A stretch of 64,000 bases of DNA from Coemansia sp. RSA 487. Taxonomy: Eukaryota > Kickxellomycota > Kickxellomycetes > Kickxellales > Kickxellaceae. The notes below the pieces were generated by a model that was given only the letters and a program-made list of their open reading frames with translations, made no database searches and was not told where the DNA came from. The stretch is from positions 1-64,000 of the forward strand of contig JANBRJ010000036.1 of assembly GCA_027577595.1 (NCBI GenBank), written 5' to 3'. Position numbers and translations under genes: made by a program. Below, one piece after another: positions 1-64,000 of this stretch; position 1 is the stretch's first letter; every line of letters starts with the position of its first letter.

Positions 1-335
1 GGGAGTGCAACTATCCGAGCATGATGGTGCTCCATGACAACACTTGCGATGTCTATATCCTCGGACAGCACTTTTTGGACCATTACGGTATCCATCCTAT
101 CGAGGAAGGCGATGAGATACCCGTGGACTTTTGGATCGCCAGGTTCAGATACCACAAAAGCATGATTGCGCACGCAATAACCGACTGGGCAGTGCAGGAC
201 TACCACCAAATGATAGAAATCATGTCTGAAAGAGACGACATCCCAACCGAGTCTGTCGGAAGAGTGGATGGAGGAACTATCGTTGGTAGTGCCGAATGGA
301 GCTGTGGTGATTACGAGTGCCCTGATTGTGTGTGA
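1..335 (+). mobile_element. LTR-retroelement fossil, aspartyl-protease-like fragment
   Basis: An open frame enters from the left edge and ends at 335. Near its start it contains VYILGQHFLDHYGI, which resembles the C-terminal part of retropepsin-like proteases of LTR elements (the ILG-x-x-FL-x-x-YG pattern). The rest (Cys- and Asp-rich) is not recognised. It lies beside two worn LTR-leader-like sequences, which supports a retroelement origin. It looks like a broken remnant. It could instead be the end of an unrelated host gene outside the window. Confidence 0.3.
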
Positions 336-639
336 CCTTTCATAAACTGGTTTAATAATAACATGCCAATTGCACTGTGGAATCAACATCTATAAACACG
401 TCTCGTCAAAGAAATACGCGGAAATTCTACATCAGCTACTAGGCAATTACTAATAGTACATGCTGTTGAGTTGTGCATAAGGTTTAACGCTTGCTACGGA
501 TAACTGGCGTATTTGGATAACCCCAACTTCTTCGTGAAAATTGAAGTTATTTTTATATTTCCAAGTATTGAAGTCCAACCTTACGCGATATTAGGGATTT
601 CTTGAAACGTTTTTAGAAGTGACTCTAATTAAAAAATAT

Positions 640-1140
640 ATTATTAGTATGCATCAACTTGTTTTCCAAGAAAACAGAATAAGCCAAATATAGTTGAATA
701 TATAGGTTAGCCTGGACGTATAAAAGAGGCACCCAAGCACCATGGTTGAAGGTTTGTTCTCCACATTACGTTACATCAGCATAATTACACTTACCTCTAC
801 AAGTCGCAAGTATCGACGTTCAGCGAAATTAAACGTACGAGCACAAATTTCCATCTACAGCACATAGATAGTTTAGTCACAATTTATAAGTAGTTTTTTT
901 TTAACACCAATGGCTAAGGGAAACTCTTCAGGCACTAAAGTCAGGTCCCGTACTGGAGGTTCAGGTGTAAAGCCAAATAGTAGTTCATGTCCAGATCCTG
1001 ATAGTCCTAATCCTCAGCCAATAAATCCATACCCATCACCTCCTGCGTCACCTCGTTGATGTCAAGTTCTAGAAGCACCGATCAAGGAGTTCTTGGCACT
1101 CCAAGATAAGAGTGGAAACAAAATGAATAAATAATGCTCC
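640..1140 (+). mobile_element. LTR/leader and gag-start fossil, copy A
   Basis: A TATA-bearing AT-rich block is followed by a leader and the start of a short Ser/Pro-rich reading frame (from 910). The block matches 1730-2030 in the same order at several points: CTTGTTTTYCAAGAAAA, the TATAAA region, TCACAAWTTATAAG, and the ATGGCT start of the frame. That colinearity is what suggests an LTR plus 5' leader plus gag start. The element is old and broken. The family is uncertain (Ty1/copia or Ty3/gypsy). Confidence 0.4.
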
Positions 1141-1729
1141 ATTCTTCGAAAAACAACAGGTATTACTTTTCGATATTTCAGTAAAGATGTCAATCAGTTC
1201 AGCTTTCATAACATGGAGTATCTACATAATAGAGATATAGTAAACATTGTAGTCTCTTTTGGAAATTGTATTAGGAATAGATCTTTTCGCACACAATACG
1301 CACACCAAGAGTGATTCCTCAGCTAGTGAGTATGGTTGAGACCTAACCTCCTTCAAAAATGCTACGTTGTTTTCCTTACTACCTTCTTTTTATCGTTTTA
1401 ACACTGAATATAACAAAAATACAGCTGGTGCTGTAAAAAGCTAATTACGGAATAAACGTTGTATATGTGTGTATGTCAATAAAAGTATATTAGGGCATAC
1501 GGTAGTCTCTAGACATCGCCTTTGGTGTTTATATATATTTGGCAAATTTATGCGGTTTTTTCTGAGGAAGGATATAAAAGCTACACAACTATTTGTATAA
1601 TGGTAACTCCAATCTCTACGAAACTTGAAAATATCATGCTTTCTTTCTGGGGTTTAAATTTTATTATTACCATGGTATTGTCGATTTTTTTAAATGAATG
1701 TTTAGAATTGTAGTCCTGAATCGAAGGCA

Positions 1730-2030
1730 ATATTTTAGCATACGTCCGCTTGTTTTTCAAGAAAAATAGAAAAATAGAAAAATAGAAAGTAAATAAATAT
1801 ATACATTGTCACAAATATATAAACTGGGCATTCGAGACCTATGGTTATGGTTTTCTATTTTACACCATCTTTATTTAGTACATTCACACTAATCCCTACA
1901 AATGATTCGTCAAATTTTGCTTGTGGGCCACCTGCTCATTAACATTAAAAGCTAAATCACAAATTATAAGCGAAGCATACAAGAAAGCATTAGTATGGCT
2001 CGGGGAACTATTTTTATAAATATACAAGTC
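1730..2030 (+). mobile_element. LTR/leader fossil, copy B
   Basis: This is a diverged second copy of the sequence at 640-950, in the same orientation, with matching blocks in the same order up to an equivalent ATGGCT start near 1994. The divergence is high, so it is probably an old insertion. It is broken. Confidence 0.4.
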
Positions 2031-3161
2031 ATATACCAATGACAATAGAAGTATAGTCTGTAATGGAGTTTCAGGCAGTGGAAAACTAAGTGGTCAATCA
2101 TATTCTAGTCCGCTTGGGACTCCCTCATAAAATTTAACAGTGGGATAAACAAATTAAAAAGACCTGGCGCACAAGTAGCAGTAGGAACAGCTTTGGATTG
2201 AATAAGCTGCCGCTTTTTCTTGTGGACCTTTTATGAGTAAGTCGAGAGCTTAGTTTAACTAATCCTTGCTCATAGAGCCATTTCATTAGTGTTTACTTTT
2301 TTGATATATATTGATTCGATCTTTGGAGAATGAAAGCTTTACTATTTTTCAATAAATCGGTCACAATATAAAGTGGGGCCAAAAATGAATATTATATATG
2401 CTTTAAGATTTTCGTGGCAGGAAGCCACATTATAATGCGACTCCAAGATATGACCATTGTAGCTGAAGTAAATAACATCATCCTAGTCTACGTGTAAAAT
2501 AAAATAATATTTTATTACTATACATTGCTTGGACTACGGAGAAGCATTTGCAGTGTTTAGATTTTCTGATTATTTGTGTTCCCATTTTATCATAATTGCG
2601 TAGACATTAAAGATCTTTTTAATGTGCATGAAGTTCGCTTGAGAATACTGTACTGAAAACCATTGTGCAGGCGCTATTATGCCCAAATCACACCCGCATA
2701 AAGATATTTGCATTTTCAGAAGCCTGTCGGGAACATCACACTAGGAAGGCTATAAGAGTGTATATATAGGCTTAAATTTGCATAATTTAGATTAAACTAG
2801 AATGATGGCATAATCTTGAATCAAATTATCTCATTACGCGAGTTTGGAAAGAGATATTCTGTGTTCGGATTAGAACCATCTGCAATTATGCTCTCCGTTT
2901 CACGTTTATCTCTTGGTCTCATCTTTACTACAGTCGTGGTTCAATTACATTGAGTATATGGATACAGCCTGTTCTGTCTTGGGTAAGCCTCCTAAACAAA
3001 TAAAAAGAGCAAGTTATATTCTACCAAAATTATATAGTTACGAATTATCCAATGATCACAAACCTCTTTCGTATTATTTTTCATTTGCGTAATTATAGAC
3101 AATTTTTTATTGACAGAATTCAGATAGAGAAAAGAAAAACAAACACCGGCTGCCGCTTACT
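2031..3161. other. AT-rich intergenic, no gene seen
   Basis: No long frame and no recognisable protein or RNA was seen. It may hold further unrecognisable decay products of the retroelement fossils to its left. Confidence 0.5.
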
Positions 3162-4457
3162 TTAGTTGTAGCAACCAGATTCAATTGGTGACTTGCCGGG
3201 AGCAAAGATAGGAAGAATAGCCTTGTACATCGCGTAGCGCTTCTTGGCCTTGTCCTGAGCCGAGCCCTTGCACTCCAGAGCGCCATTTATGTCATTGATC
3301 GAAGCGCCGAACTGACCAGCCTGGACCTTGGAATCGGTGTGCACGTTTTTCTTCCAGTACCAGAAGCTGACACCCCAAGCGATGTCTTCATTGGTAGCAA
3401 CCACACCAGGATCTTCCACCAAACGGTTATCGTTGTACATACCCTCGGATGCGGCCTTGTAGTTGTATTCCCAAGTAAGTTGGATGTATCCGCGGCCCCA
3501 GTAAGTCTTTCCGGGGGCATCTTCGGGAGTCTTGTAGTTCTGAGCACACCAGTTGGGATTATCCACACAATCATACTCTTGCTTGGCACGCAGACCGTCG
3601 GATTCCCACAGGATATTTGCAAGGAACATGGCGGCTTCCGTGGCGGACGAGATGGCACCACTGGTCTCCATTCCCTTGATGAACGCGTTGCACTGAGCAG
3701 AGCTTGGAGTCGGGTAGTTCTGGCCAATTGCCTTGGATGCATCGCTCACGGCCTTATCAAACTTATCGCAAGTAATACCGTAGGAGCTGCCACTGCCTCC
3801 GGAGCTGCTGCCGCCATCGGAACTGCTGCTATCGTCGGAGCTGCTGCTTTCGTCAGCTGCGGCGCCAGATGATTCTGCAGCCGAGGTCGCTTCGTCGGTA
3901 GCTACGCCTCCTGCTTCGGCAGCGCTGGTGGCAGCAGCGTCGCTGCTAACACCACCTTCTTGCTGGCCTGCAGGCGCCGAGCTAGCAGCTGACACGTCAG
4001 CAGCGGGCGATGAAGAAGCAACAGCAGCAGTATCAGACTGATCGACTACACTGGAAGGCGATTGGGCACCATCAGATTTAGCGACATCGTTAGTGACAGC
4101 AGTAACTTGTTGTTGTTCGGCAGATACAGTAGAATCCTCCTGGCCACTTGAACCTTCATTAGGGTAAACGCAATAACCGTCCTGACAAATAGTGCCTAGA
4201 GTGCAATTGGAATATGTAACCCATTTGCTTTCACTACAAAACAAAAGCGATGTGCCATCGGCGCAGACGGTGCGATCTGTTTGTTCATCGCATGAGCCGC
4301 CTTCTTGAGCCGTGGAAGCAGTGGTATCACTGGATTCTTGTTGGTTGGGGACGATGCTATTTATACCTTGCTGAGGATAAGGCACTGCATTGCCAAGCTG
4401 GAAGCTGGCAGCAAGTGCAAAAACTAAAAGCGAAGCAGAATTGGACAGAAGAACCAT
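3162..4457 (-). CDS. secreted GH19 chitinase with N-terminal CBM19-like module
   Basis: A predicted secreted endochitinase of 431 aa. The ATG at 4457 opens a clear signal peptide (LLVFALAASFQLGNA, residues 9-23). The open frame runs further upstream, but that part is not signal-like. Residues 56-96 form a six-cysteine CBM19-like chitin-binding module. Residues 100-225 are a Ser/Ala/Gln-rich linker ending in a Ser/Gly/Asp run. Residues 226-431 are a GH19 catalytic domain with FLANILWESDGL, YWGRGYIQLTW and INGALEC. E285 and E294 fit the catalytic acid/base pair in the short-loop arrangement of class IV-like enzymes. The usual HE of the first motif is WE here. GH19 is common in plants and bacteria but scarce in fungi. 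The enzyme would cleave beta-1,4-GlcNAc in cell walls or prey/host chitin, complementing the LPMO cluster further right. Confidence 0.9.
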   Translation of the reverse strand: MVLLSNSASLLVFALAASFQLGNAVPYPQQGINSIVPNQQESSDTTASTAQEGGSCDEQTDRTVCADGTSLLFCSESKWVTYSNCTLGTICQDGYCVYPNEGSSGQEDSTVSAEQQQVTAVTNDVAKSDGAQSPSSVVDQSDTAAVASSSPAADVSAASSAPAGQQEGGVSSDAAATSAAEAGGVATDEATSAAESSGAAADESSSSDDSSSSDGGSSSGGSGSSYGITCDKFDKAVSDASKAIGQNYPTPSSAQCNAFIKGMETSGAISSATEAAMFLANILWESDGLRAKQEYDCVDNPNWCAQNYKTPEDAPGKTYWGRGYIQLTWEYNYKAASEGMYNDNRLVEDPGVVATNEDIAWGVSFWYWKKNVHTDSKVQAGQFGASINDINGALECKGSAQDKAKKRYAMYKAILPIFAPGKSPIESGCYN

Positions 4458-5672
4458 TGTGAAAGTTCTTTTTCGTATACAAAATGTCCTTGAAGAGGAT
4501 GTGGGAATTGAGGATGGGCTTTTCCGGATTTTTAAGCAACAATATAAAATAGATAAAAACGTCTGTGGGATAATTCTTTCTCCCTGGTCGTGCGCGAAAG
4601 CTTGACTTTTTATATGAAATCGCATACATTTTTATTGCTAGCATATGCTTTGTGCTTTGCAATAGCTATCTTGTAAATGTTGCACAGCCCAACTGCCAAA
4701 GAAACAGCATCCATCCACTGTGAACAACAAATGGAATATCAGAAAATACTAGTTTTGACTGTGTTTCCAAACACATTGGAGCTAGCAGTTATCCTTGTCG
4801 ATAAGTTCCAGACCATAGTATCTCTTTGGTAAGCTGAATCCACTGGTTAGAAATTGGTGGCGTTTGTTTGAAAAATATGAGATTGGTGCACATTGACTAA
4901 ACGTCCTTTGTTGTGTAACATTGCCAATACCTTACACTACAATGTGATACGTCGAAGGGATTTAACTGAACGCTGTGTGTATGAATCAACCAATTCATCC
5001 TATCGTGTTGGTAAGGCGGATATCGGGATTCAACTGAAAGGCCTATCTTTTACAGTGAGCAGAGGAGCAGGAACCAAATCTGAACGAATGCGATTTTATT
5101 TCTACAAACGGGGATAAGCTTGGGATTCGTTGGTTTCATATCTTTTTAGTGCAGTGCCATTGTGGTCTTTATGGCCTGCGACAGCAAATGGCTAACTGCG
5201 AGGACTGCTTCATTTTAGTCACTGTTGGTTGTGCGTGTGGGAAACCAGTCATGCGCAAACACTTGATGTCATGGCATCATTTCGGTACTGGGTTTGATTC
5301 GAAAATACGCACCACAGCCCTTCTATGTTATCCAATAGTAATAGAATGATCGATCGACAATAACTTTAATGAATGCTTGGTCAGAAGGGGCAGATCGAAA
5401 GTGCATCAACCAATAGCTAATGACGTCACCAAGCTATGAACATGATGATGAGGTTTAAAAGTTGCACCATTTTTGCTTCCAATTTTTTATCTACCACAAG
5501 CAGTAGAACATGAGGACTAGGGGGTGAAAGGGCGTTTTTAATGGCTATCTCCCCTTGAACAAAATTGCATTCTTCTTTATCTATATCACTCCTTTTCCAT
5601 CAACGAAAGAAGCATTATATATTTTAATTATTCCAAAGTTTACGTAATATTAAACCATCTATTAAAACTGGA
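4458..5672. other. intergenic between divergent chitinase and importin-like genes
   Basis: This 1.2-kb spacer serves as upstream region for both neighbours. The small open frames in it (for example 4893-5117 and 5149-5349) show no family signature and are treated as chance. Confidence 0.6.
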
Positions 5673-7121
5673 ATGCCACCTCGTTTCAAGAAGCTGTATA
5701 AACAAGTGCCGTCGGCAAAGGAAGTTAGGCAACGCCGGTTGCTGCAGGACGCCCAACTGCGGCGGATTCACCGGGAGCAAGCGTTCATGGGAAAACGAGT
5801 GCGGTACCGCACGACACCACAAGAATCGGAGACCGAGACAGAGTACGAGTTCACGCATTCCGACACATCAGAGCTAATCGAGGGATTGGAGAGCAAAGAT
5901 CATGGGGAGCGGATGCAAGCACTGGGCACGCTCAGCACCAAGCTGGAGCAGCCATCCGAGGAGCTCCGGCAGTTCATCACCGACGGCAAGTGCGTCGACT
6001 TGCTTACCGCTGTGCTTGCAGGGACGGATGGAGATGAGACGGCGCAGGCTCTTTGGTGTATCACTAATGTGGCGGCTAACGAGAGCAGCCAAGTGTCCCA
6101 GTGTGTGCTGCGTACTGCGCCTAACGTGGTGCCTCTGCTGGCGAGCGGAAACGTGGAGATAAGGAACCAGGCAGCATGGGCGCTCGGTAACTTGGCGGCC
6201 GAAGGGCCAGACGCACGCGACCAACTGCATGCCAATGGCGCGCTTGAGGCGCTTGTGCGGTTGGCAGAGACCGAGACCGATCCAGAGGTGCTACAGACGG
6301 TGTGGTTTGCGGTGTCCAACATGGCGCGGACGTCCAGCACATGCTTTGACGCCCTGTTTGAGCTGCAGGTGCCGCAGCTGGTGGTACGGAAAATGGAAGC
6401 GGTCGGCGATAACCATGCCTGCGTGGCGGAGCTGGCGTGGGTCAGCGCGTACTTGACGGCGGCGGGGTCGACAGACAGGATCGACCAGTTCCTGGAGACC
6501 GGCGCAATCGACGCGTTCCTACAGCACAGCACCGCTCTGGACGATGCGCAGCTGATCCCGGTGGTTCGCACGCTTGGAAATATTGCGGCAGGCACGGATG
6601 CGCAGACGCACCAGCTGGTCGACAAGCCTGGGTTCTTGGATCTTTTGGCGCGATGCATCGGGTCGTCGCGGGCGGTCGAGAAGGAAGCGCTATGGGTGCT
6701 TTCGAACGTAACTGCTGGGCGTAAGGACGATGTGGAGGCGGTGGTTGGCTATGCGTCGTTGGTGGATTCGCTGGTGCGTATCGTCGAGATGCAGAACTTT
6801 GACATCAAGAAGGAAGCGGCCTTCAGTCTGCTGAACATTGCGATTGTCGGCGGAAACGTGGGCGTGCTACCAAACGCCCGCCTGGTGCCTGAGTTTGTGG
6901 ACTTTGTGCGCAGCCAGGACGAGCAGCTCGTGCGTCTGGGCGTGCAGTACATTGCGGTTCTGTTTGACCAGCTCCCCGACCGCCAGGGCCCGGATCTTGT
7001 GCGCAGCGTCGATGGCGCTATCGATGCGCTCGAGACACTGGTTGCCGTGACTGACTGCGACGAGACGCGGTCGGTGGTGTCAACTCTGATCGACGGGTAC
7101 TACGGAGACGCTACCGACTGA
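5673..7121 (+). CDS. importin-alpha-like ARM-repeat protein (TMCO6-like possible)
   Basis: A 482-aa protein from the ATG at 5673. Residues 1-50 hold a basic IBB-like segment (RQRR..LRRIHREQAFMGKR). The rest is armadillo repeats with the W-x-x-x-N signature: ALWCITNVAA, AAWALGNLAA, VWFAVSNMAR, ALWVLSNVTA, and a weaker AAFSLLNIA. Importin-alpha binds nuclear localisation signals on cargo and hands it to importin-beta through the IBB helix. At about 480 aa it is shorter than typical fungal importin-alpha (about 530-550). Some repeats lack the Trp or Asn (LAWVSAYLTA), so cargo binding may be altered. A divergent paralogue, or the importin-alpha-related TMCO6 group, is as likely as the canonical SRP1. 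No intron is needed. Confidence 0.75.
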   Translation: MPPRFKKLYKQVPSAKEVRQRRLLQDAQLRRIHREQAFMGKRVRYRTTPQESETETEYEFTHSDTSELIEGLESKDHGERMQALGTLSTKLEQPSEELRQFITDGKCVDLLTAVLAGTDGDETAQALWCITNVAANESSQVSQCVLRTAPNVVPLLASGNVEIRNQAAWALGNLAAEGPDARDQLHANGALEALVRLAETETDPEVLQTVWFAVSNMARTSSTCFDALFELQVPQLVVRKMEAVGDNHACVAELAWVSAYLTAAGSTDRIDQFLETGAIDAFLQHSTALDDAQLIPVVRTLGNIAAGTDAQTHQLVDKPGFLDLLARCIGSSRAVEKEALWVLSNVTAGRKDDVEAVVGYASLVDSLVRIVEMQNFDIKKEAAFSLLNIAIVGGNVGVLPNARLVPEFVDFVRSQDEQLVRLGVQYIAVLFDQLPDRQGPDLVRSVDGAIDALETLVAVTDCDETRSVVSTLIDGYYGDATD

Positions 7122-7267
7122 TCGCTGAAATCGATATGGTGTTGGATCGTGGGAAAACGCGCTTCCACAGGCCAGAAACCTCTTTTCTTTTCTCTCCTTA
7201 TCTTTGCATTATTTATTTCGCTCTTTTGTATTGCTTATACATTCGCGTTTCTAACTGCCTTTCTCCC

Positions 7268-8041
7268 ATGTCTCGCTTGCTTGGCACTGTGCTCTGCCAT
7301 CGGGCTGTGCTAGCCACAGGTGGTTCTCGTTCATTCGGAGTGCGCTGCTTCAGCACTGCTCGACCTGTTCTTGTCAAAAACAAAGGCCAGAGCAACACAG
7401 TCACCATCAAGACGCCCGACGAGGTCAAAAGCTACCCAGCAACGATGAAAGTATACACGCGAACCGGCGACAAGGGCACGTCTGCTCTGTTCACAGGCGA
7501 ACGGCGTGGCAAGAACGATGCTGTATTCGAAGCTCTAGGCGCCACCGACGAGCTGTCGTCGATGCTCGGACTCTCTATCGCGCACTTGGAGAATCAGGGC
7601 GAAAACACTAAAGTGTTAGTCAAGCGGCTCGAGATAATCCAGTGCCTGCTGCAGGACGTCGGGTCTAACGTGGCAACGCCCCTGGGATCAAAGTCGCAGG
7701 CAAAAGTTAAGCGCACGCGCTTCGACAAGGACGCCCACCACAGCGCCAATCTTGAGACGTGGATCGACGAGATGTCGCCCGACCTGCCAGTCCACCGCTC
7801 CTTCATTCTGCCGTCGGGCGGTCTGGCTGCGTCGACGCTCCATGTTGCGCGCACTGTTTGCCGCAGAGCAGAGCGCTCGCTGGTGCCGCTTCTCGATGAT
7901 ATCGACGCTGAGACGTTTACCTTTGTCAACAGACTCAGCGACTTTCTATTTGTTGCTGCGCGCTGGACTGCGATGGTCCACGGCGCTACTGAGAAGATCT
8001 ATGTGCATCAGCAGGGTCGTGTTACTGAATTTGACAAATGA
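7268..8041 (+). CDS. mitochondrial ATP:cob(I)alamin adenosyltransferase (PduO/MMAB type)
   Basis: This enzyme transfers the adenosyl group of ATP to cob(I)alamin, making adenosylcobalamin for methylmalonyl-CoA mutase. The ATG at 7268 gives 257 aa with an Arg/Ser-rich N-terminus (MSRLLGTVLCHRAVLATGG) suited to mitochondrial import. An upstream in-frame ATG at 7136 would put a hydrophobic stretch before it and is less likely. Family signatures are YTRTGDKG, LGATDELSS, FILPSGG, ARTVCRRAER and NRLSDFLFVAAR. It starts about 150 bp after the importin-like gene. Its 3' two thirds are almost identical in bases to a second copy at 34085-34741. Its presence implies B12 use, which is patchy in fungi and more typical of early-diverging lineages. 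Confidence 0.9.
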   Translation: MSRLLGTVLCHRAVLATGGSRSFGVRCFSTARPVLVKNKGQSNTVTIKTPDEVKSYPATMKVYTRTGDKGTSALFTGERRGKNDAVFEALGATDELSSMLGLSIAHLENQGENTKVLVKRLEIIQCLLQDVGSNVATPLGSKSQAKVKRTRFDKDAHHSANLETWIDEMSPDLPVHRSFILPSGGLAASTLHVARTVCRRAERSLVPLLDDIDAETFTFVNRLSDFLFVAARWTAMVHGATEKIYVHQQGRVTEFDK

Positions 8042-8392
8042 CGCCTGCTCCATTAAACTCGCTTTTAGTCAAAGTAATACACTGTGTACCCAAAAGGCTG
8101 CTGTTGTTTTCAGTGTTGTTTTTTTTTGCTGGTCGACAAGAAAAGTCTGTGTATCTTTGTGTGCAATGGAAATACATGGAGTACACAATCTCATATTCAA
8201 TTTGTTTTACTCATTCGCCTTTTAGCTGCACCAAGAATATGGAGAAACTAACTTGGTGTATTACACCAGCTATAATCAGGTTCAGCGATCTATCCTTCGT
8301 TATCGCCCATTCGTGGGCTTTGTCGTTGAGTTTAGGGCACATGTTACTTATTGGGTGATGTCAGGGTATTGCCATTTTGTTTTCTTTTTCCA

Positions 8393-9143
8393 ATGGCGAC
8401 CGATAAGAACGAAACCACCTATCCTATCAAGAACAGAGCAGTAAACACCAGTGACCCAACAAAAATGGTAGTCGTTCTTGACTATGGCAAATACTTTGTC
8501 CAGGCGTCTGTCAAAGCCACTACCAAGGATTCAGTTTCAGACTTGGAGATACTCAAAACATATAGGGTGATGCATAACCGTGAAATACACCCTAAGGTAG
8601 ATGGAGGAGTTGGACCTTCAAGCCCTTCAGAGAATAGCCATCTCAAAATGCCAAATCTCATCAAATATAGTCCTGGGAAGTTCAGCACAAAGTACTCGAT
8701 TGCGAGAGATTAAAGCATTGGAAAATATTCAGCACCCAAACAGCATGAAGCCCCTTGGGCTCTTTGTAGAAGATGGGTTTGTAAAATGGCTACATGTGTC
8801 AAAGTATGACTACTACACACTTGCTCAGCTTTTGGACCAAAAGGTTCCCTTTAATGGGATGAAATTAATTCTCAGCTTCGTTGACACAGTCGACTACATA
8901 CGCTCTCAAAAATACGCCCATGGCTATATACATAAGGAAAACATAACAGTTCTCAAGGAAGATACGAGCACACCCTATCTAATCGATTTTGATACTTGCG
9001 AGGCTGTTGGTACTAAAATATTCAGAACTACAAAGTTATTTGGGGAACCAGGTTGCAATTATATCACCTATGGATGCGACGACTCTTATTACCACAATAA
9101 AAACGTAAATCGCTCAATTGGCCAAATTGAAGGCAAAGGATAA
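8393..9143 (+). pseudogene. protein-kinase-like relic in two frames
   Basis: Two overlapping frames (from ATG 8393 to 8713, and 8601 to 9143) together resemble a kinase fold. An N-lobe-like piece is followed by REIKALENIQHP, then HGYIHKENI in place of the catalytic-loop HRD-x-x-x-x-N and LIDFD in place of DFG. The Asp of HRD appears to be His, so the product would be inactive as a phosphotransferase. The frame change near 8650-8710 fits a frameshift or an unrecognised short intron. No activation segment or C-lobe follows 9143, so it is also truncated. It may be a decayed member of a lineage-specific fungal kinase family. The ATG at 8601 could also begin a short independent protein. Confidence 0.4.
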
Positions 9144-9560
9144 AGACATGTTGAAAATTTTATGTCACAGAGCCTTTGCGAGACACGTCTTTAAGCGCAT
9201 TTCTCTACTAAGAGGTGACCAACACCAGTGTACATAATCATTATATGATTGGCCTTTCCAATTTTTGCCTCAATAGCCACAAGCTCTGCTCAGTATCATT
9301 AGTAGATATATTCAAATAGATGGTGAGGATCTAGTTTTTATTGCAGTTACTTTGGTAAGCACATTGAGTCATATATGGCCAATGCTACTTGCATATATTT
9401 TGTGCCAGGTATTCATTCGACTTCTTGCTACATACCACACAACTAGCGTAGTCGTTAAGATTCAGTTTTGACTCGGTGAAAATGATGTGGTCCTTGTCGC
9501 AAATAAACACGAATAGGTAAAATGCTCTCAACAATTAGATGTCTTAATGTAATATTGATG
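9144..9560. other. intergenic, nothing recognised
   Basis: AT-rich spacer between the kinase relic and the 3' end of the DONSON-like gene. No coding or RNA signal was seen. Confidence 0.5.
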
Positions 9561-11645
9561 CTACTTGTACATGAACTTTCTGGTGGATGGCAAGTATGTA
9601 ACGGTTTTCTTGCCAGCGACAGAGCTGCCTTGCTTCGAAACAAGGAGATTGAGATGCGCGGTATCCGATAGTTCCTTGGCAGAGACGCAAAAGCCTTGCG
9701 CATCGTCAACACCATCGCTGTTTCTGTCGCACAATATGTCAGCAACAGATTTAAGAATTGCAGACCACGCACTAGGGAACACGATGCCAGAAACATCCAG
9801 TTTGTAAATCGTGGTAGCCTGTGGGCGGCGATCGCCAAGACCTTCTTCCAGGCGTTCCTTGTTGTTTGATGTCTCGTTATAAGTGATCACGTCAGAGAAC
9901 CGCAGCGCAGCACACCGCATCGTGGCATTGAGGAAGGGGGCTGGAGAGTACAAGCGCACATTGTGCAGCACAGTGGCACCGCTCTTCAGGTGGTCGAACA
10001 ATGCAGCAACGTCAGCATCGTCCATAATTAGCAGTGCTGACCGCCATGTCTTGTCAAACGATGATGTGTGCAAAAAGTGTTGGTCTTGATCACCTTCTTT
10101 TTGGACGTCAAGATCGCTGTAATCGACTAGCTCACCCCAGTCGTGTTTGACTTTGGGTGCCACTGGCAACGTGAACTTGATCCGCTTGGTGTGCAGGGTT
10201 CGCCGTAACCCCATGTACGATTGGCTGACCACTGCTACACGAACATACCGTTGCTTACTTTTCTCTTGCGGTTCAGTTGGTTGCATGTCGGCGGGCTTGT
10301 TGCGTCGGCTGCTGCTGTGCCGCGACATCTCTTTGCGTGCTACCATTTGGAACACTACCGTGAACTCACGGGCACACAGGTATACAAACGGGTACATTGA
10401 AGGGGCCTCCTGCTGGAGAGTGAACAGGGAGGTCAGCGCCTGGTGCATTAGTTGCATGGGTGTTTTGGTTGTTGCTACCCTACCAACAACAGTGTCTATA
10501 GAGGTAAGTTCGGCGCATGTGGCTTCCCAGTAAAGAAGCGAATCGGCCAAACGGTCCAGCGGTGATATTAAATCGGCGCCTAGTGATCGTTTGCATAACG
10601 ATGTATGTGAAAGAAGTGTGCCTTCGTCTTTTAGTTGGTCAAGCCCCAAGAGCGGACGTTCTGACGTTATCGACAGCTGCGTACGCAGTGACAGAGATTC
10701 TGGTGGTTTGAAGAACACTAGCTGTTCTACGCGCTTTTTCTCCTTTTGGGCGATTCCTTGAACAGCACCCAAACGTTTGTCGGTTGCGTTCCTGAGCGTA
10801 ATGGAATCGGCACCAGCGTTTCTATTTACCTTTGCGTTGTCACAGTCGACTTGCATTGCTGTGTCTTCGCCAAACATACCATCGCTGGTTGCACTTTTTG
10901 TCACTTTCTGTTGCCCGTCCGTATGGATGCTTTTTGGGTCAGCGCGTGCTAGCGATGGCAGTCGGTAGAGACTCGGGTCGTTCTCATTCATCCCAAGCTC
11001 ATCGTCATCGCTGCCGGGAAACCGGTACTCGTCTCCGGCCTCCCACGCATAATCGGGGAGCACTTCATCGGAATCGGAATCGCTGAACTGTGCATCGCCA
11101 ACAACAACGACATGTTGCTGCTCCTCTTCTTCCTGATCTTGCTGCCGAGACGCTTGTTGGCTAGCACTCATAGCATGCTCAATGATATCGAATGGATTGG
11201 ATTTGGGGTCTCTGGGCGTGGCAGCAAACGGGCTCCCACTACCGACTACTGAAATTGTTCGCTTGAGCATGGTAGCCGTGGTTCGGCTACCAACAGCCGG
11301 GGCTACAAAAGAGGTGGACTGTGGTGCGGTCCGTGCCTTTGTCAATCCGTTTCCATTGCTCGCTTTTGCAAAATACGTATCCAGGTTTGTGCTACCGTTT
11401 TGTAAAGATAGTGGTGGTTTATGTGGCTCGCGCTTGCGCTTTAGCTGTCCATTGTTGCTCTTTTCCTTTTGCTGCAACCGCCGTTGCTGCTGCCGTTTCT
11501 AAAGTTTATGAAATATAATTCAGCGGTAAACAAATCTGTTTCTTTTACAATTTAGTTCAAGTAAGAAAATATTAAGAGCAATGTTTGGAAAAAAACACCC
11601 GCTTACGAGGTTTACCTTGAGCTCTTCAAGAGTGGGTCCAGCCAT
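9561..11645 (-). CDS. DONSON-like replication protein, two exons
   Basis: A homologue of DONSON, the replication factor that helps assemble and protect the CMG helicase. The large frame (9561-11498) has no ATG at its start. An upstream exon at 11616-11645 (ATG at 11645, encoding MAGPTLEELK) joins in phase through a GT...AG intron at 11499-11615, giving about 655 aa. The N-terminal third is disordered and acidic, with NLDTYF near residue 50, a possible PCNA-type or helicase-docking motif. The core carries DONSON-like blocks: MYPFVYLCAREFTVVFQ, then VAVVSQSYMGLRRTLHTK followed by IKFTLP. A structured C-terminus ends in Lys-rich sequence. The assignment rests on recalled motif similarity. The alternative is an unrelated nuclear protein. 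Confidence 0.7.
11499..11615 (-). other. spliceosomal intron of the DONSON-like gene
   Basis: 117 bp, starting GTAAAC after the codon AAG and ending TTTAG. The phase is 0, and the upstream exon supplies the only plausible ATG. A pyrimidine-rich stretch and an ACTAAAT-like branch sequence lie inside. Confidence 0.7.
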
Positions 11646-11971
11646 AGCGCGAATTAAGCAAGAGCTGTGAATAGCTACTAGTGAAATTCAGAAAGGAAAA
11701 AAAAAGCGAGAGGAAAGAGAAATACAGAAATACAGAAATACAGAAGTGTTTTTTATTTTTGTGTTTACACAAAAGATCGCTGCGTAGAGAGGAAAGAAGC
11801 AACCACGCATCAGTTTCGCGTTTCTTTTTTTTTCTTCTCCATTTTGCGATGTTGGTTGTTCGAAATGCTAGCTGATACAGAGACCGGGGGATTCATCTCT
11901 TTGGTTCTGATCAGATCAAATCGAAATTTAATAACTGGCTTTACAGTTTGAGCTGAAAATAATAATAAAAA
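11646..11971. other. intergenic spacer
   Basis: This 326-bp A/T-rich spacer holds the upstream region of the DONSON-like gene and the 3' region of the lactone oxidase gene. No other feature was seen. Confidence 0.5.
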
Positions 11972-13432
11972 TTACAAACTGGGCGGATCGAGAGCCAGCG
12001 ACCTGAGTGCACAAGCATCAGCTACGGGTGCATGATCCGAGGGTGGCAGAATATGCCTGCAAATATAGTCGTTTACAAAAACGCCATTAGGATCGCACTT
12101 GTTCCTAATACTGACAAAGTCATCGAAGCGGGGGTATGTTTTTTGTAGCTCAAAGTAGAACATGCGATGGGCTTTGGCCCAGTGCGGACGACCCCCATGG
12201 GTGCGCATAGTGTCCTCATAAGCACGCCAGTACTTTTTGTACGGCACAGGTTGCCGGTACGGGCGATACATGATGACGCCGATATAGCAAACGGATTGAC
12301 CATACGCTGGGCTTAGCCATACGGAAGATGCACGGACAAACCTTATTTCCACCGGAAAGTGCACGCGTACGCCCCGAGGGTCCCTGGACTGTGAGTCGAT
12401 CCACGCGCGTAGTTCGCGGAGCGCACCCACGGCTTCGTCAAGAGGAACCGCCCATTCGTTGACGTACTGCGGGAACAGACAGTCGAAGTTGAACACGCGG
12501 TAACTCGAGTCGACCCACTCGATGCGTCGGTCGAAGCGGCGGCTGAAATGCGCTTCGGCCAGGCGCGGGATATCCGAAGGGATGAGTCGCGCCTTGTACA
12601 GCTGCATCTGGTATATGTGGAACCCGTAGAGACGGTCGCGCAGAAACGAATCCGGTGGCGATTGCTTGGGCAATGCTGTTCTGTTTGCTTTCCACACGAC
12701 GGCATGATCGGTGTGCGGGAACCACCAGACACGTACGTGCTCTGCAGAAGCGGCAATAGGGAGAAAGTCGTCGAGCACACGGTCCATGCTTGTTGGCTCC
12801 TGGACCGCATGCAGCAAGAATGCGGGCTCGCACTGGATGGTAACCTGGGTAATGATGCCGAGAGCTCCGAGGCCGCATCGCGCGGCATCAAACAGATCGC
12901 TGTTTGTTTCTGCACTGCATTCGTGGCGCCGCCCAAGTCCGTCGATGATAACTAGGTGGGTGACGTAGCCGCTGATATCGGCGTACTCGATGCCTGTCCC
13001 ATGTGTTGCTGTGGCCATGGCCCCTGCTACCGACTGGTCGGAGATGCTGCCGACGCTACTGAGCGCCATCTTGCGATCCTCGAGCTTTTGGTGCAGCGCG
13101 TGTAACCGGATTCCGCTCTCGACAGTTAGTGTGCATGCATAGGGGTCGTGTGCGAGTACTCGGTCCATGCGGTCCATGTTAAGCATGATTGCGTCGGTGC
13201 ATGCAAGATCTGATGGTGAGTGGCCCGATCCAATGGCTTTGACACCCAGTCTATATCTGTTGGCAATGCAAATGATCTCGATGATCGAGCGCTCCGTGTC
13301 CGGCGCTAGGTAGAAGGCTGGATGGCTGCTAAACGTACCTGCCCAGTTCGTAAACTTGTGTCCGTGCGGCTTGCACCGGAGCGATTCAAGAAACGCCAGA
13401 TCGGCGGATGACATTTCGTTTGCTACGCTCAT
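11972..13432 (-). CDS. ALO1: D-arabinono-1,4-lactone oxidase
   Basis: Catalyses the last step of erythroascorbate (or ascorbate analogue) synthesis, oxidising an aldonolactone with O2 and releasing H2O2. The fungal enzyme sits on the outer mitochondrial membrane. The 486-aa protein has an N-terminal FAD-binding PCMH-type domain with GSGHSPSD (residues 68-75), where H71 is the expected covalent FAD attachment site. SVAGAMATATHGTG follows, then a C-terminal ALO domain with the HWAKAH motif. The length is close to the yeast enzyme (about 526 aa). The start is the ATG at 13432, with a second Met six codons later. There is no clear membrane segment. Confidence 0.92.
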   Translation of the reverse strand: MSVANEMSSADLAFLESLRCKPHGHKFTNWAGTFSSHPAFYLAPDTERSIIEIICIANRYRLGVKAIGSGHSPSDLACTDAIMLNMDRMDRVLAHDPYACTLTVESGIRLHALHQKLEDRKMALSSVGSISDQSVAGAMATATHGTGIEYADISGYVTHLVIIDGLGRRHECSAETNSDLFDAARCGLGALGIITQVTIQCEPAFLLHAVQEPTSMDRVLDDFLPIAASAEHVRVWWFPHTDHAVVWKANRTALPKQSPPDSFLRDRLYGFHIYQMQLYKARLIPSDIPRLAEAHFSRRFDRRIEWVDSSYRVFNFDCLFPQYVNEWAVPLDEAVGALRELRAWIDSQSRDPRGVRVHFPVEIRFVRASSVWLSPAYGQSVCYIGVIMYRPYRQPVPYKKYWRAYEDTMRTHGGRPHWAKAHRMFYFELQKTYPRFDDFVSIRNKCDPNGVFVNDYICRHILPPSDHAPVADACALRSLALDPPSL

Positions 13433-14044
13433 CTTTTCAGCGTAAAAGTTTTCTTTTTAAAGAGGGTGGATAAATTTTTTTGCGGAAGAAAGAACGCCAA
13501 GCATCTTGTGATAAGGTGTGCAAGCTTGAACACATTTTATTACGAAAGCGGCGGATAATCGGGGCAGAGGGAGAGGTGTGGGGTGGGAAAATTAGCCAAC
13601 CGCTGTGCAATTGGCTCCATCCAGAAATTTTAGTATGGAGAAGCTTGTTCGTTATCTCTTTATTTGAGCTGTATTTACACAAAAAAAAGCAGAGCAGATA
13701 AAAAGCTCCCAACTTGTAGGTAGCAGTTCCTCTTCCATGCAGCTTTCTGCAGTTACGAAGAATTGAGTTCTTGAAACATGCAGTAGAAAACGATATTGGA
13801 TGTCCGCATTTCCTCAGTAAACGCCTTTATTAATGCTTCGTAAGAGGGAGAAGGCACCATTTGAAAAGGGCCTTTCTTGCTTCTTTTACAACGAATTCAG
13901 TGCTTTTTTTCTCTCGTTCAGCCACAAAGGAAAAGTGCGTTTTTTTAAAAACAAAAGAGGATAAAAAGTCCTGCATACACGCGAAATAGAAAAGGGATAT
14001 CCAACCTTTCCTCTTTTTCATTCAACGCTTTTTTTGTTTGCACA
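13433..14044. other. bidirectional upstream region
   Basis: A 0.6-kb spacer between the divergent lactone oxidase and sphingomyelinase-like genes. It has pyrimidine-rich tracts before 14045 but no other gene. Confidence 0.5.
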
Positions 14045-15280
14045 ATGTACCTCGTCTCGGTTCTCATAGTACTAGTATCTGTGTATTTTGCATACTCCTT
14101 CAACATCATCAACCAGCAGCCCGACTCTGTGACCTTTGCTTCCTTGGCAGCGACTCAAAAACGGCTTACGTTCCAGCCAATGACTACGTTCAATTCGGAG
14201 GGGTTTCCAGAGCTCCGCATTCTGACGCAAAATCTGTTTATGCGTCCGCCGCTAATTAAGAACAACAAGAGCGACTGGAAAGATGGCCGCCTGGACTACT
14301 TCATCGAGCACATTTTGCCCAACTACGATATCGTGTGCCTGCAAGAAATGTTTGAGTATGCATCGAGCCGCCGGAGCCGACTTCTTGTGGCGGCACAGAA
14401 AATGGGGTTCGGGTTCTATGCGGCCAGCGAGCGGCAGTTTCCATGGAACGTAGCCATCGACGGTGGACTGGTCATCATGAGCCGGTTCCCCATCGTGGCC
14501 ACCGAATCGCTTGTGTACACGCGGGGCATGGGTCCCGACTGGATCCCCAAGAAGGGCGTTGTGTATGTAAAGGTCGCAGTGCATGCAAAGGATGCGGACC
14601 TGGCCGAGGCTCCAGCTACCCATGTGCACGTGTTCACGACGCATACGCAGGCGTCGTATGGTGAGGTGGTGATTACGCAGCCGGACGTCAAGATCAGGCT
14701 GGCTCAGTTGCACGAGTTCCATAACTTTTTGGAATCCGTGCTGCCAAAGAACCGCGCGCCCGGCGAGCCTGTCGTGCTGACCGGCGACTTCAACGTCGAT
14801 TCGCGCAACCACGTGCTCTCCGACCCCTCCACGGTGCCGTATGAGCGCGAGGTGGAGGACGGTATCGCCACGTCTGACGAGGGCGCGGCAATGATGGCGG
14901 TGCTCGAGGGACGTGGAATCGATCCAAAGGTCCTGGGTCCAGACAACACCGATGCATTCAAGGGCAAAACGACAATCGAGTTCCACGACACGCTCAAGGA
15001 AAGGCTTGGATACCATCCGGTCACCTTTGGGAATATCGTGGTTGACAGCGAAGGCCATGTGCATCCACGCGAAACTGTGCTGACCACGCACCAGGACAAC
15101 ATGGTGATGCATTCAATCGACTATGTGCTGTGGCATAACCCCGGCGTGCACGCCAACGGGGTCGTTGCTGCCATCAAGGATGTGGGCGTTACGCCCAACT
15201 TTACGCCCGACCAGCCCTTTACCCAGATCTCCGACCACTACGGCGTGTCTGCACTGGTTGAATTCGCGCACACCAAATAG
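14045..15280 (+). CDS. neutral-sphingomyelinase-like phosphodiesterase (EEP superfamily)
   Basis: A 411-aa enzyme of the endonuclease/exonuclease/phosphatase fold, most like neutral sphingomyelinases, which split sphingomyelin or inositol phosphosphingolipids to ceramide. Residues 1-20 form one hydrophobic segment (signal anchor or signal peptide). Catalytic signatures are TQNLF (N63), LQEMFE (metal-binding E101), TTHTQ (H198), GDFNVD (245-250) and SDHYGV (D397, H398). Two C-terminal membrane spans, as in yeast Isc1, are absent, so membrane attachment would be N-terminal or the protein is secreted. Another EEP phosphodiesterase is possible, but the GDFN-to-SDH spacing and overall length fit nSMase. 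Confidence 0.82.
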   Translation: MYLVSVLIVLVSVYFAYSFNIINQQPDSVTFASLAATQKRLTFQPMTTFNSEGFPELRILTQNLFMRPPLIKNNKSDWKDGRLDYFIEHILPNYDIVCLQEMFEYASSRRSRLLVAAQKMGFGFYAASERQFPWNVAIDGGLVIMSRFPIVATESLVYTRGMGPDWIPKKGVVYVKVAVHAKDADLAEAPATHVHVFTTHTQASYGEVVITQPDVKIRLAQLHEFHNFLESVLPKNRAPGEPVVLTGDFNVDSRNHVLSDPSTVPYEREVEDGIATSDEGAAMMAVLEGRGIDPKVLGPDNTDAFKGKTTIEFHDTLKERLGYHPVTFGNIVVDSEGHVHPRETVLTTHQDNMVMHSIDYVLWHNPGVHANGVVAAIKDVGVTPNFTPDQPFTQISDHYGVSALVEFAHTK

Positions 15281-15395
15281 TTCTGCTTCCATTTTTTTCC
15301 AGCAAAGAAAAATGTCCGTGATATAATTAACAACTAAGAAACAAAGAACGACCGAAATACAAGATAAATAGATTTAGTAAAAAAAACAAAAAACG

Positions 15396-16088
15396 TTATG
15401 TTAGCTTGGGGATCTTGTACGCTACAAACCCATGGCTGTTTGGCGTAAAGTCAGCAACATCCGCCAAAATCGAGTCAATCGTCTGTGTGTCGGCGTGGAT
15501 GGCAAAGCGGCTGACAGGCTGCCTCCGCCCGTAGCTGCTCAGAATACTGCTTGCGTTCGAGTGCCTGCTGGACCGCGAAACAATGCTCTGCGTCTCTTCT
15601 GCGTTGTCCCTGTATTGCGCATACTCATGCTGATGCTGCGGGCTAATATAGTACTCGCTGGTTGCCACGCTACGAGGCCTCCTGGGCACCGATGCAGCAT
15701 GTCTAGACTGGCTATCCACCATGTATTCATAGTCTGCGGTGTTGGTGCGTGCAGTGGTCACTCGTCTCTTATTGACAGCAGGGCTTTGGAACGCAGGTCT
15801 CCCACGCGGCTGTTCGCTGAACGACCCGCTTAGCGCATACGCCCCGAGCGGCTGCTTTGTGCGCGACGCAGAAGAATCCATCACCCATGTCGACCGGTAC
15901 AGCACTTTATCCTGGTTGCGCACTAAATCTACAGTCGTCTCATCGTCCAATGTGTTGCTAAAGTAGTACTGCACTATAGGTTTGCTGGAGTCTCGGATCT
16001 GTACGCCTCCGTCGCTTATCCATGTGTTGATATGCAATGCGGGCACGTTGGGCGCAAACCATGCACACTTTCCGTCAAAAAGCTTCAT
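15396..16088 (-). CDS. small BRCT-like protein with basic disordered tail
   Basis: A 230-aa protein from the ATG at 16088. Residues 1-75 read like one BRCT domain: LFDGKCAWF, then LHINTWISDGGVQI (helix plus the GG turn), then LYRSTWVMDSS (the W-x-x-D/S end). The rest is Ser/Arg/Gln-rich and disordered, ending in a short folded-looking tail. A lone N-terminal BRCT with a disordered tail recalls Rap1-type telomere proteins or DNA-repair adaptors, but nothing here proves either. It is transcribed divergently from VPS51 (293 bp apart) and converges on the sphingomyelinase-like gene. Confidence 0.55.
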   Translation of the reverse strand: MKLFDGKCAWFAPNVPALHINTWISDGGVQIRDSSKPIVQYYFSNTLDDETTVDLVRNQDKVLYRSTWVMDSSASRTKQPLGAYALSGSFSEQPRGRPAFQSPAVNKRRVTTARTNTADYEYMVDSQSRHAASVPRRPRSVATSEYYISPQHQHEYAQYRDNAEETQSIVSRSSRHSNASSILSSYGRRQPVSRFAIHADTQTIDSILADVADFTPNSHGFVAYKIPKLT

Positions 16089-16381
16089 TTTTATAATATG
16101 GAATTTAGTTATGGAGCTGGAAGTGAATTTCTTTTTTTTTTTTTTTTTGCAAACAGAAAGAAAAGGAAATGTGAAATTTTGCTTTCCCCCTCTCCTTTTG
16201 TTATTGTTTACTTGATCTCAAATGAGGATTTGCCAAGGAGCGTGACGTGTATGATCTGATCAAGCCCTTTTGCTGGAAAGTTCAAAAGTTCAGTGACGGG
16301 ATTTGCCCCCATTTCCTTTCCTTCTTTTGTAAACAGTGCATTGTACTTTTTATTATTATTCCTATTTGCATTCCCAAACAA

Positions 16382-19300
16382 ATGGCACATTTCAATGCAT
16401 CTAGTACAGTGGTGCAGCCTCCGGACCGTACAAGGGCACGCGAAAAGCTAAGGTCCTTCTACAACATTCAAACCACCAAACCCAACAGTGCGTCATCGTC
16501 ACAACCCACCAAAAATGCACCAACCAAAACTAATGCCACACAAAAGGAGATAAACTCGGCCTCCTTTGATGCAAAGAAATACCTGAAGCGACTACTTCTC
16601 GAGGAGCCCATCTCTGGTTTGCTCCACACCGACAACCAACTGGTCAGCGAAATAAGGCAAATTGACGGCGATATGAAGACCATGGTGTACGAAAACTATA
16701 GCAAGTTCATCAGTGCCACCGAGACTATAGGTCGCATGAAAGAGGATGCCGACTTTATGGACGCCGAAATGGAAAAACTGGCACGTCGAATCAACACCAT
16801 TTCTAACCGCGCAGATACGGTCAATGCCAACTTTGTCTCTCGCAACAGTGCAATCCACCGGCTCAGCTCGGAGCACCAGCTGCTCCAGCGGTTGCAATTT
16901 CTCTTTGATTTGCCCGACCAGCTAAGCAAGCACATTGACCGGGGTCAGTTTGTCGAGGCCGCCCGCGTGTGGTCGCGCACTCAGCCTCTTCTAGAGCACT
17001 ATCGCCAATTAGGCGTCTTTGAAGGCGTAGAGAAGGACGGCAAGGAGATTATGGCTAGCGTTGAGGCGACTATTTGGAGCCGCTGGAGAGAAGACCCGGC
17101 CACAGAGATCTCCGAGGGCGCGGAATGCGCATCTTTGCTTGTTCTCTTGCGCCCCGAGTGCGCATCCATGCTTTGGCGTGAGTATTTGGAGATTCAGAGT
17201 GTAAAGCATAGAAACCTGCGCCAGGTGTGCTTGGAATCCTCATATGAGTATCCGGTGGTGGTGGGCGCAGAGTCCTCGGTGGCTGAACCCCCGCTGTTAG
17301 AGCCCGATCCTAGTGGCACCCCATTACCGGCAATCGCCGCCTCATTGATACCCGCTTCCTTAGGATCGCAGGAGCAGGAGCAGAAGCAGCAGAAGCAACA
17401 GCTACAGGAGCAAATGGATCGCACACAAACTTTGCCAACACCATCGTGCAGTCGTATCTCGTATTTCAATTCCCACTACTTGCCTATCTGGAACAGTCTT
17501 GTTGTGGGCTTTGTCTCGCAATTTGTGTCGCCTGCAGGAAGTGGGCTTTTAGAGCAAGTGGCCAACACGCGCACGGAACAACAGAAACAAACGATAGCAC
17601 GGTTGCAAGCCCAGTCGAATGACGGAGAAATGGATTCTGCACGCCAGGACCGCACGATGTCTCTTCTTGAAGCAACAACAGAAGGAACTGTGGTTGGTCT
17701 GCTATCGCCTCTTTCTGATGCAGCCGCCAACACTGTCATAGGGGGCATCAATGCCACTGCGAGCGAATTATCGAACCTACGGATCCAAAACAAAAGGGAG
17801 CAATTTGTTGTAGGTTGGCAGGCAATGAGTCCCAAGGAGCTTTTGGACGCACAACAGGTGTTTGCCGAACATGCCAAGGAATGGTGTGCCGAATACGAGT
17901 TCATCATCGACAGTTTGATCCAGTTCCCCGGAGATGCAACAGCAACCAATATCAAACCGTATTTGGAGCAACTCGACGATCTCGTGGCATGTATCAACGA
18001 CTACCCAATCCTTGCCCGCATCGGTGGCCTCCACGACTGCATTTACCGCGTCGTTACTGGATGGCACAAGCACTTGGTCGAGGGCGCACTGCGTGCAATT
18101 ATCCGTGATATGATTGAGCGGCTCGAGTATTACTTTGACCCGGCTATCGATTCACTGGACACTGGCGGACCCATGTATTCTGCAGTTTCCGGATCTGGGG
18201 GATCGTCGAACAATCCGCCAGGGTTACAAATAGGTACTAGTCGGGACGCAGCGCAACAGCCACCGCGTCGTTCAAGCGCCAGCAGGCACCAGCGCAATGC
18301 CTCGGTTAGAAGCATCGGATCCCAGGCTTCTGCCCAGCACCACCAGCGTCCAGGATCCGTCATGTCTGGGACATGGCCAAACGTCGGGCTAGATCGCAGT
18401 CAACAGCATGGCGACCCTTCGACTGCAGGCAATGCGGGGCCTTCTTCTACTTTTGCGACCCAGCTAAGCGCCACACCACAGTCTCCGCTTTTGGCGCACC
18501 AGTCTCAGAACTCGCGTGGTCTGGCGCATGCCCGTGCTGTGTCGTCTGCTTTCGAGGCCCTGGGCAACAGCACTACGCCGCAGCAACCGGGCACTGTGTC
18601 GATGTCGCCATCTCTGGGTCCCTTTGGGCTGGTATCCAGCGGCGGAAGCAACAATGGCGGAGATATTGCGAGCTCTGCTATCAACAGCGGTGGTGGCGGT
18701 GGTGGTGGTAATAGGATGAGCCGAGCCAGCATCATTAGCTCAAGCACTGCATCTCGCCAACAGCAACAGCATAATGCGGCACAACAAAGTACCAGCAGAC
18801 CAAGCACTCTTCGGAGGACACGCGAGCAAAGAAACTACTCCAACACATTTACTGATATGCTTGACGACGACTCAAGTAAGAGCATTGCTGTGGCACCACA
18901 GCCTGTGCAGTCCTTGCGTCGGTCATTCTCAACGCATCGTCCAAATGTGCGCAGATACCGGCCGTGGCTTGTCAATTCGGTTAACCGGAACGCTCCGTTG
19001 CATGTGTTTCTGGCCGAAATGGAGAGCTGGCTGATTCAGCAGATCCTTGAGCGCGTCAACCCTCTGCTCGAGTCTGTGATGCAGCATTACCTGGATATCG
19101 AGGGCAGCCAGATGCTAAGCAACGAAGATGAATGCCACTCTGCCGCGAATGCTACTGGCGTTGGTCAGCCTCCTCATGTTTCTGAAGCTGTGCGCAGTGT
19201 TGAAAATACACAACGGAGACGGCCATCTTTACAGACCGCTACCAGGATGCGCCAGTCGTTCATCAAGACCCTGGACAAGTGCCTGGACGTGTGGATGAAC

Positions 19301-20914
19301 GAATGGATTCCAGACTCGTTTCTATACTCTTCCTTGGCAATTCCGATCCACGGCACGCATAGACACGTTGAAAAGGTATTGGGGGAGTCTCCAATGGCTC
19401 AGCTTGGCATGAGCACTGTAAGCGACCCTGTGTCCAGTCTCCTGCTTGCTCGATTTGCCGTTGATTTTGAGCTGACATTGACCCAAAGCATATACCAGCT
19501 ATGCGAGCACGGGATTTCTATAATTCCAGACGAGCCCACTTCTGCTACCGCGTTAACAACGGGCATTGCAAGAATGCCTGGCGATCTCAGCGCAGTGAGC
19601 TCGACGGAAGCATCGCTTAGTAACTTGCTGAGCGCAAGATCCGACGCAGCGATGAACGAACCGCCTACTGTTACTGGTAATACGACTGAGCGATTGCATT
19701 CGATTACAGCGTCCATTACTCGTGCAGACTCGATGGCTAGCATGACCAGTCGGCGCAATACAATGGCCGGTGGTGCTCACAACAAAGCTCAAAACATGCT
19801 GAGCCCACATTCCTCCGAGCACGCTGCAAAATGGCGATCTGTTGCTGAACGGCTTGTAAAGAACTTTGTTATGACTGTGGGTCAGGATATATCGTCTGAT
19901 TATCTGAAAATGCAGCCATACGGTAGTGAGCATCAGCAGCGTGGCATCGTCTGCGCTGTCAGCGATGTATGGCTGTCTATTTGTCGCTGGATGAAGCAAG
20001 TAGAGGACGATACCAATATGCTATTCTATGACTCTGTGTTTTCGTCGACCCTGAAGTCTCTGGAAGCCGGCCATTTTGGACATCCTGGTGGTGGCGGATA
20101 TCCAGCCAGCAGCGACCAGCACCAATCGTCGATGCAAGCCAAATCAGCAGCCAGTGGATTCAACAGCGCCAATGCACTGCGACTAGGCATATCTGGTGAT
20201 GGCAATCCAGGTGGTGCTGCCGACGGATCGTTATCATCATCATCATCATCGACACTGCCGCCTGGTCGCCGTCACCACCGCCGCAACAACCAGTCGCTGC
20301 ATGCGCATATCCTGTCAAACATCGACCGCCTGTTTGCAGAGCGCGTTGATGTGTTCCCAAAGACTGTCAACCCGCTAACGTCGGGCAAAATCTTGTTCCA
20401 TTTAGCAATGCAGATAATCAAGGCAGCACTTGAAGCGCTTCGGCTGCGGCCTCCTGTGCTCGGCACAGCCGAGCAGTTCCAGCAACTGGTTGTGGATGCG
20501 ACATTTGTGCGATCGTGGATGCTCCGGTATGCCGGTGTATCTCCCAACTTGGCGCGCCCCTCGGACTCTGGTACAAATGCCTCGGTGGTGCGCTCAAAGG
20601 GCAGTATCCCGCCATTTGCCTCTGGTGGTGGTGATCCGCATACAAACAAGAAGCATTCGTTGAAACCAACTGCTCCTGTGTCTGGAAATGATGCGAGCCA
20701 TCATGGAAACGATGCCAGTGGAAACTCGGAGACTTCTTCGCCTGTGGCTGTCAACGAGCAGGATGCCCAGGCTATACATAACCTTGTAGATGATTGGATC
20801 CAGTCGGCCAAGGCTTGCGCTGTGGACAAAAAATTACCAAACCAAGCTCTTGTTGATCGGGTGGTTTTTGACGCCTGGATGTCGGCATACTTTGGGTATG
20901 ATACTTCTGGTTGA
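16382..20914 (+). CDS. VPS51: VPS51, subunit of the GARP/EARP tethering complex
   Basis: A subunit of the complex that tethers endosome-derived vesicles at the trans-Golgi and binds the SNARE Tlg1/STX6 through its N-terminus. The first well-placed ATG is at 16382, giving 1510 aa. The upstream in-frame extension is hydrophobic and unlikely to be real. The N-terminal block shows the Vps51/COG family pattern: FDAKKYLKRLL, LVSEIRQIDGDMKTMVYENY and FISATETIGRM, followed by a coiled coil to about residue 180. The protein is about twice the length of animal VPS51. The excess lies in Ser/Gln/Gly/His-rich insertions (about residues 330-380, 610-870 and 1240-1310), including a Gly run and a Ser run. 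The C-terminal half is helical, with matches to the exocyst-like rods. Confidence 0.85.
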   Translation: MAHFNASSTVVQPPDRTRAREKLRSFYNIQTTKPNSASSSQPTKNAPTKTNATQKEINSASFDAKKYLKRLLLEEPISGLLHTDNQLVSEIRQIDGDMKTMVYENYSKFISATETIGRMKEDADFMDAEMEKLARRINTISNRADTVNANFVSRNSAIHRLSSEHQLLQRLQFLFDLPDQLSKHIDRGQFVEAARVWSRTQPLLEHYRQLGVFEGVEKDGKEIMASVEATIWSRWREDPATEISEGAECASLLVLLRPECASMLWREYLEIQSVKHRNLRQVCLESSYEYPVVVGAESSVAEPPLLEPDPSGTPLPAIAASLIPASLGSQEQEQKQQKQQLQEQMDRTQTLPTPSCSRISYFNSHYLPIWNSLVVGFVSQFVSPAGSGLLEQVANTRTEQQKQTIARLQAQSNDGEMDSARQDRTMSLLEATTEGTVVGLLSPLSDAAANTVIGGINATASELSNLRIQNKREQFVVGWQAMSPKELLDAQQVFAEHAKEWCAEYEFIIDSLIQFPGDATATNIKPYLEQLDDLVACINDYPILARIGGLHDCIYRVVTGWHKHLVEGALRAIIRDMIERLEYYFDPAIDSLDTGGPMYSAVSGSGGSSNNPPGLQIGTSRDAAQQPPRRSSASRHQRNASVRSIGSQASAQHHQRPGSVMSGTWPNVGLDRSQQHGDPSTAGNAGPSSTFATQLSATPQSPLLAHQSQNSRGLAHARAVSSAFEALGNSTTPQQPGTVSMSPSLGPFGLVSSGGSNNGGDIASSAINSGGGGGGGNRMSRASIISSSTASRQQQQHNAAQQSTSRPSTLRRTREQRNYSNTFTDMLDDDSSKSIAVAPQPVQSLRRSFSTHRPNVRRYRPWLVNSVNRNAPLHVFLAEMESWLIQQILERVNPLLESVMQHYLDIEGSQMLSNEDECHSAANATGVGQPPHVSEAVRSVENTQRRRPSLQTATRMRQSFIKTLDKCLDVWMNEWIPDSFLYSSLAIPIHGTHRHVEKVLGESPMAQLGMSTVSDPVSSLLLARFAVDFELTLTQSIYQLCEHGISIIPDEPTSATALTTGIARMPGDLSAVSSTEASLSNLLSARSDAAMNEPPTVTGNTTERLHSITASITRADSMASMTSRRNTMAGGAHNKAQNMLSPHSSEHAAKWRSVAERLVKNFVMTVGQDISSDYLKMQPYGSEHQQRGIVCAVSDVWLSICRWMKQVEDDTNMLFYDSVFSSTLKSLEAGHFGHPGGGGYPASSDQHQSSMQAKSAASGFNSANALRLGISGDGNPGGAADGSLSSSSSSTLPPGRRHHRRNNQSLHAHILSNIDRLFAERVDVFPKTVNPLTSGKILFHLAMQIIKAALEALRLRPPVLGTAEQFQQLVVDATFVRSWMLRYAGVSPNLARPSDSGTNASVVRSKGSIPPFASGGGDPHTNKKHSLKPTAPVSGNDASHHGNDASGNSETSSPVAVNEQDAQAIHNLVDDWIQSAKACAVDKKLPNQALVDRVVFDAWMSAYFGYDTSG

Positions 20915-21103
20915 TCTTACGCCTGTTTTGCTGGGGCTTGAAGTATTGGTGATATTTTGAATATATGAATGTGGCAACTAAAAACTGAAAATAATTAAAT
21001 AAGCAATAGACAAAACAATTGAAACTACTAAAAGGAACGCACTAACGAAACTAATGAGGAATTATGTAAAATAAAACGAAATGAATGGAGAGAAAAGTAG
21101 GTG

Positions 21104-22313
21104 TTAGAACTGGATATTATCGGACATAACGCCAACATTGAAGGACGACGATTGCGCCATGTCACGGTGAAGTTTTTGCTGTTCCTGATTCTCTGCGCCA
21201 TGGTCGATCGAGCGATTCGCCTGTGTTTGCTCGTCTGCTGCCGACGATGTGTCTGGGTTGGAAGCAACAGCAGAAGCAGCCATGGCAACAGTGGCAATAT
21301 GGCTGACCTGAGATTCTTTCGTACTGTCGCTGTGTTGCTGCTGAACATAGACAGATGAGTTGCTGTTGTCTGCAAGCATATTTCCATTGCTGACAACAAT
21401 ATGATCGCTATTCGCCTGGTTCCCTGGCTGACGAAGCGAAAACAGGTTGCTGGCAACGTCGTTTAGAGTTGGCGAGGCATTCATTGCCTGACAGCCAAAG
21501 ATATAAGCCGATGATGAAGGCACTTGATGGGTGGTAATCGTTCCTGCTGCAACAGGTAATACTTTCGCATCGACACTCGATGGTCTGTTGTCGCCATCGG
21601 CGTTATGTTCTGTGGCAGTCGACGTTGTGATTGCCGGCATCGCATGTGCGCTGACAGTACCATCGTTGTACTGGATATCGCTATCGTTGACCACACCATT
21701 CATACGCATTGCTGGCTGCTGGCTAGACATGGCAGTACTGGCGATCGGGTGCACCATGCTCAGCGATGACAGTGCACCTGTGGATCCGTTAGCATTGTTT
21801 GTGCCTGGTTTTGCGGAAGCGGCTATTGACTGCTGATCATTTGCGGATGGTGCATTCGATGAAACCAGCGTGTAGGATGTTGGATCGCCAACTGACTGCT
21901 TTGGTGGCATCTCCGTATCATGCTTCGTTGCGACCATGCCGCCGACAGTCATCTCGGTAGGCGTTGACGGCGATGATTGTGTGTGGCCGTTGGAAATGCT
22001 TGTCGACCCATTCGTTGGATCCCAGTTAGCAGTGGTCATGCTCTCTGGGTAGTACGAGTACATGTCCTGGGTGCTGTTGTGAGGGAGCTGGAACGATCCG
22101 GAAATATCGGCAACAGCGGCGGCGGCAGCAACAGCGGCGGCAGCGGCGGCGTTTCTGTCGGAATTCGAGCAAGCAGAAGAGGGGGCGGACGACACATTGG
22201 ATGCCAAAATGTCCTCGTGTCCTTGCAGCGACTGGTGTGAAGGAACTGTGTGCTGACCAGAGTTCTGCGTCTGTTCATGATGCTGTCCATTGTGGTTACT
22301 TGAGTAGCTCTGC

Positions 22314-22345
<32 letters not shown>

Positions 22346-23602
22346 CTGATTGTGCTGTTGTGGCGGAACAAACTGCTGCTGATGAGCGGCATAAAGCGGC
22401 TGCTGCTGTTCTGGCTGCGTTGATTCAACAGCCGCAGCGCCAGGCTGTGGTGAAATAAGGCGGTTGGTGGGATACAGCGGGTTGATGAACTTGAATCCAG
22501 AGTAGAGGTCAGTCGAAGGCAGGCCACCTGGAGCATTGTTCATAAATGGATGTGTCAGCTGCTGGTGCTGGTCCCCTTGAGTGTGCGAGTGCTGTGTGTT
22601 TTGCTGCTGCTGCTGCTGCTGCTGGTGGACAGTGCCGTGAAGCCCATGTTGCATCTGCTGCTCGTGCTGCTGATACCCATGGTGGTGGTGGTGCTGTCCA
22701 GGCGGTGCCAGGCTGTAGCTTTGCTCATGCTGAAGGTATCCATTGTTATGCGAGCCTGGCTGTTGCTGCTGCTGCTGGTGCTGGTGCTGCTGCTGGTGGA
22801 ATTGGTGGCTGTGTGCGCTATAAGGATGATGGAACACGCCGACTCCGTTGTGCCCATGCTGCTGTTGCTGCTGCTGGTGATGGTGGTGGTGCGGGTGCTG
22901 CTGGGCGGAATCATAGAGTGAGTTTCCAGCCATCATCGCGTAAGGCGAAGCAGGGAATCCCATTGCATGGTCGGAAACACTCTGGGGACCAGAACCAAGA
23001 TTGTGAATAGGGAAGGGGTGGACGGTGCTGCGGGACCTGGTAATAGGACCGCCGGCCGGATGGCTGCCCATAGGCATCCCCATTGCCATTGGGCTGGCAA
23101 TCGCAGTGGGCGCGGGCACCGATCCGTTGCTCATTCCGTTGCCTGAGCCGCCCTTCATGACCTCGCGCAGCCTGCGACGCTCAAGCCTCCTGAAAATCTC
23201 GGACTGGATCCACGCTTCGCGTTCGGGCGTGGGGTCCTTGCCAAAGCGGATTCGCGCTTGGCGGTACACACGACACCGGAGATCGTTTAGGCGATTCTTC
23301 TCGGCATTCTCAGACCTCCATCGGCGCATGCGCTCCGAGACCTCTGCCTTGCTCTTTGGCGTGCGGCGGCTGCTGGCGTGCTCGGATGAGGAGTTGCGCG
23401 ACTTGGATGGTGTTGACGGGTTTGAATCGGAGGTTGTTTCGTGCGACGCGTGAGATAGAGTTGACGCGTTATGCAGTGAATCTTCTCTGCCTAGGACCAA
23501 GCCAGTACGGGCGTCAAGGTAAGACGCCTGGGCCAGCGGATCGGGTAGTTGCGGATAGCCCGCAGCATCGGACGAAAAGAATGCAAACGGGTTCTGGTTC
23601 AT
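21104..23602 (-). CDS. Gln/His-rich nuclear regulator-like protein with DUF3020 domain
   Basis: An 832-aa protein. Residues 70-150 match the fungal DUF3020 type: SERMRRWRSENAEKNRLNDLRCRV, then a conserved RRLERRR. This is a strongly basic helical segment that could bind nucleic acid. The rest is low complexity: long Gln and His-Gln tracts (about residues 230-440), an Ala tract, and a Ser/Asn/Thr-rich C-terminal half. That composition is typical of fungal transcriptional regulators with activation or condensate-forming regions, but the role of the family is not established. Its start faces a 3.5-kb gene-free stretch. It converges on VPS51. Confidence 0.65.
22300..22930 (-). repeat. CAG/CAA and CAC trinucleotide tracts in the DUF3020 gene
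   Basis: Several Gln- and His-coding tracts lie here, the longest near 22310-22360 (about 14 Gln codons). Both CAG and CAA codons are mixed in, which slows slippage. Length is likely to vary between strains. Confidence 0.85.
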
Positions 23603-26600
23603 TTTTCCTTTTTAGGCGCTGTACGTGGTCGGTTAAGTGCGCAAGTTATGTTCGTGTGCAAATATTGCGCTTCTCTGCCAATATACAAAATATAAAGGAT
23701 CCTATATAAACTTTGAAAAAGATAGTCCAGAATAAAACCACGCTTAGTAATTGAAGGCAGTAAATAAGTATAAAAAATTTGTAGCTTGGTTAGAAGCTAG
23801 AAGCTAGTAGCTAGAGTCAATGCGTAGCCATTAAATCTCCCAGTTTCCAAGGAAACAGAATACAGGACAGGAGGAGGGAGAGGAGGAGTAATGCTAGGCT
23901 CTGCTTGAAATATTGATCTGACTCGGACTAGAAAGGAGGGATATGCGTGTGGGTACGAGTTTCCAGGTACAAACAATATGAATGCCTGGGTATTTGCCGA
24001 ATCAACCAAACAGGGACAACATAAATGTAAACAACTTTTTTGCAGGAAAAGGGGAAAAGTATTACAAGTAGTTTTTTTTGGGAAGAAGAATAAGAATCGT
24101 CGTTCGGTTTGCAGCTGGTATATAGCCATGCCACAACCAATATTTTCTTGGGTTTGGAGCGTATTTCAGCGAACAAGTAGGAAATGGCACGACAAAGTGA
24201 TCAAACTCTGATAGATGTGATAAACTATGAGTATTTTCTGGGTTGCCGTTATAAAGAAGCTCTGCACCATTGATCACCTGTGCAAAAGATATATTTCAGC
24301 AAACAATGTCAACGCTTACAATACAGGTTGGGCTGGCGAAGATCGGCAGCTTGTCGAAACAAGTTCCAAATTTAGCGGTGCTCAAAGAAAATAGGTTTTT
24401 AATTAAGTGTAAAGAAAATTATCAGTAGGCAAGTCGTAAAAGCGGTCAGTCATTTGTGAAGAAAGAAATAAAGGAAAAAAGGTGGTGGCCGCTGGGCAAC
24501 GTTAAATAGGATGATGGAGATGTCATAGCTTTCATAAATGCTGCGGGACAAATTACATGAAGACTAGGATTTAGAGTGAAGCAGTATTTTCCAAGCAGTA
24601 TGATGCGTGGGTAGCATGGTGCACATGCAAATTTTCTAGGCGTACTCAATCTTTCTTTTGTTTGCTCTCTGCAATACGTTTATAGATAAAAGGGGGATTT
24701 TAGAGGGTCTATTTTGAAAGGCACAAGGGAAAAAAGGAACCGACATCAACAGGAAAATAGGGACCACCCTCCTTAAAAGCAAGCACATCTTAATATGAAG
24801 CTCCCACGGGAAATAGCCACAGCAAACTATTTGGGATCAGTCAATAAAGGCAGCAATGAGAATAGAGTTCTGGATAAAAATCTACATCGACAAGCAAAGG
24901 ATTCTGTTACAATATACACCACAGTAATTGGCCGTCAAACGTGCTAGATGGTGTTCTCGGGTGGGAGGAGGAGGAGAAGGAAGAGTATTATGTCCACAAA
25001 TCAGAATATCAGTTTGACTTTCGACTCTGCATCTTGTGTTCTTACCTTGAAGTATTCGTAAAGATAAAAGCCAACGTGAGTTTGAGAGCTACTACGCGCC
25101 GGTAGTTAGCAAAGTAATTATTGGTAGTAAATGGGAAACCAAATTAAGCGGGAAACTGTCACACGCCCAAGCGAATGTTAAGGCGTGCCTGAGCCAAATA
25201 AAAGATAATAATTAAGAAGGGAAATGTGAGAATTTTGACGGGAATAAGGAAGAAAACAGCGTTACAAGCTAGTAATTTCAGTTTACTTGCTGCCTTTTTC
25301 GAGTTACTTGCTTTTCTTTCGTCAAGGTTGTGTAAATATGAAATGGCGAAGAATAGCTGGCGCGTAGGCACTGGGTCGTGCTGGTGCGTGTGTCGCAATA
25401 AATGGTAAGACACGGTGCCTATGAAAGCCCAAGCTGTGGAGAAATAAAACAGTATATACCGCACTAGCTCTGCTTCCGACACTTTGGCTTGCAGATACAA
25501 ATGTCCTCCAAAAACGTTACTATTTTTAACAACACGAAGCACAAATAGGCCAGGAAACGGTAATATGAAAATAACGTTGCGCAATTAAATAAAAAATAAA
25601 ATGTGGAGGCAAGAAAAGAAAAAAGATGGAAAACGGGGGAAACGTTTAGCGTTGTGCCTGGCATCTAGTAATTAATGGCCGTCCCATCATACGGCCTAAA
25701 CAAAAAAGAAACATCTTTTCAGCATCGGCGTTTACAACAAAAGCCTGTGGGCCATATTTACTCCATACAACTTGAGAAACAGAAAATATCAAGCCATCCT
25801 TTTTAATTATTGCTCATGGCCTTGCGATTTGTGCCATATTAGATACCAGCCCAATCGATTCTTTGAACATGTCGTTAGTCGAGAGAATGTTGTCCCTATT
25901 TTTTTATATATTTCCTGGTTCATGTAATTTGGCCACCTGTCTGGCCATTTTTATTGGCTAATCCCAAAATTTTTGTGTGGAATCATTTGTATATCGAAAA
26001 AGAGGGACTATATTTTTCCTTTTAGTAAAATTTATCCTCCCCCAAATTCTTCATTCATTAGTTTTTGCCCGTGGGTTTCGCTTGTGTGGCTTTCTCCTTG
26101 CACAAACCGGTCTCTGGTCTTTATTGTGGCTTTCTTATTGAGAACAAAGAAAAAAGACCGTGCATCGTGACCTAAAGTATACCTGCTTCCTACCTCCTTT
26201 TTGGATACCTCCTTTTTCATTGCCATGCTGCACAAAGCATCCTGAGGACAATATTGCTAGCGTCTTCTGTGTGGTCCCTTGTACAAGAATTTAATTAAAA
26301 TGACCTTTCGCTTTGTCTTCTTGCTGCTAGGTCAAAAATGAGAATCGACAAACATGTGAACGATATTATTGGCCACTGATTGGTTTCTAAACATGGGTAT
26401 ATCCCCTTTATTCGCGACACATTTCTTGGATACATGCGCTTTTTTATTTTTTGTCGCTAACGCGTAATGCTGTCGGATTGGGCCTTTTGTTTTCGTGTTT
26501 ACTGCTATGTTTGGTGCTGGTATACATCTCCCTCTTTTTGTTACACTCCCCGCATTTTCCATAAACCCCCTAGCGGCATATTTTCATTCTGTCAAACAGG

Positions 26601-27149
26601 ACACGAACGTGTAATTGTTTTTATTTATTAGGGACAGAACACCCAATTCAACCTGAATGTCCAGTTCCCATCCACGTGTCTTGCTTTAGAACAAGTACAT
26701 ACACAGATGACAAGAATACAGGGATTGAGGGAGATGTTGTTTTATTAGTCTTTACGCTATTCCTGGTTCTACATTTTCGTAAAAAAAAAAGTTGATATCC
26801 GGATCCATTACAATTGATCTGAAACTTTAAACAGAGTTGTTTTAGCGTGGGACGTATTGCAGTCTCTGTATCCGAATGTATCAATATTGAAAGTCTATCA
26901 CCTACCCTTCCATTTCTGTATTCGCCTTGCGTATGCGCATCCCCTCCTTTCATACCTTGTTCGCCGTACAACCAAGCCTCAGAGCCTTTGTTGTGCAACC
27001 AAGTCATTTGAAATTTTAATGTTACTGCTTAGATTGTAATGATCCCTATCTTTGAATTCAATAGCCAATAGGAAAAACAAAACAAATGCTAAATGTTAAA
27101 TGTTAAAATGCAATCAAAAAGTGAATCAGCTATACGCCCAGGTTCTGGC
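23603..27149. other. 3.5-kb gene-free region upstream of the DUF3020 gene
   Basis: No frame here has a family signature. A 141-aa membrane-like frame at 25159-25584 on the minus strand is the best candidate, but it has no recognisable homology. A cluster of AAGCTAG-like words lies at 23780-23815. The region may be an extended promoter or hold a non-coding RNA. I cannot decide from sequence alone. Confidence 0.45.
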
Positions 27150-27710
27150 TTACTTGGTTTTTACAACAAGTTTTGCGCTGGATCCACCAGTGCTTGAAGG
27201 GAAAGTTACAGGGCTGCCTATGGAGTTTAGTGAAACAGCCACTTGGCCATTGACAGGATTCTTGCAAGCCTCGGTGATATCGATCGAATTGGGCGCAACG
27301 TCATCCATAAATGTCTCTGTGGCAATGGCTGGTCCACGCTTGGGTGCAGTCGCCGCAGTAACTGTTTTGGCATCATAAGCGCTGGTTACCGGCGACACAG
27401 TCAAAGTGTACGAGCTTGGAGAAACGCTAGCAGAAGTAATCGGCTTGGGGAGCTCCAGCATGCAGCTCTCAATGTCTGCAGTATCCGATACGTCCTCTGG
27501 CAGATCAAAGCCCATGAGAATATTTCTGATGTCGCGGTTTCCGTTGTATGCCATGTACTGAGGCATCCCAGACAGATTGGTAATTGGGCAATTTGTTTTT
27601 CCGCAAAGCATCGATGTATAGATAATACCGACATCGTTTGTGGCCGGTACCGAGTATTCGGCTGCTGCTGCAAGAGTAGCAATGGCGGAAACGGCTGCAA
27701 AGATCTTCAT
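27150..27710 (-). CDS. small secreted protein, CBM96/DNRLRE-like
   Basis: A 186-aa protein with a signal peptide (MKIFAAVSAIATLAAAAEYS). The mature chain is beta-rich. RNILMGFDLPEDVSDTADIESCMLEL followed by YTLTVSPVTSAYD recalls DNRLRE/CBM96 domains, where a 'R-x-L-x-FDL' strand precedes repeated hydrophobic strands. Two cysteines (LCGKTNC) lie near the N-terminus. It would act outside the cell or in the wall, possibly binding polysaccharide. It could equally be an unrelated cerato-platanin-sized secreted protein. Confidence 0.5.
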   Translation of the reverse strand: MKIFAAVSAIATLAAAAEYSVPATNDVGIIYTSMLCGKTNCPITNLSGMPQYMAYNGNRDIRNILMGFDLPEDVSDTADIESCMLELPKPITSASVSPSSYTLTVSPVTSAYDAKTVTAATAPKRGPAIATETFMDDVAPNSIDITEACKNPVNGQVAVSLNSIGSPVTFPSSTGGSSAKLVVKTK

Positions 27711-28565
27711 TGTAAGTTCTGGATTCGAGTTGCTGATATAAAAAGTAGTGTTGGTATGTTGTATACTTTTTAAGAAACTTGGATCCAGGGCAACATAAGC
27801 TGTATTTTATACTAGTTGCAAAACATCATCCCAGGAACATTTGGCAGGAATATTGCTTCTTGGAGCACGTTTCCCAAGAGCTATGCCACAATGTATTCTA
27901 ACCCTTGAATTTGGTTCTTGTCATTCTCGCTCACCAGTTTGAAAGCAAGAAAGTGCATGTGGGAATAAGCGTATTTGAGTGTTCTTTTTCGCACGACTCG
28001 AACAAACAAAACAATGGCCACCCCTGACGTGTCTATTCTTCTATTGTCCTTTTAATACAACGTACGCCGCTATCAACGTGTGCCTTTTTAGGATGAGAAA
28101 TAGAGCAACGACATTGTAAACATATCGTGTGTATTTAGTTTTTCGACTTTAGCCATCGCTTTCTTCAAATAATAAACATGTGTTATTTCTTGCCACGCAT
28201 TGTTTGCTTCCATAATACTGAGATATTCTATGAAGCAGCGCGTACCTGTGAGTCAGTTTATCAACTGAACAAAGGCATTTTATTTGTTTAGTAATGTGAA
28301 ATTGCAGCCTTTTCTCGGAGGGTTGAATAGAAAAACAGGCGAACAAACACCGAGTCTCTTTGGGCATGATGTCACGGATTTGTTCCAAATTGGGAGTGTG
28401 ATCTTGATCGTTATAAATTGAGAATCAAGATCTGCACAAGTGATTTTGCTACTGCGAATTTGAAATGTTTACCTTTAAATCCTCAAGCATTTTCTTCTTT
28501 TTCTCTGCCTTTTAGCTTGAATTTTGTCAACTGTAAAGCACTATTTTTTGTATTATTGCAAGCCA
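27711..28565. other. bidirectional upstream region
   Basis: Spacer between the divergent secreted-protein gene and ORC5. No other gene was recognised. Confidence 0.5.
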
Positions 28566-29960
28566 ATGTTAGCAGAAACAATTTCGAATTTGGTGTCGCA
28601 ATTCCCAGGGCGTGGTGAGCAAATCGACCAACTTCTTGCGTTCCTTGGCCAGCCTAGCGACCCAACACCACCTGGTATATTTGTCTACGGTCCAGCAGCA
28701 ACAGGAAAGACATCGATTGTTCGAGACCTTTTTGCATCCTACGATCCAGAAGGACAACACTACGCGTTTATCAACTGTATTGAGTGTTTTACGCCCAGGC
28801 TACTCTTTGAGCGGACGCTGAATGCGTGGGCGGGATACACACCAGCACCTTCCAATCGCTATGCAAACTATGCGCGTTGCGAAAACCTCGTAGACTTTGT
28901 CAACTGTGTGCGTGAGCTGTTGGTTGTGGCAGATGGTGGCCGGAGAGCAAGCGACACGCACTACATGATTATAGATCAGGCTGAAAGGCTGCGCGACCGA
29001 GGACCGATGCTCCTTACCACGCTTTTACGGCTATCGGAGTTAACAGGTGCTAATGTGTCGCTTGTACTAATATCTAACGTAATCTGGGACAAGTTCCGAC
29101 CGCGCCATGGCGGAGCGCCAGAACCGCTGGCACTTTGCTTCCCATCTTACACAAAACAGCAGATCCTCGATATAGTGGCCAAAGACTGTCCGGTCGACGA
29201 ACCCATGCCGTTCTTTATGACGTTTGTCGACGCGATATATGAGGTGTTTCATCGCAATTGTGCGGATCTGAATGAGCTACGGCATTTGGTTGCTATGCTT
29301 TACCCCAAGTTTGTACAGCCTGTTTTCGAAAAGCAAGCAACGCGAGGAGAATTTGCCAGGCTTTTTAAGCTTTGCCAGCCCTATTTCTCAGCTGCGTCCG
29401 AACGTCTTTACCTGCGGGAAATATCAACGTCGGAATGGCAGAAGAATTCAGCCATAGCGTCTGCTAAAAACAACCCAGAGGACATAACACTTTCGATTTA
29501 CCAAATGGCAGAAGGGTCCACCGATAGCTTGGATCTCCCCTATTACACGAAATTCCTTCTTATAGCGTCATTCCTAGCATCATATAACCCGTCGAGACTA
29601 GATGCTCAGTACTTTGGATATGGAGCTGGCAAAAACGGCAAGAGACGCAGGGGACGGAAGGCTGCCACAGAGGATTCGCTTGGTGGAAAAGATAGACCGC
29701 AACTTCTGGGACCAAAAAGCTTTGCCATCGAACGCATGCTCGCTATATTCTACAGCATAATAGCAGAGCCTGTGGACAGCTCGGTTGATGTTCAGATCCA
29801 AATTGCTTCACTTGTGACATTGCGCCTTCTTACAAAGACGTCTTCTGGAGATCGCCTAGATGGCATCAAATGTAAATGCAATGTCAGTCTGGAATCTGTT
29901 AGATCAATTTCAAGAAGCGTAAAGTTTGATATTGACCGTTTTCTATACGATTTCGCATAA
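28566..29960 (+). CDS. ORC5: origin recognition complex subunit 5
   Basis: A subunit of ORC, the AAA+ complex that marks replication origins and loads MCM. The frame opens at a TTG. The first ATG is at 28566, giving 464 aa, close to the usual length (about 435-480). Walker A is GPAATGKTS (residues 42-50). The Walker B region reads HYMIIDQAERL, with DQ instead of DE. The AAA+ lid and the Orc5 C-terminal winged-helix region follow (FLLIASFLASYNPSRLDAQYF is a typical Orc5 block), with a Lys/Arg-rich insert near residues 350-365. No intron is needed. Confidence 0.9.
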   Translation: MLAETISNLVSQFPGRGEQIDQLLAFLGQPSDPTPPGIFVYGPAATGKTSIVRDLFASYDPEGQHYAFINCIECFTPRLLFERTLNAWAGYTPAPSNRYANYARCENLVDFVNCVRELLVVADGGRRASDTHYMIIDQAERLRDRGPMLLTTLLRLSELTGANVSLVLISNVIWDKFRPRHGGAPEPLALCFPSYTKQQILDIVAKDCPVDEPMPFFMTFVDAIYEVFHRNCADLNELRHLVAMLYPKFVQPVFEKQATRGEFARLFKLCQPYFSAASERLYLREISTSEWQKNSAIASAKNNPEDITLSIYQMAEGSTDSLDLPYYTKFLLIASFLASYNPSRLDAQYFGYGAGKNGKRRRGRKAATEDSLGGKDRPQLLGPKSFAIERMLAIFYSIIAEPVDSSVDVQIQIASLVTLRLLTKTSSGDRLDGIKCKCNVSLESVRSISRSVKFDIDRFLYDFA

Positions 29961-30379
29961 CACTTCCGCCTATTTTTTTCGGTGCGTTCACCCGATAACA
30001 AAATAAGTAAAATGTTGGCTCACTCTAATATTTTATAATATTTAATTGAGGGTCGTCAAATGTCCATAAAAAGAGTACTAATCCTGCTCCACTGTTTCTG
30101 TTTCAGCAATAGTTTTCATTTGAGAGAATTTGTTTGATGCAGTTTGCGCTTGGCAGGCCAAAACGAGTCTTTTTGCGCCTTGCACATAAAAACCAAGGGC
30201 TTTCATCAGCTTCCGTAAAACGGCGCCTGCACAGTCCACACGCTCTGTAAATGGATCAACCTTTTCTGCCGAAGTTTATCTTTCTTCAACGCACCACGGC
30301 ACATCTCATCCGTATAATCATCAATAAGGATGTAGCGCAGTCTATTCACAAGAAGTGTAAGAAGGCGTCCCAGGTTCAT
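29961..30379. other. spacer between convergent ORC5 and FunK1 relic
   Basis: 419 bp of 3' flanking sequence. No gene was recognised. Confidence 0.5.
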
Positions 30380-32553
30380 TCACAGGTTCATTTTGGGATC
30401 AAATTCGCCAGTAACCAGAGAAAAGCTGCCTGCTGAATATAGATGAATACATTTTTCATCAATTCGTCTGGCTATATTGCCCACCAACCATTTATCGATC
30501 TGTGGGTGTACACCAGCTCTATTCGCAGTTATTGTTTCTTGGTTTAGACCAAAAACACCAAACCAGCACAGCATGTAGATGACTAACTCCCAGTCATCAA
30601 GCGCAGTTCGGCGATGCTCGCAGCCATTGAGGTTTGACGCGCTCATAAACGGGAGCGTGCCAGTGCGCTCTGCGTGTGGTGAGCCGTTTTCTGCCGAGCG
30701 TTTTATGGCATGGTTAAAGTCTATGAGCATTTCATGCACCATGCCGCTGCTGTTCCTGGCGAACATAATGTTGTTTGGCGAGCTATCCCTATGCAAAATG
30801 TCGCAGTGGTCAATAATCGCGCTATGGTAGCGCATCGCAGCAGCAATTACAATAACCAGCTCATAAACCGACTTTAGTTCCTGTAGCGGCCTACCGAGTG
30901 GTGACATTTCAATTCGCTTGTGGATGCGGACATGGATTTCGTCAATTTCACCACCACCGATTGGTCTCAGAATAGTAGTTGTCGTGTCGTCGAGAGAAGC
31001 ACCGCCGTCAGACCCAAAGTTGAATCGTACACGACCACCGGCTTCGAGATACGGGAACAACCCCTTCAGAGTAGCTACATTTTCAAGCTTGTCTCAGATT
31101 ATGTACAAATTCTCGAGTGTCGCGAGAGTCGTCTGCTAGTTCTTCCTCGGCTTCAGACCATGCGTCCTTGATAAGAAAGGTCCTTTCCAGAAACTCTATC
31201 GGATTATCCGCACTTGGCTTTTCGGCGGTTGCAACGAAGCATCGGGTGTGGCGACCAAAAAGGCGATCGGCAATGAATACAAGTGTGTTACTGTAGTAAG
31301 TTTTGTAATTTGGTGCGTTTTCTGCTGCGTCCTTATTATCCTTTTCCGGAATACCGACAAGAACCTGTATTTCCCAACAACTCAAGTCCCTTCTATCCGT
31401 AATCATTATCGTATCCTAACAGGTGATATTCACAAAACACCCAGTTCACCAAAAGCTTGATAAGCTCCCTGTAAACGGCTCTATCGGCCATATCAATGCT
31501 TGGCGAAGCTATTGCATAGTTTGGGCTAAAGGCGCACGCTTGAACGTGCGTTCCGCAGACAATCATCCCCCCACACAAACCGCCGGTTGCGCTGCGTCTC
31601 GTAGATCTTGCGAGTGTAGCGAAACAAATGAGTGTAGGCATTGTAAATTTTGGTGGGTGTGTTTGACTACTTTGCTTCTACCACCAACAGAAGGTCTGCG
31701 TGTTTGATTTCTACCTTTACTTTGTGTTTCTTGGTCACTTCTGCGGTCTGGTTGGCATTCTCGGGATAGACTGCAGTATCGATTGGCTTAAGCTCCAGCC
31801 CAATACTAATACGCTTGCCGTCGTCTGCATCACAGCACATAACATTGGTAGGGTTGGCAAGCAGTACAAGCCTCGACGGCTGCACACTATCATTTAAGCC
31901 AGCTCTTTCCAGAGAAAGCTGCTGAATTTTGAAGGCAACATAGCGCACAATTTCGGCAAAACCAACATAAGCGTCGTTTTCATTGATACTGCTTGCTAGA
32001 CTCGAGCGTAGTTTTTTAGGCCGTTGAGCTTTCTGGAAGACAATTCAGATGCCATCTTTTCGATTATATGCTCAGAAAACTCAGCCGCCATAAGTCTTCT
32101 TTTCTCACTCGCAGGAACGGCCAGATCAAAAACAGCTTCGATATTACTCAAGATACGTATTAACCTCATGTCGAGCCTCGTTTTCGTGTACTGCTTTCAT
32201 ATCCTCCGACAAGACTCCGCGCAAATAGACGGAACGCGAATGTCCTATACTGCCTCTCATTGGTGTGGGGCCTGCTGAATGCGAGCTATGAGTTGCTTGT
32301 TTTTTGGCGACCAAAGCTATAGTCGTTTAAACAAAGAAGAAACATGCACAAAGGGTTTCCATGAATAAATTGATATACTTCAAAAATGCAGAGTATTTGT
32401 GATGTTGCATTGGCAGAGCTAGTACTTACTATCGCTGCCACTAGCACTAGAATTCACCAAGGACCTCTGCTCAGTCTTGTTCCTGCGGTTCCTTCTTTTG
32501 GTGGGAGCTGTGCTTTGATCTGATATATAATGCTTGCTCTGGCCGGTAGTCAT
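30380..32553 (-). pseudogene. FunK1-type fungal protein kinase, decayed
   Basis: Family pieces occur in order on the minus strand but in different frames. A first exon starts at ATG 32553 and ends at a GTAAGT donor at 32429. Then come ADLLLVVEAK (about 31670), the LGYDNDYG block (about 31400), FLIKDAWSEAEEELADDSRD (about 31140), and a complete kinase C-lobe at 30380-31060 with ILHRDSSPNNIMF, LIDFN and ERTGTLPFMSA. FunK1 kinases are serine/threonine-like kinases found only in fungi. The 226-aa C-lobe segment is still open and keeps HRD and DFN, but the rest needs several frame changes and has in-frame stops. Some could be short introns, yet not all look spliceable. It is therefore called a pseudogene. 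Confidence 0.75.
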
Positions 32554-32966
32554 TTTGCAAATTCGTTAAAATTGGATTGTGTTTGATGTTTATACAGGAA
32601 AGAAAGTAAGAAAAAAGAGTTGCAATTCAAAATGAAGAAACAAAAAAGCAATAAAAAGCAACTTTCAAGAGCTTGTTTACATTTACTCAGATTTCCGCAG
32701 CTTGATTAAATCACTTTTAGGCTGCTATGATTACACGCTTTTTGAATTTCAATCTGTTTCGCGAGCAGGGTTGGCTATGCTCATTGCTATATTTTCATCA
32801 TCCACTCCACTAGCATGTATACCTACAGAGAACCAAACTTGCTTTAAAGTCATATTCAAAACGGAAAACCAATGAAACAAAATATAGAAACCAAAACCAA
32901 AGTTAAATGCCATCAATGCAAAAATTGGAGATTACTCGGTTAGCCGGAACCCAGTTCAATGTCGTA
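32554..32966. other. spacer upstream of FunK1 relic
   Basis: 413 bp, AT-rich. No gene was seen. Confidence 0.5.
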
Positions 32967-33467
32967 TTAAATTGAGTTTCCTCTTTTACAGGGTTGGCTA
33001 ACCTTTTTATCAATCCGTACACGTATATAGTCGGCGCTGGATGTTTTAAGATTTTTCTTGCCCTTTTGTGCATAGTGGCCGATATTCTTCGTACTGGAAT
33101 ATGTTTCTAAATTTACACTTTTAATAGTATAATTATCCTTGATAAGCCCGCACTCTTTGTTACCAAATAACTTGTCGATTATATTTCCAATCTTTGCAGT
33201 TGGTGAGAGCTCCAAGACGTCGCTGAAATCAAAACCATTTGGACTAGTGCAAAGCTGAATAGTATACTTCTTTTTACCCGTTAATTGCATGTTTTGTAAA
33301 TGACAAACAAATATGGCTTGTTTAAATCTTAGTAGACTAGGTATAGCCGGTGGTGAGTAAAGTGCTGTTGGCAACAGAAAATTTAGTAAGGACTGGAAAA
33401 GAAAACCGAGAAACCTTGTTTTTATGGATGATTTGGTAAAAGTAAAATAATATGTCGACTCTGGCAT
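32967..33467 (-). CDS. orphan ORF, unknown function
   Basis: A 166-aa frame from the ATG at 33467. An inner ATG would give 107 aa beginning MQLTGKKKYTIQLCTSP. The inner part alternates strand-like and helix-like stretches (YTIQLCT, DVLELSPTAKIGNIIDKLF, YIRVRI), which could be a small ubiquitin-like fold. The first 55 residues are hydrophobic and less convincing. It lies upstream of, and on the same strand as, the FunK1 relic. No family is recognised. It may be a fragment or a spliced first exon. Confidence 0.3.
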   Translation of the reverse strand: MPESTYYFTFTKSSIKTRFLGFLFQSLLNFLLPTALYSPPAIPSLLRFKQAIFVCHLQNMQLTGKKKYTIQLCTSPNGFDFSDVLELSPTAKIGNIIDKLFGNKECGLIKDNYTIKSVNLETYSSTKNIGHYAQKGKKNLKTSSADYIRVRIDKKVSQPCKRGNSI

Positions 33468-34084
33468 CTGAAACTACCCTTTTTATATGTCAGGCAGAAG
33501 TCTCGACACTGTAAAATCTTAGGCGTTTGCTTTGGTAGTTTTAGCTGACTTTGCGCTTTATTAATTCTCGGCCAACAAAATAATAAAATTACTGCTTAGA
33601 TTGTACAAAGATCAAAAACAGCTTATTCGCTTCCTTAGTATAAATTAAAGTAAAAAGGCAGCTGATGAAAAGGTGCGAAATAATATCCATGCTTTATTAG
33701 CACAAAAGCCATGGCAAATGTCTAAACAAAGAGTTCTCCCCTGCTGATTGCCAAACATGGGAGCTAGTTCTGAACATAGCAAGGTTTAAAAAGCAGTGGA
33801 TAAGACGAGTGACATTTGGAAGACATAACCCGCCCTTCAATCGGAGGATACGCTTGTGCTATTGTCTTTTTGATCAATTTCTTTACCAGTAAATTCCGAT
33901 ACATGTTAACTGCACACCAACCCCAGTGTGCTGCTACTATCCCAATGTTGATTGTGTGATTTGATCACGAATAACAGACAATAAAGCAAATAAAAAACGT
34001 CAGAAGCGATCTCTTCTTTCCTTCTACGCTCTTTTGTTTTGAAACACGTTTTTAGTGAAATCAATTATTTTTAATTTGTTGAAA
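33468..34084. other. upstream region of second adenosyltransferase gene
   Basis: 617 bp. It has a pyrimidine-rich run (34010-34030) before the start. No gene was seen. Confidence 0.5.
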
Positions 34085-34741
34085 ATGAGTCAGAACGAGA
34101 TTGAAATCAAGTCACCCGATGAGGTCAAGAGCTATCCGGCAACGATGAAGGTGTACACGCGGACCGGAGACAAGGGCATTTCTGCGCTGTTCACAGGCGA
34201 ACGACGCAGCAAAGACGATGCTGTGTTCGAGGCTCTAGGCGCCACTGACGAGCTGTCGTCGACACTTGGACTGGCTGTTGCACACCTGGAGAACCAGGGC
34301 GAAAAAACTGAAGTGCTGGTCAAGCGGCTCGAGATAATCCAGTGCCTGCTGCAGGACGTCGGGTCTAACGTGGCAACGCCCCTGGGATCAAAGTCGCAGG
34401 CAAAAGTTAAGCGCACGCGCTTCGACAAGGACGCCCACCACAGCGCCAATCTTGAGACGTGGATCGACGAGATGTCGCCCGACCTGCCAGTCCACCGCTC
34501 CTTCATTCTGCCGTCGGGCGGTCTGGCTGCGTCGACGCTCCATGTTGCGCGCACTGTTTGCCGCAGAGCAGAGCGCTCGCTGGTGCCGCTTCTCGACGAT
34601 ATCGACGCCGAGACGTTTACTTTTGTCAACAGACTCAGCGACTTTCTATTTGTTGCTGCGCGCTGGACTGCGATGGTCCACGGTGCTACTGAGAAGATCT
34701 ATGTGCATCAGCAGGGTCGTGTTACTGAATTTGACAAGTAA
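34085..34741 (+). CDS. second ATP:cob(I)alamin adenosyltransferase copy, no mitochondrial leader
   Basis: A 218-aa paralogue of the gene at 7268-8041. The frame opens at a GTG, and the first ATG is at 34085 (MSQNEIEIKSPDEVKSYPAT). It keeps every family signature (YTRTGDKG, LGATDELSS, FILPSGG, ARTVCRRAER) but lacks the Arg-rich leader, so the product is probably cytosolic. Over 34321-34739 it differs from the other copy at only about 5 of 419 bases. Just upstream, at 34141-34320, it differs at about 29 of 180. This step fits gene conversion. An AATAAA follows the stop by 9 bp, and the next gene converges only 37 bp away. Confidence 0.88.
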   Translation: MSQNEIEIKSPDEVKSYPATMKVYTRTGDKGISALFTGERRSKDDAVFEALGATDELSSTLGLAVAHLENQGEKTEVLVKRLEIIQCLLQDVGSNVATPLGSKSQAKVKRTRFDKDAHHSANLETWIDEMSPDLPVHRSFILPSGGLAASTLHVARTVCRRAERSLVPLLDDIDAETFTFVNRLSDFLFVAARWTAMVHGATEKIYVHQQGRVTEFDK

Positions 34742-34749
34742 GAAAGCTT

Positions 34750-34755
34750 AATAAA
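34750..34755 (+). terminator. AATAAA polyadenylation signal
   Basis: A canonical hexamer just after the stop of the second adenosyltransferase gene, inside the 37-bp gap to a convergent gene. The two transcripts probably overlap at their 3' ends. Confidence 0.5.
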
Positions 34756-34778
34756 ATTGTCTTATTCTGAGTTATCAA

Positions 34779-35990
34779 TCAATGGTACTGAAAGTAGCCT
34801 TTGCGCAACCAGATCATAAAGTCTCTGGCCTTCAGGTTGCTGACAACGAGGTTGCCTAGAACCGTATTTCCCAGCGGGATCTTGAGCATCTGCGCAACGC
34901 CAAGGCTCGGCCCGATCGGCACCAGCGTCGCATCAACGAGATCGACCCACTTGACCAGCGACGGCGAAGCTCCTCCACTAGCACCAGGTACGTCGGATCC
35001 GGCGTCAATCAACCTTTTGATATTTCCAGCAGCAGTGCCTCCCTGCATCTCGGCCTTAAACCCGTATTTTGTCGACATTGGCAGGCTTGTAGCGTCACCG
35101 GCAACAAAGACGTGTGGCAGCTTGTCCGAGTCGATCTGCAGTGTCGGGCGCACGCGAATGAAGCCACTGTCGTTGTTAACACGCAGCTGTTCTCCGAGCT
35201 GCTGTTCCAGCGGCGCAAGGAACTTAGAATGGACTCGGAACCCCACCGCCAGGATTTGCACGTCTGCCGCGTACTCGGCACCCGACGACCCTTGCAGCAC
35301 CATGTGGCCCACGCGCGACGCATACGGGAAATCCTCGGGCACCGCAACACGTTCGTTGAGCACCACACGTACGCCGATGCTTTCAAGCTTTGTCTTTGCG
35401 GCATTTCCAATCGATTCGCAAAAGTTGGGTGGCAAGAGGCGCTTCCCGCCATGCACAAGCGTCACTTGGCTGTTTGCATACGTCGCAGCAATGTACCCGG
35501 CAACCTCGACGCCCACAGGACCGCCGCCTATCACTAGTACAGGGCGTGCGGTTTCCAACCCCTTGCGCAGCGTGTTTATTTCCTCAAGTGCCGCGTTCTT
35601 GGTTGGCCCCGTTACGTTGATCGGCCCAGGCGCCTGTCCACCAGTCGCAATGACCAGGTAGTCGTAGTACAGCGCCTCGCTTTGCCCTGACACTTCAATA
35701 TGGTGGTCATCTATGACACGCTCAAGTTTCCCGTGCACAAACCGGTGCCTGCTGGACGGGTCAAAAAACGCAGAGAACGGAAGGAAGCACTTCTCCGCAA
35801 ACCGCTCGCTTACCAGCGCCTTTGGAAACCCAACTGCGTGGAAGTAGTGGGTGCTCTGGTCGACCAGCGTCACAGCCAGGCCCGGGTATCCCTTTTGGCT
35901 TAGCCCTGCCAGCTTCTTGGCTGTTGCTGCTCCAGCGTAGGAACCGCCTACCACAATAACGCTAATATTGCGAGTCTTGTCTGCCGACAT
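34779..35990 (-). CDS. AIFM2/FSP1-like FAD-dependent oxidoreductase
   Basis: A 403-aa flavoprotein of the pyridine-nucleotide-disulphide oxidoreductase fold, closest to AIFM2/FSP1 (AMID). In animals FSP1 reduces ubiquinone with NAD(P)H, and fungal relatives include yeast Aif1. The FAD-binding Rossmann motif is VIVVGGSYAG (residues 11-20). The NAD(P)H-binding motif is VLVIGGGPVGVEVAGY. The second FAD motif is HVFVAGDATSL. AIFM2 signatures such as ALVSERFAEKCFLPF-like spacing are present. No targeting peptide is evident. It converges on the second adenosyltransferase gene. Confidence 0.85.
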   Translation of the reverse strand: MSADKTRNISVIVVGGSYAGAATAKKLAGLSQKGYPGLAVTLVDQSTHYFHAVGFPKALVSERFAEKCFLPFSAFFDPSSRHRFVHGKLERVIDDHHIEVSGQSEALYYDYLVIATGGQAPGPINVTGPTKNAALEEINTLRKGLETARPVLVIGGGPVGVEVAGYIAATYANSQVTLVHGGKRLLPPNFCESIGNAAKTKLESIGVRVVLNERVAVPEDFPYASRVGHMVLQGSSGAEYAADVQILAVGFRVHSKFLAPLEQQLGEQLRVNNDSGFIRVRPTLQIDSDKLPHVFVAGDATSLPMSTKYGFKAEMQGGTAAGNIKRLIDAGSDVPGASGGASPSLVKWVDLVDATLVPIGPSLGVAQMLKIPLGNTVLGNLVVSNLKARDFMIWLRKGYFQYH

Positions 35991-36190
35991 TGCTTTCTAT
36001 TTTTGTAAAGCAATTTCTGGTATATTCCGAATATGAATTTTTCTTTTGCTCGTATTGAAAATAGAAAAAAGTGGCAAGGCTTAAAGAAAAGAAAAAAAGA
36101 GCTTGATGTTTCAAATTCATTTATTACACGCCTACTGTCTTCAAAGGGCAGGAACCTAATAGATATAACTACGATTCTAAGCCACTCATA

Positions 36191-36911
36191 CTGACTGTAT
36201 TTTGCAAAAATAGTTGCGTCGAATAAGAAGGATGTAGACGCATCGAATGATGAAAGGTTTGCGGTAGTGATAACGCATTTTGCGTTCGAAGAAAAGTCGT
36301 TTGCGCAGGCGTGGCAAGTCGCTTGCGTCAGCTGGAGTTATATTTGCGCTTGGAAGCAAGAGGCACAAACTGAATTTTGTGTAGAAAGCTGTTCGCTGCT
36401 ACACGCCTATTATTTCACACTACAATGGATTGGCTTCTCGGTCTCCGCCTGTGCTTTCAATGCGATTAGTTGACATTGATCTTAATATAACCTAACAATC
36501 TGAAGAACAACAACTAAACCATGCACTCTTTGCCAAATGTAGATATGTTGGAAGAAGACTGTCACTCTTATAGTTGCAGCAAATCCTAGCTCTAGGAATC
36601 CTAGTTCTAGGATAGGATGCAGTCCCTTTTGTAGGTAAGTGCTCAGATGAGAGCTGAAGAGATAAACGTCTGCGGCTGCCTTTTTACGATGGTACTTTGG
36701 CAATGGTACTAATAATTTGTGTTTTCTCTTGTATTTTCCTGCTTTGCACTGACGCATGTGCTACGCTAATCGACGCAAACGACTTGCCACGCCTGCGCAA
36801 ACGACTTTTCTTCGAACGCAAAATGCATTATTGCCACCACAAACCCTTCACAATTCAACGCGTATACATCCTTCTTATTCGACGCAACTAGTTTTGCAAA
36901 ACACTAGACTG
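36191..36911. mobile_element. non-autonomous Tc1/mariner-type inverted-repeat element, copy 1
   Basis: A 721-bp element. Its ends are inverted repeats of about 140 bp: 36191-36330 matches the reverse complement of 36771-36911 through shared words such as TTTTGCAAAA, AGTTGCGTCGAATAAGAAG and GCAGGCGTGGCAAGTCG. A TA dinucleotide flanks each end, as expected of Tc1/mariner insertion. It has no transposase frame. The interior (36355-36720) matches a second copy at 53796-54760. This is a MITE-like plain DNA transposon derivative. Confidence 0.8.
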
Positions 36912-38209
36912 TACTGCACTGTAAATGCTGTGAAAATCACGTGCATTCGTGTTTTCTCATTTCTTCTTCCTTTGTTATTTAATTGATGCAAGCGCCCTTG
37001 TTAAAGATTGATTGTTCTCTGGAGTAAATGTGAGGGGATGCTATCATTCAATATGTTGATGTTGCAAATTTTCCACAAGCGTTGTATTACTGACACTCCT
37101 TGATAATGTGGTAATGCTGTGATACTAAGTGGGATGAGGCTACCTATGTTAAGGCCATGCTTAAACTTGCTGCCTAATGCTTGTGGCATTTCTGCTGTTA
37201 TCACCTTAACCTTTGGCTTTACCTCTTTATGCGCAGCTTGAATGGAGAGATTAAGTAAAGCATGTTTTTGTTGCTATAATTCACAGTATTTCTATGAAGT
37301 AAGTATACCATATTGAATATTCGTAAGCATAATCGACACCTTTCTTTCAATCTCATCGGTTGAATAGCCCTCCTTTTTTAGCTCTCTACGAACCTTTGAT
37401 TTTATTTGTTTCAGAGCACTCGCCCTTGAGCCCTTTATGTTTGGATCATAGCCACGACTGATTGACGAATAGGTATGAGGGTGCGTGCACTTCATATGAA
37501 ATTGCATTATTAAGATTATTACTTGTTCAGGTTCCGTGGAAAGGCAATAAAGGGGAGATGGACAATCTTGCTCAGATTTTATAGCCAAGGTACACACCTA
37601 TATTAATAATTTCTATTCCCCTGCTTATAGTAAATTTTATTTTGCTTGTCATATTTTAAACAAATCCATTTCTGCTATAGTCCCCAAAAACAAGCTACAC
37701 TTTAATTTCACTGCTAATTAGTTTTAGAACGCTCAAACTATTTTTGGGATGGTTTTCTGCTTTATCTATTTATGTTTTTGTTTCTTGTTATGGTAGTTTC
37801 ACTTTTTTTTAGGCTGGCATAGCTAGTTGTCTCTGTGGTTGGCTCCCGCAGCTCTGAGAAGAGGTATATCTAATTACACTTTGGTCTATTTTCTTTCTAC
37901 AGAAATTTCATTTTTCCATTGTCATTTTCTTGTTATACTCCTTCCGCTATTAATCCAATTCCTTGTATATAAATGATTCGATGACTATAGCAGACACGGA
38001 TAATCGAGGGATGATCAGAGAAAATCACTTTCTCATTATTTACCTTGCTTTACTCTTGCTTGGACGCTTATTTTTTTATAAACCTCAAAACATACTAGTT
38101 TCTAGTTTTTTTTTTAGTTTTCTAAACATTTACTTATTTATTTATACTTTATTTTCAAGAAAACTTCAATTACCACATAAAAGTTAATATACGCATTGAG
38201 TTTTTAGAC
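36912..38209. other. intergenic, upstream of the LPMO array
   Basis: 1.3 kb of AT-rich sequence. A 101-aa frame at 37292-37597 (minus) with a Lys-rich helical end has no recognisable family. The last 200 bp are T-rich and lie directly upstream of the first LPMO gene. Confidence 0.5.
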
Positions 38210-39321
38210 ATGTGGCATAATAATTCTTGGTTTGTAGTTCTGACGCTGGTCGTCTTCTCTGCCCACACAATTGCACACATTTCCTTAACCATACCATGCC
38301 CACGCTTTTCAAATACAACATTGGTATGTCCTGCCAACCATAACCCTACCGATATATTACCTGGTGAGATGAACGGGCCTATAAACTCAGTACAACTAGG
38401 TGGTATGCTCCCACTATGTAAATACACTGTGCCTTGGCCCGCCCCCCAGCCGCTTGGACTGCCGGCGAGACAGTCAAGATTCAATTTGGCTCTCTTGCAG
38501 TTTCCCACTCGGGCGGACATGCAGAGTTTTCTATATCGTATGATGGTGGCAAGGCGTTTGTCGTCCTTATTCAGGTGCTACGTTATGTGTTTGTAGGTAA
38601 ATATCCTGGTGCAATTACCAACGAGGTCAGCGTATTAGCTTATTACATCAAGCTGCCGGATAAGCTGCCTAGTTCTGATAAAGCAGTGTTTGCGTGGACA
38701 TGGGTCAATGCTTCAGGTAATCGAGAGTTCTATATGAACTGTGCAGATGTGGCAATTAAAGGAACTTCAGATTCGATTACCGGGAAAGAAATGACTATTG
38801 TAAATTATCCAAATTACCCAACTGTCCCCGAGTTCAAAAGGAATTATGAAACGGCTATTAACTACTACACGACTGATGCAAAGTACGTGAAGGTGTATGG
38901 CAATGGGAAGTCAGAAGTTGCAAAGGCTGCGGATTCCGATATAACTTACGAAAACGGGAATAATAACGTGAATGGAGGCAGCTCTAATGTACAATCTGAA
39001 GTATCTATTAGTTCACCGCCTATTTCAAGCAGTGTGTATCAGCCTAGTGACAACACAAATAGATATAACGGTGCTTCTAATACCAATACAGCCATAGGAC
39101 GTGATGCTGGTGGTACAAGTGTAAATACAGGGACCACATATGATGGCGATGGTTTTAGCGCCAATTTGAGTAGCAATGATTTAAATCCCCAATTTAAAGG
39201 CTTTGTATATGTTAATAGTGACAATGTCAGTATTAGTTATAATAATAGAGGCGACCAATACGGAGACAAAGATGAAGACGAGGACGAAGACTGCGATGAT
39301 GAGGATGATGCGGAAGAATAG
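38210..39321 (+). pseudogene. AA11-like LPMO, frameshifted (array gene 1)
   Basis: The first of nine LPMO-like genes. The signal peptide ends at AHTIA, leaving H23 at the mature N-terminus (HISLTIPCPRF). The frame is lost near 38440, inside PWP-x-P-x-A, where one base fewer is present than in the neighbours (next to a C run). It resumes in the next frame with WTAGETVKIQF, SHSGGHAEFSISYDGG (second brace His) and NASGNREFYMNCADV (axial Tyr). The tail is Ser/Asn-rich and ends in a very acidic stretch with ECD-type residues (EDCDDEDD). It lacks the YYSGVY module of genes 2-4. It is either a recent pseudogene or a base miscalled in the C run. Confidence 0.8.
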
Positions 39322-40254
39322 ACGAGCTTGATTAGACTTTATTAAATCCATATTGGTATTATGTCTAATGGTGGTATACCATTTCTGGAACTTTCCTAGC
39401 CAAATACGCTGTCTACATCCTAAGACACAAAGTAAATGAAAATTTTGCAACTGTAACCTCTTTACATGAGACAAATGGTAAGGACGGCTTTCCGCTGTCT
39501 TTAAGGGTCATGTTTGTGGCGGCTACTTAAACAGTTTGTTTGTCTTTTTGTAGGCAATCTTGTTCTTGTCTCCCTTTCTCATTTTATCCACTTTTCTTTA
39601 TCTGTCTACCTTTCTATGCTCTATACTAACACCGCAGTTTACAATCTTATACCACATATTTATCGCATTTATGATTTTACATGCCTTCGTTTTTAAATGC
39701 CCCTGGAGACTTTACAATTGCTTTTGCGCTTTTACTAACAATAACTCCGACAGGAAAACAACCCCATATACAACATACTGCCCAGTGCACAGTTATTCTA
39801 GTGTGGGTGGATTTATCTGCTTTGGTTTTTTTGGTGTTGTGATTTTTGACGTAGTGAAAAGGTGGAAAATGTTTGTATTAAGAATAGAAAGAGAAAAGTT
39901 AAAATAGAAAGCTAAATCTTGTTCCAAATCCGATTATACTTGCACTGTTTCTATGTCACTCAAATATACACCCCAGCTTAATTAGAAATACTGTATATAG
40001 CTCGGTCTATTTATTGACCAGACAGCCCGTTCTGTGATCTAAATATCTTGAAACACGTGTATTGTCTTTAAATTCTTTTATTAGACGCTTATCGTATAAA
40101 CTCTTCCATTCGCGAAGGTTTCATTTTTCCTTTCTTCATGCCCGAAAGAACCACTTTCTTTTACTTCTCGAACAATCCTCTACTGATTTATTCACTCTTA
40201 AAACTGTACAACTACTGCAATTACCAAGGGAATAGATATACTCCAGAGTAAGCG
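39322..40254. other. intergenic / upstream of array gene 2
   Basis: 0.9 kb. The last 100 bp resemble the region upstream of array gene 3 (42260-42330) around a CTTTTAYTTCT-GAACA block, suggesting the promoter was duplicated with the gene. The frames at 39514-39907 look like chance. Confidence 0.5.
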
Positions 40255-41679
40255 ATGTGGCACCACAATGTTTTGTCTGTAGGACTAGCAGTCGCCTTCT
40301 TCTCGGCTTGCGCAAAGGCACATATATCTCTTATCACCCCGTGCCCGCGCTACTCTTCCATGGGTGTGAATTGCCCCAAGCTACCTGCCGGTCAGGTAAT
40401 GGACACCGAAATGAATAAGCCAATATACTCGGAACAGCTGGGCGGCCAGATGCCACTTTGCAAACATACTGTGCCTTGGCCTACTCCTGCTGCCACTTGG
40501 ACTGCCGGCGAGAAAGTCAAGATTCAATTTAGCTCCCTTGCAGTTTCCCACTCTGGCGGACATGCAGAGTTTTCTATCTCGTATGACGGTGGCCACACAT
40601 TTGTCGTCATCCAACAAGTATTACGCTTTGTGTTTGTAGGCAAAAAGCCCGCTGCGGTTACAAACGAGGTCAGTGTTTATAGCTATGAAATCACACTTCC
40701 CAAAGGTTTACCTAGTTCCGATAAAGCTATATTTGCGTGGACTTGGGTCAATGCGTCAGGAAACAGGGAGTTCTACATGAATTGTGCCGATGTAGCGATT
40801 AAGGGGACTTCCAAATCTATTACCGGGAAGAATGTAACCATTGTGAATTATCCTGGCTATCCAGTTGTCCCCGAGTTCAATATGAACTATGAAACGGGTA
40901 TCCAATATTATACTACTAATGCCAAGTTTGTAACTGTATATGGCAATGGAAAGTCGGTAGCCGCAAAGGCTGCAGATTCTAATATCGCATATGAAGGCGT
41001 AAAGCCAGTCAACATGACAAACATCATAACTGGTATTATCGGTATTGCATCTGAGCTAAGAAACAGCGCTAACCATGAATCTAGTAGTGACGGAATGGAT
41101 TATGGCGAAATACACTCCCGGGACTATCTATTAAATTCACTTACGGTTGGGCCTGCCTTCCCGCCCAAAACTGTTACCATAGATGATTCCGACAAGTGGT
41201 TGGGAGTGGACTGGTGTGACGATGAAACTGATTCTGATGAGTCATTGGACTGGTGTGATGATGAATTTGAATCTCCTCTGCCATTTGAAACAGCGTCGCA
41301 CTACGCATTGCCTGTTGTTCCTACAAAGGAGCCAGGTTTGATGTGTGACGTGAATGACAATAACAGCCTCTACCATTCGGACAACGATGTGTATTATTCA
41401 GGAGTGTATGTATCAAATACTTTCTTGGCATCGGATATGGATTTGAACCCGCTTGTCCTTAATTCAGTAGATTCCGATGATATGGTGACAGTTACTATGC
41501 ACGAGACAGTTACTCAAAGCGACGAACACAGCTCCGGTGCTGATGATCTCGGCGGGCTAGACAGTGAGTCTTCAAGCGACCATGTCGAAAGTTCATCAAA
41601 TTCACTTTTCAGCTTCTCGTCCACTAATTCTCACGATTATCCGCAGTTTGAGTTCAGTGCTTCAAGCAGCTCTCAGTAG
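40255..41679 (+). CDS. AA11-like LPMO with acidic tail and YYSGVY module (array gene 2)
   Basis: A copper-dependent oxidative enzyme that would cleave chitin chains. 474 aa. The signal peptide (1-22) ends in AKA, giving mature H23 (HISLITPCPRY). The second brace histidine is H99 in SHSGGHAEF, and the axial Tyr is in GNREFYMNCADV. The catalytic domain is about residues 23-235. The linker includes two DWCDD motifs. From 41293 a C-terminal module shared with genes 3, 4 and 6 begins: EPGLMCD, DVYYSGVYVS and YPQFEFS. It lacks the Cys pair (after the second His and in the VLR strand) typical of AA11. It has no CBM and no GPI-type tail. AATAAA lies at 41763. Confidence 0.85.
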   Translation: MWHHNVLSVGLAVAFFSACAKAHISLITPCPRYSSMGVNCPKLPAGQVMDTEMNKPIYSEQLGGQMPLCKHTVPWPTPAATWTAGEKVKIQFSSLAVSHSGGHAEFSISYDGGHTFVVIQQVLRFVFVGKKPAAVTNEVSVYSYEITLPKGLPSSDKAIFAWTWVNASGNREFYMNCADVAIKGTSKSITGKNVTIVNYPGYPVVPEFNMNYETGIQYYTTNAKFVTVYGNGKSVAAKAADSNIAYEGVKPVNMTNIITGIIGIASELRNSANHESSSDGMDYGEIHSRDYLLNSLTVGPAFPPKTVTIDDSDKWLGVDWCDDETDSDESLDWCDDEFESPLPFETASHYALPVVPTKEPGLMCDVNDNNSLYHSDNDVYYSGVYVSNTFLASDMDLNPLVLNSVDSDDMVTVTMHETVTQSDEHSSGADDLGGLDSESSSDHVESSSNSLFSFSSTNSHDYPQFEFSASSSSQ

Positions 41680-42359
41680 GTTTTATAGCATGTATTATGT
41701 AAAGTTTTCCTTTTTTGAGTTGTCATGTTATGAGCATGACATTGGGGGGTGGGCGATTATTGAATAAAGCGTAAATCTATAAACTTTGGATCACAGTGCA
41801 ACTAAACTGATGCAAAGTAGTAATGAAAAGTACATTGTTGATGAAGAGTGTGTGCATTGGTAAAAGCCACAAAGTAGCCGCTATATGGAATGCTGATAGT
41901 ATTTTATCAATTCAAGTACCAATTAATCTACGGGTGATAGTGTGTTAGCGCCAGCTATTTACATCTACCTATTTCTTGAGCGGATGACTCGTCTTGAGAG
42001 CTAAAATTCTAGAATACCACGGGTTTTTACCCTTATATCCTTTGTGTTAACATTCTCCGTAGAAACTCAGCCTTCCATAATTGCCGCTTATTTTTCCTTT
42101 GACCCATCTTTTTTGCATTTGGTTTTCTTTTTAATATAATGGATTGAATGATGAAAACACAAAAGTAGGAAGATTTTTGGCAAAACAGTATTTCCTAGAA
42201 ATTGTTTTGTGCTTGCATATGCTGGCAAATTTTACTTTCTCTTTCATCTTCAAGCGAGCAATTTCCTTTTATTTCTTGAACAGCCACCTATTAACACATT
42301 TACTGTTAGAAAACTCTGACGAGTACTAATAATAGAATATATACATTTCAATATTATAA
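41680..42359. other. intergenic / upstream of array gene 3
   Basis: 680 bp with an AATAAA at 41763-41768 for gene 2. The 3' part is the promoter region of gene 3, partly similar to that of gene 2. Confidence 0.5.
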
Positions 42360-44090
42360 ATGTGGCATCGTAATGTTTTGTCAGTGGGGCTGGCAATATC
42401 TGCCTATGCAGCTCATGCAATTGCACACATATCCATCATCAGTCCATGCCCACGCTACTCATCTGCTGGCTTAAATTGCCCTAAAGTACCTGCTGGTCAG
42501 GTAATGGATGGCGAGATGAATGCTCCAATAAGCTCTGTAACTCAAGGCTTTTCCAAGCCGCTTTGCAAATACACCGTGCCTTGGCCCACTCCTGCCGCCT
42601 CTTGGACTGCCGGTGAGACAGTTAATATACAGTTCAACAGCCATGCTGTCTCTCACTCGGGCGGGCATGCAGAGTTTTCTATATCATACGATGGCGGTAA
42701 GACATTTGTTGTTATCCATCAAGTGCTACGTTATGTGTTTGTAGGCAAAAAGCCCGCTGCGATTACAAACGAGGTCAGTGTCTATGACTATAATATCAAA
42801 CTTCCAGAAAAGCTGCCTAGTTCTGATAAAGCAGTATTTGCATGGACATGGGTCAATGCTTCAGGAAACAGAGAGTTTTACATGAACTGCGCTGATGTAA
42901 CGATTAAGGGAACTTCCGAATCTATTATTGGAAAAGAAGTAACTATTGTAAATTATCCTGACTATCCAACTGTCCCCGAGTTCAATATGGATTATGAGAC
43001 AGGCATTAATTATTACACGACCAATGCAAAATATATAAAAGTGTATGGCAATGGGAAGTCTGAAGCTGCAACTTCTGCAGATTCTGATATAACTTATGAA
43101 GGCAGAAGCATCAACAGCTCTAACAGAGTGTCTGAGGATTCCGAGGATTCATCATCAAATGCAAATAATGAAGATAAAGATACTTCTAGCTCCAATGCAA
43201 GGAATGATGAGGATAGATCTAGTTCTAATACGAAAAGTAGTGTTAGCAATACTGATGACGAAGGTGATTCATTGGGCGATAAATGCGATAATGGGTCTGA
43301 TGATATAGACGAGTTTGAAGAATCAGATTATGTGGACGAATCCGATGATCCAAATGACAAATGCGACGATGAGTCTGATGATATAAACGATAGCTCTGTA
43401 AATGTTGGTGAATCCGATATAGATAGTAGCTCTGATCCTTCTAGCAAACTAGATATCTCGGATGAAATCGATGTTCACGATTCGATGGAAAGTTCAGATA
43501 TGGATGATGAAATTGAAAGCAAAATAACCGAATCTTCATCTGAGCTTGACAGCCTTTCTGATGATGTCGACTCCATATTATCCTCATCTTCCGACTTTAT
43601 CGACGATTCATCTGCTGTTGAAATCGAATTACCTGAGCCCAGTTCGTCAGAAAGCGACGCTCTTGACTCAGTCGAATCATCTTCAGCCACAGAGTCGCGG
43701 TACGCCTGGCCAATTGCGTTCTCGAATGAGCCAGAGCTTGTATGTGACATTAATTCGGATGATAGCCTTTACTATGCATATGGTGAAGTGTACTATTCAG
43801 GAGTCTTTGCATCGTACCTGTATTTAGTATCCGACTACATGTACAACCATCTTGTCCTTGAGACTATGGAGTCTATTAGCTGGGCAACGAAAACAGTTAC
43901 CGTACATGATACCAGCACTCTGGGTGAATATTTGAGTTCCGAATTGGATAACCTTGGCGAGCTGGATGGCTACTCATCAAACGAGGATTTCAGTGAATCG
44001 TCAAGTGAAAATGTCCTTGAGTCCAATTATGATAAGTACGGCTATCCATTGTTTGAATTCAGCTCCGCAATCAGTTCTGAGACAGACTAG
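42360..44090 (+). CDS. AA11-like LPMO with long acidic tail and YYSGVY module (array gene 3)
   Basis: 576 aa, closest to array gene 2 (both start MWHxNVLSVGLA). Mature H23 follows IA. H99 lies in SHSGGHAEF and the Tyr in GNREFYMNCADV, so the copper brace is complete. Residues 240-440 are a Ser/Asp/Glu-rich tail with two acidic cysteine motifs (GDKCDN and NDKCDDESDD). The shared C-terminal module runs from 43692: EPELVCD, EVYYSGVFAS, TVTVHDTSTL and YPLFEFS. The tail is highly charged and probably extended, perhaps spanning the wall or binding cations. Like gene 2 it lacks the AA11 Cys pair. An AATAAA occurs at 44169. Confidence 0.85.
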   Translation: MWHRNVLSVGLAISAYAAHAIAHISIISPCPRYSSAGLNCPKVPAGQVMDGEMNAPISSVTQGFSKPLCKYTVPWPTPAASWTAGETVNIQFNSHAVSHSGGHAEFSISYDGGKTFVVIHQVLRYVFVGKKPAAITNEVSVYDYNIKLPEKLPSSDKAVFAWTWVNASGNREFYMNCADVTIKGTSESIIGKEVTIVNYPDYPTVPEFNMDYETGINYYTTNAKYIKVYGNGKSEAATSADSDITYEGRSINSSNRVSEDSEDSSSNANNEDKDTSSSNARNDEDRSSSNTKSSVSNTDDEGDSLGDKCDNGSDDIDEFEESDYVDESDDPNDKCDDESDDINDSSVNVGESDIDSSSDPSSKLDISDEIDVHDSMESSDMDDEIESKITESSSELDSLSDDVDSILSSSSDFIDDSSAVEIELPEPSSSESDALDSVESSSATESRYAWPIAFSNEPELVCDINSDDSLYYAYGEVYYSGVFASYLYLVSDYMYNHLVLETMESISWATKTVTVHDTSTLGEYLSSELDNLGELDGYSSNEDFSESSSENVLESNYDKYGYPLFEFSSAISSETD

Positions 44091-44545
44091 TAGCAATATC
44101 AGCGTATATTTTGCCCATTTCTAATTATCGAGTTGTGTTTTCATATTTAGATAAATGCTATTCAATCAATAAAAGTTTTCTTATTTTTAAACAGTTATTT
44201 CTGAGTGAAGTTCTTTCTTTTACGATCTACCAAACTCCAATCTCTAATCATTTGTACATACCATGACAAGTGAGTGCGTATCGCTATTTCAGCAAGGAAA
44301 AAGTATAAAGACAAGTCACACTTTGAACATTATTTTTTTACTTTTCAGCTCTTTTAACCCTTTGTATAGTTTGTGTGTTAGCCTTTATACTATATCTATT
44401 GTTCAGCGGACAGATAACTGTAAGTTTGTTCAGTGCTAAGTACAATTTCCCCGGTTTTCTATGTATTTCTTCTTTTAGACTCTTCTTTGGAATGCTTGAA
44501 CTATTATCTTTCTACATTTCCATCGTAATTATATCAACACAAATA
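44091..44545. other. upstream of array gene 4
   Basis: 455 bp. The open frame of gene 4 extends back to a GTG at 44375, but this part encodes only hydrophobic filler and is taken as 5' UTR. AATAAA at 44169-44174 serves gene 3. Confidence 0.5.
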
Positions 44546-46285
44546 ATGCGTTCATGCAGAATAACGTTAATTGCACTGCTGGTCCAGTGCCTATTTATGA
44601 TTGTCCGAGGACACAGAGAGCTAACATACCCGTGCCCTCGCTACGAGCCTAACGACTCCAGCTGTCCTGCGCTACCAAGTGGCCAAGAGTACGATTACAG
44701 TTTGAATTCGCCACTCAGCTCATCAGCCGACACCACTGCAGCGCCGCTGTGCAAACACACGGTGCCTTGGCCCGAACCCGTTGCTACGTGGAACGTCGGC
44801 GACACAGTGAGCGTTACATTCAAAGAAGGAGGAGCCGGTCATGGTGGCGGCAACTGCGAGTTTTCCATATCTTATGATGGTGGTAAAACGTTTGTGGTTA
44901 TTATGCAAGTTCTCCAGCACTGCTTCTTTAACGGACCTTCAAGCAGCAACACGCCCGAAATAAGCACATATGATGTGGAGTTGCCAAAAGACTTGCCCAA
45001 CTCTAACACCGCTATATTTGCGTGGTCGTGGTCCAATCATTTAGGAAACCGAGAGTTTTATATGAATTGCGCAGATGTTGCAATTAAGGGTGGCACTTCG
45101 CAATCGTATACGGGCAAAAACATAACTGTTGTTAATTATCCTGGATATCCAACTGTTCCGGAGAGCGCCGATGACTATACTGTTGGTTTAGAGTATTATA
45201 CTGGCAATGTTAGCTACGTTACTGTTTATGCCAATGGCAAGTCCGAAGTTGCAAACAAGGGAGATGTTAAGAGTAGTGATGTGCTTGGCAGTACGAACAA
45301 TGATAGCAGCGACACGGCAAGCGACACATCAAGTGATGCAACAAGCAACACAGCAAGTGATACAACAAGCGATACAACAAGCGATACAACAAGCGATACA
45401 ACAAGCGATACCATTGACAATAGTTCTGAACTGAACACTGATGACTCTAGTGACGACTCACTTGACGATGACTCTTTAGATTATGACAAGTGCGATGACA
45501 GTCTATATAGCGATGATGATTATTTGGACGATTCGGAGTATAGTGACAACCTAAGCGACGATAGCAATTCGTATTTAGATTCAATAGAGAATAACGATGA
45601 ATCGTCAGGTAGTTTCGAATCAAACAACGAATCAAGTAACCTTTTGCTTTCCGATTTGGACAGCTCTAGCGATAGCAGTAGCGACTCAGAGCTCGGCCAA
45701 ATTGAAGAATCAGATAGCAGCAGCAGCGAATCTACGTCAGAGCTTGGCAACATTTCGGAGAAGAGCAGCGATATGATCGTATCGTCTTTGTATGACGAAG
45801 GTGATATGTCTTCCTCTTCAGACTCCAATACAATTGAGTCCAGTTCTCCCGAGTACGATAGTCTCAATTCTGTCGAGTCATCGTCCAGCCTGGAATCGCA
45901 CTATGCTGTGCCGATTGCCATTCCGAATGAGCCAGAACTTGTATGTAATATAGCCTCTGATGATAGCCTTTATTACGCATACGGCGATGTGTATTACTCC
46001 AATGTTTACGTGTCGAATTCATATATGACTGCAGACTACGTGTTTAACTCGCTTGTTCTTGAAACAATGGGATTCCTGGATTGGGCTACCGTAACTGTCT
46101 CCGTGCATGAGACTAGCACTCTAAGCGATGAGTCTAGCTCTTTTGATGATATTCTTGGCGGATTAGACAGCGAGTCGGAGAGCAGATCACCCAGTGATGA
46201 CACTAGCGGCTCATCTTCAAGAAGTAATGATTATCCGATGTTTGAATTCAGTGCTCTAAGCAGTTCAGCGACAGAGTTTAGTTAG
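44546..46285 (+). CDS. AA11-like LPMO, Cys-pair form, acidic tail and YYSGVY module (array gene 4)
   Basis: 579 aa from the ATG at 44546, which gives a 22-residue signal peptide ending VRG and mature H23 (HRELTYPCPRY). The second His is H99 in GHGGGNCEF and the Tyr is in GNREFYMNCADV. Unlike genes 1-3 it keeps the AA11-type cysteine pair (GGNCEF and VLQHCF). The tail starts with a TSD repeat (a 12-bp minisatellite), then becomes Ser/Asp/Glu-rich with DYDKCDD. It ends in the shared module from 45893: EPELVCN, DVYYSNVYVS, TVSVHETSTLS and YPMFEFS. An upstream in-frame ATG at 44492 is possible but would bury the signal peptide. Confidence 0.85.
   Translation: MRSCRITLIALLVQCLFMIVRGHRELTYPCPRYEPNDSSCPALPSGQEYDYSLNSPLSSSADTTAAPLCKHTVPWPEPVATWNVGDTVSVTFKEGGAGHGGGNCEFSISYDGGKTFVVIMQVLQHCFFNGPSSSNTPEISTYDVELPKDLPNSNTAIFAWSWSNHLGNREFYMNCADVAIKGGTSQSYTGKNITVVNYPGYPTVPESADDYTVGLEYYTGNVSYVTVYANGKSEVANKGDVKSSDVLGSTNNDSSDTASDTSSDATSNTASDTTSDTTSDTTSDTTSDTIDNSSELNTDDSSDDSLDDDSLDYDKCDDSLYSDDDYLDDSEYSDNLSDDSNSYLDSIENNDESSGSFESNNESSNLLLSDLDSSSDSSSDSELGQIEESDSSSSESTSELGNISEKSSDMIVSSLYDEGDMSSSSDSNTIESSSPEYDSLNSVESSSSLESHYAVPIAIPNEPELVCNIASDDSLYYAYGDVYYSNVYVSNSYMTADYVFNSLVLETMGFLDWATVTVSVHETSTLSDESSSFDDILGGLDSESESRSPSDDTSGSSSRSNDYPMFEFSALSSSATEFS
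45308..45412 (+). repeat. 12-bp coding minisatellite (TSD repeat)
   Basis: Imperfect tandem copies of a 12-bp unit (ACAAGCGATACA type) encode Thr-Ser-Asp-Thr repeats at the start of the acidic tail of array gene 4. The last four or so units are perfect, so recent slippage is likely. Confidence 0.8.
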
Positions 46286-46741
46286 CTTTATTCTTTTTCC
46301 GTTTTCCTTTTAATATAAAGGATATCACATAAAGGACAAGCGCATGGATCAAACACATGTCCATTATACATGTAAAAAAGGAAAATACAAACTTTTGCAG
46401 CGAGAATTACATAGCCAACCCTTGCATAAAACCCCTTGCATATAGCTTGGTGGTTTATGAACAACAGAAAGACCAGGTGGTCCCCCTTTGTAGTTGTTTG
46501 TGCGCTTTTAGCGTGTTTGCTTTTTTTTACTTTTTATAATAGGCTTTTTTAAACAAAGGGATGTTTTGCTCAAAGAGCTAGCAGCCTTGATGAAGATGAA
46601 AGAACAAACTTTAGAAAACTATAGACCATCCAGCGCATTTATTTAGTTCGATGCCTTCCTTTTTTCTCTTTCCTTCCAACCTTCCTATTTTATTATTTTC
46701 TTTTGCAATATTCTGACGCTCTATTATTAACGAACCCCACC
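46286..46741. other. upstream of array gene 5
   Basis: 456 bp. It ends in a pyrimidine-rich stretch with GCTCTATTAT (46719-46733), a word also found before gene 6 (near 49728). No other feature was seen. Confidence 0.5.
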
Positions 46742-49252
46742 ATGAAGCTTATTTATATGGTGCCCGGCCTGGTCGGGCTCTTTGGTGCTGCAAATGCTGG
46801 CATTTCAGTCACCTCACCATGCCCTCGATTCTCGACGGCTAAAGGATGTCCCTCTATCCCTCCTGGCATCAGTGCAGATGCCAACATGAACACGCCTGTC
46901 ACTAACACCGCCAGCCAAAGCATGTTCGAACTATGTCGGCACAAAGAAGAGTGGCCTGCCCCGGTGGCAAACTGGGTCGCTGGCCAGCCTGTGACCATCG
47001 AGTTTGAGATCGAAGCAAACACAGTGCTTGGAGGCTTCTGCCAATTCTCAGTATCTTACGATGGCGTGAACTTTGCTGTCATCGACCAAGTTCTTGGAAA
47101 CTGCTTCTCTCAGCAGCAAAGTAACTCAGCAAATGTGCAGGTAGCTTCGCAGACCTTCAAGCTGCCAGACTATCTTCCAGCATCAAATGAAACTATTTTT
47201 GCATGGACTTGGCTTAGCCCTAGTGCTGAAGGCGACTTTTACATGAATTGTGCTGATGTCAATATTGCCAGCAAAAGTAATAGCACCTCCTACTCTGGAA
47301 AGAAGATGATTATTGCTAATGCACCTGGTTATCCACAGCTTATTGCTAGCGATGCCAACGAATCCACTATCCAGAGCCAGTATGGAGCTTCCACGGATAT
47401 ATCTGTCTCTCCTGTTTCTGGCAATAGGAAGCGTCATGTTAGCTCCAAGACTGGTGAAGATTGCGGTGATCCTAATGTGACGAGCGACAATGAAGATAGC
47501 TCTGACAGCGACTCCGAAGGCGGTGGCAAACATGACAAGAATGGTAAGAAAGGGTCATCTGGTAGTAGCAGCGAAATAGATCCCAGTAGCAGTAGCTCTT
47601 CTAGCATGGGTGCCAGCAATTTTGGTGCGGTTAAAAGCAATGGTAGCGGGTTTTCCAGCAGCACCTATAGCTCTGGTGGATTTGTGGTTGGCACTGATGG
47701 TAGCACTACATCATTTGGCTCTGCTAATGGTGGTATGGGAAGTTACACTGGTGGTGTCAATTATAACCAGCAGCAACAGCAGCAGCAAGAGGAAGAGTAC
47801 TGTGATGAGGATGAAGAGTATGAAACCGACTGCGAAGAGATGATGGGTGGCAATAACAACGGCGGAAGCTACAACAACGGTAATAACAACGGAAACAACA
47901 ACGGCGGTAGCTACAACAATGGTAACTCCAACGACGGTAGCTACAATAACGGTGGTAGCTTTAACAACGGCGGCAGCTTTAACAACGGTGGCTCCAACGG
48001 TGGTACATGCAGAAAGAAGCAGAGCTGTGATTGCAGTGGAAGTTCCAGCAGCTCTAGCAGCTCCAGTAGCTCCAGTAGCAGCAGCAGTGGCAACTTTGAT
48101 ATGTCTACCTACATGAACTACATGATGATGATGCAGATGATGAAGTCTATGCAAAACAATATGACCCCGAACTACCAAATGAACGGTGGTTATATGAATC
48201 CATACATGAATTCCTACATGTCTGGCATGAGCGGTATGACTGGCATGAACGCTATGACTGGTATGACTGGCATGACTGGCATGAACGCTATGACTGGAAA
48301 TATGCTTGGTAACAGCATGTACGGTATGTATGGTATGAATGGAATGAACGGAATGAACAGCATGGGTGGCATGTATGGTATGAATGGAATGAGCGGTAAC
48401 AGCATGTACGGTAACATGAATGGAAACAACATGTTTGGTAACAATATGAATGGAATGAACGGCATGAACGGCATGAACGGTTACATGGGAGGTGGTTCTA
48501 ATTCAGATAGCAATGTCAACATTAACCTTGACATGAATGGCAATAACCAGGGCGGCTATGGTCAGAATGGATATGGCCAGAACGGTAACTACAACCAGAA
48601 TGGATATGGCCAGAACGGTTACAACCAGAATGGTAATTATAACCAGGGTGGATACAACCAAGATAGATATGGCCAAAACGATTACAACCAGAATGGATAT
48701 GACCAGAACGACTATAACCGGAACAGCTACAATCAGAACGGATATAACCAGAACGACTATAACCAGGGCAGCTACGACCAAGATAACTATGGCCAGAACA
48801 GAAATAGCCAGGGAAGCTACGGCCAAAACAGCTACAACCAAGGCAGTTACGGTAATGACAATAGCGGAAACGGCAAGGACGTGAACAACGGCATCGATGC
48901 AGGCTCATCGAGCAGTGCTGTTCAGCCATCGTCCAGCGTGTCTCTCCAGTACGAGACCATTGTTTCCCTTGGCTATGTCACAGAGACTGTTTACTCTGAA
49001 GTCGACGTAACTGAGACTATTGTGACCACTGAATATACGACCGGATCCTCTACTGTCGCAGGCTCTTTGGTTACTCCAGTATCTGTTGCTCCCCAGATGA
49101 ATGCCGTGGTCTCCTACCAGCCCGCATTGTTCGGATCTGAGCCAAATGGGGCTGGATCGAGTGAGGGGTCCTCGCTTTACCCTGCTACTGTCATGGAGAA
49201 CGGTGCTGCCCAGCCCGCCAACTTCCAGTACGTGAACCCTGTTAACGCCTAG
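46742..49252 (+). CDS. brace-less LPMO-like protein with Met-rich and Gln/Asn-rich tail (array gene 5)
   Basis: 836 aa. The frame opens at a TTG, and the ATG at 46742 gives a good signal peptide ending AANA. The mature chain then starts with Gly (GISVTSPCPRF), so the first brace His is absent. The second is Val95 (VLGGFCQF). The fold signatures remain: CPRF, FSVSYDG, VLGNCF (Cys pair present), IFAWTWLSP and EGDFYMNCADV. Without both His it should not form the LPMO copper site. The tail has an acidic CDEDEEYETDCEE segment, a Gly/Asn repeat, SCDCSG plus poly-Ser, about 40 Met in roughly 130 residues (453-583), a Gln-Asn-Gly-Tyr repeat (600-700), and a GYVTETVYSEVDVTET end that recalls gene 6. 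It may be a structural or substrate-binding wall protein. Confidence 0.85.
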   Translation: MKLIYMVPGLVGLFGAANAGISVTSPCPRFSTAKGCPSIPPGISADANMNTPVTNTASQSMFELCRHKEEWPAPVANWVAGQPVTIEFEIEANTVLGGFCQFSVSYDGVNFAVIDQVLGNCFSQQQSNSANVQVASQTFKLPDYLPASNETIFAWTWLSPSAEGDFYMNCADVNIASKSNSTSYSGKKMIIANAPGYPQLIASDANESTIQSQYGASTDISVSPVSGNRKRHVSSKTGEDCGDPNVTSDNEDSSDSDSEGGGKHDKNGKKGSSGSSSEIDPSSSSSSSMGASNFGAVKSNGSGFSSSTYSSGGFVVGTDGSTTSFGSANGGMGSYTGGVNYNQQQQQQQEEEYCDEDEEYETDCEEMMGGNNNGGSYNNGNNNGNNNGGSYNNGNSNDGSYNNGGSFNNGGSFNNGGSNGGTCRKKQSCDCSGSSSSSSSSSSSSSSSSGNFDMSTYMNYMMMMQMMKSMQNNMTPNYQMNGGYMNPYMNSYMSGMSGMTGMNAMTGMTGMTGMNAMTGNMLGNSMYGMYGMNGMNGMNSMGGMYGMNGMSGNSMYGNMNGNNMFGNNMNGMNGMNGMNGYMGGGSNSDSNVNINLDMNGNNQGGYGQNGYGQNGNYNQNGYGQNGYNQNGNYNQGGYNQDRYGQNDYNQNGYDQNDYNRNSYNQNGYNQNDYNQGSYDQDNYGQNRNSQGSYGQNSYNQGSYGNDNSGNGKDVNNGIDAGSSSSAVQPSSSVSLQYETIVSLGYVTETVYSEVDVTETIVTTEYTTGSSTVAGSLVTPVSVAPQMNAVVSYQPALFGSEPNGAGSSEGSSLYPATVMENGAAQPANFQYVNPVNA
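47850..48000 (+). repeat. Gly/Asn coding repeat in array gene 5
   Basis: Degenerate tandem units encoding GGSYNNG/NNNGNNNGG lie between the acidic segment and the SCDCSG motif. Confidence 0.75.
48101..48490 (+). repeat. Met-rich (GMNGM) coding repeat in array gene 5
   Basis: Imperfect repeats of ATGAAYGG-type units encode strings such as GMNGMNGM and TGMTGMN, with about 40 Met in about 130 residues. The spacing (M-x-x-M) resembles Cu(I)-binding methionine motifs of copper transporters, though that resemblance is only by composition. Confidence 0.8.
48545..48850 (+). repeat. Tyr/Asn/Gln coding repeat (QNGY) in array gene 5
   Basis: Tandem units encoding YNQNGYGQNGY/YNQxDY form a prion-like, low-complexity segment of about 100 residues. 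This type of sequence often self-associates. Confidence 0.8.
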
Positions 49253-49757
49253 CCAGTATGTGATAGGTAGAGGTTTTCTTTTTTCTTTCAGCTCTTATTT
49301 CTTATGTTTAACACACAAGACCAATATAATTTTTTATATTGCTTTAAACTAACACTACAATGAACGAGGTGTATGAGTGATGTTGACATGCGATAGCGTC
49401 ATGTGTATCAACGCTTACTTTTGTAGTTTGCTTGAATGGAAAGATGGAAGTTAAAAGAGTTTGTAGAGTACGCAAAAGACAAATATTTTGCACAATGGAG
49501 AACGTGCATTGCCTTTTTGAGAGGATTCTTTCTGCCTTTGAAACTCTTGCTGAAAAGAAACCCCATGCTTTTTATCTTCAACGTTTTTTCTCTTTTATTT
49601 TATTTTGTGCCATTGGTTTACATGAAAAAGTGATGAAATAGAAGATGAAAGAGCGAGTCTTGCTCTCACCTTTCTACACACTAGTATAGTTCACCTCTAT
49701 ACTGTTTCCCCTTCCTTCAATCTTTATTGCTCTATTATATATTTTTATGTTTTTGTA
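49253..49757. other. upstream of array gene 6
   Basis: 505 bp. Short frames at 49432-49641 have no family support. The 3' part is pyrimidine-rich and shares GCTCTATTAT (near 49728) with the region before gene 5. Confidence 0.5.
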
Positions 49758-51557
49758 ATGTGGTTATTTGTACGTATAGTTGTGCCGGGTATGCTTGGGC
49801 TGCTTGGCACTGCACATGCAGGAATTCATATTACCAACCCGTGTCCTCGGTTTTCGGACCAATCAGGATGCCCCGAACCGCCAGAGTACATTGGCTATGA
49901 CAACAATATAAACACGCCTATCACCAACTTTTATGACGAGAACCCGATGAGCTTGTGCAGACACACAGAAAAGTGGTCAACCCCGGTGACTACATGGACT
50001 GCTGGCCAGTCAGTCGCCATTGAGTTTGAAATAGAGAACAACACAACACTTGGCGGATTATGCCAGTTTTCAGTATCATACAATGGCGAGGATTTTGCTG
50101 TCATCGACCAAATAGTCGAGGATTGCTTCAAGCAAGGTACCACGTCGTATACGCTTGAGCTGCCAGATACTTTGCCTGCATCCGAAAGCGCGGTGTTTGC
50201 ATGGACTTGGCTGAGTCCCGTCGACCGTGGAGACTTTTACATGAACTGCGCAGATGTAGCAATTAACAACGACAATGGTAGCAAGTCGTACAGCGGTGTC
50301 GCTATGTCGGTCTTTAATTACCCGGGATATCCCGAAATATACGGTAGAGATAATATCGATGGCCCCGGGGTGCACTACTATATGGAAGATGAGGAAATTA
50401 TAGTTGGACCAGGGATGGCCAGGGGGCTTTTTAAGAGAGCCGACGCTAGCGAGGGAGACAAATGTGATGATGCCTCTGTTGAAAACAGTGGCGATTCGTT
50501 GACTGTTGATGGAGGAGATGATTCCTCGATTGCCAATGACGGAGACTCATCTAGCGACTCTAAAAGTCATAAAAAGGGCAGCAACCATAGCAGCGACAGC
50601 AATGAAACTATTTTGCATGATGATGATCCTTCCTCAGATACCTCTGATTACAACGATGACAAGTGCGATGATAGCTATAGCGATGAGGATCTTAGCGAGC
50701 TAAACGACAGCGATTCGATGGATCCCTCTGATTACAGCGACGACAAGTGCGACGATAGCTATACCGAAGATTCTAGCGAAACCGACGACTCTAGCGAGCT
50801 TGGTGATTCAAGCAGCCTGGATGGCGGTGGTATTACCATTGTTGACAGCGACATTAGCAGCAGCAGCGACGACCCTGGCTCCGAGCTTGACAGTTTGGAC
50901 TCAGAATCCAGCTCCGACGATTCATCGGGCATGGATGACTCAAGCCCCACATCTTCTGAAGAGCCGACATCTTCTGAAGAACCAACATCGTCGTCATCTA
51001 CATACCTTGCCAATCCCATCGGCAATAGCAACGAGCCGCCGCTGCTGTGCACGACATCAGCCTCATATGACGTCATTTCAGACATATACTACTCCGGTGT
51101 CTATGCATCTGACGAGTTTGGGTACATGTCGATGTACGCCGAGCTGCTTACTCTGGACTCGTACGACTCTGTTGGGTATGTAACTGAAACTGTTTCCAGC
51201 GAATCCACACTAAGCGATGATCTCGGGGAAATGGAGAGCGACAGTAGCAGCGATGCTTCTTCTTCTTCTTCCAATGGCGAAGATCTTGCAACGGACGAAA
51301 ACGGTTCGCCGTATGTTATGTTCGAGTACAGTTCGCCAGGAGACAATGGGAGCGATTCCGCTGATCCTGCTGTGGCTTCTTTGGATCCGCAAGAAGAAAA
51401 TAACGGCGAATCGCCCACGAGTTCGCCACCTGCAACGCCCTCGGACTCCCTTTCTTCCGCAGCTCCACCGGATAACTCCCAAGATCCACAGCCGTCAGCC
51501 AATGTTAACCAGAATATCGAAGACAATTCACTGTTCATCGGTGGAGGCATCCAGTAA
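49758..51557 (+). CDS. brace-less LPMO-like protein with acidic tail and YYSGVY module (array gene 6)
   Basis: 599 aa. The signal peptide ends AHA (residue 21). The mature chain begins GIHITNPCPRF, so Gly22 stands where the other members have the brace His, and the nearby His24 is two residues out of register. The second brace position is Thr97 (TLGGLCQF). It keeps the Cys pair, FSVSYNG, VFAWTWLSP and GDFYMNCADV. The tail carries two DDKCDDSY motifs. The C-terminal module from 51000 holds EPPLLCT, DIYYSGVYAS, GYVTETV and VMFEYSS, then an extra Pro/Ser-rich end. It pairs with gene 5 in lacking both His but has the module of genes 2-4, so tail and brace loss assort independently. Confidence 0.85.
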   Translation: MWLFVRIVVPGMLGLLGTAHAGIHITNPCPRFSDQSGCPEPPEYIGYDNNINTPITNFYDENPMSLCRHTEKWSTPVTTWTAGQSVAIEFEIENNTTLGGLCQFSVSYNGEDFAVIDQIVEDCFKQGTTSYTLELPDTLPASESAVFAWTWLSPVDRGDFYMNCADVAINNDNGSKSYSGVAMSVFNYPGYPEIYGRDNIDGPGVHYYMEDEEIIVGPGMARGLFKRADASEGDKCDDASVENSGDSLTVDGGDDSSIANDGDSSSDSKSHKKGSNHSSDSNETILHDDDPSSDTSDYNDDKCDDSYSDEDLSELNDSDSMDPSDYSDDKCDDSYTEDSSETDDSSELGDSSSLDGGGITIVDSDISSSSDDPGSELDSLDSESSSDDSSGMDDSSPTSSEEPTSSEEPTSSSSTYLANPIGNSNEPPLLCTTSASYDVISDIYYSGVYASDEFGYMSMYAELLTLDSYDSVGYVTETVSSESTLSDDLGEMESDSSSDASSSSSNGEDLATDENGSPYVMFEYSSPGDNGSDSADPAVASLDPQEENNGESPTSSPPATPSDSLSSAAPPDNSQDPQPSANVNQNIEDNSLFIGGGIQ

Positions 51558-52358
51558 AATACTAGAGTTTTGCAGAACAGTCTGCTATTTTTCAAACCAA
51601 CTGTTTTTCTTTTCCTTTCTTCTCTTCTCACAGTATAGTCGGATTCCCCCACCCACCGCCTTATTCATACGCGGAAAACCGTTGTAAAGTAATAAGAAAA
51701 GATATGAAGATGGAAGGTCATTTAGTCCGATTGGATGCGCTTGACTGTACATGTTCATTTCCTCCCATCAGCAGACATGGTGCTTCTTGTGCAACATACA
51801 TGTCTCCCGCACACCACACAAAGAGTTCCTTTTGCCCATTGGCTCACAATAGCTGCAATGTGTATTATAAGAAAAAAAGACATGTACTGGGCTCACCATG
51901 CGTTGATTTCGTTTGTTGGAACAATGGCGTTTGTGCCATCCATCATTGGACTGCCAAGAGATCAGTGCAGGCTAGCCTGAGACCATTCGCCAGCTCAAGC
52001 AAAAGAAGGCTTCTTTCTGGGGTAGCGGGAATGATTTCCGACCACTAAAAAGGGTATTCATTCGTCTTAATAGCACAGCAGCCTTTTTTGTTCTTAGCCT
52101 CGAAAGACAATCGCAAGTCCATGTAACAAACCGATGATATGAAATTCTGTAGTCATATTCTATCCGCATACCAAAGGGATATAAAAGAGCCTTGTTCCGA
52201 ATGGAGAGCATTTTCTTGTCCCGTTTTTCGTCGAATTTCTTCCATATCCTTTTTTTTCTTCCAAAACATCTTACGAAAAACACCTTACGCTGGTCGTAAT
52301 ACCCGTACATATACACCCCCTTTCCTTGACGCTTCTTGTAACGACATAAGAACCAAAA
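51558..52358. other. upstream of array gene 7
   Basis: 0.8 kb. The promoter contains the inverted-repeat motif at 52285-52300. Frames in 51704-52048 have no family support. Confidence 0.5.
52285..52300 (+). promoter_or_regulatory. inverted-repeat promoter motif (TACG-N5-CGTA), gene 7
   Basis: TTACGCTGGTCGTAAT, about 60 bp before the ATG of array gene 7. The half sites TACG and CGTA are inverted around CTGGT. The same motif precedes genes 8 and 9 at similar distance but was not seen before genes 1-6. Confidence 0.5.
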
Positions 52359-53591
52359 ATGAAGTTTGCTTTCGCTGCTACGACTCTTCTTGCTGGCCTG
52401 GCTGCCGGCCACATTTCGTTGATCAGTCCGTGCCCCCGGTACTCTTCTGTGGGTACAGACTGCCCTGCAGTTCCCTCGGGCCAGACTATCGACACGCAAA
52501 TGAATGCCCCCATCAGCTCGGTGACGCTGGGCACGCACGAGCCATTGTGCAAGCACACTGTTCCATGGCCCAAGCCTGCCGCCACATGGAAGGCCGGCGA
52601 ATCCATCACCGTCAAGTTCAACCCCAACGCTGCCATCCACAGCGGCGGTGACATGGAGTTCTCCATCTCCTACGATGGCGGCAAGACCTTTGCCGTCATC
52701 TACCAAGTGCTTCGCTATGCATTCCTCAACGGCAAGCCGTCGGGGCTGACTAACACAGCTCAGGTCCTGGAGTACACCTTCACGCTTCCCAAGGAGCTGC
52801 CCAACTCTGACAGCGCTGTCTTTGCATGGACTTGGGTCAATGCATCAGGAAATCGCGAGTTCTATATGAACTGTGCTGATGTTGCCATCACCGGCTCGAC
52901 CTCCAAGTCATACACTGCCAAGGAGGTCACCATTGCCAACTATCCAGGATACCCGACTATCCCCGAGTTCAACGGCGACTATGACACTGGCATCAACTAC
53001 TACACTACCGACGCCAAGAATGTCACTGTATCGCCGAGCGGAAGCAGCAGCTCCGGCGGTGGCAGCTCTGCCTATTCGTCAGCTGATTCATCGGCCGGAT
53101 CGTCGTCTGCTGCTGCAGGCTCCGACGGCAGCGGATCGTCCTCCGCTGCTGCTGGTGGAGGCGCCTACTCTACTGACGCCGCTGCCCCAGTCTCTAGCGC
53201 TCCTGCTGCAAGCGGCAGTGGTGGTAGCTATTCTACCGCTGCTGCTGACACTGCTTCCAGTGCTGCAACTGCGACTGCCGATGCTGGCACCTACGCTACC
53301 GACCCTGCTGCTGCTGCATCTGGCTCTGACGACCCGCGCAATGCTCAAGATGCTGCATCTGATGCGGCTGTCGCGACCACTACTGACGCCGCTGCTGGCG
53401 CCTCTGGTGCTGCCGACGCTACTGGCACAACTGGTTCCTCCGATGGTGGCGAATGCACCAGCGGGCTGATGCGCTGCTCGGGAACTGGCTACCAGATCTG
53501 CAACGGCGGCAAATGGAGCTCTGTCTACTCTTGCGGTGTCGGTGACACATGTAAGGGCGAGGACGGCCACATTTACTGCGGCTGGCCCTAA
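52359..53591 (+). CDS. AA11-like LPMO with CBM19-like module (array gene 7)
   Basis: 410 aa. A 17-residue signal peptide ends LAAG, giving mature H18 (HISLISPCPRY). H94 lies in IHSGGDMEF and the axial Tyr169 in GNREFYMNCADV, so the copper site is complete. The catalytic domain runs to about residue 225. A Ser/Ala/Gly/Thr-rich linker (226-360) follows, then a six-Cys CBM19-like chitin-binding module (about 363-410, GYQICNGGKW, ending YCGWP). It should be a secreted chitin-active oxygenase anchored to chitin by the CBM. It lacks the AA11 Cys pair. It is closest to gene 8 with long stretches of identical DNA, including 52821-52939. Confidence 0.9.
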   Translation: MKFAFAATTLLAGLAAGHISLISPCPRYSSVGTDCPAVPSGQTIDTQMNAPISSVTLGTHEPLCKHTVPWPKPAATWKAGESITVKFNPNAAIHSGGDMEFSISYDGGKTFAVIYQVLRYAFLNGKPSGLTNTAQVLEYTFTLPKELPNSDSAVFAWTWVNASGNREFYMNCADVAITGSTSKSYTAKEVTIANYPGYPTIPEFNGDYDTGINYYTTDAKNVTVSPSGSSSSGGGSSAYSSADSSAGSSSAAAGSDGSGSSSAAAGGGAYSTDAAAPVSSAPAASGSGGSYSTAAADTASSAATATADAGTYATDPAAAASGSDDPRNAQDAASDAAVATTTDAAAGASGAADATGTTGSSDGGECTSGLMRCSGTGYQICNGGKWSSVYSCGVGDTCKGEDGHIYCGWP

Positions 53592-53795
53592 GCGTTTTTT
53601 TTTCTTTCCTTCCTCTCCCCTACTTTATCTCTTTTGTGATTTAGTTCAAATTCGACGCAATTAGCTCATCTGCCTTTCCACAGTTCAGCTCTGCAACCAA
53701 GTGGAACAACCATGTTGAAGTGAAAATAATGTTAATAGCGAAAATGGCGAATTTTTTTAGCCATATCCACACAATTGTTTTTTTCTTCTGTCAGT

Positions 53796-54760
53796 TCAGT
53801 CTATAAAAAGGATGTGTATGTATGCGCGCCAAACGGTGAAAGGTTTGCGGTGGCAATAATGTATTTTGCGTTTTAAGGAAAAGTTGTTTGTGTCGGTTGG
53901 CGTTATATTTGCGCTTAGAAGCAAGTAAAAACTGGGCTTTGTGGAGAAAGCTGTTCGCTGCTACACGCCTATTATTTCACACTACAATGGATTGGCTTCT
54001 CAGGCCCTGCCTGTGCTTTCAATGTGGCTAGTTAAAATCGATATTAATGAAACCTAGCAATCCGAAGAAATACCACTTACTACCTTGAACAAGAACCCGA
54101 CGGTAGTGCTGGCACACATCAAGAAGGGCCTATGTAAAGCATTCAACGGCCTGACTATAGCAGTATCAGCACTACACAGGCATTTGGTTGGAAAGTGCTG
54201 TCTACCAACGAGAGAAGATGAAAGAAGTGCTCTGCCACGGGCTCCTTGAGTGCACCAACGAACTATGTATGGGGCCCGCGGAAGTGGATGGTGTTTTGAC
54301 TCCTCGTTCATGCATGTACAACCAAGCTCTCGCTGCCGTTCTCAGTTTTAGGCATGTTTTCCATGGCCTTCATGATCACGATAAGACTCCAGAGCGTTTC
54401 TATCGCAGTCGACCTGTTGCCATTGCTACCACCAGCGAACAGCAGCCCAAGAAGAAAGAGAAGACGACAGCAGCAAATCTTAACTCTAGGATAGGATGTT
54501 GATGCTGATGTTGTCCCTTTTGCAGGTAAGGTGCTCGAATCAGAGCTGAAGAGATAAACACCCGTGGCTGCTTTTTGACAATGATACTAATCATTTATGC
54601 TTTCTCTTGTGTGTTTTCCTATTTTGCACTGACGCGTGTGCCATGTCTACGCAAACGACTTTTCTTGGAACGCAAAGTACGTTATCGCCACCACAAACCT
54701 TTCGCCATTCGACGCGTATACATCCTTCTTATTCGATGCAACTAGTTTTGTACAGCACAG
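53796..54760. mobile_element. Tc1/mariner-type inverted-repeat element, copy 2
   Basis: About 965 bp. Its right end (54640-54760) and left end (about 53796-53900, partly eroded) match the terminal repeats of the element at 36191-36911, and its interior shares long blocks with it. A TA follows the right end. It carries about 250 bp not present in copy 1 (about 54060-54480), in which one frame reads a helix-turn-helix-like GLTIAVSALHRHLVGKC, as in the N-terminus of IS630/Tc1-type transposases. It is a decayed internal-deletion relative. It lies between array genes 7 and 8. Confidence 0.75.
54082..54250 (+). pseudogene. IS630/Tc1-type transposase N-terminal fragment
   Basis: The frame from about 54082 reads NPTVVLAHIKKG, then GLTIAVSALHRHLVGKC. 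The S-x-L-x-RHL-x-x-KC pattern recalls the second helix-turn-helix of fungal Tc1-like transposases. No DDE catalytic domain follows. It sits inside the second inverted-repeat element. Confidence 0.4.
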
Positions 54761-54926
54761 TACTTAGATGTTAAAAATGGAGTGAAACAATATAAATGGT
54801 ATAAACATTTAAGAAAACACGTGCACGCCATCCCCTGACTGATTGTACTTCTGGTAAACCTGTGTCGCTCATCCCCCCTATAGTCAGCAGGGCTTATGCC
54901 CTCTTCATGCAGATTCTCCTATGAAG

Positions 54927-54949
54927 TATATATATATATATATATATAT
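54927..54949. repeat. (TA)n microsatellite
   Basis: About 11-12 TA units in the spacer before array gene 8. Confidence 0.9.
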
Positions 54950-55487
54950 GCGTGATTAGTGCACCAAAATTAGATGTTAGTTTACCGGTCACTCTTAAAC
55001 AATATGATAGTGTGAGTTGTAAAAATAACCTTTATCCGGGCCAGCATCTCTTTTTATTTTGGCTGGAGCGATGAGGGTATAAGACTTTATAATTCGACAA
55101 CCCACATATCTCCTCATAGTAAAACCAGCTTTCAATGCAAATATGCATTATAGCTGAGACCATTTAACAAAAGAAAGGCGGTTCATTAAGCAATGTATTT
55201 ACCGATAATCAAAAAGCCATTACGCTCTACTGCCGCAACACATCTTTCGGCCATTCTTTTTCTACTATCTACATATGACTAGGAATTCTAAAGTTAGCTT
55301 ATATAACGCATATGACAGAATGATTACGCGATTCCATCTACGGATCACAAGGGAGATGATGGGCTTGCTTATAAAAGAATCGAGCGCTGAATGCAAAATA
55401 AACCTTGCATTTCTGATTACTTTTGCAAACTCCTTCCACTTCATTCCATTTCTCCTAGTAGCCCAACATCATAAAATACGTTTATTC

Positions 55488-55504
55488 TTACGCTGGACGT
55501 AATT
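55488..55504 (+). promoter_or_regulatory. inverted-repeat promoter motif (TACG-N5-CGTA), gene 8
   Basis: TTACGCTGGACGTAATT, about 77 bp before the ATG of array gene 8. It has the same half sites as before genes 7 and 9. Confidence 0.5.
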
Positions 55505-55580
55505 ACCTTACACCCTTCCTTATTTCACGCTTTATTTAACTACATAAATAACGATAGACTTTCAAAATAGTATCAAGATA

Positions 55581-56531
55581 ATGAAGTTCATCTTCGCATA
55601 CACTGTACTTCTCGCTGGCCTGGCTGCTGGCCACATTTCGTTGATCAGCCCGTGCCCCCGGTACTCCTCGATTGGTATAAACTGCCCCGCTCTTCCTGCT
55701 GGCCAGAAACTTGACACACAAATGAATGCCCCCATCAGCTCCGTAACACTCAATACGCATGTAGCGCTTTGCAAGTACACTGTTCCATGGCCCACGCCTG
55801 CCGCCACATGGAAGGCCGGCGAATCCGTCACCATCAAGTTCAATCCCGACGCTGCCATCCACAGCGGTGGCGACATGGAGTTCTCCATCTCCTACGATGG
55901 CGGCAAGACCTTTGCCGTCATCTACCAAGTGCTTCGCTATGCATTCTTAAAGGGCAAGCCTGCATCAGTCACGAATACTGCAGAGGTTCTCCAATACACC
56001 TTCACGCTTCCCAAGGAGCTGCCCAACTCTGACCACGCAGTATTTGCATGGACTTGGGTCAATGCATCAGGAAATCGCGAGTTCTATATGAACTGTGCTG
56101 ATGTTGCCATCACCGGCTCGACCTCCAAGTCATACACTGCCAAGGAGGTCACCATTGCCAATTACCCAGGATACCCGACCATTGCTGAATTCAATGGCAA
56201 CTATGACACCGGTATCCAATACTACACTACCAACTACAAGAAAATTACAGTGTCGCCTAGCGGAACAACAGACTCGGGAACTGGTGGCAACCCACCTGAT
56301 TCATCAACCACCCACACGCCCTTAGCACCCGTCTCCAAGACAATCCATGATGATACTAACAATAGAAATGATTCTGGCGGTGGTGCATGCACTGCTGGTT
56401 TAATGCAGTGCTCGGGAGCCGGATACAAGGTCTGTAGCAATGGAGCATGGAGCGCTGTGCTTCCCTGCGGCACTGGTACTGTGTGCCAGGGTACTGGCGG
56501 AAACATCTACTGCGGCTGGCCCAAGAAGTGA
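55581..56531 (+). CDS. AA11-like LPMO with CBM19-like module, short linker (array gene 8)
   Basis: 316 aa, the shortest of the array. The signal peptide ends LAAG and the mature chain starts at H18 (HISLISPCPRY). H94 lies in IHSGGDMEF and the Tyr in GNREFYMNCADV, so the brace is complete. A linker of about 35 residues (Thr/Ser/Pro/Asp) follows, then a CBM19-like module (GGACTAGLMQCSGAGY to YCGWPKK). It is nearly identical to gene 7 over much of the catalytic domain DNA, pointing to recent duplication or conversion. The linker is far shorter and composed differently, so linkers evolve faster than the domains. It is a secreted chitin-active oxygenase by family. Confidence 0.9.
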   Translation: MKFIFAYTVLLAGLAAGHISLISPCPRYSSIGINCPALPAGQKLDTQMNAPISSVTLNTHVALCKYTVPWPTPAATWKAGESVTIKFNPDAAIHSGGDMEFSISYDGGKTFAVIYQVLRYAFLKGKPASVTNTAEVLQYTFTLPKELPNSDHAVFAWTWVNASGNREFYMNCADVAITGSTSKSYTAKEVTIANYPGYPTIAEFNGNYDTGIQYYTTNYKKITVSPSGTTDSGTGGNPPDSSTTHTPLAPVSKTIHDDTNNRNDSGGGACTAGLMQCSGAGYKVCSNGAWSAVLPCGTGTVCQGTGGNIYCGWPKK

Positions 56532-57411
56532 TGCTTTTCTTCTTTTTTTCATAGCCCGAAAATACTTGTATTGTCAAATTTGATATGTCTTTGTGCTGCA
56601 AACATAGTTTCTTTGTGGGGCGGTTTGTAATGCACTTTCCTTCTGCTCAATAATCTATTTTCGCTTCCTTTCACTTTTCACACATTTTAACGCCGTCGAA
56701 TTGTCTTCCCCCCCCCAAGAGAAAAATGAAAGAAAAGGAAAAAAAGAAGATTATATGGTTCATTACAACATCGTGCATCCCAGGTCTTGCTAAGCATAAT
56801 GCATGCAGATGAACTGGGAGTGACGAACGATCGGCAATGCAACCTAATCAAATTAAAAACTGGTTTCTTGTCGGAGTGGCTGGGGGCTCCTACTACACGT
56901 ATTGTCCCGGCCATGCTCACTACTGCGATCTACCGCGCATATATTCCCCATCCCCTTTCAGCGTGGAAAGGTAAAAGGTAACAAATAACACAAAGGAGCA
57001 ATAAGAGGGAGGAGTTATATTCACATTTATTATTTTAAGCTCATACTGGCAGACGATTTACCTAAAAGCGCTAACAATAGGTCATAGTCATGGATTAAGA
57101 GACCACATGTAAAGTGCAAAAATAAATGCTCGTGATTGTGCTAGCATGCAATACAGCCGAGTCAATTGGAAGAAAAAAGTGGGAAAAAAGAGGGATGAGA
57201 AATCCGCTTATATAAACCGTGACAGGAAGAGAAATGGATCTTAAAATATATGGCCCCCTTTCTGTATCCACCATATTCGGTTCGCCATTTTTCCTCTTTT
57301 ATTTTCTTTATCCACCTAACGACATTTTTCCATATTATCCGCTAGACTACGCTGGTCGTACATATTTTCCTCTCTTTTTTTTGAAGAAAGAGCCCTTAAT
57401 CATTATTGAAC
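56532..57411. other. upstream of array gene 9
   Basis: 0.88 kb. It contains the inverted-repeat promoter motif at 57346-57363. Short frames at 56687-56981 have no family support. Confidence 0.5.
57346..57363 (+). promoter_or_regulatory. inverted-repeat promoter motif (TACG-N5-CGTA), gene 9
   Basis: ACTACGCTGGTCGTACAT, about 49 bp before the ATG of array gene 9. It is shared with genes 7 and 8. Confidence 0.5.
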
Positions 57412-58605
57412 ATGTTTTATACAAAAAGTGTTTGCATTGCAGCACTGGCTGCCTCGGCTGCAGCACATATGGCATTGCTCTTCCCATGTCCTCGCTACTC
57501 GCCCAAAAGCAAGGATTGTCCGGCCCTCCCCGCAGGCCAGCAGCTCGACTACTCCATGACATCACCTATTGGTACAAACGATCCCCTGTGCAAGCACACT
57601 GTCCCGTACGCGAAGCCAAGCGAAACATGGACTGCAGGCCAGTCCATTACTATCACATTCGAGGGAAGCGCCATCCATGGCGGCGGACATTGCCAGTGGT
57701 CGATATCGTACGATGGTGGGAAAACTTTTGTTGTCTTGTACCAAGTGCTCGGAAACTGCTTCACTGGTAACAGTGGTGGAGCTAACGCTGGCTACCCATA
57801 TACCTTTAAGCTGCCGTCAGATTTGCCGTCATCGGACCACGCTGTATTTGCGTGGTCCTGGGTCAATGCAGTCGGCAACCGCGAGTTCTATATGAATTGT
57901 GCTGATGTTGCTATCAAGGGCAGCAGCGCTACATCGTTTAGCGGCAAAGAGATGGTCATTGCCAACCATGCTGGATATCCAACAATTCCTGAGTTCAGTG
58001 GCAACCCAAAAACCGGGGAGAATTATTACACTGGTGCCAAAACTATTACTGTTACTGCTAGTGGTAGCTCCTCCGGTGGTGGTGGTGGCGGTAGCTCCGA
58101 CTCTGCCTCTGCTGCTGCTCCTAGTGACAATTACGGCAGTGGTGACAGTGAGTCGTTGGATATGAATTCACCGCTTGGTCATGTTGCTTATGGTGGTTTT
58201 CCATCGGATTCAGTGTCGTCGGCTCCCGTGGTACCGCCGCCAAACGATGATAGCATGTCGCAGGCACAAGCAAGTGATGATGAACAACCGTCAATACTTA
58301 TAGATAGCGATCTCCCTAGCCCGGGTGCTTCTGATGCTGATTATGGCCCTGACGATGGGGGTTCTAGCATTGACGATGGGGGTCCTAGCATTGACGATGG
58401 CGACCCCAGCGGTGGAAGCAGTGCTGCTGCTTCTGCTGGTGGTACTACTGGCGGTAGTGGTGCATGCTCTCCGGATGGCCAGATGGTCTGTGCATCCTCG
58501 GGCTACCAGATCTGTAACCACGGCAGTTGGACTGCAACGTTGCCATGCGCTCCGGGAACTGCATGCAAGGCAGCTGGCTCGTCCATCATTTGTGACTTTG
58601 CTTGA
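57412..58605 (+). CDS. AA11-like LPMO, Cys-pair form, with CBM19-like module (array gene 9)
   Basis: 397 aa. The frame opens at a TTG, and the ATG at 57412 gives a signal peptide ending SAAA and mature H19 (HMALLFPCPRY). The second His is H89 in IHGGGHCQW, followed by the AA11-type Cys pair (GGHCQW, VLGNCF). The axial Tyr is in GNREFYMNCADV. Of the nine it looks closest to canonical AA11 enzymes (HM start, HGGG-x-C). A Ser/Gly/Asp-rich linker with repeated DDGGxSI units precedes a C-terminal CBM19-like module (SGACSPDGQMVC to IICDFA). It is a secreted chitin-active oxygenase by family. Confidence 0.9.
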   Translation: MFYTKSVCIAALAASAAAHMALLFPCPRYSPKSKDCPALPAGQQLDYSMTSPIGTNDPLCKHTVPYAKPSETWTAGQSITITFEGSAIHGGGHCQWSISYDGGKTFVVLYQVLGNCFTGNSGGANAGYPYTFKLPSDLPSSDHAVFAWSWVNAVGNREFYMNCADVAIKGSSATSFSGKEMVIANHAGYPTIPEFSGNPKTGENYYTGAKTITVTASGSSSGGGGGGSSDSASAAAPSDNYGSGDSESLDMNSPLGHVAYGGFPSDSVSSAPVVPPPNDDSMSQAQASDDEQPSILIDSDLPSPGASDADYGPDDGGSSIDDGGPSIDDGDPSGGSSAAASAGGTTGGSGACSPDGQMVCASSGYQICNHGSWTATLPCAPGTACKAAGSSIICDFA

Positions 58606-58679
58606 TTAAACCAGAATCAACCTTGCATCATTATTATCTATGTGCTTTTTTGTGGAATTGTAACGATATGGATACAATT

Positions 58680-59126
58680 TTAAATATATTGCAGTCCAAA
58701 AATAAATGATAATTCTCGTTTTGCTGATTCAGTAGAGTCGGATCCATGGAATGAGTTTCTAGTATCTGTCAACCCGTAACGCGCCCTTAAACATGATGGA
58801 TTGCTGATCCGCATTTGTACTGGATGTGTGGAACCCATTTCCTGCCGCCACCACGATATTGCGCCAGGACCACCAAGAGCCATTGCTTCAAACGGCCCCG
58901 ATGTCATGTAGCTTACTAATCTGCCGTAGAAGAACCGCTCGCTATGCTCGGCGTAGAATGAGCGGGCCTGATCCTGCGTCCAGAACACGCGCTTCCGCTG
59001 CAGGATTCGTATTCCTTTGCGGTTGTTTCTGATCTCGTTGATAATGCTTTTGACAAACTCTGGGTTTGCCAAGAGATCTGGCTTGAGCAGAGCCAGTGTA
59101 ATTTCAGATGCTTTTCGAGCTGCCAT
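58680..59126 (-). CDS. NME6: nucleoside diphosphate kinase, NME6 type
   Basis: A 148-aa group II NDP kinase. The family transfers the gamma phosphate between nucleoside triphosphates and diphosphates through a phosphohistidine. NME6 in animals is mitochondrial with weak activity. It reads TLALLKPDLLANPEFV, FYAEHSERFFYGRLVSYMTSGP and YGLTDTRNSFHGSDS. H127 is the catalytic His, and the RFFYGRLVSYM spacing with LTDTRN is the NME6 pattern rather than NME1. No leader is evident. It converges on array gene 9 (74 bp between stops). Confidence 0.88.
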   Translation of the reverse strand: MAARKASEITLALLKPDLLANPEFVKSIINEIRNNRKGIRILQRKRVFWTQDQARSFYAEHSERFFYGRLVSYMTSGPFEAMALGGPGAISWWRQEMGSTHPVQMRISNPSCLRARYGLTDTRNSFHGSDSTESAKRELSFIFGLQYI

Positions 59127-59288
59127 TGCGCCTAATATTACAATACAAAACCAATAAAAGAAATGAACTGACCAAACTTTGAAATTAAATGTCTAAAAAA
59201 AGGGGGGGGAGTTTTAGTTGCAAAAACTACACTAAACTGTTTATTTAAACATCTTGTGGGACTCACGTCTGGAGTGCTAAATTTTATG

Positions 59289-62200
59289 TCAATCCTCTCT
59301 CCACAGCCACTTTAAGCTGAGCAGCTCCCAGTTGCTGGACATGCCATGGCGCTGCAGCCACGCTTGGCGCTGGTACTTGTGGCGGATGTGCTCTTTGCGC
59401 CGCTCAAACGCAACCCACGTGGCAATGCGGTGCTCGACGGGATCGCGCATTGTATATACCAACAGCACAAGCACATTCAGACACAGCGCAATAGCCACAA
59501 AGATGATCCACTGGAACCAGAACGGGCCCTTGGACATCAACATGGTGAATGTGCCTAGAACATAATATCCTTCGCCTGGTGAGCTCGGATATATGTGGCA
59601 CAGCACCCCGTTCCATCCAAACCACAGCGTCAGAGTCAGTATGACGCTGACGTGAGACAAGTACACCCATCTGCGCACATCCACATACGCGATCTTGAGT
59701 GTCACAATCAGAACCATAATCCCGTAGATTGTCAGGCTCCAGATGTACTGGTCGTCCGATGTCGCGTGGCGCCCAAGCACCATGTTGCTGGCGAACGGAA
59801 AGTACGCGGCTATGATCGCATGGACAATGCCAATAACCACTACGCGCTGCATAAATATCGGAACCGTAAATAGATGGTTCTTTGGTCCCATGTCGCGATA
59901 CAGCTCGGGATATGCCATCAGCGTCTCCGGTTGCAGATCTTGCTCAAAGATACCCACCACCAGCACCGGTAGAATGGAAAACAACGTGTTGTACATCGAC
60001 AGCGTCCAGCTTTCAAACAGCGACGTTCCGCTGAACCCCGTGTAGAACTGGAATATAAGCTGCGTCGTGTAGAACGCCATGCACTTGTAGAATGTGCCCA
60101 TGATAAACATCGACACGCGCACATAGCTCCACCGCCCGTGCACAAGAAGGAGCTTCTGCAGGAACCGGAACTGGCCGATCGAAAAGTCCGCCGAACGACT
60201 TGCCTGCAAACCCTCCTGCCCAGCAATGCCAATCCCGACATGTGCCTCCTGGATCATCGCAATGTCGTTGCCACCGTCGCCAATCGCCAGGGTCACCATG
60301 TACTTGTCGTTGTCGTGCTTGAACAGCTCTGTCATTGAGCCTAGGCACTTTCGGACTCTATGCCACGCTCCAGACTCGGTTCCTTTGGCAGCCTTTCCAC
60401 CTCCCTCGCACCGCACACGCATGTTGTGGACAATCAGCGCCTTTTGCGAAGGCGATACACGCGAGCAGATCACCGCATCGCATAGCGTCCCCAGCGAAAG
60501 GAACTTGTCCAAAAGTCCCTCTGACTCGTACTGCTCAAGCGTTGTAAGCGTCTCGCCATCAACCACCACTGCCAGCGATGTAGACCCGTCCGTGACACCG
60601 CTGTTACTGCTGCTGTTCACCAAGGTTCCAAACGGTCCCGATGAGAGCGGCACTTCGTCAGAGTCGCTTGTCGACGCCTTCTTGGACACGCCGCGGGTCA
60701 TATCGCTGGATCCAGACGACGACTGTGAGCCACTGCGCCGCACAACATCGGCGTGGCCAACTCCGGGTGCCTCGGCAACGTCGTTGGCCCATTCAATCGC
60801 TGTCGCTGGCCGCTGGAGCTCCACATCGACGATCGGTGTTTCCAGATACTCTGTAGTCTTGCTCTCTTTTGAGTCCTCATCGCTGCCAGCACCACTACGA
60901 GTGTTATGCTGGTCATCGCGTAAAGTAGACATTTGCGTATCTGGTTGGCCAAAGTTCTCTTGCTGGCGCAAATCACCGTCCATCTTCTTATTCGCCTTGC
61001 CGAAGTGGCGCGGATCCAGCATGTTGCCAAACTTCTTCATTCCGCGCTTGAGCTTCTGCCTTTTGGAACGCTTCTCAAACCGGTCGTCGATGCTTGCGGC
61101 CATGCTGCGCGCGACCTCGAGGGCGTCCGAAATGATCCTGTCGAGCTCCTCGTAATCTGTTTTCGACTGCATGACGAGCAGCGACATCTTGTCCTTATTC
61201 TGCTCCAGCGTTTTGACGTCAAGGCTGGTCGTCTCAACCATATCGGTCTCGATTAGTCGGCAGGACTTTGCAATGTTGATTGCGGTTTCAACCTTGTCGC
61301 CAGTCAGCATCCACACACGAATTCCGGCACGACGCAGCTTGAATATAGTTTCGGGAACTCCGCTTTGCAGCCTATCCTCAATCGCCGAAACTCCAGACAA
61401 CAGCAAATCACCCTCAATTTCCTCGCAAAGCGCCTCAACTTGCTGCTGCCGGTTGGCAAGCGCAGTAGATGCCGCCACATATCTCTGATGCCACGCCTCA
61501 TACGTAGCGGAGTCGATCTCCTTGTGTGCATACATAAGCGTGCGCAGACCTTCAGTTGAGAATTGGTGCAAGGCCTCAAGCGCACGCGCACGCGCCCACT
61601 CCTCTTCTTCCTTTGGCGGCATCTCAAACGAGCTTGGCACTTCTACGTGGCCCTGAGTATCGGCAAAGCTGCTAACCTCGCTAATTGCGCTGAACTGTGA
61701 GTCGCTCATCAGCCGCCTATGCGCTAGCTTGAGATGCGACACGCCTGATAGCTTCTTGCGATGGTGCTCGGCGCCAATGTTGACAGGAGGAGTCGAAGGA
61801 AGCGTGCCATAAATCGACTTTTTGCCGACTGTGTTCTCGTCATACTCAGCACCATCGTCAGCGTTTTCGACTTTGTCGATGTCATTGTCGTCGTCGTCGT
61901 CTCTTACATCAAAGCTGGTGCAGAGACCTGATGGCGTGCGCGGGCTAGACGAGTCACCGCCATAAAGTAGGAGCCCCTCGTTAAAACGAGACGGCAGCGG
62001 CGTGGGATCAAACGGCGCTGTCGGGTCTACGTTGCTGCTAGCAAGAGAGGAGCTGCGCGAGTGTAGATACGCTGCGCTCGGCTGCGAAAGCTTGTGTCGA
62101 AGCGTTAGAGGAGCTCCAGGTAGTGTTCCAAACACGCTGCTGGTCTGTTTAGGCTGTGGCAGGTACGGTGTGTCGTCGGGATTTGACTCCAGCTTTTCTG

Positions 62201-64000
62201 GCTTCACCAGCCGCGGTAATATGGCGGAATCGGCTCCCTTTGACATCATCACTACACGTCCGTCGGGACACCGCATAATCACAGACATGCGCTTGCGGGC
62301 ACTTGAGAATTCCAAAACATCCAAGATTTCGTAGTTTCCCAGCCTGTCTGTTGGGTGCGGGGGAGGAACGCCTCTGTCAAAGCTCTGCGCATCGGCATCT
62401 TCCGGCGTTGTGTTGGCCTCAGCAACATCTTCGACATGAGTATCAGTCGTGTCGGTTGGAGAGGAGTTATCGTTGTTCCGTCCGCTGCTCGATGTGGACA
62501 CTGCAGTCCCGGGCGTGCTGGATGTAGGAGCCGGACTTTTGTTGGTGTCGCTAGGCTGAAGTCCCTGAATAACGACGCGATTAAAGTCGCGCATACGCTC
62601 AGAAGCTACCACACGCAGCTGCACTAATGGACCGGCTCTGTTGTTCATAACATACCCCAGCTCAGCCGCCGCTGCTACAAGTGCCTTTTCATCAGGCGAT
62701 GTTGCCTGGTACCCTGTGATACGGCCAGTAACTGGGTCGCGATCTGGCTGCACTGTGTGGCAAAGAGCCATGCAGCGTAAAAACCATTCGGCTCGTGCTC
62801 TGAACACTTCCGAGGGCGGCGAGTAGCTGTCCATGATTCTCCGCGACGACGGTAATGCGAGAAGGTCCGAGACAGGTGCATCGTCGCTAGCTTTGGTGTG
62901 GATGCGAGGGTCGTCGTCTCCATCGCCAGCGAGATCGGGGTCCGCCTCAACAGCGTCATCCACCGCCGATTCAAGCTGCGACGAAGCTTCAGCAGCAGCA
63001 TCCTGCTCACCCGGCGACGACAAGGGCTCGTCATCATCATTGTCATCGTCAGCAACGACAGAGCTTGTTGGAGAGCGCAGTACCGATGCAGACATTCCAC
63101 GCACATGCTTTGCAAAACTGAGACGCAGACTGCTGCCATTCCCGATACCGTTGTTGCCGTTGCCGTTACCGTTGCCGTTGCCGTTGCCGTTGCCGCTGTT
63201 GTTATTCGCGCGATTGACAGCCGCAATCTGTTGTAGTGCGCGTGGTCCTTGGCCTGGGGTGGTTGGGCTACGCATCGGAGAGGGAAGACTATGCTGGCGC
63301 CGATGTTTTGAGAGCAGTTGCGTCTTAAGTAGTGATGGTGACTGGCGTCCACTATTGCTGCCTGCAGACAAAGGTCCCGAGCGTAAGAATGAAAGGCGCG
63401 AGGAAGTTCTTTGCATCTTTGGGCTGCTGGAAGACATGTTGGTAAGATCGTCTGCAGCAGCAAGATCATCAGCATCACCGTCTGCCTGAAGAGCACTATC
63501 CTTTGACTTTTCTTGCAGTCGATCCAGATCGATGTGTAAGTAAGAGAATCCCGACACCATCACCGCACGCAGCTTCATAATGTTCTCAGTCAGAGTTCCT
63601 GTCTTGTCGCTAAACACATACCGCACCATTCCAAGATCCTCGTTTATCGCCGTTGTGCGTGCCTCTGCACGAGTATCTGTGTCTGGGTGGTACATCGAAA
63701 CGTCCTGCTGAATAAACCAGCACTGGAAGATTTTGACTGCCTCCAGCGTAACATAGAGCGAGATCGGGATCAGGGCGTTCATCATGACAATGTAGCCAAA
63801 GATAAGCGCTGCACTGGACATTTTCTTGTTCTCCAGATACCAGTGCTTCCAGCTAGTCGAGTTATTCCAATGAATGCCAAGCGCGGCAAAAATAAAGCAC
63901 AGGACCAGCAGCAACAGAAACACCAGAATTACAATGCGGTTGGTGATTCGCTGGATCTGTGGTGCCTTTGTGCGCACGTTGCGCGTTGCGTTAAGGCGAA
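59289..64000 (-). CDS. P4-ATPase phospholipid flippase, N-terminus beyond the window
   Basis: A lipid-translocating P4-ATPase, near 1570 aa within the window. The frame is open to the right edge, and the apparent start at 63977 is a GTG inside a conserved stretch (LNATRNVRTKAP), so the actuator domain and first membrane spans lie outside. Visible parts are TM3-TM4 with PISLYVTLE, the phosphorylation site DKTGTLT (about 124-130), a long nucleotide-binding region with several disordered acidic and Ser-rich inserts, WMLTGDKVETAINIA, a hinge VTLAIGDGGNDIAMIQEAHVG, and six C-terminal membrane spans. RTKAP resembles the Dnf3 class more than Drs2 or Dnf1/2, but subclass is uncertain. It presumably needs a Cdc50-type partner. 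Confidence 0.93.
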   Translation of the reverse strand, partial: RLNATRNVRTKAPQIQRITNRIVILVFLLLLVLCFIFAALGIHWNNSTSWKHWYLENKKMSSAALIFGYIVMMNALIPISLYVTLEAVKIFQCWFIQQDVSMYHPDTDTRAEARTTAINEDLGMVRYVFSDKTGTLTENIMKLRAVMVSGFSYLHIDLDRLQEKSKDSALQADGDADDLAAADDLTNMSSSSPKMQRTSSRLSFLRSGPLSAGSNSGRQSPSLLKTQLLSKHRRQHSLPSPMRSPTTPGQGPRALQQIAAVNRANNNSGNGNGNGNGNGNGNNGIGNGSSLRLSFAKHVRGMSASVLRSPTSSVVADDDNDDDEPLSSPGEQDAAAEASSQLESAVDDAVEADPDLAGDGDDDPRIHTKASDDAPVSDLLALPSSRRIMDSYSPPSEVFRARAEWFLRCMALCHTVQPDRDPVTGRITGYQATSPDEKALVAAAAELGYVMNNRAGPLVQLRVVASERMRDFNRVVIQGLQPSDTNKSPAPTSSTPGTAVSTSSSGRNNDNSSPTDTTDTHVEDVAEANTTPEDADAQSFDRGVPPPHPTDRLGNYEILDVLEFSSARKRMSVIMRCPDGRVVMMSKGADSAILPRLVKPEKLESNPDDTPYLPQPKQTSSVFGTLPGAPLTLRHKLSQPSAAYLHSRSSSLASSNVDPTAPFDPTPLPSRFNEGLLLYGGDSSSPRTPSGLCTSFDVRDDDDDNDIDKVENADDGAEYDENTVGKKSIYGTLPSTPPVNIGAEHHRKKLSGVSHLKLAHRRLMSDSQFSAISEVSSFADTQGHVEVPSSFEMPPKEEEEWARARALEALHQFSTEGLRTLMYAHKEIDSATYEAWHQRYVAASTALANRQQQVEALCEEIEGDLLLSGVSAIEDRLQSGVPETIFKLRRAGIRVWMLTGDKVETAINIAKSCRLIETDMVETTSLDVKTLEQNKDKMSLLVMQSKTDYEELDRIISDALEVARSMAASIDDRFEKRSKRQKLKRGMKKFGNMLDPRHFGKANKKMDGDLRQQENFGQPDTQMSTLRDDQHNTRSGAGSDEDSKESKTTEYLETPIVDVELQRPATAIEWANDVAEAPGVGHADVVRRSGSQSSSGSSDMTRGVSKKASTSDSDEVPLSSGPFGTLVNSSSNSGVTDGSTSLAVVVDGETLTTLEQYESEGLLDKFLSLGTLCDAVICSRVSPSQKALIVHNMRVRCEGGGKAAKGTESGAWHRVRKCLGSMTELFKHDNDKYMVTLAIGDGGNDIAMIQEAHVGIGIAGQEGLQASRSADFSIGQFRFLQKLLLVHGRWSYVRVSMFIMGTFYKCMAFYTTQLIFQFYTGFSGTSLFESWTLSMYNTLFSILPVLVVGIFEQDLQPETLMAYPELYRDMGPKNHLFTVPIFMQRVVVIGIVHAIIAAYFPFASNMVLGRHATSDDQYIWSLTIYGIMVLIVTLKIAYVDVRRWVYLSHVSVILTLTLWFGWNGVLCHIYPSSPGEGYYVLGTFTMLMSKGPFWFQWIIFVAIALCLNVLVLLVYTMRDPVEHRIATWVAFERRKEHIRHKYQRQAWLQRHGMSSNWELLSLKWLWRED
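63130..63210 (-). repeat. 6-bp coding minisatellite (GN repeat) in the P4-ATPase
   Basis: Tandem GGCAAC-type units on the minus strand encode a Gly-Asn run in a disordered insert of the nucleotide-binding region. Length is likely to vary. Confidence 0.85.

Follow-up and report, generated by a model that had tools for sequence, protein, structure and literature searches.

The closest described counterparts of the proteins considered here are the AA11 LPMOs AfAA11A (7p3u), AoAA11 (4mah/4mai) and AfAA11B (9exj). These enzymes have both copper histidines, a second-sphere NRE triplet and an Ala two residues before the second His. In the AA9 family, LsAA9B from Lentinus similis has Arg as its first residue. 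It is described as a natural case of brace loss in a folded LPMO-like protein (PMC10354095). The X325/Bim1 proteins are LPMO-like fungal proteins for which no LPMO activity is shown; their copper site retains the His brace and has Asp as an additional ligand (PMC10952591). PutMoP from Parascedosporium putredinis NO1 is secreted, has some LPMO-like structure and lacks an N-terminal His, but is reported to have no sequence similarity to LPMOs and is thought unlikely to be one (PMC10714830).

The functional precedent is CWR-1 of Neurospora crassa, whose AA11 domain acts in allorecognition without catalysis, although the wild-type protein keeps its brace and oxidises chitin (PMC9550227). In that study, every single and double His variant is inactive on beta-chitin, and copper is bound by the single variants and much less by the double ones. 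The double variant still blocks cell fusion; the block by the His mutants is less complete (about 20 percent fusion versus about 6 in wild type), and the authors attribute it to a non-enzymatic interaction with CWR-2 (PMC9550227). Among the full-text literature matches listed, to the extent that their text was accessible, we found no natural brace-less AA11 protein, which is weak evidence of absence as subscription papers mostly fall outside that collection.

We analysed a window of 64,000 nucleotides of Coemansia sp. RSA 487, in which the + strand between 38210 and 58605 carries nine AA11-like genes, the first (g1) broken and the others termed g2 to g9 (Table 1). Two neighbours, g5 and g6, match the AA11 LPMOs in sequence, fold, six domain cysteines, axial Tyr motif, secretion signal and low-complexity region after the domain, and differ from them in lacking both copper histidines, the NRE triplet and the Ala two residues before the second His. 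Their natural loss of the brace, here within AA11, parallels that in the AA9 protein LsAA9B, the absence of brace His separates them from X325/Bim1 with its His-brace copper site and Asp ligand, and clear AA11 relationship separates them from PutMoP.

Table 1. Positions of the AA11-like genes, their relevant parts and other features in the window.
Feature	Start	End	Strand	Description
GH19 chitinase	3165	4625	-	Cys-rich N-terminal segment
Cobalamin adenosyltransferase, one copy	7406	8037
Cobalamin adenosyltransferase, other copy	34106	34737
g1	38210	39321	+	Broken AA11 paralogue; both His columns visible in separate pieces
g2	40255	41679	+	AA11 paralogue with brace
g2 shared C-terminal module	41287	41676
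g3	42360	44090	+	AA11 paralogue with brace
g3 shared C-terminal module	43686	44087
g4	44546	46285	+	AA11 paralogue with brace; three in-frame ATGs are candidates for the start
g4 shared C-terminal module	45887	46282
g5	46742	49252	+	AA11-like, without histidine brace; 836 aa; 19-aa signal peptide (placed by alignment), ~205-aa domain, long low-complexity tail
g5 Gly20	46799	46801	+	Codon GGC; column of N-terminal copper His
g5 Val95	47024	47026	+	Codon GTG; column of second brace His
g5 Met-richest tail segment	48092	48391	+	32 Met in 100 aa, MxxM spacing
g6	49758	51557	+	AA11-like, without histidine brace; 599 aa; 21-aa signal peptide (placed by alignment), domain, Ser/Asp-rich tail, C-terminal module
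g6 Gly22	49821	49823	+	Codon GGA; column of N-terminal copper His
g6 Thr97	50046	50048	+	Codon ACA; column of second brace His; the Thr ends an N-T-T sequon
g6 C-terminal region	50991	51554	+	Shared module, related to ends of g2 and g3, weakly g4 (blastp)
g7	52359	53591	+	AA11 paralogue with brace and Cys-rich C-terminal module
g8	55581	56531	+	AA11 paralogue with brace and Cys-rich C-terminal module
g9	57412	58605	+	AA11 paralogue with brace and CBM19-like C-terminal module

Based on sequence comparison and predicted models, g5 and g6 are clearly AA11-type LPMO-like proteins. Both show AA11 similarity by phmmer against AfAA11A (7p3u; 1.9e-11 for g5 and 1.9e-13 for g6) and match AoAA11 (4mah; 3e-6 and 6.2e-5, respectively). 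In AlphaFold2 models, run on eight window sequences, both have the LPMO beta-sandwich fold at moderate confidence (mean pLDDT 65.4 for g5 and 72.8 for g6), and 7p3u is the top Foldseek match of each (E 3.1e-10 and TMq 0.62 for g5; E 1.7e-10 and TMq 0.61 for g6). Pfam at E up to 0.1 gave no family for either, and NCBIfam gave none for the four proteins scanned. Searches for relatives beyond the window returned none from 18 pattern stretches in viral contigs and none from 54 in prokaryotic contigs, both poor places to seek the relatives of a eukaryote gene.

The brace columns were read in a register anchored on the motifs PCPR and GG.[CMA][EQ][FW]S[IV]SY (GG.CQFSVSY in g5 and g6). In this register, His stands at both columns in all six other intact paralogues (g2, g3, g4, g7, g8 and g9) and, in its separate pieces, in the broken g1. 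In g5 and g6 the N-terminal His is replaced by Gly and the second by Val95 and Thr97, the same residues that an earlier sequence-only reading of this DNA had named. That reading had also pointed to retained signal peptides, a Cys pair, FAWTW and the Tyr motif FYMNCADV; all are present, the last with the axial Tyr, and the cysteines retained are all six of the domain. All four replaced codons are at least two base changes away from any His codon, so that a single-base sequencing error cannot explain the losses and this source was rejected. In g6, overlapping N-glycosylation sequons (NNT, NTT) occupy positions 50037 to 50048, where the copper site used to be. One cysteine pair (mature positions of about 82 and 104) is absent from g2, g3, g7 and g8 and kept in g4, g5, g6 and g9.

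The sequence-only reading had allowed that an upstream exon or another cleavage site might restore the N-terminal His; we recovered no in-register His in g5 or g6. GT donors back to the end of the previous gene were paired with an AG acceptor within mature codons 1 to 6 (one acceptor per gene, a single GT-AG intron, previous gene as upstream limit), and a pair passed if it placed an in-register His after an open stretch of 12 to 40 codons starting with ATG. None of the 17 pairs in g5 and none of the 36 in g6 passed. Residues 1 to 60 of g5 contain no His at all, and its signal-peptide region aligns with those of g7 and g8 from residue 1. In g6 the alignment of this region to g5 begins at residue 8, and that to g7 and g8 not before residue 15. 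The g6 precursor has His at positions 20 and 24. A cut behind Ala19 would make His20 the first residue, out of register by two positions and with Thr still standing where the second ligand was. Within the splice and cleavage alternatives tried, a missed exon or alternative cleavage site giving an in-register His was thus rejected.

The changes extend to the second sphere. The NRE triplet has become EGD in g5 and RGD in g6. Two positions ahead of the second His, where the six brace paralogues have Ala or Val, both proteins have Asn. In AfAA11A the residue at this position, Ala69, is reported to take one axial position of the copper (PMC8668981). A second-sphere Asn and Glu139 are described as common to three AA11 structures, with Glu139 important for productive catalysis (PMC12186267; the Asn was matched to a column of our alignment by inference). 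The second-sphere Glu and Asn of AA11 enzymes are thus missing from g5 and g6, whereas the axial Tyr is kept.

The six brace paralogues have 78 invariant columns. With gaps scored as changes, g5 and g6 both keep 49 of these; 19 are changed in both and 10 in one. Changes are concentrated at the five site columns (His1, His77, Asn148, Glu150 and Tyr152 in g7 mature numbering), four of which are changed in both proteins compared to 15 of the 73 other invariant columns (Fisher p 0.011; three of four versus 16 of 74 without the Asn, p 0.043). As the site columns were chosen with the answer known, these p values are descriptive only.

Next to each other and both without a brace, g5 and g6 had been counted as two losses. 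This count is not borne out: the two form one clade with UFBoot 100, both without and with the outgroup fragments of 7p3u and 4mah, and 27 residues common to them are absent from the six other paralogues. Both outgroup fragments, which exclude the N-terminus, have His at the second column, so the loss of the brace is derived. A single ancestral event is the simplest account of the double loss in these sister genes, probably followed by duplication into g5 and g6; independent loss in each is disfavoured by the clade support and the 27 shared residues. How g4, g9 and the g5/g6 clade branch relative to one another has low support (46-68).

The g5-g6 pair has a pairwise NG86 dN of 0.44 and dS of 1.80, a ratio of 0.25 (0.22 by YN00) to be read with dS near saturation. 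NG86 dS was not computable for 14 of the 28 gene pairs, and YN00 failed for 24 of the 28. We also fitted a GY94-type codon model, custom-written and not benchmarked against PAML, to 187 gap-free codons of eight genes. The one-ratio omega is 0.133-0.135 and the background about 0.13. For the g5 and g6 tips omega is 0.046-0.069 with the stem sharing the background ratio and 0.12 with the stem free; for tips plus stem it is 0.19-0.20.

On three distinct topologies the model rejects a ratio of 1, with 2dlnL of 48.0-48.9 for the tips and 49.4-49.6 for the clade; the first fit does so as well (50.2). Four topologies were run, two of which are the same unrooted tree, and the best fit joins g9 to g5/g6. 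Tested singly, g5 rejects omega = 1 moderately (2dlnL 13.4) and g6 weakly (5.15). Allowing the tips to differ from the background brings no improvement (2dlnL 0.3-0.8): the omega of g5 and g6 is indistinguishable from that of the brace paralogues. Within the limits set by a dS near saturation and the weak result for g6 alone, the AA11 domain of g5 and g6, with its cysteines, is held by purifying selection. A dN/dS near 1, which would have spoken for decay, is not what we find. Of the proposal that the pair reflects selected neofunctionalisation and not decay, selected maintenance therefore stands, given the rejection of omega = 1 and the open frames. Neofunctionalisation as opposed to subfunctionalisation does not follow, as omega is not estimable on the stem, the branch along which the brace was lost: in the search for positive selection on the g5/g6 stem it ran to the bound and differed neither from 1 nor from the background.

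The old copper site itself may have been remodelled. We considered the columns at which g5 and g6 both depart from all six other paralogues. The two share the same new residue at 11 of 15 such columns within five residues of the site columns versus 16 of 52 elsewhere (p 0.004), a value that depends on the radius, with extremes of 0.0015 at radius 10 and 0.16 at radius 1. Leaving out the columns after position 165 weakens the signal, to p 0.039 for radius 5 and 0.16 for radius 3. The five site columns are free of departures in the three other gene pairs compared. Around the old site, g5 and g6 have in common the segments FEIExNTxLGGxCQFSVSY and WLSPxxxGDFYMNC. This pattern suggests, short of proof, that a new state is now maintained at the old copper site. 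More tentatively, the AA11 copper site could have been rebuilt in one ancestor as a new conserved non-metal binding site, giving rise to a natural class of pseudo-LPMOs for fungal-wall recognition.

Taken together, we favour, with a probability of roughly 0.72, the reading of g5 and g6 as secreted pseudo-LPMOs that do not oxidise but have kept a role in binding or recognition. By family chemistry and by analogy with the CWR-1 mutants, both copper histidines being missing, the two should not oxidise chitin, and an LPMO-type copper site and oxidation are very unlikely. As domain, cysteines and secretion signal are kept, binding or recognition is the natural remaining role. An AA11 gene of the cluster would have been duplicated, and one copy would have lost the brace and the second-sphere residues. 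This brace-less copy would later have been duplicated again into g5 and g6. In both, the AA11 domain would sit on a long low-complexity tail and most probably act extracellularly, in binding or recognition without catalysis. Against this reading, the single His variants of CWR-1 are reported to bind copper, so by analogy a partial site may do so too (PMC9550227).

Genome surveys readily count LPMO-family genes as oxidative enzymes. A maintained brace-less pair within an AA11 cluster would mean that family membership does not always mean oxidation. The two proteins would be the natural counterpart to the engineered, catalytically dead CWR-1 and offer a direct test of the role of the LPMO fold without copper.

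Two special cases of the pseudo-LPMO reading can be distinguished. In the first, which we consider possible but less likely than not, g5 and g6 would still bind chitin through a retained surface and, as free binding modules, coat, loosen or shield it. The domain and secretion signal are kept, and the same window contains a GH19 chitinase (3165-4625) and the CBM19-like end of g9. On the other side, Tyr25 of AfAA11A, a surface residue reported as important for chitin binding (PMC12186267), corresponds to Ala in g5 and Asn in g6. Its equivalent is also missing in g2, g3, g7 and g8, so that this absence alone does not mark g5 and g6. They further lack the Cys-rich module found at the ends of g7 to g9, in which Pfam recognises CBM19 in g9 only (2.6e-5), with no matches for the g7 and g8 ends. 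A chitin-binding role of the pair finds no support in the Tyr25 column, where four of the six brace paralogues also lack the residue.

In the second special case, which we consider doubtful, g5 and g6 would act in recognition or signalling through contact with a protein partner at the cell wall, as is proposed for CWR-1 and CWR-2 in Neurospora. DUF3433, the domain type of CWR-2, had no match among the window proteins given to Pfam (a subset of the possible exons), and this speaks against the idea. In its favour, an AA11 domain with both brace histidines mutated is reported still to trigger the fusion block (CWR-1, PMC9550227).

A retained metal role, in which the N-terminal region of g6 or the Met-rich tail of g5 binds copper for uptake or for supply to neighbouring enzymes, is improbable. 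The mature form of g6 has His at position 3 (precursor 24), or would begin with His20 if cleaved two residues earlier, but in g5 the first His comes no earlier than mature residue 48, and both proteins have Val or Thr in place of the second ligand. In the g5 tail, positions 48092-48830 encode a Met-rich MxxM stretch, whose densest 100 residues hold 32 Met, followed by Gln/Asn/Gly/Tyr repeats in mixed synonymous codons; residues 461-585 contain 23 MxxM. These Met-rich runs are, however, tandem-repeat DNA and may reflect repeat expansion, and the g6 tail has only 1.8 percent Met.

Early decay, in which a copy lost its function and the frames stay open by chance or recency, is highly improbable: the broken g1 indicates that decay, or an assembly error mimicking it, occurs in this cluster, but omega = 1 is rejected for the pair, both frames run uninterrupted from ATG to stop, 49 of the 78 invariant columns are kept in both, and an identity of about 55 percent over gap-free columns indicates that g5 and g6 have long been separated. 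The frame of g1 changes near 38440-38446, at a C-rich run, which is compatible with a pseudogene or an assembly error.

Beyond the AA11 domain, g6 shares a C-terminal module with g2, g3 and, weakly, g4, with the conserved segments YYSxV(Y/F)xS and FE(F/Y)S in all four. The blastp E values for the g6 module are 3.4e-5 to g2, 5.1e-4 to g3 and 0.021 to g4 in the best direction, and 3.3e-4, 0.014 and 3.0, respectively, in the other. The g6 module matches no Pfam family, and no clear copy was seen in g5, whose best E value, to g6, is 9.2.

Elsewhere in the window, Pfam matches include ORC5, an exocyst-subunit-like protein, a fungal protein kinase and the GH19 chitinase, which lies about 34 kb away from the AA11 cluster. 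AA11 expansions are reported for mycoparasitic early-diverging fungi and GH19 for Zoopagomycota (PMC6784888), with which the AA11 cluster and the GH19 gene of this window are consistent. Finally, most of a cobalamin adenosyltransferase gene is present in a second copy that is 93.8 percent identical.
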